A stretch of DNA of 64,000 bases from an uncultured Desulfobacteraceae bacterium (GTDB lineage Bacteria > Desulfobacterota > Desulfobacteria > Desulfobacterales > Desulfatirhabdiaceae): the NCBI GenBank assembly GCA_903839535.1, contig CAIMCT010000068.1, positions 1-64,000 of the forward strand, written 5' to 3'. Position numbers and translations under genes: made by a program. Under the pieces are notes generated by a model, which was given only the letters and a program-made list of their open reading frames with translations, was not told where the DNA came from and did no database searches. Shown piece by piece: positions 1 to 64,000 of the stretch. Each line of letters opens with the position of its first letter. The stretch's first letter is position 1.

Positions 1-46
1 GAGGACCCATATCGGCAGAAGCACCATTTTGTGATGGATCCGGGCT

Positions 47-139
47 TTACAAGAACAGCGGCAATAAAATCGAATCTCTTTTTCCCGATGAGCGAAATAT
101 AATCGGCAGCTCATCAATTCTTTCAATCCTGTGAGTCAT
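47..139 (-). pseudogene. possible remnant of a transposase 5' end (MTHRIERIDELPIIFRSSGKRDSILLPLFL*)
   Basis: Own translation of 139->47 gives 30 codons after an SD-like GGAGGTTAAG; the next frame continues IAAVLVKPGSITKWCFCRYGSS. 'RIERIDELP' recalls N-termini of some IS4/IS1634-like transposases. Weak. Confidence 0.25.
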
Positions 140-296
140 CTTAACCTCCAATTTGTAGAGTTTATGATGACTATAACAGGATATTAACCCTTTGTCCCCA
201 GCAAAATCAAACGTAATTATAAAATGTTAAAAAAAATAAGCGAAATGTAAGATATATGTCAGTATCTCGGTATTATTGACGGGTTGCAATGACATC

Positions 297-331
297 AAAA
301 AAGGGGCAACCTGAAATCTCAGGCCACCCCC
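297..331 (-). terminator. Rho-independent terminator downstream of the small lipoprotein gene
   Basis: Minus strand GGGGTGGCCTGA-GATT-TCAGGTTGCCCC followed by TTTTTT. Confidence 0.65.
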
Positions 332-398
332 TTGGGTCTGGCTTACTTTATACATCAGAGGTAAAAATAAGCAGTTTACTTCCGGTCAGGCACAATTT

Positions 399-608
399 TT
401 AATGTCTGGCGTAAGAAATTCCCCACCATTTTTCTGCTGTTGATGTTTCTGCTGCTTTGTCGGTTACATTTTTAAATCCCCACCAACTGAATCCCAGATG
501 GCTCCAGGTTTTGTAATGAGAGTTGTGTTCCATGTATTCGGATTGTTTGACACCTGCGCATCCTGCCAGAAATATTCCCATTGCAATGATTAAAACCAAT
601 TTTTTCAT
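399..608 (-). CDS. small putative lipoprotein (69 aa)
   Basis: MKKLVLIIAMGIFLAGCAG signal peptide with lipobox LAGC; SD GGAGGGAAATTCATG. ORF-track start at 710 is too long. Confidence 0.7.
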   Translation of the reverse strand: MKKLVLIIAMGIFLAGCAGVKQSEYMEHNSHYKTWSHLGFSWWGFKNVTDKAAETSTAEKWWGISYARH

Positions 609-934
609 GAATTTCCCTCCTTTTATTGAATCATTAACAAAATAACAAAAATACCCTTCCCCATATTCTCCATGAATTTCATATAACAAAATCATAAAGA
701 GTGCAATCAAAATCCTGAAAAATATCCGTAACGGAGATCATCCCCTCCCAAGCACATAAAATTCGGATAAGCCTGCGAGCGCCACAACCGACATTTTCGG
801 CAAGAAATATTTATATTGTGAGGAGATCAAATAAGATATTGAAAAGCTGATCATGTTCTAATATAAATGCCAGTGGTATGGTCTATGTCGCCCCCATGAA
901 CGAAAATTGTTTCTCATGCGAAGGCGCAAAGGCG

Positions 935-962
935 GTAGGGGCGACCGGCCGGTCGCCCTTAC
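935..962. repeat. dispersed 28-bp palindrome (GTAGGGGCGACCGGCCGGTCGCCCTTAC)
   Basis: Match to 19043-19070 and 24041-24068. Confidence 0.9.
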
Positions 963-1040
963 TTGTTTCGTGGTTTAAAAGTATTTTCACGGTAACATCT
1001 GTTTTGATGCCTTATAATCATAATCAGGAGGAGATAGGAA

Positions 1041-1514
1041 ATGGGACAGAAAATTCTGGTTGCCCTTGATGATTCCAGGAACGCGATGCGAACAATTGAG
1101 TTTATTACCAAAACATTTTCACCATCTGAAAACGACATTACCCTTTTTGGCGTTCTTCCCGATACTGCCGCGTTTTGCGACATGAACAGTCCTGAACTGA
1201 CCCCGTATTTTCTTTCTCAGCAAAGCAGTTTCTGCGAGATTGAAGAGCGAAAGAAACAACTGGTCGATCAAGCCCTGCAACAGGCAAAGGATATTCTGGT
1301 AAGGGCCGGTTTCGACAAAGATTGTATTCGCCTGAAAGTTCAGGTAAAGAAAAAAGGAATAGCCAGGGACATCATTGAAGAAGCCCATTGCGGGTATTCC
1401 ATTATCGTTATGGGGAGAAGAGGCCTTTCCGGAATCAAGGAGTTTTTGCTGGGAAGCGTGTCTCAAAAAGTCATTCATAGCGTGAAGGACATATCAGTGC
1501 TTATCGTGAATTAA
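1041..1514 (+). CDS. universal stress protein (UspA family)
   Basis: ILVALDDSRNAMRTIEF N-term and VMGRRGLSGIKEFLLGSVSQKVIHSVKDISVLIV C-term motif; SD AGGAGG upstream. Confidence 0.93.
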   Translation: MGQKILVALDDSRNAMRTIEFITKTFSPSENDITLFGVLPDTAAFCDMNSPELTPYFLSQQSSFCEIEERKKQLVDQALQQAKDILVRAGFDKDCIRLKVQVKKKGIARDIIEEAHCGYSIIVMGRRGLSGIKEFLLGSVSQKVIHSVKDISVLIVN

Positions 1515-1750
1515 TACAATGCTGGGGGTGTATGAACTGAACCGGGTAGAATTACTTGCGATGTCTTTTCTCGCCTGGGCCTGCTCCTGTCAGCAGTATC
1601 TGGCTGTACGCCAGGTACCTTCCGTTTACGATATCGGCAGATGCTCAGCGAGGCAATAAATGCAATTATTCTGTTTGCAGCGTGGCAAAAGAAGATCACT
1701 TTGGAAGAGGAGGGGGGAGTGAACGGTTGCCACCGATAAAAATAATGATT

Positions 1751-2950
1751 TTAATGTGTTACCGGCAGGATGACTGTAATATGTGTCCCAATGCCAGGTT
1801 GAGAAACAATTTCAATTTCGCCCTGGTGCTTCCTGATGATATCGCGGCTGATTGGAAGACCAAGACCAGTGCCAATATTTTCGGGTTTGGTGGTAAAAAA
1901 CGGTTCAAAAATCCTTTTCATATCTTCTTCAGCAATTCCCTTGCCGGAATCACTGATTTCAATGCTTATCTGCCCGCCTGGTAATACACGGGTGACAATC
2001 GCTATGCGCCCCTCCTTTTCAATGGCATGGCAGGCATTGATTAATATGTTCATGAGAACTTGATTGATTTGACCTATATGGCATTCAACTTCAGGCAGAC
2101 TGCCCAAAATCTTTTCAATGGTAATCCGGTTTTTAAATTCGTTGTGCATGATATTCAACGTGGTTTCAATGGCCCGATTGATATCAGCTTTGATAAATTC
2201 TTCGGACATTGATGATTTCGCTACCCTCCGGACATCGTCCAGGATGGTTTTGGCCCTTTCAGCACCGACCTGAGAGCGTTCAACGATTTCCAGTAACCGG
2301 TTTTTGAGATAATCATAGTTTATGGCCTTTTTTTGTTCAAGAATGATGGCCTTAACCATATCATTCACCGGCAGTGTGCATAAAGCATCCATGAAAACAA
2401 GTATTTTTTGGATGAATTTTCTTAAATTATCCAGGTTAGAACTGATAAAGCCCAATGGATTGCTGATTTCATGGACTATCCCCGGCAGTAGCTCCCCTAA
2501 TGCCGCCATCCGGCCTGCTTTTTCAAGTATGGCCTTGTTTTTTTCATTTTTTTCAAGCTGGTGTGTCAGGTGGGCAAACAATACGTCCATCACAATACTG
2601 GCGATTTCCCTTCCTGCCAATCCTGAATGCATGCCTTTTTCCGGATTTGTTTCTTGAATCATACGGATAAACGAATGTATTTCGGTATAACTCGTCAGCA
2701 GAACCGGCGGACCAAAATATCTTCCAGCCGCCACTTGTTCTCCGCCGTAGTTTAAAATGAAAGACTGTTTCATTCGGGTAAGGGGCTGATCAGACAGGAT
2801 CAGATCAACGGCATTTGCGGACATGGTTTCCAAAACTTCATCTTGTTTTTTCGCTTTCACAATACGATACCGCTGTCCCAATGTTTTGGAGATCAAGTCA
2901 AGCAATTCCGGATCACTTTCAATGACTAAGATTGTTATAGCCTGATGCAT
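1751..2950 (-). CDS. sensor histidine kinase with degenerate N-terminal receiver-like domain
   Basis: HisKA (GIVHEISNPLGFISSNL) and HATPase (GTGLGLPISRDIIRKHQGEI); start placed at MHQAITILVIESDPE. Confidence 0.9.
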   Translation of the reverse strand: MHQAITILVIESDPELLDLISKTLGQRYRIVKAKKQDEVLETMSANAVDLILSDQPLTRMKQSFILNYGGEQVAAGRYFGPPVLLTSYTEIHSFIRMIQETNPEKGMHSGLAGREIASIVMDVLFAHLTHQLEKNEKNKAILEKAGRMAALGELLPGIVHEISNPLGFISSNLDNLRKFIQKILVFMDALCTLPVNDMVKAIILEQKKAINYDYLKNRLLEIVERSQVGAERAKTILDDVRRVAKSSMSEEFIKADINRAIETTLNIMHNEFKNRITIEKILGSLPEVECHIGQINQVLMNILINACHAIEKEGRIAIVTRVLPGGQISIEISDSGKGIAEEDMKRIFEPFFTTKPENIGTGLGLPISRDIIRKHQGEIEIVSQPGIGTHITVILPVTH

Positions 2951-3305
2951 GTTAAAATCTCCGTAAAAATATGCTACAGTTTTAAGAAAAATATCGATAA
3001 TAAAACCATCTGCAAAAGAAAAATCAGAACGTGATAATATCATCTCACGAATTCTGACTGCTAATTGTGGGCGGACAATAAGATTGGATTATAACAAGAA
3101 AGATAGTTTGAGGATGAGCAAGTCGAATGCGGCAATGAAAAAAATAAATCATTTAAATGTCATATAGGCCATAGAAAAGCGGATGGTATTTGAGCTGAAC
3201 GCAAGCCGTCTTAATTAAAATCAAATTAATTTTAAATGGCGGAAAGTCACATATAAAGCTGGTTGTCCATCAGCCAAATCCCATCAGCCAAATCCCATCT
3301 AAAAG

Positions 3306-4088
3306 TCAAATAGCCTTAAAAATAAAGCCAATTGGCAGGAAATCGCCGCTCTCATTATTAAATGTCATGCTTAGATTCAACGACTTGATTAAATGGTCAA
3401 AGCCTGTGACAGTAACTTTATTAAATACAAGTTCGCCTTTTGAATATTTCTCCTCAAGCGAAGCGTCGATCTGGAATCGTTCTTTGTAAGGTTGACCTTT
3501 AATCTTTTCAAGGTCGGAACAAGACAGGATTTCCAAGCCTTTGTTATTCAGATACTCAATCTGGCCTTTTTCATTAATGATACAAATGCCTGAGGGATAG
3601 CTTTCTATAAAGCTCACCAGGAGGTTGTGAAAATAATTTGCGTTGTCAAAATTTTTCTTGATAATTTCACCGTCTTTGCACATTTTTTCTAAAAAAACAT
3701 CCGCTTTATAAAGCGACAAAAAACTATTGACGGTCATAATAATTTTTTCATTGTCCCAGGGTTTGCTGAAATATCTATCCACCCTTCCTATGTTGATGGC
3801 ATCAATGGAGGCATTGATATCCGCATAACCGGTCAGGAGTATTTTTTTGCATTTTGGCTTTATTTGATTCACCTTCGCCATAAGTTCCGTTCCGGTCATT
3901 CCAGGCATCCGCTGATCTGAAATCACGGCGAAGATGTCCTCCTCGGCAAGGATTTTTAGTGCATCCTCACCATTCAAAGCGATTCTAACCTGATATGTGT
4001 CGATAAAAGTATCGTACAATGTATCCAGGATATCTTTTTCATCATCCACACAAAGAATTTTATATTGATTTTGAACTGTCATTTTCAT
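3306..4088 (-). CDS. response regulator with REC and PAS domains, no DNA-binding output domain seen
   Basis: ILCVDDEKDILDTL...AVISDQRMPGMTGTELM...FSKPW; PAS-like ESYPSGICIINEKGQIEYLNNKGLEIL; SD GGAGG just upstream. Confidence 0.88.
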   Translation of the reverse strand: MKMTVQNQYKILCVDDEKDILDTLYDTFIDTYQVRIALNGEDALKILAEEDIFAVISDQRMPGMTGTELMAKVNQIKPKCKKILLTGYADINASIDAINIGRVDRYFSKPWDNEKIIMTVNSFLSLYKADVFLEKMCKDGEIIKKNFDNANYFHNLLVSFIESYPSGICIINEKGQIEYLNNKGLEILSCSDLEKIKGQPYKERFQIDASLEEKYSKGELVFNKVTVTGFDHLIKSLNLSMTFNNESGDFLPIGFIFKAI

Positions 4089-4351
4089 ATCCTCCAAACA
4101 CGTTAATTTTATTCAAACAAATTGAACAGATGTGTTTATAATAACGAAAAATTACGTCGATAATCGGGCAATATTGAATTTTATCCGGTCATGGGGTTTT
4201 AGAAATACAGACCAGTTTGAGCAAAAACTCCAAAATTATTCAACTTCAAGAAAATTGCAATCAAAAGCAACCAGTTATTATTTTCATTATGGGATTTATA
4301 TTTATACGAAGATCAATACGCTGAATTCAGTAGTGTGTCAACTCACGTTTA

Positions 4352-7300
4352 TCATAACAGCCGTTTACCGTCAATCGTCAACGGTCGATGGCTGTAACCG
4401 GTTTTGCGTTCAGTAAGCCATTTTGATGCCATCAAGAGCAGATCTGATCTGGTAAATGGTTTGGACAGAAAGTCATCCATTCCGGCCTCAAGACAAAGCT
4501 GCTTATTCTCACTCATGGCATGAGCTGTCATCGCTATGATCGGGACTCTGTGCATCGTCTCCTTGTCGTTCCTATTTTCCATTGCTGCAAGCTCTGATTC
4601 AAAATCCCTGATGGCTTTTGTAGCCTGATATCCATCCATGACAGGCATTTGCACGTCCATGAATATCAGTTCATAATGGCTGCGTTTGAATGCGTCAATA
4701 GCCTGCTTGCCATCTTCAGCCAGACCCACCTGATAGCCTGCATGCTCAAGGTGTCTTTTTGCAACCATTTGATTTGTAGGATAGTCTTCCACCAGAAGGA
4801 CACGCCTCCTCCGCGCCTCCTCCGCGATGGAGTGTCTGGTCACAAGGTCAATTTTTCCGCCATTCTCGCCGCTCATCGAAGATACGAGGACTCTATCTAT
4901 GGCTCCGCGGAGTTCCTTTCCTCTTATGGGCTTTGTCAGATATCCCTCTATCCCGATATCTCGACAGGTCTTTCCATCGCCGGCATTGCCATAAGCAGTA
5001 ATGACAATGATCGGGACTGAGTTGAAAGATTCCACGCTTCTTATCTCTCGCGCAAGATCAAAACCATTGACATCTGGCATGTTGAGATCACTCAGAACAA
5101 GGTTGACCTGTTCCCCTGAGGCGATATATCTCTTGAGGATGGAGAGAGCTTCTTTTGCACTTGTCGCTTCAACAGGAATGAAGCCCCATGAGTTTACATA
5201 TTCAACTATTGTTTGGCGGCTGGTTTTGTTGTCACCAACAACGAGCACCCCTACTTCACAGTTGACCGGAGAACGGAGAACGGTGAACGGTGAACGGCTG
5301 TTATCATTGCTCAGGGGCAATTCCTTGTTTCTGTGGAAAACGGTCTCGCTCTGTTTTGAAAAAACAACGGTAAACCAGAAGGTGGAACCCTTTCCTTCCT
5401 CGCTATCAACGCCTATTTCTCCTCCCATCATTTCAGTCAGTTGCTTTGAAATTGTGGTGCCAAGCCCTGTTCCTCCATATTTTCTGGTGGTCGAGCCGTC
5501 CGCCTGTGTGAAGCTTTCAAAAACAATTGCCTGCTTTTCTTTAGAGATTCCAATGCCTGTATCTTTTACAATAAATCGCAGCTTGATCTTGTCCCCCATA
5601 TCTTGTGTCGGCTCTGCCTTAACGTAAATTCCGCCCTCATGAGTAAACTTGAAGGCATTGTCTATCAGGTTCTTCAGTATCTGCCTTAGGCGGCCAGGAT
5701 CTCCCACTACCCGGGTCGGTGTTTCCGGCGAGATAAAAAATATTAATTCAAGCCCTTTATTAATCGTCCGGTATGAAAAACTCTCCGTCATGTCTTCAAA
5801 AAGGTTTCTCAGGTCAAAGGGAATCTGCTCAATCTCAAGTTTTCCAGACTCTATTTTAGAGAAATCAAGGATTTCATTGATGATTCCAAGCAGTGAATTG
5901 GCCTCCTTGGTGATGGTGCCGACAATATGTTTCTGTTCTTCATCAAGTTCTGTTTTAAGGCAAACTTCCGCCATTCCCAGGATGCCATTCAGAGGTGTCC
6001 GTATCTCGTGACTCATGTTAGCAAGAAACTGACTTTTGGCTTTGTTTGCATATTCAGATTTCCGCATGGCTTCCGCCAGCTCACTTGTACGCGCAGTTAT
6101 CATCTCCTCCAGGAGTTCCCTGTGGTTCTTAAGTTCAAGTTCTATTTTCTTCCTCTCTGAGACATCACGCGCAATACCACGAAATCCGGTTGGCATCCCC
6201 TCCGGGCTTACCATAAGAGATACAGACACCTCGATATGCCTTCTGGCACCACCCTTTTGAATAACTTCCCATTCAAAACCCTTGGAGGGAACCCTGGTTA
6301 CAAGTATCTCGTTGAAAGCCTGAAAGACTTTTTTGGCATTTTCAGGGTCCATGTACGCCCTGTTGTTCAAACCCAATAATTCTTCCCTGGGGTAATTGAG
6401 GATATTGCAAATTGAACGATTGAAGAACGTCAAGTTGCCTGTCAGATCAACTTCAAAGTATCCATCTTCGATGCTCTCAAGGATATTTCGATATTTTTCC
6501 TCAGATTTTCGAAGATTTTCCTCCACACGCTTCCGATCCGTGATGTCGCGAGATACTGAACTGATACCCACGGCCTTTTGTGCAGCGTCGCGCATAAATG
6601 ACAGGCTGTTCTCCAACCAAATGATGGAACCATCTTTTTTGTATTGCGCCAATTCCAGAATGCGGTTTCTGTCAGGATCAGCCGTACCGCTATCTTCCAA
6701 TTTCATCTCTTCTTCAAAGAACTTGGCGGCTATCGTCAGGGATTCGGGTGTCAGGGTTTGGTCCAGGGTTTGCGCCATAGCCTCTTCCGGGGTGTATCCC
6801 CGAACACGCGTGACGGAAGGGCTAACGTATGTAAACCGCAGATTCATGTCCAGGACAGATATGATGTCCGCCATATTATTCATCACCCAACGGTACTTCT
6901 CTTCGCTCTGCCGCAACGCCTCCTCCGCCTGCTTGCGTACGGTAATGTTCCTACCTACGCCCAGGATGGACAACTGCTTACCGTTTTCGTCCCGGATTTG
7001 ACTAAACGTGTTTTCCGACCATAAAGTCGAGCCGTCTTTATTGTAGAACTCCAGTTCCAGTGGACACGCAAAATATGTTGGATCCGCCTGCGCCTTGGGC
7101 ATCTCGATGGAAAAAAACTCCATCGCCGACTGGAAAGATGTCGCAGTAAGTTGCTTATCCAGCGGAAGTTGCACAATCTCCTCAAATGTGTATCCCCGTA
7201 TCTTCTCCACAGATGGACTGATGTATGTCGGTTTTAAGTTCAGGTCCATGAGCCATATCTGATCTTGTGCGTTATCCGCCAGCAAACGATACTGTGCTTC

Positions 7301-8932
7301 GCTTTTATTTAGTGCATCCTCCACCTTCTTGCGGTCGGTGATGTCGCGCGTACTCCCCTGCAGACCAGTGACATTTCCATCGGTGTCGCGGACAGCCCTG
7401 ACCAACGACTCTGTCCAGATGGTACCTCCGTCCTTTCGGTACATCTCAAGTTCCACGATGCGGTCGGCCCATCGGTCGGTCAGCGGCTTGGTATTTTCTT
7501 CTTCGGCTATCTGCAGGAGCAAGGGCACGGATACAGGCGTGATTGTTTGCTCCAAGGCAATGCGGTTAGCCTCATCCGGGGAGTACCCACGCAGCTTCCT
7601 GATGGACGGGCTGTGATAGGTGAAGGCCCCATCCATGTTTAACATCCAGATCGTGTCGGAGGCATTTTCCGCCAGGAGCCGGTACTTCTCCTCGCTCTCT
7701 TGAATGTCTTTTTTTGAGCTTTCTTTCTCCTGGATTAGATTGTCCAAATCAAGTTTGATGACAGCCAGAGCGTCCAGAACTGGTTTCAACGGGTGTTCCT
7801 CGTTCATGCCGTCTAACGAGATTCCTGCCTGATCCCAGTTAATTCCTCCGATCACCTGGAGCATCTCGTTGGCAAATCCTTTGAGCTGCTCCTCCGTATA
7901 GGTTTTGACCTCTGACTTCTGACTTTTCCCGCCAGAATCCACTCCTGTTTCTTGGATTCTTTCTCTCTCCGTGATCTCCAGAGCGTCCTGAAGGTCCTTG
8001 GCGACCATTACCGGAATTGAAACAAATGGTCTGTTTATCGCAACCAGCGCTTTCATGAAATTATTGAGACCAAAAATCACCGATAACCGGCAGGGGGTTT
8101 TCTTGTTTAACTCCTTTAACCCATGCAGATACTTCAATCTTGCTCTCCAGGGGATACTCTCAAATCTCTCCCAATTGATTATACGATAATAGTAGCCCTT
8201 TTCGGACAGACCGGCCTCATGAAGCACTTTCTCGTGTAATTCAAAGTATTTATCAACGTGAGATTCTCTTTGCTTTCCCCGCGCAATGGTGTAGAGGATG
8301 TCATCTCCGATCAGTTCAAATGATATTCCATACTCTTCAATATCCAGCGCCCACCCATCCTTCTTAAGCCTGGGATAGAGTCTTGAACCCACATCGATGC
8401 CACCTTGCCGCAAAACCTTCAAAGCATTTCGAACAGCCTCCCTGTAGTCTTTCGCTACAACGACAGGTATGACGGTTTTGTGCAGTCTCAACCCGACCTG
8501 AAACATGAATTTTATAAGGAATGGGGCCTCAAACACCCAGAATCCCTGAAGATGTCCCTTCACTTGTTCTTTCAATAAAAAATTTGTCAAGATCATCCGC
8601 CCCCCTCTTGACGAGGTATCAGCCAGCATCCGATAGTCTCTTAATTCGGCATATTTCCCGTCAGACAGACCTGCCTCGTCGATGACCTCTGCTCTTTTCT
8701 CAAGAAGAGATATTGATCCCTTTTCGCTTAAGTTACCTTTCAGGGTTATCAGGAGAATCGCTTCGCCAATGATGCTGTATGTCGCATAGTAATCGGAATC
8801 CAACTTGATTTCTGTCCACTCAGGCCTGGTTATTATGGACAAACCTGAAACAGGGCAAACGCTCTTGTAGCCGCCACAAGAGCATCGGCTAAGAGATTGG
8901 TCAGGGGGGAAAAACTGGCTGTCGTTTGGCAT
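4352..8932 (-). CDS. hybrid sensor histidine kinase: two N-terminal repeats of an unknown domain, 4 PAS, HisKA, HATPase, 2 REC
   Basis: Four YRLLAENASD/YRLLADNAQD/YRWVMNNMAD/YRNILESIED PAS units; FLANMSHEIRTPLNGILGM; GGTGLGTTISKQLTEMMGG; LILSDLNMPDVNGF-type and FMDVQMPVMDGY receivers. Confidence 0.93.
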   Translation of the reverse strand: MPNDSQFFPPDQSLSRCSCGGYKSVCPVSGLSIITRPEWTEIKLDSDYYATYSIIGEAILLITLKGNLSEKGSISLLEKRAEVIDEAGLSDGKYAELRDYRMLADTSSRGGRMILTNFLLKEQVKGHLQGFWVFEAPFLIKFMFQVGLRLHKTVIPVVVAKDYREAVRNALKVLRQGGIDVGSRLYPRLKKDGWALDIEEYGISFELIGDDILYTIARGKQRESHVDKYFELHEKVLHEAGLSEKGYYYRIINWERFESIPWRARLKYLHGLKELNKKTPCRLSVIFGLNNFMKALVAINRPFVSIPVMVAKDLQDALEITERERIQETGVDSGGKSQKSEVKTYTEEQLKGFANEMLQVIGGINWDQAGISLDGMNEEHPLKPVLDALAVIKLDLDNLIQEKESSKKDIQESEEKYRLLAENASDTIWMLNMDGAFTYHSPSIRKLRGYSPDEANRIALEQTITPVSVPLLLQIAEEENTKPLTDRWADRIVELEMYRKDGGTIWTESLVRAVRDTDGNVTGLQGSTRDITDRKKVEDALNKSEAQYRLLADNAQDQIWLMDLNLKPTYISPSVEKIRGYTFEEIVQLPLDKQLTATSFQSAMEFFSIEMPKAQADPTYFACPLELEFYNKDGSTLWSENTFSQIRDENGKQLSILGVGRNITVRKQAEEALRQSEEKYRWVMNNMADIISVLDMNLRFTYVSPSVTRVRGYTPEEAMAQTLDQTLTPESLTIAAKFFEEEMKLEDSGTADPDRNRILELAQYKKDGSIIWLENSLSFMRDAAQKAVGISSVSRDITDRKRVEENLRKSEEKYRNILESIEDGYFEVDLTGNLTFFNRSICNILNYPREELLGLNNRAYMDPENAKKVFQAFNEILVTRVPSKGFEWEVIQKGGARRHIEVSVSLMVSPEGMPTGFRGIARDVSERKKIELELKNHRELLEEMITARTSELAEAMRKSEYANKAKSQFLANMSHEIRTPLNGILGMAEVCLKTELDEEQKHIVGTITKEANSLLGIINEILDFSKIESGKLEIEQIPFDLRNLFEDMTESFSYRTINKGLELIFFISPETPTRVVGDPGRLRQILKNLIDNAFKFTHEGGIYVKAEPTQDMGDKIKLRFIVKDTGIGISKEKQAIVFESFTQADGSTTRKYGGTGLGTTISKQLTEMMGGEIGVDSEEGKGSTFWFTVVFSKQSETVFHRNKELPLSNDNSRSPFTVLRSPVNCEVGVLVVGDNKTSRQTIVEYVNSWGFIPVEATSAKEALSILKRYIASGEQVNLVLSDLNMPDVNGFDLAREIRSVESFNSVPIIVITAYGNAGDGKTCRDIGIEGYLTKPIRGKELRGAIDRVLVSSMSGENGGKIDLVTRHSIAEEARRRRVLLVEDYPTNQMVAKRHLEHAGYQVGLAEDGKQAIDAFKRSHYELIFMDVQMPVMDGYQATKAIRDFESELAAMENRNDKETMHRVPIIAMTAHAMSENKQLCLEAGMDDFLSKPFTRSDLLLMASKWLTERKTGYSHRPLTIDGKRLL

Positions 8933-8986
8933 GAACTTCCTCTTATAAAAGGCAGGGCACAGGATGCAGGTAGAAACCCCTGCTCC

Positions 8987-10231
8987 CTATTCCTGCGCAG
9001 ATACCGGCAGTTTTATGGTGGCTGTAGTGCCCCGGTCCGCTGTGCTTTCAAGCTGAATCATACCGCCATGGCGCTTGATGATCCTTTCGGTCAGCGACAG
9101 CCCGACACCAGTTCCGGAGCCAACCGGCTTGGTGGTGAAAAATGGATTGAACGCCTGCCGCAGCACTTCAGGCGACATACCCCGGCCGTTGTCAACTATC
9201 CGAATAACAATCTGAGCGTCTTTGCGATGCCATTCAGATGTTATTTTAATAGCGCCCTCGTTGTCCAGAGCATCGAATGCGTTTTTCAGCAGTTGCAGCA
9301 GGCACTGGTTTATCTCGTATGGAGCGCACTCAATCAGGGGAAGCTCCTGGAGCTGGGTAACAATATCGACCTTTTTATCCTCCTGATTGGGCGCAACCTT
9401 CAAAATTTCGGTTATGTTATTATTGATGTCTATTTTAGCCAGTGGCTCCATGTCGATCCCGGAAAAACGCTTCAGGCTGTTCACGATATCCATGATACGC
9501 GTCAGGCCCCTGTCGGCCCTGTCAAATTTTTCGTCCATGGAGCTAACAACCCGGTCAAGGCTGATCTCCGCAACATATTCCAGGTACCCTTGCACGAGTG
9601 GATCTGTTGCCGGTTTGTCCTTCCAGTATCTCAGGGCATCACGCATCTTATCCACATTTTTATTTAATATGCCGAGCGTGCTTTTGAGGAAGCCCAGGGG
9701 ATTGTTGATCTCATGGGCGATGCCCGCAGCCAGGGTGCCGATGCCGGCAATGCGATCCATCTCTATGAGCTGAAGATCCTTTTCCCGCAGCAGTTCAGTC
9801 TTTTCTTTGATTTCATCTACCTGACGCTCCAATGTGATATTCTTATCCCGCAGGTCCTCTCTCATTTTCTTGATAGACAGGTGTGTCAGGACTCGCGCTT
9901 TCACCTCAGCCTTGTGAAAGGGCTTGGTGATATAGTCAACCGCCCCCAGCTCTATGCCACGGGTTTTGTCCTCGACTTCAGTATTGGCGGACAGGAATAT
10001 CACGGGGACATCCTTTGTCTGCGAAGCAGTTTTAAGCCGTTTACAGACCTCGAAACCGTCAATGCCAGGCATCAGGATGTCGAGCAGAATCAAATCGGGA
10101 GGATTATCCGACAGAGCAACCATCAGCGCATCTTCACCGCTTTCCACTGTCGTGCACTCGCCCAGACTTGCCAGAAGATTCTGCAGTGTCATGCGGCTGA
10201 CAAACTCGTCATCAACAATCAAAATTTTCAT
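8987..10231 (-). CDS. response regulator-histidine kinase (REC-HisKA-HATPase)
   Basis: MKILIVDDEF...LILLDILMPGIDGFEV...ITKPF; GIAHEINNPLGFLKS; GTGVGLSLTERIIKRHGG. Confidence 0.93.
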   Translation of the reverse strand: MKILIVDDEFVSRMTLQNLLASLGECTTVESGEDALMVALSDNPPDLILLDILMPGIDGFEVCKRLKTASQTKDVPVIFLSANTEVEDKTRGIELGAVDYITKPFHKAEVKARVLTHLSIKKMREDLRDKNITLERQVDEIKEKTELLREKDLQLIEMDRIAGIGTLAAGIAHEINNPLGFLKSTLGILNKNVDKMRDALRYWKDKPATDPLVQGYLEYVAEISLDRVVSSMDEKFDRADRGLTRIMDIVNSLKRFSGIDMEPLAKIDINNNITEILKVAPNQEDKKVDIVTQLQELPLIECAPYEINQCLLQLLKNAFDALDNEGAIKITSEWHRKDAQIVIRIVDNGRGMSPEVLRQAFNPFFTTKPVGSGTGVGLSLTERIIKRHGGMIQLESTADRGTTATIKLPVSAQE

Positions 10232-13200
10232 GATTTATCCTGATCACAGAGTTCACAAAGTCCGCCAACCGCTTAAGCTCATGCTCAAGCTTAGACAGTA
10301 CCTCGGCGCCTGCCGTTAGCTTGCCAGACTTGCCAATTGTTTCAAGCTCCGTGGCAACCCCTGAAAGTGCAAAAGCTGTAAGAATCCCTGCGCCCCCTTT
10401 CATGGCATGGGCCTCTTTCATCACGATTTCGGCATTTCCGTCGGCCAAAGACTGCCATAAAGTTTCAATTTGCTGGCCGGCTCTCTCCAGAAATCCGTTT
10501 ACAAGTTCCATCAAAAATTCCCGGTTTCCATCGTACTCATCCAGCGCCCGGTCGTAATCCATTGGTGCGGCCCTTTCTGACGGACTATCAACGGCCGACG
10601 ATTGCATCATGGCAGGTATATGGCATAAATGGCATAATGTCCCATTTCCGGTCCACGTCTCTACCATTGCAATGACATCCTTTTTGTGGGCGGGCTTTGC
10701 AATATAATCGTCCATTCCTCTCTCCAGACAAAGCTCGCGATAACCTTTCATTGCGTGAGCTGTCATTGCGATAATCGGCACATGGACTGCATTGTCAGGG
10801 GTCGATATTTTCGTTTCATGCGCCCGAATACCCGCCGTTGCCTCAAAACCGTCCATCTCCGGCATTTGCACGTCCATGAAGATCAGGTCATACTGCTTGA
10901 GTCTGGCGGCGGCCAGCGCCTCTCGTCCATCAGAGGCCAGGTCAACCCGGCAGCCTGCACTCTGCAGGTGCTGCATGACCGCCTTCTGGCTGGATGGATA
11001 ATCTTCAGCCAGAAGTATCTGTACATCTCTTCTATTATTCTCGGCCAGGGTGTACCGGGTAATTATCTGCGGGACTGTACAAAAACTATCTCTGCAGTCG
11101 CCCATAACAGTCACACAGACATCATACAGCTCATTGCGCCGTACCGGTTTGGTCAAGTATCCTCGAATCCCCAGTTTTTTACAGTCCAACCCGTCTCCGC
11201 GCCGGCCGCCCGCGGTAAGAATCACAATCGGAATGTCATCTATCCCGTGAGTTGTCCTGATTTCACGGGACGTATCAAACCCATCCATGTCCGGCATTTG
11301 CATATCCATCAAAACAAGGTCGAAGGCATCCGCCGATAGACAGGCTTGACTGAGTTTGCCCAATGCCTCCCGACCGCCAGTGGCTTCAGCCGTCCGGCAA
11401 CCCCAGCTCTTTAGATATTCTGTCAGGATATGCCGGCTGGTCCAGTTATCATCCACGACCAGCACCCGCTTACCTTCCGGATCAGCCGCTTTACAAAGCG
11501 ACAGAGCAGCCTTTGGTGCAACCTGTTTTTCAAAAACCGCTGTAAAAAAAAACGTGGTGCCCTCACCAGGCCTGCTTTTCAGGTCTATTTCACCACCCAT
11601 CATCTCCACCAGTTGTTTGGCGATACTGGTGCCCAGCCCGGTTCCGCCGTATTTACGGGTGGTCGAACTGTCAACCTGGGTAAAGTTCTCGAAGATGATC
11701 GACTGCTTATCTTTGGGTATGCCAATTCCAGTATCCTTGACAGCAAAGCGGACCACTATCGTCTCACCAGTGTCTTCGGCCAGATCCGCCGAGATGTCGA
11801 TCCCGCCTGCATGGGTAAACTTCAGAGCATTTTCGGCAAGGTTTCGCAGAATCTGCTTCAGCCGTCCGGGGTCACCGATCAGGTGAGGCGGGATGCCAGG
11901 CGAAATAAAGCAGTCAAGTTCCAGGCCCTTTTGGTATGCCCGCGCAGCAAGGCTGGCAGCCACATCCTCAACCGCAACACGCAGGTCAAAGGGTATCGAA
12001 TCAAACTCAAGCTTGCCAGCCTCAATTTTTGAAAAATCAAGGATGTCATTGATAATGCCGTGCAGGGCATTCACCTCGGTGCTGATGGTACTAAGAATGT
12101 TCCACTGGTTATCGTCAAGGCAGGTGTCAAAGATCACCTCCGTCATGCCGATGATGCCATTGAGCGGTGTTCTGATTTCATGGCTCATATTGGCCAAAAA
12201 CTCGCTTTTAACCTTGCTGGCCTGCTCCGCGGCATCCTTGGCCTTTGTTAGCTCCGCCTCTGCCTGCAACTGCTCGGTGATGTCCCGGATGATACCAAAT
12301 GACGCCGTATATACTCCCTGGTTATTGGCCAGAAAAACCAGGCTCTGGACAACCGGGATAATCTTTTCTTCCTTGTTCCGGTAATAGGTCTTCCAGTTGC
12401 TGCCTCGGCCCTCCCTCATGAAGCGGTTGATAACTTCGGCCTGCTCGGTAATGAAGGTTTCATTGATGACAACCTTCTCACCACCGGTCATTTCATATAC
12501 GCCAGCAGTGTTGACGAAAAAAAATGTTACATGCCTGCCAAGCACCTCTTCCAGTCCGTAGCCCAGCATGTTGAGAAATGCCTGGTTCGCCCGGATAATG
12601 CGCCCGTCGCCGTCGGATACAATGATGGAATCTTCTGAAGTTTCGATAAGATTGGCCAACTGCCGCTCGGTTTCAAGCAGCTCGGCTGCAAATCGCTCGC
12701 GCTCGCATGTCTCGCTTTGCAGCGTACGGTGAGATGTTTCGAGTTCGACGTACTGCTGTCTGATTTTTTCCTCTGTGCGCTTTCGCTCCGTGATATCCCG
12801 AATACTTCCCTCATCACCGTTAAAGCGCCCATGCTGATCCAAGCAGACATGGCAGCACACCGAAACGGGTAACAGATTGCCATTTTTGTTCATCAGCGTT
12901 ATCTCGAAATCATAAACCGACCCCTGATCGGCGAGCATAGCCACCAGCCGCTCATACTCAGACGGGTCATGATAAACACTGGTCACATGCCTTCCGATCA
13001 ACTCCTCTGCAGTCCAGCCCGATAAATTTTGGATCGACGGTGACAGATCGATAATAATACCACTTGCATCGATGCGGTAATAAACATCCATGAACGCCTC
13101 GAAAATATTCCGGTAGCGCTCTTCACTGGCCTGCAGCGCCTGCTCTGCATGTGCGCTCCGGGCAACGTCGCGAGCGAGCTTTTCGAGCATCTCGTTGACG

Positions 13201-14192
13201 CCCGCGCCGATAGCCGCAATTTCATCCCTGCCGCCAAGCATAATGCGGTCGGAGAGCTTTTCGGTCGATTGAATTCCCCTGATAAAGGCGAATAACCGCG
13301 ACAACCGCGACAGGATGATCCGCTCGGCAAACAAAAACATGATCATGCCGGTGAGCAGCGCCACAACAAGAAAAGCTCCTACAAAATACTGCAGGCTGTG
13401 AAGATACTGCTTGTACAGCACCCGTGGCGCCCGAACGCTCAGCACCGCGCATGGCCTGCCATTAATATCCATGAGCAGCGTCCGCCCTGTGATTTGATTG
13501 GGACCGTCAACCTGCACCTCAATGTATTCCGGAGCTTGCACCCCCGGACCGAGTGCCGCCACAGTGATATTGTCAATGGCGATTGACAAATGGGTCTGCC
13601 TGGCAAGTACATTGATGTGCGTCGGGCTGAGATATTTGCCAACAATGAAAGCGCCGGCCACAGGCCCCTTGTAATCGCCCGTCAGAATTGGACGCGACGT
13701 AATCAGAACAAGGCATTCGGGAACTGCGAGAATACCATTTACTGCGCTCTCAATACCATTGTGCCTGACAAGCACATCGGTAGATGCAATTGCTTTTAAA
13801 AGGCTTTCAAGAACCGGGGCTTCGCCGTCGTAGCTGAGTGTGAGTCCTTGCGAATAAATGATGGCACCGGAGACATCGGCAAAAACGACAAAGCTTTTCC
13901 GCTGCTTGAGAAGCTCTCCGTGGGACAGGTTCCGCTCCACAAACTCCGGGGTGCGCGTCCTGGCAAACGCATATGTTTCATCCCATGCGGACCAGTCAAC
14001 GGTAAATATGTCGATACTGGCAACTTCATCGAACAAGGCATCGCGCGCGTGGTTGACATCATCTCGCACTAATTGTTGTTCGATCATTTCGGAACGCTGC
14101 CTCAAGATGTGGTCCGTCAGAAAAAAAACAACACCCACCAGAAAGCACATGGCTGCGCTGAAGATATAAACAGTTTTGGCGCGAAGAGTCAT
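10212..14192 (-). CDS. hybrid sensor histidine kinase: CHASE4-like, HAMP, PAS x2, HisKA, HATPase, 2 REC, HPt
   Basis: N-terminal TM then DWSAWDETY (CHASE4 hallmark); FLANMSHEIRTPLNGIIGM; two receivers (LMDMQMPDMDGF, FMDVQMPEMDGF); HPt EAHAMKGGAGIL. Confidence 0.94.
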   Translation of the reverse strand: MTLRAKTVYIFSAAMCFLVGVVFFLTDHILRQRSEMIEQQLVRDDVNHARDALFDEVASIDIFTVDWSAWDETYAFARTRTPEFVERNLSHGELLKQRKSFVVFADVSGAIIYSQGLTLSYDGEAPVLESLLKAIASTDVLVRHNGIESAVNGILAVPECLVLITSRPILTGDYKGPVAGAFIVGKYLSPTHINVLARQTHLSIAIDNITVAALGPGVQAPEYIEVQVDGPNQITGRTLLMDINGRPCAVLSVRAPRVLYKQYLHSLQYFVGAFLVVALLTGMIMFLFAERIILSRLSRLFAFIRGIQSTEKLSDRIMLGGRDEIAAIGAGVNEMLEKLARDVARSAHAEQALQASEERYRNIFEAFMDVYYRIDASGIIIDLSPSIQNLSGWTAEELIGRHVTSVYHDPSEYERLVAMLADQGSVYDFEITLMNKNGNLLPVSVCCHVCLDQHGRFNGDEGSIRDITERKRTEEKIRQQYVELETSHRTLQSETCERERFAAELLETERQLANLIETSEDSIIVSDGDGRIIRANQAFLNMLGYGLEEVLGRHVTFFFVNTAGVYEMTGGEKVVINETFITEQAEVINRFMREGRGSNWKTYYRNKEEKIIPVVQSLVFLANNQGVYTASFGIIRDITEQLQAEAELTKAKDAAEQASKVKSEFLANMSHEIRTPLNGIIGMTEVIFDTCLDDNQWNILSTISTEVNALHGIINDILDFSKIEAGKLEFDSIPFDLRVAVEDVAASLAARAYQKGLELDCFISPGIPPHLIGDPGRLKQILRNLAENALKFTHAGGIDISADLAEDTGETIVVRFAVKDTGIGIPKDKQSIIFENFTQVDSSTTRKYGGTGLGTSIAKQLVEMMGGEIDLKSRPGEGTTFFFTAVFEKQVAPKAALSLCKAADPEGKRVLVVDDNWTSRHILTEYLKSWGCRTAEATGGREALGKLSQACLSADAFDLVLMDMQMPDMDGFDTSREIRTTHGIDDIPIVILTAGGRRGDGLDCKKLGIRGYLTKPVRRNELYDVCVTVMGDCRDSFCTVPQIITRYTLAENNRRDVQILLAEDYPSSQKAVMQHLQSAGCRVDLASDGREALAAARLKQYDLIFMDVQMPEMDGFEATAGIRAHETKISTPDNAVHVPIIAMTAHAMKGYRELCLERGMDDYIAKPAHKKDVIAMVETWTGNGTLCHLCHIPAMMQSSAVDSPSERAAPMDYDRALDEYDGNREFLMELVNGFLERAGQQIETLWQSLADGNAEIVMKEAHAMKGGAGILTAFALSGVATELETIGKSGKLTAGAEVLSKLEHELKRLADFVNSVIRINHENFDC

Positions 14193-14209
14193 GGTTTACA
14201 ATTCGGGTT

Positions 14210-16204
14210 TTATGCGCCGCCCAGGCATTTGGTGATATGGTTCCATTGGTCTTTTTTGACCCACAAATATTTTTCCTGGAACAGATTGTCCGTTAGCAGA
14301 CGCTTTCCGCCAGCAATGCGCTGCAGGAATTTTTGAAAATCTCCGGGACCGCCGCTATACATGGCATACAGGGCGCAGGCAAGGGTGTCGGAATCCAGTT
14401 GACCTGCCTGTTTTTTAGATAGCGCATACCGTGTGAAATACTGCTCCAGTATCTCACAGCCAGCCCTTGCATTGTACCGGATATTCCAGCGAAGATGCTT
14501 TAAATCATACAGCCCCCGCCAGACGCGCTCGTTTACCTGCATCATGCCAACTGATGAGTTGTTGTAGGAAAGCATATAGGTGATTTTGCCTTTTTTTTCC
14601 AGAAACTGGCGAAAACAGCTTTCCTGCCATCCTGTAGCAGATACGGCCTGAAAAAAAATCGACTGATAAGCGACAGGAATCGTATTCTTTTTCAGCGTCT
14701 CATCAACGGCATCCTTCAACATAACCTTGATCTGTTCAAGACGATCATCCAAATTGTTCGGCGACAGAACCCATTGTCGGATTGCTGCAATTTCAGCATC
14801 CGGGATATTGTCTTGCGCCCAGCATGGCTTCATGAAAAAGGACAGAAAAGCCTTGGATATCCCCATATCTTCTGGTTTTTCCGGATCAGGAAGGATTGTT
14901 TCTTCAATTTCCGGCAGCTCTGTTCCAATGGAATCAGTATCAAAAGCCGGACCGGCCACAATAATTGGCGTTCCCATACCCAGGATATTTCGGAGAACCG
15001 GATCTACATCGCTCTGGTACAGCAACTCAATGGGAGAGCCCTGTCCGCCCAGAAGTTTGGCCAGGCGAATCAAGCCGTTTCGGCTGATTTCAAACCCGAA
15101 TGACGGGCCCAACTGATCCAGGCCGGACAAGGTGTCGGCAGCCGTGAAAAATGCCAAATATCCCAGAAGAGCCTTGGATGGCTCGTTTCCCAGATGATTT
15201 CGAAATACCGGAGAGAGCTGCCGCCATGCTGTGACAAACTGTTCCCGAACAAAATCCCTTTTGGATGCAGTCTTTTTGGAGAGCTCCTGAACAAACCGAT
15301 GCCGTGTATCCAGAAGGGTGCTAAAAATGATTTGGCGTTCATCCGCAGACAGGGGTTTTGGGGACAGGGATTGAAATATCTGAACCAGAAATGCATCCCA
15401 AGCTTCCCAGGTACTGATAAATGATGCCAGTTCTTTTTCTGAAATGGTTTCCGGAATGGTTGATTCAGCTCCCTTTTCGATTTTTTCAGCTTCAGCCGAA
15501 AGATCAAGGGTCATGGCTTCCTGCAGAGTCTCGATTTTTCCGGGCCGCAGGCTATCCAGCATTTGTTGAGCCCGATCCGCAGCATCTTCATCAAACAGGG
15601 GGAGCAAAAAAGTTTTCAGGTCCGATACCGGCGGTGCCAGATTGACCTTGATGCGTTTAAGATAGTCAAAAACCTGGGTTTCGATGATATCCCATATCAC
15701 ATTCGGCAGTTTCGTCGGGTCGTGGTGGGTATTCAAAAGCTCTGAATCTTGGCTCTCAAAAGATAGAACCCAGGTTTTCCGATCTACCTTGGGCATCTGG
15801 AACAACACCAGATAGCCTTCCCAGACAACAGGCAGCATGCATTTTCCCGCAAATTCTGTTCCGGCAGTAACCCGAAGGCGTGTTTCAAATTGAAACTTCG
15901 CGTTTTTTATATAAAAACGGGGCTCCGAAATGGTGATTTTTCGGCAGGGATCGGATTCATCTTCCAGAACTGCGATCTGTCCCGGTGATGTGAACGCGGA
16001 CTGGATTACCAGGGAACGCAGCAGCTTATAGTCAATTCGCAGCGGAAAGGATACTCTGTCCGCTCTGGCTATTAACGGAACAGCAACCAGCAGGCATAAT
16101 AATATGACTGATGCCCGCAGCCTCACGGACCAACCATGACAGCTTCCTTGATTGCCGTTTTCCGAATTACAAAGGGAAGTCATTGATTCTAAACACATGA
16201 TCAC
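14210..16204 (-). CDS. lytic transglycosylase (SLT-like) with long uncharacterised N-terminal region
   Basis: C-terminal ATGWQESCFRQF...LSYNNSSVGMMQVNERVWRGLYD...YNARAGCEILEQYF SLT signature; N-terminal hydrophobic signal. Confidence 0.8.
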   Translation of the reverse strand: MIMCLESMTSLCNSENGNQGSCHGWSVRLRASVILLCLLVAVPLIARADRVSFPLRIDYKLLRSLVIQSAFTSPGQIAVLEDESDPCRKITISEPRFYIKNAKFQFETRLRVTAGTEFAGKCMLPVVWEGYLVLFQMPKVDRKTWVLSFESQDSELLNTHHDPTKLPNVIWDIIETQVFDYLKRIKVNLAPPVSDLKTFLLPLFDEDAADRAQQMLDSLRPGKIETLQEAMTLDLSAEAEKIEKGAESTIPETISEKELASFISTWEAWDAFLVQIFQSLSPKPLSADERQIIFSTLLDTRHRFVQELSKKTASKRDFVREQFVTAWRQLSPVFRNHLGNEPSKALLGYLAFFTAADTLSGLDQLGPSFGFEISRNGLIRLAKLLGGQGSPIELLYQSDVDPVLRNILGMGTPIIVAGPAFDTDSIGTELPEIEETILPDPEKPEDMGISKAFLSFFMKPCWAQDNIPDAEIAAIRQWVLSPNNLDDRLEQIKVMLKDAVDETLKKNTIPVAYQSIFFQAVSATGWQESCFRQFLEKKGKITYMLSYNNSSVGMMQVNERVWRGLYDLKHLRWNIRYNARAGCEILEQYFTRYALSKKQAGQLDSDTLACALYAMYSGGPGDFQKFLQRIAGGKRLLTDNLFQEKYLWVKKDQWNHITKCLGGA

Positions 16205-16347
16205 AGACCTTTTGCCGTGAAAATATCATTTGACCACGAAATACACGAAAAAGTGGTATCCTTCATATTACCTCAAAAGTAGTTGACACTTTTTTTGATG
16301 AGCCCAAATGGCCTTGATCATCATTTCAGTCACTGCTATGGATGACG

Positions 16348-16452
16348 ATTCCCCCCTTTGAAAAGGGGGGCCAGGGGGGATTTAGTGGTTGTTGGTAAGC
16401 TTATCCCCGTTTTCAAATCTCCCTTAATCCCCCTTTTCTAAAGGGGGAAATC
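16348..16452. repeat. inverted pair of G/C-tract palindromic units (REP/BIME or MITE-like)
   Basis: GATTCCCCCCTTTGAAAAGGGGGGCCAGGGGGGATTT (16348-16383) and the reverse complement of GATTTCCCCCTTTAGAAAAGGGGGATTAAGGGAGATTT (16415-16452). Confidence 0.8.
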
Positions 16453-16589
16453 AGTTATAACGATCTGGATAGCACGACGATCAAGGCCGCCAAAATATAT
16501 AAAACTGATATAATCGTTTACGGGGGAACTTCCATACATGCCATGATCGTTTATTTCTGAAAACTGAAAGGGTCAACACGAGCCTGTCA

Positions 16590-16628
16590 CAAAAAAACTC
16601 CCTATTCCGATACTAGGGGATAGGGAGT
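16590..16628 (-). terminator. Rho-independent terminator of the nfnAB operon end
   Basis: Minus strand ACTCCCTATCCCCTAGTATCGGAATAGGGAGT followed by TTTTTT. Confidence 0.85.
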
Positions 16629-16710
16629 CGCAAGTCAGGTGGCTGGAGAGCTACCTCCACAGCATTCCGGGTTTGGTCTTTTGATGGTCAAACGATCTTG
16701 TGTCAGTTGA

Positions 16711-18123
16711 CTACCATCCCCAAGTCAGATAATTATGAATGGAGTCGGCCGCCTTTCTGCCGGCGCCCATCGCCAGAATAACTGTGGCGGATCCAGTGAC
16801 AATGTCACCTCCAGCCCAGACCCCTTTTTTGGTGGTCTTGCCGGTTTCGGGATCTGCGTTAATGTATCCCCACTTGTTGAGCGCCAGATCAGGAGTCGTC
16901 TGGGTCAGCAGCGGATTGGCACCAGCTCCAACGGCAACGATCACCAGATCGCAATCCATCATAAATTCAGAACCCTTTACCGGAATGGGTCGTCTTCTGC
17001 CAGATGCATCCGGCTCGCCCAGTTCCATCTTGAGGCATTCCATGCCGGTCAGTCGGCCTTTATCATCGCCGACAAAACGGGTGGGCGCGGTCAGGAGAAA
17101 AAATTCAATGCCTTCTTCGTCTGCATGATGAATTTCAGCCTTTCTGGCAGGCATCTCATCGCGGGAGCGGCGATAGACAATGCGGACACTGTCTGCACCC
17201 AGACGCATGGCGGTTCTCGCAGAGTCCATAGCCACATTTCCTGCACCCAGAACCACGACGTTTTTGCCTATGGGAATCGGGGTATCAACCTCTGGATACA
17301 GATATGCCTTCATGAGGTTGGCCCGCGTGAGATATTCATTGGCGGAAAGGATGCCGACCAGGTTTTCTCCAGGTATGTTCATGAATTTGGGAAGGCCTGC
17401 GCCCACTCCCAGATAGACAGCATCGTAGCCTTCCTCAAAGAGTTCATCCAGGGATACGGTTCTTCCTACCACCTGATTGCACTCCAATTTGGCGCCGAGC
17501 CGCTCCAGGAAGGCTACTTCTGAAAAAACGATTTCCTTGGGAAGCCTGAATTCAGGAATGCCGTAAACCAGAACGCCGCCAGGTTTGTGAAATGCTTCCA
17601 GAACCTTAACATCATGGCCTTTGCGAACCAGATCGCCAGCCACCGTAAGTCCCGATGGCCCTGATCCCACGACTGCAATCTTTTTGCCGGTCGGCTTCTC
17701 TCTTGGCGGAAGCTCGCCGGAGCCGTGCATTCTCTCGTAATCCGCAACAAACCGTTCAAGATTTCCAATGGCGACTGCATCCCCTTTTTTGCCAACGATA
17801 CAGAGTCCTTCGCACTGAATCTCCTGGGGACACACCCGGCCACAGACAGCAGGAAGGCTGTTTTTCGCCCACAAATTGCGGATAGCGCCAGTCATATCCC
17901 CTTTGGTAATCAGGTTGATAAACCCCGGGATGTCCACTCCTACCGGACAACCTTCGACGCAGCCGGGTTTCTTGCACTGAAGACATCTGCTGGCTTCTGT
18001 CATGGCATGTTCCATGGTGTAGCCCACGGGAACTTCCTGGAAATTTCGTCTTCTGATTTCTGGTTTCTGCTCCGGCATGGCCTGCCGTGGAGTCGTTTTT
18101 TTTGTCTCTGCTTTTTCCGCCAT
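16711..18123 (-). CDS. nfnB: NADPH-dependent glutamate-synthase-small-chain-like flavoprotein; NfnB-type subunit
   Basis: CLQCKKPGCVEGCPVGVDIPGFI, KIAVVGSGPSGLTVAGDLVRKGH, VVVLGAGNVAMDSARTA; start reset to MAEKAETK with AGGAGGATATATG. Confidence 0.9.
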   Translation of the reverse strand: MAEKAETKKTTPRQAMPEQKPEIRRRNFQEVPVGYTMEHAMTEASRCLQCKKPGCVEGCPVGVDIPGFINLITKGDMTGAIRNLWAKNSLPAVCGRVCPQEIQCEGLCIVGKKGDAVAIGNLERFVADYERMHGSGELPPREKPTGKKIAVVGSGPSGLTVAGDLVRKGHDVKVLEAFHKPGGVLVYGIPEFRLPKEIVFSEVAFLERLGAKLECNQVVGRTVSLDELFEEGYDAVYLGVGAGLPKFMNIPGENLVGILSANEYLTRANLMKAYLYPEVDTPIPIGKNVVVLGAGNVAMDSARTAMRLGADSVRIVYRRSRDEMPARKAEIHHADEEGIEFFLLTAPTRFVGDDKGRLTGMECLKMELGEPDASGRRRPIPVKGSEFMMDCDLVIVAVGAGANPLLTQTTPDLALNKWGYINADPETGKTTKKGVWAGGDIVTGSATVILAMGAGRKAADSIHNYLTWGW

Positions 18124-18135
18124 ATATCCTCCTGA

Positions 18136-18172
18136 ATAATTACGAATTCGTAATTCGTAATTCATAATTATG
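18136..18172. repeat. AATTATGAATTACGAATT-type dispersed repeat
   Basis: aataattacgaattcgtaattcgtaattcataattatg; relatives at 19948-20013, 40571-40597, 40630-40650. Confidence 0.7.
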
Positions 18173-18175
18173 TTT

Positions 18176-19009
18176 TTATGCCTGCTGAAGGGTGCAATAA
18201 TCATTGTAGCATTTTTTTTCATCTTCGCTGTAAGCCTGAAGCCTTCGCATCAGCTCATCGAAATCCACCTTGTGTCCGTCAAATTCAGGCCCATCAACAC
18301 AGGCGAATTTCGTTTCCCCTCCAACCGAGACCCGGCATCCACCGCACATGCCGGTTCCATCCACCATAATCGGATTCAGGCTGACCATTGTTGGCACATT
18401 AAAGTCTTTGGTGATTTTGGATACAAACTTCATCATGGGAACCGGTCCGATGGCGACCACCAGCTTGACATCCTCTTTTTCCAGAACCTGTTTGAGTACC
18501 TCGGTCACAAACCCGTGATGTCCATAAGAGCCATCGTCCGTACACACATGAAGCTTGTGGGAAGCCACCTGCATTTCATCTTCCAGAATAAGAATGTCCT
18601 TACTTCGGGCACCGATGATGCTGATGACATTGTTTCCGATTTCCTTAAGGCCCTTCGTTATGGGGTTAAGAACGGCAATTCCCGTTCCACCACCCACACA
18701 GACCACTGTTCCCAGTTTTTCAAGGTGGGTGGGCTTGCCAAGCGGTCCGATGACATCCTGATAACCCTCTCCGACTTTTAAAGCTTTAAATATGGCAGTA
18801 CTTTTTCCAACCACCATGTAGATGATGGTGATGGTCCCTTTTTCCGGATTTGAATCCGCCATTGTTAGCGGAATGCGCTCCCCGGCTTCATTGGCCTTCA
18901 GGATCACGAACTGTCCGGGTTTTGCTTTTTTGGCAATCAGGGGCGCCTCAATTTCATTGAGGACGATGGTTCCGCCTGCCATTTCCTTGCGTTGAACAAT
19001 TTTAAACAT
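18176..19009 (-). CDS. nfnA: sulfide/dihydroorotate dehydrogenase-like FAD/NAD-binding protein; NfnA-type subunit
   Basis: MFKIVQRKEMAGGTIVLNEIEAPLIAKKAKPGQFVIL; VVCVGGGTGIAVLNPI; C-terminal MCGGCRVSVGGETKFACVDGPEFDGH. Confidence 0.9.
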   Translation of the reverse strand: MFKIVQRKEMAGGTIVLNEIEAPLIAKKAKPGQFVILKANEAGERIPLTMADSNPEKGTITIIYMVVGKSTAIFKALKVGEGYQDVIGPLGKPTHLEKLGTVVCVGGGTGIAVLNPITKGLKEIGNNVISIIGARSKDILILEDEMQVASHKLHVCTDDGSYGHHGFVTEVLKQVLEKEDVKLVVAIGPVPMMKFVSKITKDFNVPTMVSLNPIMVDGTGMCGGCRVSVGGETKFACVDGPEFDGHKVDFDELMRRLQAYSEDEKKCYNDYCTLQQA

Positions 19010-19919
19010 TACAAACCTCCAGAGATTCAGATGGTGATGAAGGTAGGGGTGACCGGCCGGTCGCCCCTACTTTAAGTGTGGGCGAAAAATCTTTCGCCCC
19101 TACGAGCTGGCTGCAGATATCCTGAGATGAAACAGTCAATTGCGTATAAAGGGGATTGATGGCCATGCAGACTTCCGCCAAGGCTTTTTCCGGGGTGTTG
19201 TTGGTTTCGCTTAAATGGGCCAGAATGACATGCTGAAGCTGACAGTGCTGAATTTCCTCAAGGAGAATCCGTGAATCCCGGTTGGAAAGATGACCGGTTC
19301 TGCCATTTACACGCTGTTTTAAATGCCATGGATACGGGCCGCTGATCAGCATGTCCGGATCATGATTGGCTTCCAGAATCAACAAATCGCACAATTGCAG
19401 ATGGTGCTTGACCATTGCCGTTGCAATCCCCAGATCTGTGGCGATTCCGATCTTTTTTTGATTCAGCGAGATCGTAAAGCCTGCCGGATCTGCAGCATCA
19501 TGGGATATTGAAAATGGATGAATACTTAAGGTATTGATTTTAAAAGATGTGCCGCAATTAAATACGACCGTTTTCTTGATGTTTTTTAGCTTGGATGATG
19601 CGGCTTCTATTGTTTTGGCGCTGATATACACAGGAAGGCCGTAGCGCCGGGATAGGATGCCCACACCACGAATGTGATCTTCATGCTCATGAGAGACCAC
19701 AATGGCATTGAGAGATTCGGGACTGATATCCCTGGATTTCAGCCGACGTTCAATTTCGATTCCGGAAAGTCCAGCATCCACAAGAATGGCGGTGCAGCCA
19801 TCAGAAACGTAAATGGAATTCCCTTTGCTGCCACTGGCCAGCATGCAAAGGGAAACGCCGGTATCCTGCGGCGCTACCGAATCTGTTTCAGTTAATGAAA
19901 ACAACGGTTTGTCAGACAT
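19002..19919 (-). CDS. MBL-fold metallohydrolase (YycJ/WalJ-like)
   Basis: MLASGSKGNSIYVSDGCTAILVDAGLSG, VVSHEHEDHIRGVG (HxHxDH), HLSETNNTPEKAL. Confidence 0.88.
   Translation of the reverse strand: MSDKPLFSLTETDSVAPQDTGVSLCMLASGSKGNSIYVSDGCTAILVDAGLSGIEIERRLKSRDISPESLNAIVVSHEHEDHIRGVGILSRRYGLPVYISAKTIEAASSKLKNIKKTVVFNCGTSFKINTLSIHPFSISHDAADPAGFTISLNQKKIGIATDLGIATAMVKHHLQLCDLLILEANHDPDMLISGPYPWHLKQRVNGRTGHLSNRDSRILLEEIQHCQLQHVILAHLSETNNTPEKALAEVCMAINPLYTQLTVSSQDICSQLVGAKDFSPTLKVGATGRSPLPSSPSESLEVCNV
19043..19070. repeat. dispersed 28-bp palindrome (GTAGGGGYGACCGGCCGGTCGCCCCTAC)
   Basis: Near-identical to 935-962 and 24041-24068. Confidence 0.9.
19078..19103. repeat. related dispersed palindrome (GTGGGCGAAAAATCTTTCGCCCCTAC)
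   Basis: Relatives at 23902-23930 and 24604-24631. Confidence 0.8.
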
Positions 19920-20015
19920 CCTCTACCTGCGTTGTCAAATCAATTAGGAATTACGAATTAAAAATAATCCACAACACGCAACTCCTGATTCATAATTCGT
20001 AATTCATAATTCCAA

Positions 20016-20495
20016 CTACTTTCCCGTATGACCAAACCCACCCGCATTGCGGCTGGTTTTATCCAGACAACTGACTTCTTCAAGCCCTGCCTGATACACA
20101 CGCTGAATGGTCATCTGCGCGATCCGGTCGCCCCGCCGGATCGTGTAATCGTGTTTTCCCAGATTGATCAAGGCCACCTGAACTTCTCCGCGATAGTCCG
20201 CATCTATGGTTCCCGGCGAATTAATCAGCCCGATCCCGTGCTTGACTGCCAGCCCGCTTCGAGGTCGTATCTGGGCTTCATAGCCATTGGGAATGGCCAT
20301 TATAAATCCTGTAGGTATTAGACGAATCGCGCCAGGCTCCACGACCAATTCCTGCGTTACTGCGGCATATATATCCATGCCGGAAGCCTGAGGCGTCATA
20401 TATCGGGGCAGTGGAATATCCGCATTCGCCTTCGGATCAATCCGGCAGAAGCGAATGGTTGGGGGTGTTTCAGTGTCCATGGTTCGTTCCATCAT
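20016..20495 (-). CDS. dut: deoxyuridine 5'-triphosphate nucleotidohydrolase
   Basis: ASGMDIYAA, IRPRSGLAVKHGIGLINSPGTIDADYRGEV, RGDRIAQM, RNAGGFGHTG motifs. Confidence 0.97.
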   Translation of the reverse strand: MMERTMDTETPPTIRFCRIDPKANADIPLPRYMTPQASGMDIYAAVTQELVVEPGAIRLIPTGFIMAIPNGYEAQIRPRSGLAVKHGIGLINSPGTIDADYRGEVQVALINLGKHDYTIRRGDRIAQMTIQRVYQAGLEEVSCLDKTSRNAGGFGHTGK

Positions 20496-21787
20496 GCCAT
20501 CATGATCTGTTCAAATTGAGAAGCTTCAGGCTCCGGCCCGTAAATCGTCAGGGTCATAAGATTCTTTTGAAAAAGCTCTTCGGCAAGTATCTGAATATCC
20601 ACAGGGGTGACCCGGTCAATCTCGCCCAAAATCTCCTTCAACGGGGTATAGCGCCCAAAATGAAATTCACCCTGGGCCAGTCGCGCCATCTGGTTTTCAT
20701 TACTTTCAGAGGCCATGAGCAGATTTCCCTTGGTAAATTCTTTGGCATGCTGGAGTTCATCATCTGTAACCGGGATATCTTTGAGGCTTTGCAGCGTATC
20801 CAAAATAAGCTCCACGGTTTCAAAAGCATTAACCGGATCCACGCCGGCATAGGCTCCGGTCATTCCCGTATCCACAAATGATGAAACAAACGAGTAAACT
20901 GAATACGCCAAGCCCCGCTGCTCACGGATCTGCTGAAAAAGCCGCGAGCTCATGTTTCCGCCCAGAATGGTATTCATCAGGGACAATACATAGCGCCTGG
21001 GATCGGTTGTGGGCAATCCCAACGCGTTGAGGCAGATATGAGCCTGTTCGATATCCTTGGAATGCACATGGATATTTTGACCCACATTGAAGTGGCCTTG
21101 CGGAATGTTGCGGGCCGGAGTGGGTCTAATATAAGACTGGCCGGTCTGAATAGCTTCAAAAGCCGGACGGGCCAGGTCAACCAGACGATCGTGTTCGATG
21201 TTTCCAACGGCTGTAACCACAATCCGATCCGGCTGGTAGAGCCTGTCAAAAAAGCTTCGAATGTTTTTGGAATCGAATTGTAGAATATTGTCGTGGGTGC
21301 CCAGGATTGATCTTCCCAGAGGACTATCTCCCCAGAATGACTGGGCGGCCAACTGGTGGACATATTCGTCCGGCGTATCTTCCATCATGACGATTTCCTG
21401 AAAGATGACCGGGCGTTCTTTTTCGATTTCAGCTTCGTCGAACAAGGAATTAAGAAAAATATCCGTCAGAATTTCCGACATGGTATCCAGATGATTCGCC
21501 ATGACCTTGGCATGGTAACAGGTATTTTCCATTGAAGTAAAGGCGTTGGTATATCCGCCGATGGCATCAAAGGCTTTGGCGATTTCAAAAGCCGAGCGCT
21601 TTTGCGTACCTTTAAACATCATGTGCTCGATAAAATGAGACAATCCATTTTCGGCATTGGTCTCATCCCGGGATCCGATACTGACCCAGACTCCCATGGA
21701 CACGGACTGAACATGTGGCATTCTCTGAGAAAGGACGCGAACACCGTTTGATAGAAGGGTTTTCTCGATCTTGTCATCTGGTTTCAA
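20492..21787 (-). CDS. M16 family (pitrilysin-like) peptidase
   Basis: [18 protein letters not shown] (HxxEH) and [25 protein letters not shown]. Confidence 0.95.
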
Positions 21788-23874
21788 ATCGGGTTTTCCT
21801 CTTCCAATACCGCCTTATGGCTTAAACGAATCTTACCATCCCTGGATATCTCCAGGACTTTTACCCTGAGCGTATCGCCTTCCTTCACAACATCCGTGAC
21901 CTTTGTCACCCTTCGGGTGGAAAGCTGAGAAATGTGAACCAGACCATCTGTCCCAGGAGCAATCTGAACAAAAGCACCAAAATCCATGACCTTGACAACC
22001 GTTCCCTCATAAATTCGCCCGATCTCCGGCTCCATTACAATGCCTTGAATGAGCTTCATGGCGGCATCACCATCGACCTTTGAAATCGCCGCAATCTTCA
22101 CCAAACCAGTATCATCAATCTCAACACGGGTGTTGGTTTCGCTTTGAATCGAGCGAATCATTTTCCCGCCGGGGCCGATGATATCCCGTATCTTGTCCGG
22201 ATTGATTTTTATCGTCATGATGGCGGGGGCATACTGGGAGATTTCTTCTCGTGGTTTGTCAAGCGATGCCAGCATCTTGCCCAGAATATGGAGCCTGCCG
22301 GTTCGAGCCTGTTCCAAAGCTTTTCCCAGGATTTCCTTTGGAAGCTCGTGAATCTTGATGTCCATCTGAAGGGCGGTAATGCCTTCACTGGTGCCGGCAA
22401 CCTTAAAATCCATATCCCCTGTATGATCTTCATCCCCAAGGATATCCGATAAAATGATCACGGTTTCCCCGTCTTTGACCAGCCCCATTGCGATTCCGGC
22501 GACAGGAGCCTTGATGGGAATGCCGCCGTCCATCATGGCCAGAGTTCCGGCGCAAACCGTACCCATGGAAGATGATCCATTGGACTCCAGAACTTCCGAA
22601 ACAATTCGGATGGTATAGTCAAAATCGGCTTTTGCAGGCAGCACTTTTTCAAGCGCTCGCGTCGAAAGACCGCCGTGGCCAATGTCGCGGCGGCTGGGGC
22701 CCGAAAGTCTTTTTACCTCTCCCACTGAATATGGCGGAAAATTGTAATGAAGCATGAACGGTCTGGATTCTTCTCCGGTCAAGGTTTCCACCCGCTGCTC
22801 GTCCTGCCCGGAGCCAAGGGTCAACACGCCGAGCACCTGGGTTTCACCGCGGGTGAACAGCGCACTGCCGTGGGGCCTGGGAAGAATGCCGATTTCACAT
22901 GTAATGGGGCGGATTTCATCGAATTTACGATTGTCGATACGGCGGCCTTCTTTTAAAATCAGATTCCGGCTGATGACTTTCTGAATATCCTGAAAGATTG
23001 CCGCAACTTCCTCTTTCCGATTGACGAACTCTTCGCCAAGTGCTTTCAGCACCTCGGATTTTGCTGTACGAATCGCAGCATAGCGCTCAATTTTATCGGG
23101 AATGCCGAGCGCCAACTTTATGCGCTGAGAAGCAAGAGATTCGACTTTTTCAACCAAGGCGGCATCTTTTTCAGGCGCGGAAAACGCACGTTTGGGCTTT
23201 CCACAACTTTCCCGAAGTTTTTTCTGAATTTCAATGACCGGCTGCATGGCCTGGTGACCAAAGAAAATGGCCTCAAGCATATCCGCCTCGCTCACAATAT
23301 TTCCGCTGCCTTCCACCATGACAACGCCAGTGGCTGAACCGGCAACGATGATATTGATATCGCAGGCATCAAATTTTTGCAGGGGCGGGTTGATGACTAA
23401 TTGACCCTCAATGCGACCCACCCGGACACAGGCAATCGGTCCTTCAAATGGAATGTCGGACAGACCCAGCGCAGCAGATGCGCCAATCATGGCCAGAGTG
23501 TCCGGATCATTTTCCTGATCCATGGACAGCACCGTGGCGATAACTTGTGTTTCGAAATTGTACCCTTTGGGGAAGAGCGGCCGAATCGGCCTGTCTATCA
23601 GTCTGGCTGTCAGGGTTTCTTTTTCGCTGCCCCTTCCGATTTCACGGCGAAAATAATTTCCGGGAATACGGCCTGCGGCATAAATTTTTTCCATGTATTC
23701 AACCGTTAACGGCAGGAAATCCCCTTTGGCGCTTTCGTCGGACGAAACAACGGTCACCAGAACAATGGTTTCCCCGTATTGAACCACCACAGAGCCTGAT
23801 GCCTGTTTGGCGATTTTTCCGGTTTTAATGCTTAACGGTTTATCCCCGAGTGTTGCTTCGAGAACATATTCCAT
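21784..23874 (-). CDS. pnp: polyribonucleotide nucleotidyltransferase
   Basis: RNase PH domains ([15 protein letters not shown]), KH ([12 protein letters not shown]), S1 ([15 protein letters not shown]). Confidence 0.98.
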
Positions 23875-23901
23875 ATTTGCCTCCTTATGTTGAACGACGT
23901 G

Positions 23902-23930
23902 GTTGGGGGCGAAAAATTTTTCGCACCTAC
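23902..23930. repeat. dispersed palindrome (GTTGGGGGCGAAAAATTTTTCGCACCTAC)
   Basis: Inverted repeat; relatives at 19078 and 24604. Confidence 0.8.
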
Positions 23931-24040
23931 AAAACTACGTCGTATTGTGGTCATGCTGGCTGATGATTCGCATGAACGGCCGAGTCTCACCACCACAAAA
24001 CTTAAGCCAGCAAGCGGGCAAAGTTCTGTATGGAACCCTG

Positions 24041-24068
24041 GTAAGGGCGACCGGCCGGTCGCCCTTAC
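24041..24068. repeat. perfect 28-bp palindrome GTAAGGGCGACCGGCCGGTCGCCCTTAC
   Basis: Exactly self-reverse-complementary; relatives at 935 and 19043. Confidence 0.92.
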
Positions 24069-24116
24069 CAGGCATTCCCGATATTTCGGATAATTACATT
24101 AAAATCAAAAATGTTA

Positions 24117-24386
24117 CTACCTTCTTAAGCCCAAGGTTTCAATAATGGTTCGATACCGCTGAACATCCTTGTTCTTGACGTAATTTAAGAGTCTGCGGCG
24201 TTTCCCGACCAGCATCAGCAATCCTCTGCGGGAATGGTGATCCTTGGTGTGCACCTTCAGGTGTTCGGTGAGATAGGTAATGCGATGGGTGATGAGGCCA
24301 ACCTGCACCTCTGGCGAACCGGTATCGCTCTCATGAAGTTTATACTGGTCAATCAGTTTTTTCTTGTCTTCGGGTTTAAAAACCAA
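24117..24386 (-). CDS. rpsO: 30S ribosomal protein S15
   Basis: [56 protein letters not shown]. Confidence 0.98.
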
Positions 24387-24420
24387 TTTATTTAATCCTC
24401 CTGTTTTACAATAGTGAAAT

Positions 24421-24440
24421 GGGTGAATTCCGCTTCACCC
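24421..24440 (-). promoter_or_regulatory. hairpin in the rpsO leader, candidate S15 autoregulatory element
   Basis: Minus strand GGGTGAAGCGGAATTCACCC, ending ~35 nt before the rpsO start. Confidence 0.35.
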
Positions 24441-24494
24441 CTGCGGGCATTCATCTCAACTTGCCGTGAACTATTGGCCACCGCAATGCAACGC

Positions 24495-24524
24495 TCTTGT
24501 AGCCGACACAAGAGCGTCGGCTAA
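24495..24524. repeat. dispersed repeat with interleaved inverted repeats (GCTCTTGT-AGCCGAC-ACAAGAGC-GTCGGCT)
   Basis: Second copy at 8861-8890. Confidence 0.7.
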
Positions 24525-24603
24525 AATGTTACTGCTTTCCCGGTAAGGCTGAATCCAGGGTTGATGAATGCATAACCTCGGACCAAGCCTTAACGATTTT
24601 CAT

Positions 24604-24631
24604 GTTAGAGGCGAAAAAATTTCGCCCCTAC
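24604..24631. repeat. dispersed palindrome (GTTAGAGGCGAAAAAATTTCGCCCCTAC)
   Basis: Relatives at 19078 and 23902. Confidence 0.8.
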
Positions 24632-24633
24632 TT

Positions 24634-25551
24634 TCACACAAACGAACAGCAATATGTAAACCCGTTTTGAACAGGGTCATAACTGAGAATGGACAGCAGG
24701 CGGTTATTTTCGTCAATGATTTTTACCAGATTCTCCCCCGGCAAAAGACAAGATGACGGAACATCTGCTATAGTGATCATCATGCCATATTTGAGCTTAT
24801 CCGTCAAAGATTTATCTGCTTGAAAAGAAACCATATCCGGCAGAGCTTCGGCCATACCGGTCAACTGCCGGGCGACATCGCCAGACCTGGCCAGTTCTTC
24901 CAGGTCAGAAAGCGTAATGGCATCTGCAATGGTGTAGCCGCTACAGGCTGTCCGCCTGAGATTCTTCAGATGGCCGCCGCATCCCAGGATTTTCCCGATA
25001 TCTGAACAGAGAGTACGGATATATGTTCCTGCGCTGCAGCTCACCTCAAAACGTACCAGTGGCAATGCAATTTCCAGAATTTCAAGCTGATAAATCCGTA
25101 CCTGACGAGCAGGCTTTTGAAACGGCTCTCCTTTTCGGGCAAGCTTGTACAGCGGAACCCCCTGATGTTTTAATGCAGAATACACAGGCGGAGCCTGATT
25201 CATTGTTCCCACAAAAGACTCTATGACAGCCCGCAGCGTAACTTCAGGAATGTCAGAGACCTCACAGGTTGAAATAACGGTCCCCGTTGGATCCTGAGTA
25301 TCAGTTTCAATACCCAGACTGAGTTCCGCATGATAGGTCTTTGTGCTGTTCAACCAGAAACGGGCCAGCCGTGTCGCCTGATTGACACAGACAATCAATA
25401 CGCCTGTGGCAAAAGGGTCAAGTGTTCCAGCATGACCCACTTTTGGGGCCTGAAGCAAGCGCTTGACAATGGAAACAACCCTGGCGGAAGATAGCCCCGG
25501 CGATTTATCAATCACAAGAATCCCATTCAGGGATGCATCTTTTTCCTGCAC
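24634..25551 (-). CDS. truB: tRNA pseudouridine(55) synthase
   Basis: GILVIDKSPGLSSARVV, KVGHAGTLDPFATGVL, SCSAGTYIRTLCSDIG. Confidence 0.97.
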   Translation of the reverse strand: MQEKDASLNGILVIDKSPGLSSARVVSIVKRLLQAPKVGHAGTLDPFATGVLIVCVNQATRLARFWLNSTKTYHAELSLGIETDTQDPTGTVISTCEVSDIPEVTLRAVIESFVGTMNQAPPVYSALKHQGVPLYKLARKGEPFQKPARQVRIYQLEILEIALPLVRFEVSCSAGTYIRTLCSDIGKILGCGGHLKNLRRTACSGYTIADAITLSDLEELARSGDVARQLTGMAEALPDMVSFQADKSLTDKLKYGMMITIADVPSSCLLPGENLVKIIDENNRLLSILSYDPVQNGFTYCCSFV

Positions 25552-25584
25552 AGCAAACCTCTGACTATCGTGAGTAGCACTCTT

Positions 25585-26562
25585 TTATGTGGACTCCGTC
25601 ATCTGCAATATCTGGGATTTAATTTCAGTCAAAGTGGATTCAATACTGAAGCCAGCAGCGCTCTGATGCCCGCCCCCGCCGAAGATTGCGGCTATGGCGG
25701 CCACATCCACGCTTCCATCAGATCGCAAGCTGACATGATACGGGCACCGCTGACCTGCACAACAGGGGGCATTGCCGTTCGTCTGTTCCTGAATCAGCAC
25801 AGCGATCTTAACATCCTGAATACGCCGGGCATAATTGATCATGCCATCAGTATCCTCAGGTTGTGTGCCGGTTTCATTCAGCATCGCGCGCGTCAAGGCC
25901 ATGAGAGAGACCTTTCCGTTTTCAGATATTTCAATGGAATCAAGTGCAAGGTTTAAGAGTTTTATTCTTCCCAGAGAGTATGTACCGTAAACATGCTGGG
26001 CGACCTGGAACGGATTTACACCGCAGGCTACCATATTTTCACAGATTTGAAAGGTGGTACGGCTGGTATTGGAAAATCGGAACGACCCGGTATCGGTTAA
26101 AATCCCGGTGTAGATGCAGGTTGCCAATTCGCGTGTAAACGGAACACACATCCGCTCAAACAACTGGTAGAGAATTTCTGTGCAAGCACATGCCTGGACA
26201 TCAATCAGTTGGCAGGTTCCAAACCTGGTGTTGGTAATATGATGATCAATATTAATGACTTCAGGTATCTGATCAATGATGCTTGCTGCCTCACCGACCC
26301 GCGTCAAGTCACCGCAGTCAAGAACCACAGCCGTATCAAACGGCGCTGCGGAATTCAACTTGCCGATAACGCTGTGAACCAGCGGCAAAAAACGATACAC
26401 CGCCGGAATCGGGCTTTCGTTGTAAAGCGTAACCTGCTTATGTTTCCCCTGCAGCGCCAGATTCATGGCAAGCAGCGACCCGATGGCATCTCCATCGGGA
26501 CTGACATGGGTGGTAACCAGCACATTCCTGCTGTTATTCAAGCGTTGTATGAGATGATCCAT
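25585..26562 (-). CDS. nrnA: DHH family phosphoesterase / NrnA-like oligoribonuclease-PAP phosphatase
   Basis: TTHVSPDGDAIGSLLA, VVLDCGDLTRVG, NIDHHITNTRFG, FGGGGHQSAAGF. Confidence 0.92.
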   Translation of the reverse strand: MDHLIQRLNNSRNVLVTTHVSPDGDAIGSLLAMNLALQGKHKQVTLYNESPIPAVYRFLPLVHSVIGKLNSAAPFDTAVVLDCGDLTRVGEAASIIDQIPEVINIDHHITNTRFGTCQLIDVQACACTEILYQLFERMCVPFTRELATCIYTGILTDTGSFRFSNTSRTTFQICENMVACGVNPFQVAQHVYGTYSLGRIKLLNLALDSIEISENGKVSLMALTRAMLNETGTQPEDTDGMINYARRIQDVKIAVLIQEQTNGNAPCCAGQRCPYHVSLRSDGSVDVAAIAAIFGGGGHQSAAGFSIESTLTEIKSQILQMTEST

Positions 26563-26908
26563 CTGCTGTATCGACAGTTTTTAATATCTGGTCAATATGC
26601 GAACCGTAATCAAAGGATTCATCATAAAAGAACCGGATACCGGGCATATATCTCAGGCCTAGCTGACTGGCCAGTGTGCGTTTGATGTATCCCAGAGCGC
26701 TGTTAAATCCCTCGGCCGCATCTTCAGGAGTGTATTTACCAACACTCATAGTAAAGTAGATTCTGGCGCCTCGCAGATCTTTGGACATCTTTACGCCGGA
26801 GATGCTAACCAGGTTCAACCGTGGGTCGCTGATGTCTTTTCGAAGAATATCCGAAACAATTCTCTGAATCTCTCCGCTAACCCTGTCCGATCGTGTATAG
26901 GATTTCAT
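26534..26908 (-). CDS. rbfA: ribosome-binding factor A
   Basis: RSDRVSGEIQRIVSDILRKDISDPRL...KDLRGARIYFT...GLRYMPGIRFFYDESFD. Confidence 0.95.
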   Translation of the reverse strand: MKSYTRSDRVSGEIQRIVSDILRKDISDPRLNLVSISGVKMSKDLRGARIYFTMSVGKYTPEDAAEGFNSALGYIKRTLASQLGLRYMPGIRFFYDESFDYGSHIDQILKTVDTADGSSHTTLE

Positions 26909-27192
26909 AACGTCATCATTTCCATTTCACTGTTTATGACTTGCGCGACTCGCAGTTCATGGGCAAGATTTAGTATTTTGTCCATTTTAGAGTTCACAAG
27001 CTGGCCGCTGTTTCCCACCAGGGCGAACCCAATCTCGGCCAGTTGGTGGACATCATTGGCACCGACTTCCGCAACAGAAACGTTGAAATGATTCTGAATC
27101 TGATGGACAACCATCTTGACGACCGATCTTTTTTCCTTGAGAGAGCGGCAATCGTGCAGCCTGAAAGTAATGATTCCGTATCCGACTACCAT
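26905..27192 (-). CDS. DUF503 family protein (YlxP-like)
   Basis: FRLHDCRSLKEKRSVVKMVVHQIQNHFNVSVAEV; position between infB and rbfA. Confidence 0.9.
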   Translation of the reverse strand: MVVGYGIITFRLHDCRSLKEKRSVVKMVVHQIQNHFNVSVAEVGANDVHQLAEIGFALVGNSGQLVNSKMDKILNLAHELRVAQVINSEMEMMTL

Positions 27193-27200
27193 AATCCCGC

Positions 27201-30092
27201 TTATTCAACTTCTGGTTTGAATTCTTCCATGTAATAGCATTCAATGATATCCCCCAGCTTGATATCATTATAGTTTTCGATGCCGATACCGCATTCGTAA
27301 CCACTGACAACTTCCTTGACATCGTCCTTGTAGCGTCTGAGGCTGCTGATTTTGCCTTCAAACGTCACAACTCCATCTCTCAGCAGCCGGATTAGTTTGC
27401 CGCGCTGAATCTTTCCATCGGTTACAGAGCAGCCTGCAATGGTTCCGACTTTGGGTACATGAAAAAGATCGCGTACCTCGGCCCGGCCCAGAACCCGTTC
27501 CAGAAAAGTGGATTTCATCATTCCGACAATGGCGTCTTTCACATCTTTGATGACATTGTAAATGATGTTATAAAAACGCATATCCACATGCTCTTCTGTA
27601 GCCATAGCCTGAACTTTGGCGCTGGGTCTGACATTGAAGCCGATGATAATGGCATCGGATACCGTGGCCAGGGACACATCGGATTCGGTGATAGCACCGG
27701 TTGCAGAATGGACCACGTTAATATTGACTTCTTCGTTGGAGAGTTTAACCAGAGAATCCGCCAGCGCTTCGATGGATCCGTGAACATCCGCCTTGATAAT
27801 GATGTTCAGGTCCTTGATCAGACCATCCTTCATTTGCTCAAAGAGCTTATCCAGACTTAGCCTTGTGGTCTTGGTCAGGTCCTTTGAGCGCTGTTTCTGA
27901 ATCCGGTGAAGACTGACCTGCCTGGCATCTTTTTCATCCGCAAGAGCGACCAGTTCATCGCCGGCCATTGGCACGCCAGAAAGACCGATGACTTCAACAG
28001 GCATGGAGGGACCTGCCGATTCCACCTGAACCCCGCAATCATTCAACAGTACCCGAACTTTGCCGTAGTGGACACCGCAGACCACGGCATCTCCTGCCCG
28101 CAGCGTTCCCTGCTGCACCAGTACCGTTGCCACCGGACCTCTTCCAACATCCAGTTTGGCTTCAACGACATGACCAAATGCCGGTCTGTCCGGATCTGCT
28201 TTCAGTTCCATGACTTCCGCCTGCAGAAGAATCATCTCCAGCAAGGTGTCTATTCCAATGTTGGTTTTGGCGGAAACCTTGACGAAAATGGTATTTCCGC
28301 CCCAATCTTCCGAAACAAGACCGGCATCGGCCAGCTCACGCTGAACCCGGTCGGTATCGGCACCAGGTTTATCAATCTTGTTGATAGCGACAATGATCGG
28401 AACATTGGCGACTCTGGAGTGATTGATGGCCTCAAGGGTCTGGGGCATGACCCCATCGTCTGCAGCCACCACAAGAACAACCAAATCGGTGACGCTGGCT
28501 CCGCGTGACCGCATGGCGGTAAATGCTTCATGTCCAGGCGTATCCAGAAAAACAATCTGCCCGCGATCTGTGGTAACGTGATAAGCGCCGATATGCTGCG
28601 TAATGCCTCCGGCTTCCCCTTCCGTAACACGGGTCTTTCGAATCACATCCAGAAGCGAAGTCTTTCCATGATCCACATGCCCCATAATGGTAACCACCGG
28701 CGGTCTTCCGATCCGTTTTTCCGGGTCTTCCTTTTCGGCCTTCAAAAACGTATCTTCCTCGAAAGCAGCTCTTTCCAGCTCGAAATTGAATTCCGTGGCA
28801 ACCAGAACCGCAGTATCAAAATCAATGACCTGATTGAGGGTTGCCATCACCCCCATGCCCATCAGTTTTACGATAATTTCGCTGGCTTTAACTCCCATGC
28901 GCTTGGCAAGTTCGGAAAGAGCAATAGTGTCATCCACCTTGATCCGTCGCTTGATTGCCTTGGGCGTGGTCAACTGGGGTTTCAGCAGAGCAGGAAGCTG
29001 TTTGCCTTTACCACCTTTTCGGCCAGCTTTGCGGTTCCGCAGCGTGTCTGAATAAAGATCCGCCCCCTCAACGATTTCCTTTTTTCGAAAGGGAACCTTC
29101 TTTTTAACCAGTTTTTTATCGGCAACTTCTTCCTCGGCTTCTTTACCGACCTTCTTCTTCTTTTTGTCCTTGTCCTTGTCCTTGATGATAGCTTCTTTGG
29201 GCTTTTCAACAATTGGGAGTACTTCACGAACAACCTGTGGAAATTTATCCGATTTGAATCTGGATTTTCTGGCGATAGACGTATCCCTTTTTTCATGTTC
29301 AGGATGCCGGACAGCTTCAGGTGTTTTGGTCAACTCCGGAACCGGCGACTCAAGAACAGGAGCAGGCAGCTTAATGATTTTGGCTGGCATATCCTTTTTG
29401 AGTTTCTTTTTCTTTTTTCCGGTCCTTTCCATTCGGGCTTCCTGCGTAAGGGCAGTGGGTTCAACCTGCGGCATTTCAGAATAATCCGGTGATTCCACAC
29501 AAGGCTTTTCCTGATCAGATGGTGATTCGTAACCAGATTCTTCCGTCTCTTCAGTTTCGAAAAGCGCCGCCTTCTCGTACCCTTCCGTGGATTCCACAAT
29601 ATCAGAAGCGACTTCGGTAATTTTCGGTTTTTTAACTGGGTGAGAAATGATCAATGCCGGTTCTTCACGTTTGACTGGTCGCGCGGAAACGGGCGTTTCG
29701 AATTCGGAAACATTCAGCGTTTCTGCTTCGGCAAAATCAGGCGTTTTACGATGGTCCGGGGATACTTTCTTCACACCCGGTTCGGCAGCAATTTCGGGAA
29801 AGACTTCGGATTCTTCCACTGGAATTCGCAGCAGCGGCGGTTTTTCATCGGGAACAGCTTCTTTGGCGACAGCATCCCTGCGTCGTCGAATAATGGTCGG
29901 TTTGGCGGATATTCCATCAGCTTTTTTATGTTTTCCCCCGACAACATTTTCCTTGATTTTTACAACGTCTTCATCTTCCAGAGAGCTTAAATGGCTGTTT
30001 ACGGAAATATCCAGATCCCGCATTCTTTCAAGCAGTACTTTATTGGTCACATTAAGATCCCTGGCAAGTTCAAATACTCTGATTTTTGCCAT
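27201..30092 (-). CDS. infB: translation initiation factor IF-2
   Basis: IF2 N-terminal [45 protein letters not shown]. Confidence 0.99.
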
Positions 30093-30213
30093 TTACCCCC
30101 CTTAATATTTCTGATGTTCCAGCTTTGATAACTGTCCCGAACCCTTTAGCTTTCTGGGCGCGCAAAAAGCCCCTTACCACGTTGAATCTTGTCTCCGCAA
30201 GTTACAAGTACAT

Positions 30214-31533
30214 CTACTCATCCTTATCCGGTACACCAATGTCTGCAGGCTTGCTGGCTGAAGACGATTTTCCCCCGGACCTTCGTTTCCTGTGAGAACC
30301 CGAAAATGCCTGTCTTGCAGCACTTATCAGATTTAATGCCATTTCTTCCTCTATGCCTTCAATGTCCACGAGGTCTTCGGCTGAAGCATGGCTGAGTTCT
30401 TCGATCGAGTAAAAGCCTTTTTCGCATAACGCACCGGCAATAGAAGGACTCACCCCGGTAATGGATGCGAGGATATCGTAATTTTCCTTCATTGTATCGG
30501 TGTATTGTTTTTCGCTTTTTACGTCCAGCTGCCATCCGGTCAGCTTGGATGCCAGTCGAACATTCTGGCCGCGCTTGCCGATGGCAATGGACAGAAATTC
30601 ATCAGGAACAATGACTTCCATCGCATGTTTGGTTTCATCAATGATGACTCTCAGTATCTCAGCAGGTGCCAGCGCGTTGCACACATATTTCGCTGCATCT
30701 GAGTGCCAGGGAATAATGTCAATTTTTTCCCCTCTTAGTTCCTGAACAACACTCTGAACCCGGCTGCCCTTTACACCCACACAGGCACCCACCGGATCGA
30801 TATCCGAATCATTGGAAACCACAGAAAATTTGGCGCGAATACCAGGTTCACGGGCTGCAGCTTTAATCACAACAATGCCTTCGCTGATTTCCGGAACTTC
30901 AGTCTTAAACAGACTGACTAAAAAATTGGGGTGCGTTCGCGACAGAATAACTTGAGGACCGCGGGATTCTTCCTTCACATCCTGAATATAGGCGCGGAGC
31001 CGATCTCCCCTGCGGTAGGACTCCCTGGGAATCTGCTGGTCTGCAGGAAGAATGGCTTCGGTCTGTCCCAGATTGACAATGATGTTTCCATGATCGATCC
31101 GCAGAACGATCCCATTGATAATATCGCCTTTTCTGTCCACAAAACTGGAGTAAACAGCCTCTTTTTCAGCATCTTTCATTTTTTGGATAATGACTTGCTT
31201 TGCGGACTGCGCCGCAATTCGACCAAAAACTGCTGTATCCATTTTTATGCCTAGGCTATCGCCGGTTTCACATTCAGGGTCCAGCTTCCGTCCTTCTTCC
31301 AGACTCACCTGCATGTCTGGATCTTTTATGACATCAGCAACCTCCTTGAACTGAAAGACTTCGATCTCGCCGGTTTTGGCGTTATATTGGGTTTCGATAT
31401 CAATCTTGTTTCCAAATTTTTTTTTGGCTGCGGATTTCAGTGCTTCTTGAAGGGCTTTAATCAGGATATCCTTGTCAATTCCCTTGTCTCGACTTATCTG
31501 TTCAACCACACGCTTAATGTCGGTAATGAGCAT
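30214..31533 (-). CDS. nusA: transcription termination/antitermination factor NusA
   Basis: S1 and KH domains (GVKGSRVQSVVQELRGEKIDIIPW, IAIGKRGQNVRLASKLTGW). Confidence 0.98.
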   Translation of the reverse strand: MLITDIKRVVEQISRDKGIDKDILIKALQEALKSAAKKKFGNKIDIETQYNAKTGEIEVFQFKEVADVIKDPDMQVSLEEGRKLDPECETGDSLGIKMDTAVFGRIAAQSAKQVIIQKMKDAEKEAVYSSFVDRKGDIINGIVLRIDHGNIIVNLGQTEAILPADQQIPRESYRRGDRLRAYIQDVKEESRGPQVILSRTHPNFLVSLFKTEVPEISEGIVVIKAAAREPGIRAKFSVVSNDSDIDPVGACVGVKGSRVQSVVQELRGEKIDIIPWHSDAAKYVCNALAPAEILRVIIDETKHAMEVIVPDEFLSIAIGKRGQNVRLASKLTGWQLDVKSEKQYTDTMKENYDILASITGVSPSIAGALCEKGFYSIEELSHASAEDLVDIEGIEEEMALNLISAARQAFSGSHRKRRSGGKSSSASKPADIGVPDKDE

Positions 31534-32036
31534 CAGATGTCTCCATTATAATTTACCAGCCTTGCCCGGGTAATGTCCTGATAAGGAATCTCAACGATAC
31601 GGTCACCAACCTGAATCGCAACAGCTTCCTGCAAAACACCAGACAGGACACCTGTAAATTTTTTTTGACCATCAATTGGCTGAAGGACCTTAATTTTGGC
31701 CTGGCACCCTTTAAATCTGACAAAATCCGACAGCTTTCCCAATGGGCGATTTACCCCTGGCGATGAAACCTCAAGGTAGTAATTATCACTCACATCCAAA
31801 TGGACATCCAGAATATCCTGCAGTTGACGGCTGACATGTGTGCAATCCTGCAAGGTCGTCCCTCCTGGTTTATCGATATAAACGCGGAGGATCATCCCGT
31901 GAGGTTCTCGCTGGTATTCTGTATAAACCAGCTCTATTTCTGCAGCATCGCACAAGGGGCCAGCCAGTTCATTTACTTTGGAAATGATTTCGTCCCTTTT
32001 TAAACGAGAAGCCTTTGGTAAAGGGACTCCTGTCAT
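31533..32036 (-). CDS. rimP: ribosome maturation factor RimP
   Basis: IYIDKPGGTTLQDCTHVSRQL...YYLEVSSPGVNRPL; start placed at MTGVPLPKASR with AAGGAAAAATG. ORF-track start translates through the upstream terminator hairpin. Confidence 0.93.
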   Translation of the reverse strand: MTGVPLPKASRLKRDEIISKVNELAGPLCDAAEIELVYTEYQREPHGMILRVYIDKPGGTTLQDCTHVSRQLQDILDVHLDVSDNYYLEVSSPGVNRPLGKLSDFVRFKGCQAKIKVLQPIDGQKKFTGVLSGVLQEAVAIQVGDRIVEIPYQDITRARLVNYNGDI

Positions 32037-32084
32037 TTTTCCTTTTTTTCGCGATGGTGTCAATCGGTCAAATCGTTCAGTCAT

Positions 32085-32115
32085 TAAAAATAAAAAAACG
32101 GGCTGAAGCCCGTTT
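32085..32115 (-). terminator. intrinsic terminator/attenuator hairpin between tRNA-Gly and rimP
   Basis: Minus strand AAACGGGC-TTCA-GCCCGTTT running into a T-rich tract (TTTTTTTATTTTTAA). Confidence 0.75.
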
Positions 32116-32259
32116 CCTCTCATTTGAGTTAGTGCAGTGAGATCAAAAAAATATGTCTGATGTAATAAACCGCAAGAAGAATTACATGCTTTAACCTCAC
32201 CGATCTATATGAAAACGCTGCATTTCACTTAGCATTTAAATGAAAAGACGAACTTACTT

Positions 32260-32335
32260 TGGAGCGGGCAACGAGATTCGAACTCGCGACACCAAGCTTG
32301 GGAAGCTTGTACTCTACCAACTGAGCTATGCCCGC
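32260..32335 (-). tRNA. tRNA-Gly (anticodon CCC)
   Basis: GCGGGCATAGCTCAGTTGGTAGAGTACAAGCTTCCCAAGCTTGGTGTCGCGAGTTCGAATCTCGTTGCCCGCTCCA; anticodon loop TTCCCAA; encoded CCA. Confidence 0.95.
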
Positions 32336-32419
32336 CAACTATCTCGACTAAGCTACATTAAAATTACGAGATTGTCAATATTTTTCGTAAATTCGCCATC
32401 GTCATCGGCTTTTCTGTCT

Positions 32420-32743
32420 TCAGGACAAAATGGCTTTGATTCGTTGAAGCTCTAACCGAATCTCGTTCATGACCGGTGACAACGCACTTAATTTACATGA
32501 TTTCATGAGTTGCCTGGCGCCTTCAATGGTATATTTTTGATCATAAAGCAGGTGTTTGATTTCAAGAATGATTTCAATATTTCTCCGAGTGTACAGCCTC
32601 TGGCCAGAGGGGGTCCGGTGGGGTCTGATTCTCGAGAATTCATGCTCCCAGAACCGGATGACATGCGAGGGCAGACCAGCAATCTGGCTGACTTCGCCAA
32701 TCTTGTAATACAGTTTATCCAGCCGAATCTTTTGATCAGACAT
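32420..32743 (-). CDS. MerR family transcriptional regulator
   Basis: YYKIGEVSQIAGLPSHVIRFWEHEFSRIRPHRTPSGQRLYTRRNIEIILEIKHLL. Confidence 0.92.
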   Translation of the reverse strand: MSDQKIRLDKLYYKIGEVSQIAGLPSHVIRFWEHEFSRIRPHRTPSGQRLYTRRNIEIILEIKHLLYDQKYTIEGARQLMKSCKLSALSPVMNEIRLELQRIKAILS

Positions 32744-32814
32744 GTGTTCCACAAAAATACCTGACCCAAAAGCGAGCATTATCGGTATCCGATGTTTCCT
32801 TAACAACCTGCATA

Positions 32815-35256
32815 CTAAGGCAGCTCTGCATCAAATTTCTGAATCAGTTTGTCTGAAATGCTTTTATGAAGCTCATTGACAGCCTCATCTTCCAGAGTTT
32901 CAGCAGCAGAACGGTATGTCAGCCGGAAAGAAAGGCTTTTTTTATCTGATGGAAGGTGTCCTCCCTCAAACACATCAAACAGCATGATTCGCTCCATAAG
33001 CGGATCATGCATTTCTTGAACCATTTCCATGATCCTGCTGGATTCAATGGTTTTTGAAAGAATCAGCGTAACATCCCTTGCGACTGCCGGAAACCTGGGG
33101 ATAATCAGTGTCTGGTGGACATCAGGCACCATGGCAAAAAGTTTCCGTATATCAATCTCAAAGATATATGCCTGCTGTTTGATATTAAAAGAGCTTAGCG
33201 TTTCTGAATGCACCTGGCCGATGTGTCCCACCACCTGCGGACCACACTGAATATCGGCTGCGATTCCGGGTTTCAGATAAGGACATAACTGTACCGCATT
33301 CCTGAAAAAACGAGTATCGTGGATATGAAGTGCAGCCAGAAGTGCTTCAACCACACCTTTCAGGTCGTAAAAATCACATGCTACATCTGGCGTATGCCAA
33401 GATACCTCATGACGAGCGCCTGTCCATAAGCCTGAAAGCATTTCAATTTCATCCGGAAGGACATCCTGGCCGTTGCTGACAAATATATTGCCGATTTCAA
33501 AGAGCTTCAGGTTTTTGGACTGCCTGGAAATATTCCGGGACACAGTCTCCAGAATACCCGGAATAAGAGAGGTGCGCATGATCCCATGGTCTTCACTAAG
33601 CGGGTTGAGGACACGAAGTGCGCGCATCCTGGGATCGCCGGGTTCGAGCCTGAGATGTTTACAGGATTGTGGATGAACAAAACTGTAGGTAATGGTTTCT
33701 GAAAAGCCCAAACCGGCCATCAATTGAAGGATTTGTTCCCTGGAATTTTGTGAAAGAAAAGATTGGGCAGATCCTTCCGAGATGACGGGAAACGTCGTAG
33801 GAATTCGATCATAACCGCAAAGCCTGGCGATTTCTTCCACAAGATCAACCGGCCGGGAGACATCCACCCGGAACGACGGTGGAACTACATTTCGCTGATC
33901 CTGGTTCAGTGGTTCAACCGTAAAACCGATGGATTGAAGCATGCTGTCCATGACTGCGGAATCAATCTGTGTTCCCAGAAGCCGATTGGTCGCTTCGGCG
34001 CTGAAAACTATCGGCTTTAGTTCCTGAACAACCGGGCGTTCATCAATAACCCCTTCAATCAAAACGCCACCGCAGATATCGACCATCAGTGCTGCGGCCC
34101 GGTCCAACGCAAAAACGATTCCTTCTGGATCCACACCACGTTCAAAACGATGGGAGGCATCCGTATTCAGTCCGAAATATTTGGAAGTTTTTCGAATACT
34201 GGTTGGATCAAAACAGGCGCTTTCAATCAAAATTGATTGCGTGGCAGGTTCGATCTCGGAATTGAACCCGCCCATTACCCCTGCAATGGCAACCGGCTTT
34301 TCCCCATCGCAGATCATGAGCATATCGGCAGTCAAGGTGCGCGATTTATGATCCAGAGTGGTGAACGACTCTCCGGAAACTGCGGTTCGAACAACGATGC
34401 GATGCCCGGCCAGACGATCAAAATCAAATGCGTGAAGGGGCTGACCGGTTTCCATCATCACAAAATTTGTAATATCAACAACGTTGTTGATGGGCCTGAT
34501 GCCGACAGATATCAGCCGATCCCGAAGCCAGTGGGGTGAAGGACCCACTGTGGCCCCTGCCAGTATCCTGGCCGCATACCGGGGACAATGGTCGGGCGCA
34601 AGAATAGTAACAGAAGTCATCTGACGGATGGCGTTTTTGCCTTCAGGAAGTTTTATTTCCGGGTACGATAGTGAGGTGTTTTGAATCGCTGCAACCTCTC
34701 TGGCGATTCCAATAAAACTGAGGCAATCGGACCGGTTCGGCGTTAAGCCAATCTCCAGCACCGTATCCGAAAGATTAAGCGCCGAAGTTAGAGGCTGGCC
34801 GGTCGCAAGAGATGCCAGGATATCTTTTGGCAAAATCATGATACCGCTACGATCCGACCCAAGCCCCAGCTCCGCCTCACTGCACAGCATGCCCTCGGAA
34901 ACGGCCCCCCGAATTGTGCTGGCCTCTATGACCGCGCCATCGGGCAATTGTGTTCCGGGAAGCGCCAGAGCAGACAAACAGTTCACATAGACATTGTTAG
35001 CTCCACATACGACCGGTACCAGAGATTTTCCGATATCCACCATGCAGCACTGGAGTTTGGCGGAATTCGGATGTGCAGAGATGCTGACGACGCGGCCAAC
35101 TACGACCGTTTTTAAATAATCGTATCGGTCGTAAACAGCTTCCACCTCAAGACCAGTCATGGTCAACGCTTCCGCAAGATCGTTGACACCTATCTGTATC
35201 GGAACATAGGATTTTAGCCAGTTTAAGCTTATTTTCATCGGATCAAAACCTTGCAA
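32815..35256 (-). CDS. pheT: phenylalanine--tRNA ligase beta subunit
   Basis: MKISLNWLKSYVPI; GLTPNRSDCLSFIGIAREVAA; C-terminal anticodon-binding-like domain. Confidence 0.98.
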   Translation of the reverse strand: MQGFDPMKISLNWLKSYVPIQIGVNDLAEALTMTGLEVEAVYDRYDYLKTVVVGRVVSISAHPNSAKLQCCMVDIGKSLVPVVCGANNVYVNCLSALALPGTQLPDGAVIEASTIRGAVSEGMLCSEAELGLGSDRSGIMILPKDILASLATGQPLTSALNLSDTVLEIGLTPNRSDCLSFIGIAREVAAIQNTSLSYPEIKLPEGKNAIRQMTSVTILAPDHCPRYAARILAGATVGPSPHWLRDRLISVGIRPINNVVDITNFVMMETGQPLHAFDFDRLAGHRIVVRTAVSGESFTTLDHKSRTLTADMLMICDGEKPVAIAGVMGGFNSEIEPATQSILIESACFDPTSIRKTSKYFGLNTDASHRFERGVDPEGIVFALDRAAALMVDICGGVLIEGVIDERPVVQELKPIVFSAEATNRLLGTQIDSAVMDSMLQSIGFTVEPLNQDQRNVVPPSFRVDVSRPVDLVEEIARLCGYDRIPTTFPVISEGSAQSFLSQNSREQILQLMAGLGFSETITYSFVHPQSCKHLRLEPGDPRMRALRVLNPLSEDHGIMRTSLIPGILETVSRNISRQSKNLKLFEIGNIFVSNGQDVLPDEIEMLSGLWTGARHEVSWHTPDVACDFYDLKGVVEALLAALHIHDTRFFRNAVQLCPYLKPGIAADIQCGPQVVGHIGQVHSETLSSFNIKQQAYIFEIDIRKLFAMVPDVHQTLIIPRFPAVARDVTLILSKTIESSRIMEMVQEMHDPLMERIMLFDVFEGGHLPSDKKSLSFRLTYRSAAETLEDEAVNELHKSISDKLIQKFDAELP

Positions 35257-35324
35257 ATCATAAAAATACCGGGTTCATTGACGACAGGCCGCTCCGGCAC
35301 CCTTGCAGCCCGCCGATAAATCGG

Positions 35325-36380
35325 TTAGAACTGTTTTAAAAACCGGATGTCGTTTTCATAATACTTCCTGATATCGTCAATTCCGAATTTCAGCATGGCA
35401 ATCCGTTCAACGCCCATTCCAAAAGCAAACCCCGAGTAGCGAGAGGTGTCGTAACCGACATTCTCGAAAACAGCAGGGTGAACCATCCCTGATCCGAGTA
35501 CTTCAAGCCATCCGGTCTGCTTGCACACCCGACATCCCTTGCCCCGACACATAACACACAGGATGTCAACCTCGGCGCTGGGTTCGGTGAAGGGGAAAAA
35601 ACTGGGGCGAAATCGCAGACTGGTCTGATCATCAAACATCTGATGGACAAAAGCTGTCAGAATACCTTTCAAATCCCCAAAGGATATGGATTCTCCCACC
35701 ACAAGCCCTTCAACCTGATGAAACATGGGGGTGTGGGTAATGTCCGAATCGCACCGATATACCTTGCCAGGGGCAATGATCTTGAACGGAGGGGCATGCT
35801 TTTCCATATATCGGACCTGGATCGGCGAGGTGTGGGTTCGAAGGACGATGGCTTCCGACACATAAAATGTATCCTGCATATCCCTTGCCGGATGATTTTT
35901 TGGAATATTCAAGGCTTCGAAATTGTAGTGATCCAATTCCACCTCGGGCCCTTCTGCAACAGCGAACCCCATGCGCGTGAAAATTTCGCTTATCTGCCGG
36001 GTAATCCGGGTAATCGGATGACTGGAGCCACGAAAGATAGCGCGGCCCGGCAATGAAACATCAATGCCAACATCTTCGGCAGCCTGCCTGGTTTCAATTT
36101 CCTGAAGCGCCTTTTGCAGGGCTTCTTCCAGGATATATTTTATCTCGTTGGCCCTTTTCCCAGCCATCGGACGCTGCTCTGCCGGCAGTTGGGAGATGTT
36201 CCTGAGATACTGGGTGACAAGCCCCTTTCGTCCCAGATACTGGACCGAAAAGGCCTGAATTTGAGAAGTTTGCGAAGCTGACTGAAGCTCACTCAGCGCC
36301 TGCTTAAGAATCTGTTCTATTTGTTGTTCCACGGTTGTATGCTCTGCTGTAAGAAAGGCGGGTAAAATCATTGGAAACAC
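35325..36380 (-). CDS. pheS: phenylalanine--tRNA ligase alpha subunit
   Basis: HPITRITRQISEIFTRMGF, RTHTSPIQVRYM, GSGMVHPAVFENVGYD, FGMGVERIAMLKFGIDDIR. Confidence 0.98.
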   Translation of the reverse strand: MFPMILPAFLTAEHTTVEQQIEQILKQALSELQSASQTSQIQAFSVQYLGRKGLVTQYLRNISQLPAEQRPMAGKRANEIKYILEEALQKALQEIETRQAAEDVGIDVSLPGRAIFRGSSHPITRITRQISEIFTRMGFAVAEGPEVELDHYNFEALNIPKNHPARDMQDTFYVSEAIVLRTHTSPIQVRYMEKHAPPFKIIAPGKVYRCDSDITHTPMFHQVEGLVVGESISFGDLKGILTAFVHQMFDDQTSLRFRPSFFPFTEPSAEVDILCVMCRGKGCRVCKQTGWLEVLGSGMVHPAVFENVGYDTSRYSGFAFGMGVERIAMLKFGIDDIRKYYENDIRFLKQF

Positions 36381-36574
36381 AAGCGATGACTTTTTCCAGG
36401 CTCCATCGGAAGGCGGCTCCCTTATTAACGAAGCGGACCGGGATGTCCGGACGGTCTTTTAAATCCATCCTGCCATCCCGATCCCAATGGGCGGACACTG
36501 GGGAACTGCTTATCCACCATTTCAATCCACAAGGGATAATGCACAATTAAGCTGGTGATCTTTTTACCTTGCCA

Positions 36575-36925
36575 TCAGTTTGGCTGCACTGCAGTTCTGA
36601 CCAGACTGGAAAAACCGGTTGGGTCCGCTATCGCAAGTTCTGCAAGAACTTTCCTATCCAGAGCAATACCGGCCATTTTGAGTCCATGCATGAATTTACT
36701 GTAGGACAGATCATTCATCCGTGTACCCGCATTAATTCTGGCGATCCAGAGGCTGCGAAAATCCCGTTTCTTGACCTTGCGGTCCCTGTATGCATAGGCA
36801 AGCGCACGGTCAACGGTATCCGCAGCAGTCCGAAAGAGTTTGCTGTGTCCGCCGCGAAACCCCCTGGCCAGCTTTAATACTTTATTTCTCCGTCTCCTTG
36901 CCTTAAAGCCACGTTTTACTCTCAT
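36575..36925 (-). CDS. rplT: 50S ribosomal protein L20
   Basis: [34 protein letters not shown]. Confidence 0.98.
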
Positions 36926-37034
36926 ATCGTTATCTCCTTAATCCTGCATCATCTTGTAAAACCGCTGCACGCAAAAGCAGACAATGCATATATCCATCTA
37001 TCCGGGTAGGCTGAATCGGCAACACGTCCCGGGC

Positions 37035-37232
37035 TTACCCGTTCGGAAGTAATAATTTCAACTCTCTGACGTTGGATTTATCAATAATCTGACTTTTTCT
37101 CAAAGATCGTTTCCGCTTGGTGGTCTTTTTGGTCAAAATATGACTGCCATGAGATTTTGAGAAAACAAATTTCCCTGTACCCGTTTTTTTAAAGCGCTTA
37201 GCAGCGGAACGGTTGGTTTTGATTTTTGGCAT
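37035..37232 (-). CDS. rpmI: 50S ribosomal protein L35
   Basis: [42 protein letters not shown]. Confidence 0.97.
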
Positions 37233-37328
37233 GGTTTGATCTCCTAAAATTAAAGACTCAATGATGTTTTAAGACTCTAAGACTCATTGGCCCGTAAATC
37301 GTTCATCTCTGAAGGCGTATAAAACAGA

Positions 37329-37359
37329 AGGCGTGAGCCAAAATTATCTGCTCACGCCT
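37329..37359 (-). promoter_or_regulatory. hairpin between infC and rpmI, candidate L20 leader element
   Basis: AGGCGTGAGC ... GCTCACGCCT, 10-bp stem with 11-nt loop. Confidence 0.4.
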
Positions 37360-37424
37360 ATACAACCTGCATAACAAAAAACTTTTTCCAGATATGACCG
37401 AGCCTTTTACGCCCGATTCGAAGG

Positions 37425-37958
37425 TTATTTGGGAGAGAGGATCATCACCATTGTTCGCCCTTCAAATTTGGCAGCCTGCTCGACTATAGCAATCTCCTGG
37501 GTTTCGACAACAACCTTTTCCAGCAATTCCTTGGCTGCCTGAGACAGCGTTATCTCACGGCCCCTGAAGACCACGGTTAACTTGACCTTGTCTTTTTTGT
37601 CAAGGAACTTTCGAATGTGATCAATCTTGGTTTGCAGGTCATGTTCGCTGGTCTTGGGGCGTATCTTGATTTCCTTGATCTGAAAAGTACTCTGCTTTTT
37701 TTTGGCCTCCTGCTTTTTTTTGGTTTGCTCGTAACGATAACGGCCATAGTCCATTATCTTGCAAACCGGAGGGGCTGCATTGGGTGAAATCTCAACAAGA
37801 TCAAGCCCGAAATCGTTAGCAACAGCCAACGCTTTGTATGTGGGGATTATTCCAATCTGGTTACCATCCGGATCAATCACCCTGACCTCTTTGGCGCGGA
37901 TATCCCGGTTGATATTGGTCTTATCGGTTTTGATGGGTCTTTTAGTTGTTGGGACTAT
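37425..37958 (-). CDS. infC: translation initiation factor IF-3, probable AUA start codon
   Basis: MDYGRYRYEQTKKKQEAKKKQSTFQIKEIKIRP; own translation extends 26 codons upstream of the ORF-track GTG (IVPTTKRPIKTDKTNINRDIRAKEVRV) to ATA at 37956-37958 preceded by GAGGAGG. Confidence 0.9.
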   Translation of the reverse strand: MVPTTKRPIKTDKTNINRDIRAKEVRVIDPDGNQIGIIPTYKALAVANDFGLDLVEISPNAAPPVCKIMDYGRYRYEQTKKKQEAKKKQSTFQIKEIKIRPKTSEHDLQTKIDHIRKFLDKKDKVKLTVVFRGREITLSQAAKELLEKVVVETQEIAIVEQAAKFEGRTMVMILSPK

Positions 37959-38327
37959 GCCTGCACCTCCTCACGTTAACAAATTATAGCTTACACCTGC
38001 TGCTTCAGAATCAGAAATCAATTGATCCGAAACAGGTAAGCATCTGAAACTTGACGGTAACTGAGAATTTTGTTCCCAGTTCATCAAACAACTTTGAACA
38101 ATTATATCCTCTGATGATATATGACGACATGAAGAAATGCAAGCGAAAAATAATTGCCTGACATTGATTGCTGGTTTTGCTGCGATTTTACGGAAGCGAT
38201 TTCCAGGCCCAATGGTTCTGTTTGCCTTGACAGAACTGATTTTATTCCTATACTGAAAAATAATCAATCAACTTCTGCTTCTTGTTGCAAAGCACTAACT
38301 ACTTGTGGCAGGGTGGGAATATACATT

Positions 38328-38513
38328 ATGAAAAAACCTGTTATTGATTTAAGCGATTGTATTCTTTGCGGAGTATGCCAGGATGTGTGTCCGGAAGTTT
38401 TCAAGCTGAGCGCCGCCGGATACATTGAAGTGGTGGAAATGCTGGACTATCCACGGTTCTGTGTGGACGAAGCCATAAAGAATTGTCCGGCGGACTGTAT
38501 TGTTTGGGAGTGA
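38328..38513 (+). CDS. small [4Fe-4S] ferredoxin
   Basis: MKKPVIDLSDCILCGVCQDVCPEVF...AIKNCPADCIVWE. Confidence 0.9.
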   Translation: MKKPVIDLSDCILCGVCQDVCPEVFKLSAAGYIEVVEMLDYPRFCVDEAIKNCPADCIVWE

Positions 38514-38514
38514 T

Positions 38515-39192
38515 ATGCCTGAAACAACCGTTTCGATCCGGGACATCAAAGAAACACTTCTGGCCCTGTTTTCGAAAGGAGTACCGGAAGATGCCTTGGC
38601 CGCCTTATGCCGCATGCCCCTTCGGAAAGTTGTGAATGCGCTGTTTCCTTTTTTCTGCAGCATGAATCCACTGCATTTCTGGCAGGCTATCACCGCAATG
38701 GGCACCGTAGTGTCCCTTCTGGCCGATGAAAACATTGAATCTGCCCGTGTAGTGATGCGGCGCCTGATGTGGAATCTGAACGACGAATCCGGCGGCATCG
38801 GCTGGGGGTCTGCGGAAGCTATGGGCGAAATCATGGCCAGAAACGACCATATGGCCGGAGAATATGCCTGCATACTAATCTCCTATATAAACCCCTGCGG
38901 CAACTTCATTGATCACCCCGCTTTGCAGAAAGGCATCCTCTGGGGCCTGGGGCGGCTGGCTCAAGCTCGACCCCGCCAGGCAGAGAGCGCGTCAGGGTTT
39001 CTGGTTCCTTTTTTAACCTCTCCGAATCCTGTCCTCAGAGGGCTTGCAGCATGGACCGCAAGCGCCCTGCCTTGTAATGGGACAAAGCCCTTGCTCATTC
39101 GCCTCTGTAGTGATAGCGAAGTAATCACCCTTTTCGTTAATGGTGAAATATGCGAAAGAACCATAGGCAGTCTGGCTCAATCGCACCCATGA
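38515..39192 (+). CDS. DVU0298-like family protein of unknown function
   Basis: RRLMWNLNDESGGIGWGSAEAMGEIMA core; helical repeat-like sequence; starts 1 nt after the ferredoxin stop. Confidence 0.7.
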   Translation: MPETTVSIRDIKETLLALFSKGVPEDALAALCRMPLRKVVNALFPFFCSMNPLHFWQAITAMGTVVSLLADENIESARVVMRRLMWNLNDESGGIGWGSAEAMGEIMARNDHMAGEYACILISYINPCGNFIDHPALQKGILWGLGRLAQARPRQAESASGFLVPFLTSPNPVLRGLAAWTASALPCNGTKPLLIRLCSDSEVITLFVNGEICERTIGSLAQSHP

Positions 39193-39222
39193 TTCTTTAA
39201 AATCATCCAAGGGAATTGCACG

Positions 39223-40587
39223 ATGAAACAAATGTCTTTTCGGTCAGCATGGCCGATGCTGTTTTTCGCCTGTCTTTGCTTTTTTCCTTCCAAACTCCCG
39301 GCTACAGACGTGCCACCGCTAACCATTTCTGATGCCATGCAACTGGCGGACAAGCAGAATCCCAAAATCAAGGCAGCGCTTTCACAGGTTTCAGCAGCCG
39401 ATCATCGCATCACGCAGGCCGAATCTGGCTTTTTACCCCAGGTATTTTTTACCGAAACCTTCAGTCATACCAACAATCCCCTATGGGCATTTGGAAACCG
39501 CCTCAATCAGGAAGCCATCACGCAGACGGACTTTGACCCTGCCAGATTAAACCACCCCGACCCCCTCAATAACTTTAATTCAGCACTTTCCGTGGAATGG
39601 CCTGTATATCGTGGCGGCCAAACACGGATTGGCGTGAACCAGGCCAAACTCGACAGACAGGCTCAAGACCTGTTTTTAACGCGAACCAGACAAGAAGTGA
39701 TTGCCTTGGCGGCGACTGCCTATACCGGGCTGGTTCTGGCTTATCACCATCTTGATGTCATCCATAAATCCCTGGAAACGGCCAGTTTACATCTGGAGAT
39801 GATACGCAAACGGTATGAAAACGGTCTTGCCGTCAAAAGCGATCTTCTCCGTACCCAGGTTCATATTGCCGAACTGGATCAGGATCGCATTCAGGCGGAA
39901 AGCCGAATATCAATGGCGATGGCAGCGCTTAACGCCGCCATGGGCGCTCCGGGAGACAGCAATTGGCGACTGGCGACCGGACTTGTAAAAGGCGAACCCG
40001 TCCCTGGTCCCATTGATGAATGGATCGGTCTATCCCAGTCCAGACGGCCCGATATGCAATACCTTTTGCTTCAGGAACAGATCGCCGAAGATGAAATTCA
40101 AAAATCAAGAGCGGCCCATCTTCCCAATATCAATTTGATCGGAAGCTATGAACTGAATTCGCAGGATTTCAGAAACAGCGGAGACAGCTATACCGTTGGC
40201 GCCATGCTACGGGTCAATCTCTACAGCGGAGACCGGATTAGCGCCAAAACCAGGGAGTCTGAAGCCATGCTCAGCCGGATACGAGCCATGCGAAACGATA
40301 CAGCCGCAGGCATTGAGGTTCAGACCCGACAAGCATTTTTACAGGCTCAAAGCGCCTGGAACCGGATATCCGTTGCGGAAGCTGCAGTTTCACAGTCCGA
40401 AGAAGGGCTTCGCATCGTAAGAGACCGTTATGAAAACGGGCTGCTCACCCTGGTCAGCCTTCTGGATGCGGAGGTTGCGCTTCAATCCGCCCATAACAAC
40501 AGATATCGGTCCCTGCATGATTATCTGGCAGCGCGAATTCAGTTATCACTGGCTACAGGAACGCTGGACCCGAATTATGAATTATGA
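39223..40587 (+). CDS. TolC family outer membrane efflux protein
   Basis: Signal peptide then LTISDAMQLADKQNPKIKAALSQVSAADHRI; second-half repeat RIVRDRYENGLLTLVSLLDAEVALQSA. Confidence 0.93.
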   Translation: MKQMSFRSAWPMLFFACLCFFPSKLPATDVPPLTISDAMQLADKQNPKIKAALSQVSAADHRITQAESGFLPQVFFTETFSHTNNPLWAFGNRLNQEAITQTDFDPARLNHPDPLNNFNSALSVEWPVYRGGQTRIGVNQAKLDRQAQDLFLTRTRQEVIALAATAYTGLVLAYHHLDVIHKSLETASLHLEMIRKRYENGLAVKSDLLRTQVHIAELDQDRIQAESRISMAMAALNAAMGAPGDSNWRLATGLVKGEPVPGPIDEWIGLSQSRRPDMQYLLLQEQIAEDEIQKSRAAHLPNINLIGSYELNSQDFRNSGDSYTVGAMLRVNLYSGDRISAKTRESEAMLSRIRAMRNDTAAGIEVQTRQAFLQAQSAWNRISVAEAAVSQSEEGLRIVRDRYENGLLTLVSLLDAEVALQSAHNNRYRSLHDYLAARIQLSLATGTLDPNYEL

Positions 40588-40597
40588 ATTACGAATG
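40571..40597. repeat. AATTATGAATTACGAAT dispersed repeat at the TolC stop
   Basis: cgaattatgaattatgaattacgaatg; related inverted copy at 40630-40650. Confidence 0.7.
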
Positions 40598-40653
40598 AAA
40601 AGCGAATAGTGCTGGTTGAATGTTTTTTTAATTCATAATTCGTAATTGAATCA

Positions 40654-41832
40654 ATGGAGACTGTTATGCTGAAACACTGTTTGATCTATGGAATGGCTGG
40701 CATGGTATTTATCCTGTTTTCAGGATGCAGCGAAAAAATTGAACCTGGCGCCGTAAAATCTTCTCAAGCGCGGTCAATCAAAGCGCCAGTGGCAGTGGCT
40801 GCAATCAACCAGGAACCCATTCTTTACGAGGCGACCGGTACCGTATCAGCGGAGGCGGCCAGCACCCTTTCCAGCAAGATCATGGGTGTGGTGAAGGCGG
40901 TTTATGTCAAGGAAGGCGACCGGGTCAAAAAAGATCAGGTTCTGGTGGACATTGATCCAAGGCAGGTCAGGGCCCAGCTTAATCAGGCGGAAGCCGCCCT
41001 TTCAGAGGCCAGAAAGGCGGAGGCGGCCGCGCTTTCCTCACAGCATGCGGCCAAAGCATCCGCCGATTTGGGCGGAGCGACATACAACCGATATGTGAAT
41101 CTGATGAAAACCGAGTCTGCAAGCCGCCAGGAATTTGACGAGGTCAGCGCCAGGTTTCGCCAGGCAGAGGCATCTCTGGGTCAGGCGCAGTCAATTTTGG
41201 AAGCTGCCCGGTTCCGGATTCAACAGGCTGAAGCGGCTGTGGCAGGGGCCAGTGTCGGTGAAAAAGATTCAAAACTCTTTGCACCTTTTAACGGCGTTAT
41301 ATCCGCCAAACTGGTGGACCCCGGAAGCCTTGCAGCGCCTGGAACACCGCTGCTAAAACTCGAAAGCACCGATGCATTTCGCGTGGACATGATCCTTCCC
41401 GAAACCTACCTTCAGTTTATAACACTTTCTCAAACCGTATCGGTTTCCATTCCTTCCGCCGGCAGCAAGGATTTTGAGGGGACGATCAGGGCCATTTTTC
41501 CCGCTGCTGATGCCGCCAGCAGATCCTTTACTGTTCAGGTAGCCATTCCCTTTCACCCGGCAATTCACTCCGGAATGTTCAGCCGGGTAACTCTTGCCCA
41601 TGGGAATCAGGAAAAGCTGCTTATTCCCACAAGTGCGCTCATCCTCCAAGGTCAGCTTACCGGGATTTTTCTGCTGGATTCCGATCAGATCGCCCGGTTT
41701 CGAATTCTTCGCACAGGCCGAATATTCGGAGCCAGTGTTGAGGCCCTATCCGGAATCAGGCCAGGCGACCGTTTTGTGGTGATTCCTCCGCCGAACATGG
41801 TCGATGGCTTTCGGGTGGAGGTGCCGTCATGA
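40654..41832 (+). CDS. RND efflux periplasmic adaptor (MFP/HlyD-like)
   Basis: Lipobox [50 protein letters not shown]; coiled-coil hairpin. Confidence 0.94.
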
Positions 41833-43598
41833 CCCAGCCCGGCATGGCAGGCAAGATCGCCGGCTATTTCATCAATTCGAAGCTGACGCCCCTGTTCATA
41901 ATCGCATCGGTCCTTCTTGGCATTGCCGCTGTTATTGCCCTGCCTCGCGAAGAAGAGCCCCAGATCATTGTTCCCATGATCGACATTTTTGTGAAAATGC
42001 CAGGAGCCAGCGCCAAGGAAGTGGAAGAACGAGCAACACGCCCCATGGAGAAACTGCTATGGGAGATTCCCGGTGTCGAGTACGTCTATTCCACATCCAG
42101 CCCCGGAATGTCCATGGCGGTGGTGCGGTTTTATGTGGGCCAGGATGAGGAAAAGTCAATTGTCCGCCTCCAGTCCAAACTGATGGCCAATATGGACCGG
42201 ATTCCACCTTCTGTTTCTCCGCCTTTGATAAAACCCCGCTACATTGATGATGTCCCGATTCTGGCCTTGACGTTCTGGGGAAAGGATGCAGATCATTACG
42301 TCCTTCGCCGGGTGGCTGCGGAAGTGGACGATTTGATCAAACGGGAAGAGAATGTCTCCATTACTACCCTCATCGGCGGATATCGGCGGCAACTGACCGT
42401 TGATCTTGACCCGATCAGACTTTCGGCCTTTGGACTGGATATTGGCCGGGTCTCTGCGATGGTCTGCGCCGCCAATCAGGAGTCCGATGCAGGCGCATAT
42501 CCTTCACCTGCTGGTCAAATTCGGGTTCATGTGAATGGATTTTTGAAAACCAGCGCAGATGTTGAAGGCATTGTCGTTGGCGCTTATAACGAAAAGCCGG
42601 TGTATCTTAGGGATGTCGCCATAATTTCGGATGGCCCAGGAGAGCCCGACCAATATGCTTTTTTCGGGATGGGTCCTGCAGCATCCGAAAAAGGGCTCCG
42701 CGCTGCTGATGAGTCAACAAAAGGCGTGTATCCGGCTGTGACTCTGACGGTCGCCAAGCGCAAAGGCGCCAATGCCATTTCCGTTGCGCAGAAGGTTCTA
42801 AATCGCGTTGAGGATGCCAAAGGATCCGTGATCCCAGGTGATATTCAGATGACCGTTACCCGGCATTACGGGGAAACCGCAAAAGAAAAATCAGACGAAC
42901 TGCTGCTTCACATGCTGATCGCTATTGTTTCCGTCACCATTCTCATCTGGTTTACGCTGGGGCATCGGGAGTCCGGCGTGGTGGCTCTTGCAATCCCGGT
43001 GACGCTGGCTCTGACGCTTGCGGTGTTCTATCTCTATGGCTACACCCTTAACCGCATTACCTTGTTTGCGCTTATTTTCTCCATCGGCATCCTGGTGGAT
43101 GACGCTATCGTGGTGGTTGAAAACATGGTGCGACATTTCCGCCTGCCCGAAAACGCCAGCCGCCCCCGTCTGGATGTAGCCATAGAAGCTGTGGATGAGG
43201 TCGGCAACCCCACCATTCTGGCGACACTTACCGTTATTGCCGCCATCCTTCCCATGGCGTTTGTTGGCGGGCTGATGGGTCCCTATATGCGGCCCATTCC
43301 GGTCGGAGCTTCCGCCGCCATGTTTTTTTCGCTTATGGTTGCTTTCATTGTAACGCCATGGGCGTCTTTAAGGCTTATTCGCCATCATGACGGCCCGGTT
43401 CACGCTGAAACCGAAGACTGGAGCACCCGGCTTTACCGGAAGGTCATGACCCCCCTGATTGAAACAGCATTCTGGCGCTGGATATTTTTGGCGGCTGTCG
43501 CGGCCATGCTGCTGATAGCCTGTGCAATGGTGGGTGTCAGCATGGTAAAGGTCAAGATGCTTCCTTTGATAACAAGAGCGAATTTCAGGTCATTATAG
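41829..43598 (+). pseudogene. RND efflux permease, N-terminal part, interrupted by an apparent 1-nt frameshift
   Basis: RND motifs; ends [17 protein letters not shown] where the -1 frame reads [21 protein letters not shown], continuing in the next ORF. Confidence 0.88.
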
Positions 43599-43600
43599 AT

Positions 43601-45049
43601 ATGCCGGAAAGCGCAACCCTTGAAGAAACCGCTGCCGCCGGCCTGGAAATGGGAGATTATCTGAAAACCGTCAAAGAAGTAATTGACTATCAGATTCATG
43701 TTGGAATCTCCGGTCCCTTTAATTTTAACGGTCTGGTCCGGCATTACGATCTGCGGAAGGGCGCATATATGGCGGACATTCAGGTCAATCTGGTTGGAAA
43801 AGGAAAGCGCGGTCAGCAAAGTCACGAAATCGCCAAGCGGGTCCGTCCGCCTCTTGAAAAAATCGCCAACCGTTTTAACGCAAGAGTCAAGGTAGCCGAA
43901 GTTCCGCCAGGACCTCCGGTACTATCTACATTGATCGCCGAAGTCTATGGCCCCGACTACGAACGCCAGCGGGAAATCGCCCTTCAAATCCGCCAGATTT
44001 TCGAGCAGACTGCTGGAGTTGTAGATGTGGACTGGTACATGGAAGATAGCCAGCCCAGGTTTGATCTGGTGGTGGACAAGGAAAAAGCCGCACTACATGG
44101 CATAAGCGTAGCCCAGATTGCAGGGACACTGGAACTGGCGCTTTCCGGAAAACAGACCGGCCTGCTGCACCAGCCCAGGGAAAAAGAAGATGTCCCCATC
44201 ATTCTCCAGCTACCCCTGAAGGACCGTGCTGGAATTGAAAAACTTGAGACCATCAAGATCGCAGGGGCAGCAAATCGTCTGGTACCGCTTTCGGCGCTGA
44301 TTGTGGCTAAAAAGACAGAATCCGAGCGCAGCATTTATCATAAGAATCTGATGCCGGTGGTCTATGTGATCGGGGATGTGGCCGGTGAAAGAGAAAGCCC
44401 TGTTTACGCTATTCTGGAAATGCAGAAAAAAATAGATGCCATCACCCTTCCAGAAGGGTATAAAATTGCTCAGCACACTGCTGGCCTTCCGGACAGCGAT
44501 CGCAAGTTCGCCATGAAATGGGACGGCGAGTGGCACATTACTTACGAGGTGTTCCGGGATCTGGGAATAGCATTCGCCGTGGTTCTGGTCATTATTTTTG
44601 TTCTTGTGGTTGGCTGGTTTCAGTCGTTTTCCACGCCGCTGGTCATCATGATGGCCATTCCCTTCTCCCTGATCGGCATATTGCCGGCTCACTGGCTGAT
44701 GGGCGCATTTTTTTCAGCTACCTCCATGATCGGCTTTATTGCCGGGGCCGGAATCGTGGTTCGAAATTCCATCATTCTGGTGGATTTTATTGAAATTCGA
44801 GTTGCCCAGGGTATGCCCCTTGACCTTGCAGTCATTGATGCCGGAGCCGTTCGCTTTAGGCCCATGATGCTGACCGCGGCCGCTGTGGTTGTGGGCGCAT
44901 CAGTCATATTGTTTGACCCTATTTTTCAGGGCCTTGCCATCAGCCTGATGGCCGGAGAAGTGGCATCGCTTCTCTTTTCCAGGATGACGGTTCCGATCCT
45001 GTATTATCTGGACAAACGCTGGGAAAGCGAACATGTCAGTAATAATTAA
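43601..45049 (+). pseudogene. RND efflux permease, C-terminal part
   Basis: Continuation: [22 protein letters not shown]...[23 protein letters not shown]...[25 protein letters not shown]. Confidence 0.88.
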
Positions 45050-45320
45050 CTAAACCCGGAAAATGAAACAGAGAATGCGTGCAAATAGACACTAAGGGAA
45101 ATTAGTGGCTATTCCCCAGCAATTCTATTTTTGAGCTTCACAGCAACTATCGGATTCGAATCAGTAGCAAATCATATGTCTGAACTCGTGCAGCCCTTTC
45201 AAGGTTAATAAATAGGCATCAATTAACTAAATAAGAACTTACCGAACATTTAGAGTCGGAAATCAATACACTTGGCTATCCCCTGGCTGCTCTTTTTGGG
45301 TTCTGCGTGGCTTTGGTATC

Positions 45321-45362
45321 CTATACTGCAAACGGGCATAATCCGCACTTTCCTTATGCTCC
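45321..45362. repeat. 42-nt dispersed repeat (CTATACTGCAAACGGGCATAATCCGCACTTTCCTTATGCTCC)
   Basis: 37/42 identical by eye to 54083-54124. Confidence 0.8.
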
Positions 45363-45396
45363 CTCTCCCAGCGGGGGAGGGTTGGGGTGGGGGTCC
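45359..45396. repeat. REP-like palindromic unit (CTCCCTCTCCCAGCGGGGGAGGGTTGGGGTGGGGGT)
   Basis: Same family as 49864-49955. Confidence 0.75.
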
Positions 45397-45654
45397 AAAA
45401 GTGCAGATTGTGACAGTTGGCAGTATACATCGTTTTTTCCGTGCGAAAGATTATGGCCAATTGAATCTATAAGCCAACCTTCTGCGATAATCTCTTGCTA
45501 AATCATAAAGTGATCAAAATGTTCCGCTTACCAACAGTGTTGATTTATACCCCCTTGTGATGGAAATAAACGAGATGTTTAATGTTCATAGCACAACCTG
45601 GTAGCGGGTCAGCCGACTGAAGTCTGAGCAAGCTGAGAAGGTAACTACCATAGA

Positions 45655-48600
45655 TCAGCTCGCGGGTTTTCGCTTCCAGCGAAGCTCGACTTTTTTCCAT
45701 GCGCCGCCCTGGGTGAAACACTGCCAGCCCCATTTCAGCCAGTTCAGCAACGAGAAAGCCAGCCAGAGGGACCAGAGCAGCATCAGGCCATGAAACACCC
45801 ATTCCGGAAGACTGATGATCCAGGGGTCCGGCATAAAGCCGACTATTCTGTCCTGGGTCCAGTTCAGAACCCGGCTGGTGGATTGGTTTCCGGCGATCTG
45901 CATATCGGGAATTCCCATTAGCCCGTTTTCAATCGCCATGTATAGTCCGGATAGCGCCGCCGCTGTCCAGACTGCCAGTAAAAGCTGCGAGAAATTATAA
46001 GAAACCCATCCACCGCTGGGGATGGCGGTGTTTCGAATGCCAAGAGCCAGCAGCCATCCCACAATGATCAGCGCCATCAAGGGCGATGACTGGGCGAGAC
46101 CCATGGTTAAGAGCAACCAGTGGTGAGTCTTTAGCGGAGCAAGAGATGTTTTCCCCAAGCCGATCGAAATCAGAACTACGATCAGAAGATACCCCCAGAA
46201 CAGTACGGCGGGGCCCAGCCTGGGGCCAGACACCCAGAGTATCCAGCGGTGTTCCGGAACGTGAATGGCGATGGACGCATTGACAGCCGGAGCGCCAATG
46301 GAAACTTGAGGCGGGTGATAGCGCCACAGGCCGGATGACGGTTGCTGCCATTCCAGAACAATTTTCTGAGTTCCGGGAACAAGCGGAATCAGCACTTTCC
46401 GATCTTCCTGCCGAATAGGCTGTGACCGGCCCTGAATACTGACTTTCTGAAGTCTGGCATCCTGCGGCAGCTCCAGTTGGTGCTGGCCTCCTCTGCTGGT
46501 GCGGAGCATTATCGTCAGTTCCGCTTTATCCAGCCGCTCTCCGGGTGTCCACTTCAGAGCGGCGCTGTCCATCGTGATGATCGGGCCGTGAATCGCGGCA
46601 GGCCGTGAAATGCGGATATCAATGATCTCTCCCGGCCAGGGCCGCCACTCGGGCCGCCATTTTCTCTGAGAATCTTGCTGATGAATCACGGGAATTCCGG
46701 AAAAATCACAGTGCCATACCGGACTTGCTTCCAGAACCCATGATTCCGTCCATGGGCTGTCTTTTGGTGCGGTCAAGTGCAGCGTTTCAGTGAAATCAAG
46801 GTGTGAAATCAGGTTAATTTCCTGGGTGCCGGAATCAACATTGATCATGGCCTTTTGCTGTTCCGTGGGGATATCGGCAGTGGTCACTGACTCTCCGGCT
46901 AACAGCGGAAACTGAAGGGACACTGGGGTACCAGGAGGGGTCAACCGGGTGATGGTGGTCCGAATCTCCCATGTCAGGCCCAGGAAAAGCACTCGGTCAA
47001 CGTGAAAAAAAGGAGAAAGCGAGCTGGTTCCAACAGAAACTACGGACGGGTCCTGTTTTTCAATCCTCTGAAGCTGGATTCCGGCAGTCACCTGGCCGCC
47101 CGGCCCTATCCCCTGAACAGACCAGCCGCTGACAGTAGCCGTAACCTGGCGGGGTTTGATGGGCAGTGCGATCTGAATGGCATTTAATTTAGCGGTTTTA
47201 CCGCTGAGAATCAGGCGGTGAATGCCCTGCGGAACCAAAGCCCATAAATGGCCGTCAGCATCCTTCTTGAGACCTTTTAATGGCTGTTGATTCAGCAATA
47301 CGGTGTCCGGAGTCCAGTTTTGCCCATCTCCAGGCAAGGGAATGGCGGTTTCGGTGGCAGCCTGGACATCCATCAGCATTCTAAGATCGGTTGCGTCAAC
47401 CTGAACCTCCATTCGGGAAACATCGGCGCAGATCGGGAAGCAATCAGGTTTTTTTAACAGCCGGTGCTGAAGTTCCTCCAGAAGTTCATTAGGCGGATAG
47501 GATGCCGACAGAGCTTCCGCCTGTGCGCATGCCGAAAATCCCACTACTCCGCAGAACAACAGCATTGCAGCCAGGGTTGTGTGCCGGCCAAAATATCTCT
47601 TGGTGATACTGTTTCGCCAGTAGCCACCAAAATATCTCACGTCGCAGAGGCCCGCAGTCAATACTGCCAGCAGAATAACCCGGATGACTGCAAGTAGCAG
47701 GTTAAATCCTGGCGATATCAGCCAGAGCCGGAAGGTTTGGTCTTTGTCTATAGGTCCGTTCCACCTCATTGTAAAGGATCGCCATTTCCATCTGGGAAGG
47801 CCCGGACCTGTTTGAATCAGGGCTTGTGGGTCCTGGGCCAGAGTCTGGAGCTGGGCCTGAAGCTGAGACTGGTGCTGAGACTGGTGCTGAGACTTGAGCC
47901 GAGCTTGGGGCTGAGCCTGATTGATGCGGGCAGCCTTTTCTTCCTTGGCTTTTACGGGCACCGCCGGAAGAAAATCGTCTGATTTTTGCATGAGCGCTTC
48001 CCGCTGCAATTCAGGCTGCGGCGCAGTGGATGAGCCATTGAAGGAAGCCTTGACAGGCATCTGCGGATAGGCTGAGATTTTTTCCAGTTGCGGGTAAAAT
48101 CCTTGCCGTATTTCCTGAATCAAGAAAGGAATGGCAATGGTCAGAAGAACTACAACACTGCATAGATTCCACAGAATAGCAGCTTTTTTCACCCACCCCT
48201 CCGGAAGTACCCGGGCCAGAGCGGTAGCTGCCAGAAGACTCAACCAGACGGTCTTGGGCGCGCCGGGTTCATGGTAGATGAGGGTCATGGTGACAAGAGC
48301 CAATCCCCCCCAGGTAAAAGATTTGAGCCGTGTGACTGCCATGGTCGTGACAAGAACCAGAAAAAAATCCAGAAGAGACCAGCGTTCCACCCATGAGGCC
48401 GGCGTTACATCCACGCCACCTGCGGCAAAAAGCTTCCATCCGGGGGGAAGGTTCAATGCGCCGGAAGCGCTTTGGAACCCGTGATCCCAGCCCGCTGCCG
48501 GTATTCGGCGAAGCGGCGAATTAATTCGTGAATCAGCATCCAGCATCAACTGCCCTTGCCTCAGCTCAACCCCGGCCTTGCCTTCCTGGCCATGAGCAGT

Positions 48601-49824
48601 AACAAGCTGATCGACTCCATCAACCGCAACCTTTCCCAGAACGCTGGGCGGATTCATGGCCAGAAACCATTGACGGCTCAGGGTTCCTGTGACCATATCA
48701 TTTTGGGTAAATCCCATTCCGTCAAAATCCAGCCACCAGGTTCGAAATATGTGCAGTTGGTCAGGCGCAGGATCACTGTCCCCCCGTCGAAGCGTTTCGA
48801 AACGGATAACGGTTTCAGGGTTGATCAGATAGGCTGGTAATTCTTTCCATGCAGGCGGAACCTCGGCCTGGCCCGGATCAATTGCCGGAGCACCTGAAAT
48901 GGTCACCATCCGTAAATGGTTTTGGGACTCAAACGACCAGATTTCCTGGCCATGAGTACATGCGCCTGCCGCGATACTGTCAATGGGGTTTTCGAACCTG
49001 GTTTCAATTTCCAGTATCCAGTTTCCGGGCCTTGCCTGAATCATCACTTCACCACTGGGGCTGATTCTTGCGGGCAGAGCTGATGTCAGTTGGAGGGGAA
49101 CAGCGCCTTTCAGAAGCACATCATTCAGACGGATTTCCCGGGCCTGTCCGGATACATCCATTCGAAGATAATGAATGGCTGTCATGGGAATGGTGTCTTT
49201 AAAAAGCCTGAAAACGCGAATATCCAAACGATTTTCAAGAGTTGAATCGGAATCCCGTTTCTGAATCCAGAGTCTTCCGGAACTGTCTATCAGCGGCTGT
49301 TCCACCAGCCGGCCTTTCACCAAAAGCGTCACAATGCCGGATTCCGGAGGAATCATCAGCGTTTCCGGCAGCTCTTTCCAGGAAAAATATCCACTTACCC
49401 GGTGTTCGCCCTTGGTAAGCTGGATGGAAGGAACCTGGTCCCGCAGCAGGACAGGCACCCGTTTTCCATCCAGCTCGATGTTGTCAGGATAGAGTTCCGG
49501 ATTTCCGGGAAGCGGTGCCCAAGAGTCGCGAAACACCATCCACTGCTGTTCAAATTCGCCTGTGTTTTCTTCGATGGTCAATTTCAATCGGGAAGGCCAC
49601 AGGCATGCAGGCCAAAAGATATCCTGGTCCGAATCGTTATAGCGTGCAGGGCAGAATTTTTCTTCCATGCCGTATAGAACCCAGGATTTCCATCCGGAAA
49701 GCTCCTGGGGAATTCCAAGTGATGGCGAGACAGTCGCCAGAGAATATGGGGCGACCACGGTAAGCAGGCTTATGCTTAAAAAAACAAGTGCTCTGACCCA
49801 AACAGATTTTTGCGGAGCTGTCAC
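45655..49824 (-). CDS. large membrane protein of unknown function with internal duplication and Q/S-rich linker
   Basis: Signal/TM at N-term, two extracytoplasmic modules each followed by TM clusters, linker QPQARLKSQHQSQHQSQLQAQLQ. Confidence 0.75.
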   Translation of the reverse strand: MTAPQKSVWVRALVFLSISLLTVVAPYSLATVSPSLGIPQELSGWKSWVLYGMEEKFCPARYNDSDQDIFWPACLWPSRLKLTIEENTGEFEQQWMVFRDSWAPLPGNPELYPDNIELDGKRVPVLLRDQVPSIQLTKGEHRVSGYFSWKELPETLMIPPESGIVTLLVKGRLVEQPLIDSSGRLWIQKRDSDSTLENRLDIRVFRLFKDTIPMTAIHYLRMDVSGQAREIRLNDVLLKGAVPLQLTSALPARISPSGEVMIQARPGNWILEIETRFENPIDSIAAGACTHGQEIWSFESQNHLRMVTISGAPAIDPGQAEVPPAWKELPAYLINPETVIRFETLRRGDSDPAPDQLHIFRTWWLDFDGMGFTQNDMVTGTLSRQWFLAMNPPSVLGKVAVDGVDQLVTAHGQEGKAGVELRQGQLMLDADSRINSPLRRIPAAGWDHGFQSASGALNLPPGWKLFAAGGVDVTPASWVERWSLLDFFLVLVTTMAVTRLKSFTWGGLALVTMTLIYHEPGAPKTVWLSLLAATALARVLPEGWVKKAAILWNLCSVVVLLTIAIPFLIQEIRQGFYPQLEKISAYPQMPVKASFNGSSTAPQPELQREALMQKSDDFLPAVPVKAKEEKAARINQAQPQARLKSQHQSQHQSQLQAQLQTLAQDPQALIQTGPGLPRWKWRSFTMRWNGPIDKDQTFRLWLISPGFNLLLAVIRVILLAVLTAGLCDVRYFGGYWRNSITKRYFGRHTTLAAMLLFCGVVGFSACAQAEALSASYPPNELLEELQHRLLKKPDCFPICADVSRMEVQVDATDLRMLMDVQAATETAIPLPGDGQNWTPDTVLLNQQPLKGLKKDADGHLWALVPQGIHRLILSGKTAKLNAIQIALPIKPRQVTATVSGWSVQGIGPGGQVTAGIQLQRIEKQDPSVVSVGTSSLSPFFHVDRVLFLGLTWEIRTTITRLTPPGTPVSLQFPLLAGESVTTADIPTEQQKAMINVDSGTQEINLISHLDFTETLHLTAPKDSPWTESWVLEASPVWHCDFSGIPVIHQQDSQRKWRPEWRPWPGEIIDIRISRPAAIHGPIITMDSAALKWTPGERLDKAELTIMLRTSRGGQHQLELPQDARLQKVSIQGRSQPIRQEDRKVLIPLVPGTQKIVLEWQQPSSGLWRYHPPQVSIGAPAVNASIAIHVPEHRWILWVSGPRLGPAVLFWGYLLIVVLISIGLGKTSLAPLKTHHWLLLTMGLAQSSPLMALIIVGWLLALGIRNTAIPSGGWVSYNFSQLLLAVWTAAALSGLYMAIENGLMGIPDMQIAGNQSTSRVLNWTQDRIVGFMPDPWIISLPEWVFHGLMLLWSLWLAFSLLNWLKWGWQCFTQGGAWKKVELRWKRKPAS
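47863..47898. repeat. three 12-bp tandem units (CTGAGACTGGTG) encoding QHQS repeats
   Basis: ctgagactggtg ctgagactggtg ctgagacttgag. Confidence 0.85.
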
Positions 49825-49863
49825 GTTATTCCTCCTCTGATGATCTGTTAAACGGCAACACGC

Positions 49864-49955
49864 TCCCCTCTCAGCGAGAGGGACCGTGGGGAAGGCAAGT
49901 GGCTGGCTTGAGACAACTTTTCACCCCTCCCAACATCCCCCCGCTGGGAGAGGGG
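49864..49955. repeat. inverted pair of REP-like units (BIME/MITE-like)
   Basis: CTCCCCTCTCAGCGAGAGGGACCGTGGGG and CCCCTCCCAACATCCCCCCGCTGGGAGAGGGGCCTC in inverted orientation. Confidence 0.75.
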
Positions 49956-50106
49956 CCTCAACGCTTACAATTATTATAATGGAAAGTTGAAATTGAAAAG
50001 AAAAAAATGATTGAATTGATGAATTGGTGGACCGTCGGGGTGAAAGAATGGTTGGATAATTCCCTGCAATCGCCGTTTTCCGGAGAGTGCAGGGATTCAG
50101 GGGAGA

Positions 50107-50475
<369 letters not shown>

Positions 50476-50689
50476 TCAATATGTTGTAAATGACCTTTCA
50501 TGCATCATTGTGCAGAAAGAAATAACAATTTGAGGTAATTGCAAAACCCATTTTTTACTCGTTTTTCCTCTTGTTTTCTTCGATTTCCATACCCGTTTGA
50601 CTATTTTTGAAATTGGCTCATTTATATGAAAATATTGGATTGCAGGATTAACTTTCCATAATGGTTTGTTTGGATGTGAATCGTTCTTT

Positions 50690-51997
50690 TTATGAAATCA
50701 CAATTTCAAATGCTCTTTCTCCGTGTTGGGAATTGTCCAGACCGGCGATTTCATCATCTCTTTCAACCCGCAGCCCGTGAGTCGCCAGACGGGTAATGGT
50801 GATGACGATCAGTGTACCAACTGCGGTAAATGCGGCTGTTGCAGCAATGGAAATAATCTGGATCAAAAGCTGTTTGGGATTGCCGTAAAGAAGGCCGACT
50901 CCATTGGGGTTGACCGCAGGATTGGCGAAAATGCCGGTTGCCAGAGCACCCCAGAGGCCGCACATGCCGTGAACCCCAAAAGCATCCAGGGAATCGTCAT
51001 ATCCCATTCTATGTTTTAATTTGGACACGCAGATAAACCCTAAAGCTCCGGCTACAATGCCAATGACCAGTGCAGCCGATAAATCCACAAAACCTGCCGC
51101 AGGCGTAATGGACACCAGGCCTGCCACAATTCCCGATGCAATTCCCAGAACCGTCGGCTTTCGGGTGATGTACCATTCCGTGAACATCCATGAAATGGCA
51201 CCCATCGCAGCCGATGTGTTGGTGACCAGAAAAGCGGAGCCTGCCAGACCATCCGCAGCCAGTTGGCTACCGGCGTTAAACCCAAACCATCCAAACCACA
51301 AAAGAGCTGCGCCCAGTCCCGTCAGAGCAATGCTGGATGGGAACATGGTTTCCTTGCCATATCCAATTCGTTTACCTACGGATAGAGAGAGGACCAGTCC
51401 TGCCACACCTGCATTGATATGTACCACGTTTCCGCCTGCAAAATCCAGCGCCCCCATTTTGGCCATCCATCCGCCGCCCCATACCCAGTGAGCTATCGGG
51501 CAGTAAATGAAAACAATCCACAATGTCGTAAACAGAAGCCAGGAAGAAAATTTCATCCGATCCACAATGGAACCCAATATCAGCGCAACGGTTATTCCGG
51601 CGAATGTCATCTGAAACAGAACATATACATATGTTGGAATAGTTCCAGACAGGCTTTTTACGGTAATGTTGTTCAAAAATGTATAGTCCAACCCGCCGAT
51701 CAGTCCGTCAATATCCGGTCCAAACGCCAGAGTATATCCAATGATCACCCAGATCACACTGGCCAGACAATATGACATAAATGTCATTGCAATGGTGTTC
51801 AACAAATTTTTATATCGCGACATTCCACCGTAGAACAACGCCAGTCCAGCCGGGGTCATCATCATTACCAGCGCCGTGGATACGATCATCCAGGCGGTAT
51901 CGCCTGAATTTAAAGTAGCATCTTCAGCAAAAGCTGAAGATGCCGGGAACAGAGACAACGTCAAGGCCAAAACAGTTAATTTCTCTTTCAGTTTCAT
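50690..51997 (-). CDS. amtB: ammonium transporter
   Basis: GDTAWMIVSTALVMMMTPAGLALFYGGMSRYKN; FAGGNVVHINAGVAGLV; LDAFGVHGMCGLWGALATGIFA. Confidence 0.97.
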   Translation of the reverse strand: MKLKEKLTVLALTLSLFPASSAFAEDATLNSGDTAWMIVSTALVMMMTPAGLALFYGGMSRYKNLLNTIAMTFMSYCLASVIWVIIGYTLAFGPDIDGLIGGLDYTFLNNITVKSLSGTIPTYVYVLFQMTFAGITVALILGSIVDRMKFSSWLLFTTLWIVFIYCPIAHWVWGGGWMAKMGALDFAGGNVVHINAGVAGLVLSLSVGKRIGYGKETMFPSSIALTGLGAALLWFGWFGFNAGSQLAADGLAGSAFLVTNTSAAMGAISWMFTEWYITRKPTVLGIASGIVAGLVSITPAAGFVDLSAALVIGIVAGALGFICVSKLKHRMGYDDSLDAFGVHGMCGLWGALATGIFANPAVNPNGVGLLYGNPKQLLIQIISIAATAAFTAVGTLIVITITRLATHGLRVERDDEIAGLDNSQHGERAFEIVIS

Positions 51998-52064
51998 TCC
52001 AGATCTCCTTTGTTGGCATTTATGAAGTTAATAGTGCGTATTGCTTTAAAGATAACTTCTACTT

Positions 52065-52081
52065 AGCAAGGTATGTGCCAA
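52065..52081 (-). promoter_or_regulatory. sigma54-type -24/-12 promoter upstream of amtB
   Basis: Minus strand TTGGCACATACCTTGCTA; TGGCAC-N5-TTGC with the GG/GC elements correctly spaced. Confidence 0.75.
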
Positions 52082-52446
52082 TTGCAACCAAATCTATATA
52101 TCAATAAAAAACGATGTGTTATAGAAAATAGCCAATTATAAAACATACAAAAATGTAATATTTAGTATAATAACTGCGTATTTGAATAAAGTTGAGCATA
52201 CGTTCGGTCTTCGGCGATACTTTATTTTCGCAATCCTGCATGAAGTCAGGATCAGATGGAATCGAGAAAAAACACTGACATCGGAACAACTATTTGAATC
52301 CCTTTAGCCGGTCGTTTGTTTTCGTCTCATAAGACTAAATGAATATCTTTGCTTGATTTTATAAAGTGTGTTCACTATGATCCGGCGATTACAGTCCGCT
52401 TTTGAAACAGATGTTGTTTTTGTGTAAATGTGAACAGGCGAAATCC

Positions 52447-53502
52447 ATGACCATTCGTGAGAAATTTGAAAAACGGGAGAAGAGTTTTTTATCTCCTTTT
52501 GGATGTTTGAGTTCAGAATCCATGGGCAGGGATCGCCCTGAAGACCCGTGCCCCATTCGTACAGCGTTTCAGGTGGATCGGGACCGGATCGTCTATTCCA
52601 ACGCCTTCCGGCGGCTGAAATATAAAACTCAGGTTTTTCTGGCACCGCTGGGGGATTATTACCGGACTCGCCTGACGCATACCCTTGAAGTAGCGCAGAT
52701 CGCCCGAAACATTTCCCGCGCCATGCTGTTGAATGAAGATTTGACCGAAGCCATCGCCCTGGGCCATGACCTGGGGCATCCGCCTTTTGGGCACAGTGGA
52801 GAAAAAACCCTTCAGGAAATATATTCCCAGGATTTTTTTCATAACGAGCAAAGTGTCCGGGTTGTTGAAGTACTCGAAAACAGGGGACAGGGGCTGAATC
52901 TAACCATTGAGGTTCGAAATGGAATTCTGAAGCATTCCAAGGGATTCGGCAAAATTATTCCGGATGATCCAGCAGAACTCGCATCAACGTTTGAGGGCAG
53001 AATTGTTCGGATCGCAGATATTATTGCTTATCTGAATCACGATCTGGATGATGCCATTCGCAGCGGTGTCATTACCATCGAGCAGGTTCCCGAATCCTGT
53101 ACGCGGGTTATCGGCCAAACCCATTCACAGCGGGCGACAACCATGATTCGCGACCTGGTGTTTTCCAGCGATGTTCGAAATGGGGACCTGATGTTAAAAA
53201 TGAGCGAAGATGTCAGCTCCGCCATGAATACTCTGCGGACATTTCTGTATGATAATGTCTATCGCTCTCCCCGTGTTCACAATGAATTTGTTAAGGCGAA
53301 GAAAATACTGACCGAACTCTATGCCTGTTTACTAAACCGACCAGATATTTTTAAAAAAGAACTCAGTGCGGTGGAAATGTCCTGGTTTAATTACAACGAT
53401 CTGTCACATGAGCGTTCGGTCTGTGATTTTATCGCCAGCATGACAGATCGGTGCGCCCTGAACTTATATGAGAAAATCTTCTTCCCATCGCCACTGATCT
53501 GA
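52447..53502 (+). CDS. dgt: deoxyguanosinetriphosphate triphosphohydrolase-like HD protein
   Basis: DRDRIVYSNAFRRLKYKTQVF, RTRLTHTLEVAQIAR, LGHDLGHPPFGHSGE. Confidence 0.95.
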   Translation: MTIREKFEKREKSFLSPFGCLSSESMGRDRPEDPCPIRTAFQVDRDRIVYSNAFRRLKYKTQVFLAPLGDYYRTRLTHTLEVAQIARNISRAMLLNEDLTEAIALGHDLGHPPFGHSGEKTLQEIYSQDFFHNEQSVRVVEVLENRGQGLNLTIEVRNGILKHSKGFGKIIPDDPAELASTFEGRIVRIADIIAYLNHDLDDAIRSGVITIEQVPESCTRVIGQTHSQRATTMIRDLVFSSDVRNGDLMLKMSEDVSSAMNTLRTFLYDNVYRSPRVHNEFVKAKKILTELYACLLNRPDIFKKELSAVEMSWFNYNDLSHERSVCDFIASMTDRCALNLYEKIFFPSPLI

Positions 53503-53511
53503 TGGAGGTCT

Positions 53512-54132
53512 ATGGATTTAAAAAAACATCGGAACCAAACGGTAAAGTATGAGCCGTATCTGAACAGATTGGCGGCAATATTCCGGAAAATGGATGAATG
53601 CTATGATGAAACGGCAGGAAAGTATGGGTTTGTTTGCACAGGATGTGAGGACAGTTGTTGTCGAACGCGATTTTACCATCACACCCTGATAGAATATTTC
53701 TATTTGAAGAGCGGACTTGAATCCCTGTCTTCGGCAGACCAAGTGATGATTCACTCCATGGCGTTGGATGCGAATTCCCAATGGAAAACGCAACCCGCCC
53801 CCGGCGTGATGTGTCCGCTGAATGAGGCAGGACGGTGCCGTCTGTATGCACATCGTCCCATGATCTGCAGACTTCACGGCATTCCCCATGAACTGCACCA
53901 TCCCCAAAAAAGCAGGTACAAGGGTCAAGGCTGCCACGAATTTGTCATCCAATGCGGCGGAAAATCATATATTTCTTTTGACCGGACCCCTCTATACCAG
54001 GAACTGGCTGATCTGGAAAAATCATTTCGGCAGGAGACTGGGTTAAGCGTCAAAATGAAGATGACCATCGCAGAAATGCTGACTATACTGCAAACAAGCA
54101 TAATCTGCGTTTTCCTTATGCTCCTTGGATAA
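53512..54132 (+). CDS. YkgJ family cysteine cluster protein
   Basis: CTGCEDSCCRTRF...CPLNEAGRCRLYAHRPMICRLHG...GCHEF. Confidence 0.88.
   Translation: MDLKKHRNQTVKYEPYLNRLAAIFRKMDECYDETAGKYGFVCTGCEDSCCRTRFYHHTLIEYFYLKSGLESLSSADQVMIHSMALDANSQWKTQPAPGVMCPLNEAGRCRLYAHRPMICRLHGIPHELHHPQKSRYKGQGCHEFVIQCGGKSYISFDRTPLYQELADLEKSFRQETGLSVKMKMTIAEMLTILQTSIICVFLMLLG
54083..54124. repeat. 42-nt dispersed repeat forming the 3' end of the YkgJ-family CDS
   Basis: 37/42 identical by eye to 45321-45362. Confidence 0.8.
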
Positions 54133-54185
54133 ATGAATTATGAATATCATTAGTAATTAACACAGCCTATTTTAGGAGGAAATTT

Positions 54186-54902
54186 ATGGCGGTAATTGAC
54201 TATATTGTGGATGGACATGTGGCGGTTGTCACTCTGAACAGTGGGGAGAATTACTTTAATCCATCTTTTTTACAAAGTTTTTTATCTGTTCTGGATGAAA
54301 TTGAACATGAAACCGAAGCAACAATGCTTGTAGTGACATCGTCGCATGAAAAAATATTTTCAAATGGCATTGACCTGGAGTGGCTGGTTCCGGTCATTCA
54401 GAAGGGTGATGTCCAAGGCGCAAAGTCATTTTTCTATCTGTTAAACCGGTTGTTTAAAAGAATTGTCACTTATCCTCTACTGACTGTCGCTGCAATCAGC
54501 GGCCATACTTTTGCAGGTGGAGCCATTCTGTGCTGCGCATTCGATTTCCGGTTCATGCGCTCAGACAGAGGTTTTTTCTGCTTTCCGGAAGTGGATCTGG
54601 GTATCCCTTTTTTACCTGGGATGAATGCCTTGCTAAAAAAGGCCATTCCCATGTATAAACTCGAGGAAATGGAATACACCGGAAATCGTCTGACAGCAGT
54701 TGAATGCGAGCAGCATCACATCATTACTCAGGCATTTTCCATTCAGGATCTGATGCCTCAGACTTTGTCATTCGCAAAATCCGTGAATAAGAAACGCGCC
54801 GTGATTCAGGAGATGAAACTCAGACTGAACAAGGACATTGTTCATGCCATTGATGTCGAAGATGCGCCATATATCGAATCCGGTAAATTCAATATCGGAT
54901 AA
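54186..54902 (+). CDS. enoyl-CoA hydratase/isomerase family protein
   Basis: FSNGIDLEWL, AISGHTFAGGAILCCAFDFRFMRSDRGFFCFPEVDLGIPF. Confidence 0.92.
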   Translation: MAVIDYIVDGHVAVVTLNSGENYFNPSFLQSFLSVLDEIEHETEATMLVVTSSHEKIFSNGIDLEWLVPVIQKGDVQGAKSFFYLLNRLFKRIVTYPLLTVAAISGHTFAGGAILCCAFDFRFMRSDRGFFCFPEVDLGIPFLPGMNALLKKAIPMYKLEEMEYTGNRLTAVECEQHHIITQAFSIQDLMPQTLSFAKSVNKKRAVIQEMKLRLNKDIVHAIDVEDAPYIESGKFNIG

Positions 54903-55020
54903 CCTGTCGCGTCCAGTTGATCACAACGCAGCAGCATGAGACTGGTCCTGGATTTATTCCATACCTTTTCGGCCATGGTCTGCAGTTATACTGTACACGG
55001 GCATAAACTGCTCTTTTCAA

Positions 55021-55096
55021 TTCACCGCAAAGACGCAAAGAACGCAAAGAAGATCATAATTTCATTGAATATTTTCTCTGTACTCTCTGCGGTGAA
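55021..55096. repeat. dispersed element TTCACCGCAAAGACGCAAAGAACGCAAAG...CTCTGCGGTGAA with terminal inverted repeats
   Basis: TTCACCGCAAAG versus inverted CTCTGCGGTGAA at the ends. Confidence 0.75.
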
Positions 55097-55468
55097 TAAA
55101 AATTCAGCCATTGAACGCTCAAAGTGTAAACCAGATAAAACTCGGCCGACTAAAGCCTGTTTCATATGACTTTGCGGTAATTTTCTGTTGCGATTACCAC
55201 ATATAATACTCGATGATCAAGTTTTTTCAGTAACACGCTGATATTATTGAGTTCATTAAAAATTAAGAATATTTTATATATCATATTAAATCAAGCACTT
55301 ATGTTTTTTCGAGGCAAAAAACTTGATAATCGAGTAATAGTGAAAATTATATTGATGCTGAAGATGCTGAAGATGCCGCTGCTGCTGATGATTTTCTGTA
55401 TATTTAACAGCAACGTCACATGAGAAACAAGCTTTAACTTCTTTTTTTAAAACGTCAAAGGAGCATTG

Positions 55469-56386
55469 ATGAAATTCCTGATAACCGGCGGAACCGGATT
55501 TGTCGGATCTTTTCTGACACAGCAGTTGCTGAAAAACGAACATGAAGTTACGGTTATTGGACGATCATCGGTGCCTGTCGTTCGTTCTGGGCGCTTTCAT
55601 GCGATTTCTGCGGATACGACCCGAAAAGGTTCCTGGCAGAATGCGCTGAAAGATGTGGACGCGGTGATCAATCTGGCAGGAATGTCCATTTTTCATCGCT
55701 GGACATCAGCCTATAAGCAACAGATATACGATAGCCGCATTCTTACCACCCGCCATGTCGTCGAGGGAATGACTGGCGACCGGCGGTCTCAGACCCTGAT
55801 CAGCACATCTGCTGTCGGCTACTATGGCAGCAGAGGGGATGATATCCTTACAGAAGCCGAACCCTGTGGCGCGGATTTCTTGTCACGGGTTGGAAAAGAC
55901 TGGGAACACGAGGCGTTTGAGGCCGAGAAAAAGAATGTCCGGGTCGTTGCTGCGCGTTTTGGCGTAGTACTGGGCAGCTCTGGCGGCGCGCTGAAGCAGA
56001 TGCTGACACCATTTAAATGGTTTGTCGGTGGGCCGATGGGTAGCGGCCAGCAATGGTTTTCCTGGATACACATTGCGGACCTGCTGGCCGGTCTGATGTT
56101 TGTGCTGGAAAACTCAAATATACAGGGGCCGGTGAATCTCTGTTCGCCGGCTCCGGTTACCAGTGGAGAACTGGCCGGTATTTTGGGTGCTGTGCTGCAA
56201 AGACCTGCCGTTATTCCTGCACCTTCAATTGCGCTTCGGCTCATTTTAGGGGAATTTGCCGAAACACTACTGGCCAGTCAGCGCGCCATCCCCGAAAAAC
56301 TGCTCAACTCCGGCTTTGTCTTCAGATTCCCCGACCTGAAAGATACGTTAGTCAATCTGTGTCAGCCCCAACCCCAATCTGGCTAA
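55469..56386 (+). CDS. TIGR01777 family NAD-dependent epimerase
   Basis: KFLITGGTGFVGSFLTQQLL; AVINLAGMSIFHRWTSAYKQQIYDSRI; SAVGYYGSRGDDILTE. Confidence 0.93.
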   Translation: MKFLITGGTGFVGSFLTQQLLKNEHEVTVIGRSSVPVVRSGRFHAISADTTRKGSWQNALKDVDAVINLAGMSIFHRWTSAYKQQIYDSRILTTRHVVEGMTGDRRSQTLISTSAVGYYGSRGDDILTEAEPCGADFLSRVGKDWEHEAFEAEKKNVRVVAARFGVVLGSSGGALKQMLTPFKWFVGGPMGSGQQWFSWIHIADLLAGLMFVLENSNIQGPVNLCSPAPVTSGELAGILGAVLQRPAVIPAPSIALRLILGEFAETLLASQRAIPEKLLNSGFVFRFPDLKDTLVNLCQPQPQSG

Positions 56387-56415
56387 TTTTTCGATGCGAA
56401 GTTGATTCTGTTGGA

Positions 56416-57801
56416 CTACAAGGATATTGCGCCTTCGATGACGGTCTCGTCCGGAACCACGACTGGCATGTCACCAGAGTTCCGAATAACAACGTTTCCT
56501 TTCAAAACAATGTGATTTCCAAAAAAAACATTGCCTTTGACAGTAAGCGATTCGCAGTTCAGCAGGGACGGCGGACCATAAGGGAATCGTTTTCCGAATT
56601 CATCGATTTTGCCGTAATATTTGGGGTCCATATCTATTTGAATCTGATCCAACTGGCGTTCCTGGTTTACCTCAAGACCGCGGGCATCTGAATAGGTAAA
56701 GCAATCAGATCGAATGGCCAGAAGTTCATTGCACTTTTTTACCGGATAAAAGCGGGATCTTGGGACAACAACAGCGGCCGCACCTTCAAAAAGCGAGATG
56801 GCTGATCCCATGGCTGTCTCAATCTGGTAAACGGCTGGACTTGTATCATCACGGGGATTCAATGCCTTGGGATTCAGGATCATGGGCAGGCGAACATTTC
56901 CCTGGATATCAATTAGTTTTTTCACATATTCCAGGTTGACCCAGATGTTGTTGGTATTAAAATACCGGTAACTGGTAATGTCTCTGCTGATATCCAGCTC
57001 ATCATCAGGGCACTGGGCGACTTCACGCAAAATAAGTCTTCCATCCCGGTGAAAGGCCAGATGTCCGCCTTTGAAATCCACAGGGGTCCGCAACGACACT
57101 TCCATCATGAACGGAAGCGCTTTTTCAGAAAAATATCCCAGCAGGGTTTCATCCATTGTTGCGCCAAGATTGTCCGAATTGGCGATGAATGCGTATCGAA
57201 CCCCTTCTTTTAGCAATTGATCCAGCACGCCGGAGGTGTAAAGAGCGGCATAAATATCCCCATGCCCCGGGGGATTCCATTCCAAATCCGGATTTTTCGG
57301 CCAACTGGCTGGTGAAAAATCGCTTTGCATGATTTTGGGAAACTTGTTCTGAACAAACAACAGCGGCAACTGCTGAATGCTGAGCAAATTCAAGGTTGCC
57401 TGCGTATCTGCATGGGTATTGAAGCTGTTCATGAATGCCAGGCGAATGCGGCGGATCTCAGCTTGCTGGAGAATGATTTCCAGAAAAGTTTTCCCGGCTC
57501 GAGCTTCCAGCAGGGATTTGGCGCAGGTAAGACCCATGCTGGTTCCCAGCCCGCCGTTGAGAACAATCATGACTGCGTGTGGCAGCGCTTTTTTGCCTGC
57601 ATTGGCAAAAGCATCAAATTGAGCGGCATCTGCGATTTCGCTGGACTCAACCGTCCGAATATCTTTGTTGAATATCAATCCTTTATCACCGGTCAACACT
57701 TTTTCGTAGTACCAGGCAAAGGTGTCTGTTACAACGGGCTGAAGCCCGGCTGTTTTCATTTTTGAGATAAATGCAGGAAGATGTCCGGATCCAACAGTCA
57801 T
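56416..57801 (-). CDS. UTP--glucose-1-phosphate uridylyltransferase (UGP2-type)
   Basis: VLNGGLGTSMGLTCAKSLLEAR; FVQNKFPKI; WNPPGHGDIYAAL; ANSDNLGATMD. Confidence 0.94.
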   Translation of the reverse strand: MTVGSGHLPAFISKMKTAGLQPVVTDTFAWYYEKVLTGDKGLIFNKDIRTVESSEIADAAQFDAFANAGKKALPHAVMIVLNGGLGTSMGLTCAKSLLEARAGKTFLEIILQQAEIRRIRLAFMNSFNTHADTQATLNLLSIQQLPLLFVQNKFPKIMQSDFSPASWPKNPDLEWNPPGHGDIYAALYTSGVLDQLLKEGVRYAFIANSDNLGATMDETLLGYFSEKALPFMMEVSLRTPVDFKGGHLAFHRDGRLILREVAQCPDDELDISRDITSYRYFNTNNIWVNLEYVKKLIDIQGNVRLPMILNPKALNPRDDTSPAVYQIETAMGSAISLFEGAAAVVVPRSRFYPVKKCNELLAIRSDCFTYSDARGLEVNQERQLDQIQIDMDPKYYGKIDEFGKRFPYGPPSLLNCESLTVKGNVFFGNHIVLKGNVVIRNSGDMPVVVPDETVIEGAISL

Positions 57802-57914
57802 TTTATTGCAAGCTCCTCTGATTCATGAATAACGGTAGAATAGACAACGGATGCCGGGAACGAATGACGAATGATGAAGACGGAATTCATCACTCATCTG
57901 TCCTCTGCCCTTTG

Positions 57915-58982
57915 TCATCCGATTCCTTCAATCCAACCCATGGTATCCGGTGCTTTCCCATATTGGATATCTGTCATGGCTTTATAAAATTTGCTGGCGA
58001 TTGGTCCGACCGTTCCATCTCCGATCGAAATGATCTGCTCGCCGTGTTTGAGTTCACCTACGGGTGAAATGACGGCAGCCGTGCCAGAACCAAAAATCTC
58101 CTGCAATTTTCCGGAAGCATGGGCGGCCATCACTTCGTCGATGCTGATCTGGCGTTCGGCTGTTTTAAGTCCCCAGGATTTTGACAGCGCCAAAACCGAA
58201 TTGCGGGTGATGCCCGGCAGGATGCTGCCGTTAAGAGCCGGTGTTATTATCTCGCCATCAATCACAAAAAAGATGTTCATGGCACCAACTTCTTCAACAT
58301 ATTTCTGCTCTACCCCATCCAGCCACAACACCTGTGTATAGCCTTTTTTGTGAGCTACATCCGCCGCAAACAAGCTGGCTGCATAATTACCCGGTGTCTT
58401 GGCTTCCCCGACACCACCGCGTACCGCCCGGACATGATTGCGGGTGACCCATATCTTGACGGGATTGAATCCAGCGGAATAATAAGCGCCAACTGGCGAC
58501 AGTATGACAAAAAACCGGTAGGTGTAAGATGCCCTTACACCCAGAAACGGGTCTGTAGCAATGATCGTTGGCCGGATGTATAAAGACGTGCCAGGGGCTC
58601 CGGGAACCCAGTCTTGTTCCAACCGAATCAGTTCCTTTAACGCCTTTATCCCAAATGCCTCATCAATTTCGGGAATGCACAGCAGATGGGATGAGCGGTT
58701 CAGCCGTTTGTAATTGTCCCTGGGTCTGAAAAGCTGGATAGCGCCTGAGTCTGTCCGGTAAGCCTTGAGTCCTTCAAATACAGCCTGGCCGTAGTGAAGC
58801 ACCATTGTGGCCGGATCCATTTGAATCGGCGAGTAGGGTTCAATCCGGGGATTGTGCCATCCTTTGTTCGGATTGTAGTCCATGTTGAATATATGATCCG
58901 TGAAAATGGTTCCAAACGCCAGTGGATTGGAAACATCAGGCTTTGCCTTTAAACGGTCTGCTTTGGTGATGGTCAGTTGCAT
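57915..58982 (-). CDS. ilvE: branched-chain amino acid aminotransferase
   Basis: LHYGQAVFEGLKAYRT, GGVGEAKTPGNYAASLFAADVAHKKGYTQVLWLDG, PGITRNSVLALS. Confidence 0.96.
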   Translation of the reverse strand: MQLTITKADRLKAKPDVSNPLAFGTIFTDHIFNMDYNPNKGWHNPRIEPYSPIQMDPATMVLHYGQAVFEGLKAYRTDSGAIQLFRPRDNYKRLNRSSHLLCIPEIDEAFGIKALKELIRLEQDWVPGAPGTSLYIRPTIIATDPFLGVRASYTYRFFVILSPVGAYYSAGFNPVKIWVTRNHVRAVRGGVGEAKTPGNYAASLFAADVAHKKGYTQVLWLDGVEQKYVEEVGAMNIFFVIDGEIITPALNGSILPGITRNSVLALSKSWGLKTAERQISIDEVMAAHASGKLQEIFGSGTAAVISPVGELKHGEQIISIGDGTVGPIASKFYKAMTDIQYGKAPDTMGWIEGIG

Positions 58983-59153
58983 ATCAGCCTCCTAATAGTA
59001 TCCTTCACAATATCATGCCCAGTTGGGGCAATATCAAAAAAAGTCAGTTTTTGACAAATGAGGTAGCGCCTGCCCCTGTCATCAAAACCACTTTTGAACT
59101 GATAGCGATTGTTGTGATTAAAATCAAGGACTAATGTGGGGATCAGGAAAAAA

Positions 59154-59591
59154 TTAAACGTATGTACGGTTTTGATAAGCTTTTTTCCAGGGTGACCGCT
59201 GGAGTTCACGAAGATTGAAAAGCGCCAGATGCAGGGCATCAACAGCCATTTCCGCACAGTGAAAGTCATGTTTCGGAAGGGTCTCCAGATAGTTGGCGAT
59301 ACTTTCAGGTGTAATCTCCCATGCTTCGTTGATGGATTTACCTTCCGCAAGAAAGACAACAGTATTGGCGCAAGCCAGGGTATTCATACATCCGTTGGTG
59401 TAGTAGGAAACAGTACCCAAAATATCACCACGGATTTTAAGAAATATTTCAATTGCATCTCCGCAGCTTCTGGTTTTTTTCCCATACCCGTCAGGAGCGG
59501 CGATTATCTCGCACCGGTCGGTTTTAAAAGCCATTTCCAGGTATTTTAGAGAATGGCTCTGCCAGAAATCATTCGTATCTTCGCTCATCAT
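59154..59591 (-). CDS. iron-sulfur cluster assembly scaffold (IscU/NifU-like)
   Basis: Three spaced cysteines: GKKTRSCGDAIEIFLK, NGCMNTLACANTV, HDFHCAEMAVDAL. Confidence 0.85.
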   Translation of the reverse strand: MMSEDTNDFWQSHSLKYLEMAFKTDRCEIIAAPDGYGKKTRSCGDAIEIFLKIRGDILGTVSYYTNGCMNTLACANTVVFLAEGKSINEAWEITPESIANYLETLPKHDFHCAEMAVDALHLALFNLRELQRSPWKKAYQNRTYV

Positions 59592-59912
59592 TCGTCATCT
59601 TGTGGTTTTTAAGCAATTATTAACTAAAGGCATCATCCGGCATGTTCATGGCTGCGCTGTTATCAACTGAAATAGCCTTCATTCCGCCAAGCATTCCGGG
59701 AAGAACCGAAAACATGTAGCGTTGGGCTCATTGAAACTCTTCCTGAATACATCTTGCTTGTTTTCCTGTAAAGCTTTTTTTAGGCTGTTTCATCAAGGCT
59801 TCCGACAAATCAGACGACAGATGACGGAAAAAACACCTGGCCTCTGACTTTCCCGTAATACTCCACTTTGCATTCAGGCGTTATGTCTATCAACAATAAA
59901 ACAGAATTTTTC

Positions 59913-59941
59913 TTGACACATTAATCAAAATGTAATTGTAT
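59913..59941 (+). promoter_or_regulatory. sigma70-type promoter of mraZ
   Basis: TTGACA - 17 nt - TTGTAT. Confidence 0.75.
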
Positions 59942-59948
59942 GACCGTC

Positions 59949-59975
59949 GTGGAGTAAAGTGGAGCAAAGTGGATG
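59949..59975 (+). promoter_or_regulatory. MraZ operator: three GTGGA direct repeats at 10-nt period
   Basis: GTGGAGTAAAGTGGAGCAAAGTGGATG; repeats begin at 59949, 59959, 59969. Confidence 0.85.
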
Positions 59976-60419
59976 TTTCGGGGAAGCAGCTTTCACACCA
60001 TTGATGAAAAGGGCAGAATTATTGTTCCTGCCAGATTTCGGGATATGATCCATGCCAGCGGAAGTGACTCGCTGATGGTTTCTGGAATGGATCTCGGGCT
60101 GGTGGCCTATACCCTTCCCGAGTGGCATAAAATTGAAACCCGAATTTTATCTCTGGTTGAAAAAAGCGAGAGCATGCGAAGGTTCCGAAGAGTGTTTATC
60201 GGCGGCGCTTATGAATGTCTCTGTGACAAACAGGTGAGGATTTTGATTCCTCCCAGCCTGAGGCAGTATGCCAGTCTGGATAAGGAAATTGTTGTGGTCG
60301 GTGTTCTTGACCACTTTGAAATCTGGTCGCGGGGAGCCTGGGACGAAGAGCATCTGAGGATGGAGGCGGATATGAAAAAGGAGGATGTCAGAAACGAAAT
60401 TGCCAGATTAGGACTTTAA
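59973..60419 (+). CDS. mraZ: division/cell wall cluster transcriptional regulator MraZ
   Basis: MFRGSSFHTIDEKGRIIVPARFRD; FIGGAYECLCDKQVRILIPPSLRQYA. Confidence 0.97.
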   Translation: MFRGSSFHTIDEKGRIIVPARFRDMIHASGSDSLMVSGMDLGLVAYTLPEWHKIETRILSLVEKSESMRRFRRVFIGGAYECLCDKQVRILIPPSLRQYASLDKEIVVVGVLDHFEIWSRGAWDEEHLRMEADMKKEDVRNEIARLGL

Positions 60420-60421
60420 TC

Positions 60422-61360
60422 ATGCCTTATCATCACATTCCAGCAATGTCTCGGGAAGTAGCATATTATCTGAACTGTCAACCTGGAAAGATTTATGTGG
60501 ATTGTACTCTGGGTGGTTGCGGTCACGCCAGGGAGATTTGTGAAAGAATGATTCCAGGCGGCATGTTGATTGGCATTGATCAGGATGCGGATGCCATTCG
60601 AAATGCTGAAACCGCTTTAAAAGATTATCTTCCGCACTTGCATTTGTTTCATGGAAATTTTGCTCAAACAGCGGATTATCTTTCTCAGTTGAACATAGCC
60701 GCGGTGGATGGCATTCTTCTTGACCTGGGGGTGTCCCTTCATCAGATTGCGCAAAGCGGCAGGGGATTCAGTTTTAAAGCGGATGAACCTCTGGATATGC
60801 GAATGGATGTGCGATCTGACGTGACCGCTGAAGTGTTGCTTCAACAAATCACTGAAGCGGACCTTGCAGATCTTTTTTTTCGCTATGGAGAAGAGCGTCA
60901 TTCACGCGCAATTGCCCGTAAAATCATTGAAATTCGAAAACGTCAGACCATTTCCACCAGTCGTCAACTTGCGGAGATCGTTAGCGGCGCAGTTCCGCCG
61001 TTTGCACGCTATAAATCGAAAATTCATCCGGCGACGCGAGTGTTTATGGCGCTTCGTATTGCCGTGAATCATGAAATTGAAAGATTGGAGGAATTTTTGA
61101 AACAGGCCGCTGATATGTTGAATCCGGGAGGAAGGCTCTGCGTGTTGTCATTTCATTCTCTTGAAGATCGAATGGTCAAACAGCACATGCGTGATCTGCA
61201 ATCCAAATGCAACTGCCCGCCGGACTTTCCCAGATGCGTATGCAACAAGGCTCCTGTCGCCCACCTGCTCACATCAAAAGCGGTACGGCCCACTGAAAAT
61301 GAAATTCAGCAAAACCCTATGGCCAGAAGTACTCGGCTTCGAGCCATGGAAAAGCTGTGA
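60422..61360 (+). CDS. rsmH: 16S rRNA (cytosine(1402)-N(4))-methyltransferase
   Basis: VDCTLGGCGHAREICERM, GILLDLGVSLHQIAQSGRGFSF, DEPLDMRMD, VLSFHSLEDRMVKQ. Confidence 0.98.
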   Translation: MPYHHIPAMSREVAYYLNCQPGKIYVDCTLGGCGHAREICERMIPGGMLIGIDQDADAIRNAETALKDYLPHLHLFHGNFAQTADYLSQLNIAAVDGILLDLGVSLHQIAQSGRGFSFKADEPLDMRMDVRSDVTAEVLLQQITEADLADLFFRYGEERHSRAIARKIIEIRKRQTISTSRQLAEIVSGAVPPFARYKSKIHPATRVFMALRIAVNHEIERLEEFLKQAADMLNPGGRLCVLSFHSLEDRMVKQHMRDLQSKCNCPPDFPRCVCNKAPVAHLLTSKAVRPTENEIQQNPMARSTRLRAMEKL

Positions 61361-61704
61361 GAATCATTTCGGTGAACATGCGTTTTTTTAAACCCAATGA
61401 TGCTGAAATGACGACTCACGATTCCCTCAAAAAACAGAAATCGAATTTACTCAGAATATGGATTTTTCTTTTAGTTCTGTTTATATCCGAGTTTCTTTTT
61501 TATGCATGGTGCCGGGTGCAATGCACCCGTTTGGGATATGAAATGACAAAGGATGTTGAAGCTAATCGCAAACAGATGCTTATCAAAAACAGCCTTGTAC
61601 TCGAGCTTGCGCGGCTGAAATCCCCAGAACGGATTTCTGCGATTGCCAGGCAGCAACTTAAGCTTGAGCCTCCATCACACGAACAGATGGTGGTGCTGCC
61701 ATGA
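61357..61704 (+). CDS. ftsL: cell division protein FtsL-like
   Basis: Single TM plus short coiled coil; position between rsmH and ftsI. Confidence 0.75.
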   Translation: MRIISVNMRFFKPNDAEMTTHDSLKKQKSNLLRIWIFLLVLFISEFLFYAWCRVQCTRLGYEMTKDVEANRKQMLIKNSLVLELARLKSPERISAIARQQLKLEPPSHEQMVVLP

Positions 61705-63434
61705 AAACAGATGAAAACAAAAAGCTGAGGAACAGAATCCGGGGATTGGGATTCATGATGTATGCACTGTTCATTCTGATGGCAGGCAGAGCCATGTATT
61801 ACCAGGTTTTTCTAAATGAATGGCTATCAGAAAAAGCCATAAGTCAGTATGAAAAAGTAGATGTGGTTTCTGGAAAACGGGGCGATATTTTTGATGCCAG
61901 CAACCGAAAAATGGCAGTTAGCATTGATGTGGTTTCCGTGGGGGTGCATCCGAAAAAAATCAGTGATGTTCGAACAACGCTCAATGCGCTTACTGATATT
62001 TTGCATGTTGACCGGCGGGTGTTGAGCAACAACCTCTACTCGTCCAAGCCGTTTGCATGGATAAAGCGGCAGATCACCCCCAAAGAATCCAAAATGCTGG
62101 CGGATTTAAATCTTCCTGGCGTTATTTTAAAACCTGAATACAGTCGTTTTTATCCGAATAAATTTCTTGGCGCACAGGTGGTTGGATTTTGTGGTTTGGA
62201 TGGAAGAGGCATAGAAGGAGTTGAATATTTTTACAACACAGAGCTTCAGGGAACCGAAGATCGGGTTAAAGTGCTTAAAGATGCTCTGGGCCGAAGATTT
62301 GAATCTGAAAAAATCACGGTCTCTGATTCCAATGGGAACAACCTGATTTTGACCATTGACGGTGCTATTCAATACATCACTGAAAAAGCAATTGAAGAAG
62401 CCGTGGTGGGTTTTTCCGGAAAATCTGGTATGGCAATTGTGATGAATCCCAGAACTGGCGGTATTTTGGCTCTTGCTCATTATCCATCCTACAATCCGAA
62501 TGCATTCCGGGAATACCCCAAGCGTGAACTGAGAAGCCGGGCTCTGACCGATCCTTTTGAGCCTGGATCTACCATGAAAATTTTCAGCGTTGCCGCTGCT
62601 ATCGAATCCGGAATCTGCAAACCAACCACGGTGTTTAACTGCGAAAATGGGTCTTTTCGTGTTGGAACCAATGTGGTTCATGATACGCATTCTTATGGAA
62701 TGCTGACGGTGCAGGAAATCATCAAGTATTCCAGCAATATTGGGGCTATTAAAGTCGGACAGGCGGTGGGTGCTGAAATCCTTTATAAAAATCTTCGAAA
62801 TTTCGGTTTTGGAGAAAAAACAGGGATCGACTGTGCAGGCGAAACCGCAGGCGTTCTGGCGCCATACACCAAATGGCGAAAAATCGATGCTGGAACCATT
62901 GCGTTTGGCCAGGGGATATCGGTATCAGCAATGCAGTTGATCACTGCTACATCAGCCATAGCCAATGGTGGAATCCTGATGAAACCCCATCTGGTGCAGG
63001 CCGTTACCGATACCAACGGTCAGATTATCAAAAAAATTGAATCGACTCCGGTGCGCCGGGTTATTTCTTATGAAACGGCGCGAACTGTTCGGCAAATGAT
63101 GAAGGAAGTAATCACTACCGGAGGAACCGGCATGAATGCGGCTCTGGAAGGCTATGCTGTCTGTGGAAAGACCGGAACGGCTCAGAAAACCGAAAACGGG
63201 TCTTATGCCAGGGGAAAATACGTCTCCTCTTTTATCGGCTTTGTACCTGCGGATCATCCTGAAGCCGTCATTTTGGTCATTGTGGATGAGCCGCAAAAAA
63301 AGTATTATGGCGGAACCGTGGCGGCTCCGGCGTTTAAGCGAATTGCGCAGGAAACGCTGGGATATTTGAATGTTGCTCCAGAAAACATCCCAACCAGATT
63401 TAGGGTCTCGCTGGAAAAAGAAGGCGAAGGTTGA
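61701..63434 (+). CDS. ftsI: peptidoglycan D,D-transpeptidase FtsI / penicillin-binding protein
   Basis: KRGDIFDASNRKMAVS; EPGSTMKIFS (SxxK); SSN; CGKTGTAQKTENG (KTG). Confidence 0.96.
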   Translation: MKTDENKKLRNRIRGLGFMMYALFILMAGRAMYYQVFLNEWLSEKAISQYEKVDVVSGKRGDIFDASNRKMAVSIDVVSVGVHPKKISDVRTTLNALTDILHVDRRVLSNNLYSSKPFAWIKRQITPKESKMLADLNLPGVILKPEYSRFYPNKFLGAQVVGFCGLDGRGIEGVEYFYNTELQGTEDRVKVLKDALGRRFESEKITVSDSNGNNLILTIDGAIQYITEKAIEEAVVGFSGKSGMAIVMNPRTGGILALAHYPSYNPNAFREYPKRELRSRALTDPFEPGSTMKIFSVAAAIESGICKPTTVFNCENGSFRVGTNVVHDTHSYGMLTVQEIIKYSSNIGAIKVGQAVGAEILYKNLRNFGFGEKTGIDCAGETAGVLAPYTKWRKIDAGTIAFGQGISVSAMQLITATSAIANGGILMKPHLVQAVTDTNGQIIKKIESTPVRRVISYETARTVRQMMKEVITTGGTGMNAALEGYAVCGKTGTAQKTENGSYARGKYVSSFIGFVPADHPEAVILVIVDEPQKKYYGGTVAAPAFKRIAQETLGYLNVAPENIPTRFRVSLEKEGEG

Positions 63435-64000
63435 AACTTTCAAAATTACTGGAATCCATTGTTCCGAAGCAGGTGAGCGGAATATCATTATCTTCCGATC
63501 ATGAGTCCGTTTCCGCGCCCTGTATGTTACCGATCCATTTAAGTCCGGATACTGAAATCAGTTCTGTTCATTTTAACTCCAGGGAGGTTCAGCCAGGGGG
63601 GCTGTTCGTTGCGATTCAGGGGCTTAAATTCGATGGTCATGAATATATTAACAGCGCTGTAACCAGGGGGGCGGCAGCGGTCGTCAGCCAGAAGCCAGTT
63701 GCCTTGAATATCTGGAATATCGAAGTTGAAAACAGTCGAAAAGCTCTTGCAACCCTGTCCAGTCAATTTTATGGCAATCCATCCGAAAAGCTTAAAATTA
63801 TTGGTATTACCGGTACAAACGGCAAAACAACGACCGCATTTCTCATTGAAAAAATTCTGTTGCAGGCAGGTCTTTCGGTTGGCGTGATAGGGACATTAAA
63901 TTGCCGATATGGTGGGAAAGTCTTTGACATGTCAATGACCACGCCGGAATCCTTGGATATCCAGCGGATACTCGCTGATATGCTGGTGGACGGGGTTACT
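63431..64000 (+). CDS. murE: UDP-N-acetylmuramoyl-tripeptide synthetase MurE, 5' part, runs off the window
   Basis: Own translation from TTG: LKLSKLLESIVPKQVSG...SREVQPGGLFVAIQGLKFDGHEYI...IIGITGTNGKTTTAFLIEKILLQAG...TTPESLDIQRIL; absent from ORF track because no stop is in the window. Confidence 0.93.
   Translation, partial: MKLSKLLESIVPKQVSGISLSSDHESVSAPCMLPIHLSPDTEISSVHFNSREVQPGGLFVAIQGLKFDGHEYINSAVTRGAAAVVSQKPVALNIWNIEVENSRKALATLSSQFYGNPSEKLKIIGITGTNGKTTTAFLIEKILLQAGLSVGVIGTLNCRYGGKVFDMSMTTPESLDIQRILADMLVDGVT

Follow-up and report, generated by a model that had tools for sequence, protein, structure and literature searches.

A Minus-Strand Gene under Purifying Selection

What kind of protein is encoded by the open reading frame at 45655–49824 of the window (the whole 64,000-nucleotide stretch of Desulfobacteraceae DNA that was analyzed), and what might it do? 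The original prediction, made from the sequence alone, described a 1389-aa membrane protein that belonged to no recognizable family, was built by internal duplication, and stood alone beside an efflux operon. The open reading frame lies on the minus strand, a detail that the prediction had left unstated, and the plus-strand frame over the same interval contains many stops; all of the gene and protein features described below are given with their minus-strand positions. The 1389 codons begin with GTG, and a ribosome-binding site, AGAGGAGG, can be read from the sequence 6 nt upstream of this start (49831–49838). The gene and its nearest congener share 1108 identical positions (80% of the 1389 aa), and comparison of the two by the NG86 method gave a dN of 0.108 and a dS of 0.528 (dN/dS of about 0.2), which indicates that the protein is under purifying selection. 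Its full length is kept in 53 homologues. The reading frame, the GTG start with its ribosome-binding site, and the dN/dS ratio confirm that this is a real gene.

A Patchily Distributed Family without Described Relatives

The gene is present in a single copy in its own genome. Among related genomes, 25 of 58 have a full-length member of the family; in the samples taken from the same phylum and from Pseudomonadota, the counts are 9 of 198 and 29 of 399 genomes. There is nearly always one family gene per genome, and its product is nearly always full length (about 1320–1480 aa); length and motifs are conserved across the 53 members. Named records with a member include Methylomonas, Methyloglobulus, Methylococcaceae, and Desulfobacterales. 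Another, from Azoarcus sp. KH32C (WP_015452075.1, annotated “hypothetical protein”), is 34% identical over the N-terminal half and full length by profile, and differs in being carried on a plasmid, pAZKH. In a quick tree of the 53 members, which contains some long branches, there were 3 changes between the two phyla compared with 18 in shuffles, which suggests that the family has descended mostly by phylum, with a few possible transfers.

Searches of Pfam, NCBIfam, PHROGs, and PADLOC (whose models represent known anti-phage defence proteins) with the 1389-aa protein gave no match. When 36 family members were scanned against family models, only isolated matches were obtained, with no model matched by more than 1 of the 36, and searches of PDB chains by sequence and by a 36-member profile returned nothing better than E 2.3. 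Our search for literature on the family found none. As judged by these searches, the resources consulted contain no description of the conserved family to which the protein belongs; the prediction, too, could not place it in a known one. A conserved protein of some 1350 aa that occurs across two large phyla, is kept by purifying selection, and has no curated family represents an annotation gap.

Internal Duplication of the Ectodomains

When the profile of 53 homologues was compared with itself using hhalign, residues 72–577 aligned collinearly with residues 797–1303 (477 columns, 19% identity, score 140–142, probability 98.7, P 1.4e-16 to 1.7e-16); with 26 homologues, the probability was 96.6 and P was 4.8e-10. 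The half-versus-half alignment spans 444–477 columns, beginning at aa 72 in the first half and aa 797 in the second. The observed score of 142 compares with 18.4 ± 2.9 (maximum 27.7) for column shuffles, 27.2 ± 5.5 (maximum 43.7) for shuffles of 12-column blocks, and 25 for a reversed profile; the best of the 120 shuffle controls scored 44. The M1_N domain, an unrelated real domain, scored 14–17 against the same half profiles. With the family split by phylum, comparison of the N half of one group with the C half of the other gave P values of 2.4e-7 and 1.5e-15. Self-comparison of the single sequence by blastp did not detect the duplication (E 0.26).

These scores bear out the predicted duplication, and both pairs of parallel segments that had been quoted for it lie in register in the alignment. 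A match to a characterized family and a failure of the self-alignment, the two outcomes that the prediction had named as counting against it, were both looked for, and neither was found. The TM bundles compared alone gave P 0.046, which is not significant as independent evidence, and a proposed duplication of the stretches that follow the bundles (LxWNGPV... and LxWxQDR..., alike by eye) was dropped at P 0.23. Because the bundles and tails are not significant by themselves, the profile comparison shows duplication for the ectodomains and is consistent with it for the membrane parts.

There is also a second level of repetition. Each half holds two beta modules, giving an A1-B1-TM / A2-B2-TM arrangement, and the pattern LP..a.L..V.v.G.......l.L.pG.H.v recurs four times in the ectodomains. 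Module A1 (aa 72–161; 49342–49611) matches A2 (aa 797–892; 47149–47436) with P 8e-13 and B2 (aa 1109–1200; 46225–46500) with P 5.7e-6, and A2 matches B2 with P 4.3e-5. Module B1 (aa 380–470; 48415–48687) is the weakest copy (P 2.9e-4 with B2, 1.2e-3 with A1, and 0.038 with A2) and, on these profile comparisons, the least certain of the four.

Predicted Topology and Conserved Motifs

Family-averaged hydropathy supports the description of a membrane protein, with about 12 predicted TM segments in the pattern 1+4+1/1+4+1, two of which are weak (the third of TM2-TM5 and the second of TM8-TM11). In the first unit, TM1 or a signal anchor (aa 13–31; 49732–49788) is followed by a beta-rich, predicted periplasmic ectodomain, assigned from the structure model, hhalign, and hydropathy (aa 36–480; 48385–49719), by TM2-TM5 (aa 483–571; 48112–48378), seen in hydropathy and as four helices in the model, by a Q-rich variable linker of low conservation (aa 583–663; 47836–48078), and by TM6 (aa 706–727; 47644–47709). 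The second unit begins with TM7 (aa 750–768; 47521–47577) and continues with a second beta-rich, predicted periplasmic ectodomain, assigned in the same way and from the Foldseek comparison (aa 772–1200; 46225–47511), with TM8-TM11, from model and hydropathy (aa 1205–1298; 45931–46212), and with TM12 (aa 1342–1360; 45745–45801), after which comes a Lys/Arg-rich tail. TM6, TM7, and TM12, like TM1, were placed by hydropathy. Basic residues are found in the predicted cytoplasmic loop 728–749 and in the C-terminal tail, which would put in the periplasm both the beta domains and the pair of loops that carry conserved motifs.

Hydropathy and positive charges, the two lines of evidence used here, suggest 12 TM helices in an RND-like 1+5 / 1+5 topology. 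RND pumps have a 1+5 / 1+5 TM topology, two large periplasmic loops, and an internal two-fold repeat, and on these points the predicted plan of the 1389-aa protein would resemble that of RND and SecDF-type pumps. It differs from RND pumps in having predicted beta-sandwich heads where they have porter domains, and in having a periplasmic insert between TM5 and TM6. A Pfam scan found no match to ACR_tran or any other RND profile in the protein or in 36 members, and the RND pump encoded next door, which served as a positive control, matched ACR_tran at 5.5e-90. We could not establish a network of intramembrane charges of the kind found in RND pumps; D486 and R715 are conserved, but no more than that. 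Although unusual, the architecture belongs to a familiar general type, that of polytopic membrane proteins that are duplicated internally and have large loops in the periplasm.

Each beta domain is directly preceded by a pair of cysteines; the prediction had mentioned a Cys-containing segment in the first half. C58 and C74 (49603–49653) are both present in 52 of the 52 members that have residues at these positions, and C795 and C799 (47428–47442) are both present in 52 of 53 members and both missing in the other. Such co-conservation is as expected outside the cytoplasm, and we predict one disulfide per head. The motif WLDF[DNS]GxGxxxxDxIxG (aa 364–380; 48685–48735) contains invariant W364, F367, D376, and G380; an EF-hand-like reading of WLDFDGxGxTxxD was rejected because neither its spacing nor its position 5 matches the canonical loop. 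The family alignment contains further near-invariant motifs, including QTGPGxPxWxW (aa 671–681; 47782–47814), YPQLE, and GPxLGPxVLFW, and the motif GLLGxPDMQIxGNxSxxxLxWxQDR (aa 1301–1326; 45847–45924), in which D1325 is invariant in 53 of 53 members. Among the conserved residues of the family, W, G, and P predominate.

Structure Models and Fold Matches

Modeling with AlphaFold2 and comparison with Foldseek, the route that the prediction had proposed, delivered beta-rich models with fold matches, but the models are mediocre and the TM-scores of the matches are low (0.09–0.26). The models of the two halves were built from 8 and 9 sequences, and each consists of a beta-rich region followed by helices (N half, pLDDT 58, pTM 0.33; C half, pLDDT 65, pTM 0.39). 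When the C half was compared with the PDB, every one of ranks 1–8 of 950 was a structure of Ost1/ribophorin I (probability 1.00, E 1.7e-9 to 1.7e-8, TM-scores 0.20–0.26); most of the matches that came next were M1 aminopeptidases at E of about 1e-5, interspersed with pilin and integrin chains. The matches of the N half were weaker, and included IRAP (E 8e-4), ERAP2, and, at rank 3, Ost1 (E 1.9e-3). The next-best fold matches after Ost1, found by both halves, are to the beta domain at the N terminus of M1 aminopeptidases (PF17900; ERAP2, IRAP, LTA4H).

Ost1 is a noncatalytic subunit of the eukaryotic oligosaccharyltransferase that has been proposed to hold the product peptide; in the lumen it has a pair of beta domains that resemble each other, and it has a single TM helix (PMC7226087). 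Its two luminal domains may be comparable to the A-B pairs found here by hhalign; its one TM helix contrasts with about 12 hydrophobic segments. At the sequence level, searches with the Ribophorin I profile (PF04597) were negative both in the organism's own genome (E up to 10) and in 36 members (E up to 1). A sequence link to M1_N was likewise rejected: the Pfam scan was negative, and the hhalign scores of 14–17 (P 0.18–0.49), from a comparison that rested on 14 usable M1_N sequences, are background. The HEXXH zinc-binding motif of M1 aminopeptidases is absent from the translated 1389-aa sequence. Given the low TM-scores, we regard the resemblance to Ost1 and the M1 N-domain as a lead on fold class rather than proof; it may reflect generic beta-sandwich similarity. 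That both half models independently point to the same two folds lends mild extra support to the duplication.

Variable Genomic Surroundings

The gene converges on the neighboring RND operon, whose genes are on the plus strand and end at 45049, just as predicted. The claim that it stands alone is broadly correct. Upstream, on the same strand, are glnB and amtB, with a gap of 283 bp to glnB; this neighborhood is kept no further than the nearest congener, in which one additional gene lies between glnB and the family gene, and the surroundings in other genomes are unrelated. The prediction had called for a survey of distribution and neighbors, and this revealed two phyla, a patchy and mostly single-copy occurrence, and no conserved context across more than 50 loci. 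The neighbors are housekeeping or variable genes (prfB, htpG, PBP1, an APC transporter, chemotaxis, HAD phosphatase, and FGE-type genes, names that come from reading of the sequences rather than from a family scan). No partner or substrate gene linked to the family was found at these loci, and neither neighbors, partner genes, nor annotation gave a pointer to function.

Possible Functions

We tentatively favor, at somewhat less than an even chance, a single-gene inner-membrane family of ancient duplicated origin in which the heads capture a substrate and the bundles couple this capture to the membrane, in an RND-like layout. An ancient tandem duplication of a unit [TM - periplasmic module A - module B - 4 TM - periplasmic loop - TM] would have given the protein 12 TM segments in a pseudo-two-fold arrangement and a pair of large, beta-rich heads in the periplasm, connected by the Q-rich linker. 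The proposed role of the heads is to capture or retain a substrate, either periplasmic or lipid-linked; it is suggested by the resemblance of their modeled fold to domains in Ost1/ribophorin I and in M1 aminopeptidases that bind substrates but are noncatalytic. The paired TM bundles, with the invariant juxtamembrane motifs (YPQLE...QTGPGxPxW and GLLGxPDMQIxGNxS...WxQDR), would couple capture to the membrane, and the protein might be self-sufficient as an envelope assembly or transport factor. The two-fold architecture offers handles for tests of function, namely two homologous heads, two Cys pairs, and two juxtamembrane motifs.

A static envelope scaffold or chaperone, in which the heads bind and stabilize periplasmic proteins or complexes and the bundles merely anchor them without transport, is possible and nearly as likely as substrate capture with membrane-bundle action. 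It too would account for the resemblance to noncatalytic binding domains, and it agrees with our failure to find either a conserved catalytic or transport signature or a partner gene; however, the membrane-proximal WLLD (aa 482–486), RxGxYPQLE, GPxLGPxVLFW, and GLLGxPDMQIxGN are conserved as strongly as the heads, an uncommon degree of conservation for parts that act as anchors alone. Several acidic and polar residues that are invariant or nearly so (E294, D376, E1027, D1325, and N1313) could instead form an unrecognized active site at the periplasmic face of the membrane, but we consider an enzyme unlikely, since the searches of Pfam and NCBIfam were negative and none of the known catalytic motifs is present, and the preponderance of W, G, and P is typical of structural conservation. 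The PEP-CTERM/exosortase system is similarly patchy over the same phyla, and the scattered distribution of the family would suit an accessory protein of that system. Exosortase (PF09721) is nevertheless found in 6 of 29 family-bearing Pseudomonadota and in 76 of 370 without the family (21% in both cases), and with no association between the two this proposal is barely credible.

The eight best PDB matches of the C-half model would also fit a bacterial counterpart of eukaryotic and archaeal Ost1 that acts with an STT3/PglB-type oligosaccharyltransferase. STT3 (PF02516), however, occurs in none of the 25 family-bearing genomes, and of the 58 genomes, the 3 with STT3 all lack the family, which refutes such a partnership within the order; together with the negative Ribophorin_I searches and the difference in TM number, this leaves the idea highly improbable. 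It is less far-fetched, though still doubtful, that the two heads share true, though very distant, ancestry with the ectodomain of Ost1/ribophorin I, and that this domain has twice been fused to a membrane bundle of transporter type and serves in a bacterial, STT3-free envelope pathway. If so, they would represent a bacterial branch of a lineage that has so far been reported only from eukaryotes and TACK/Asgard archaea (PMC11417166). If an Ost1-like fold were confirmed, the range of this domain family would come to include bacteria, and one would have to ask what it binds there.

Origin of the Locus

A viral origin of the gene was rejected: the sole match to a viral contig resembles host DNA beside the edge of a Mu-like prophage, and a BFVD search was uninformative. 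The gene is flanked by an inverted repeat, which we considered as a possible mobile-element boundary; because this repeat is a REP-like element that occurs genome-wide, it is no evidence for such a boundary.

A conserved motif in the first half of the protein

The first half of the 1389-aa protein carries a near-invariant motif, WLDF[DNS]GxGxxxxDxIxG, at residues 364-380 (window 48685-48735); nothing in the second half evidently corresponds to it. The spacing of its Asp residues is reminiscent of a metal-binding loop, yet it is non-canonical.

Genomic surroundings and distribution of the gene

A complete genome of the same genus (G007, 100% complete) contained no match to the gene, which therefore appears to be dispensable and, even among members of one genus, to have undergone loss or gain. 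On both sides the gene is accompanied by a REP-like element, CCCTCTCCCAGCGGGGG, with copies at window 45361-45391 (+) and 49924-49954 (-) that are inverted relative to each other. Each strand of the draft genome holds 107 occurrences of the REP-like pattern, against 0 in a backwards-read control. The adjoining RND efflux pump gene is split by a frameshift at window 43530-43660 into two ORFs (41829-43598 and 43601-45049) that match complementary parts of the ACR_tran profile, and it may be a genuine pseudogene, or the split may stem from an error in the assembly.

In Azoarcus sp. KH32C, the family member (WP_015452075.1; locus L059, 8905-12999) is borne by pAZKH, a mobilizable plasmid of 738 kb, where it lies close to a replication initiation gene and shares a 4 bp overlap with a downstream isoaspartyl peptidase/asparaginase gene. 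Another member, on an IMG/VR contig (L148, 1-6102), lies directly past the structural genes of an apparent prophage, a position that corresponds to a prophage insertion edge. This prophage looks Mu-like, with ORFs that, on reading their sequences, resemble portal and head-morphogenesis genes.
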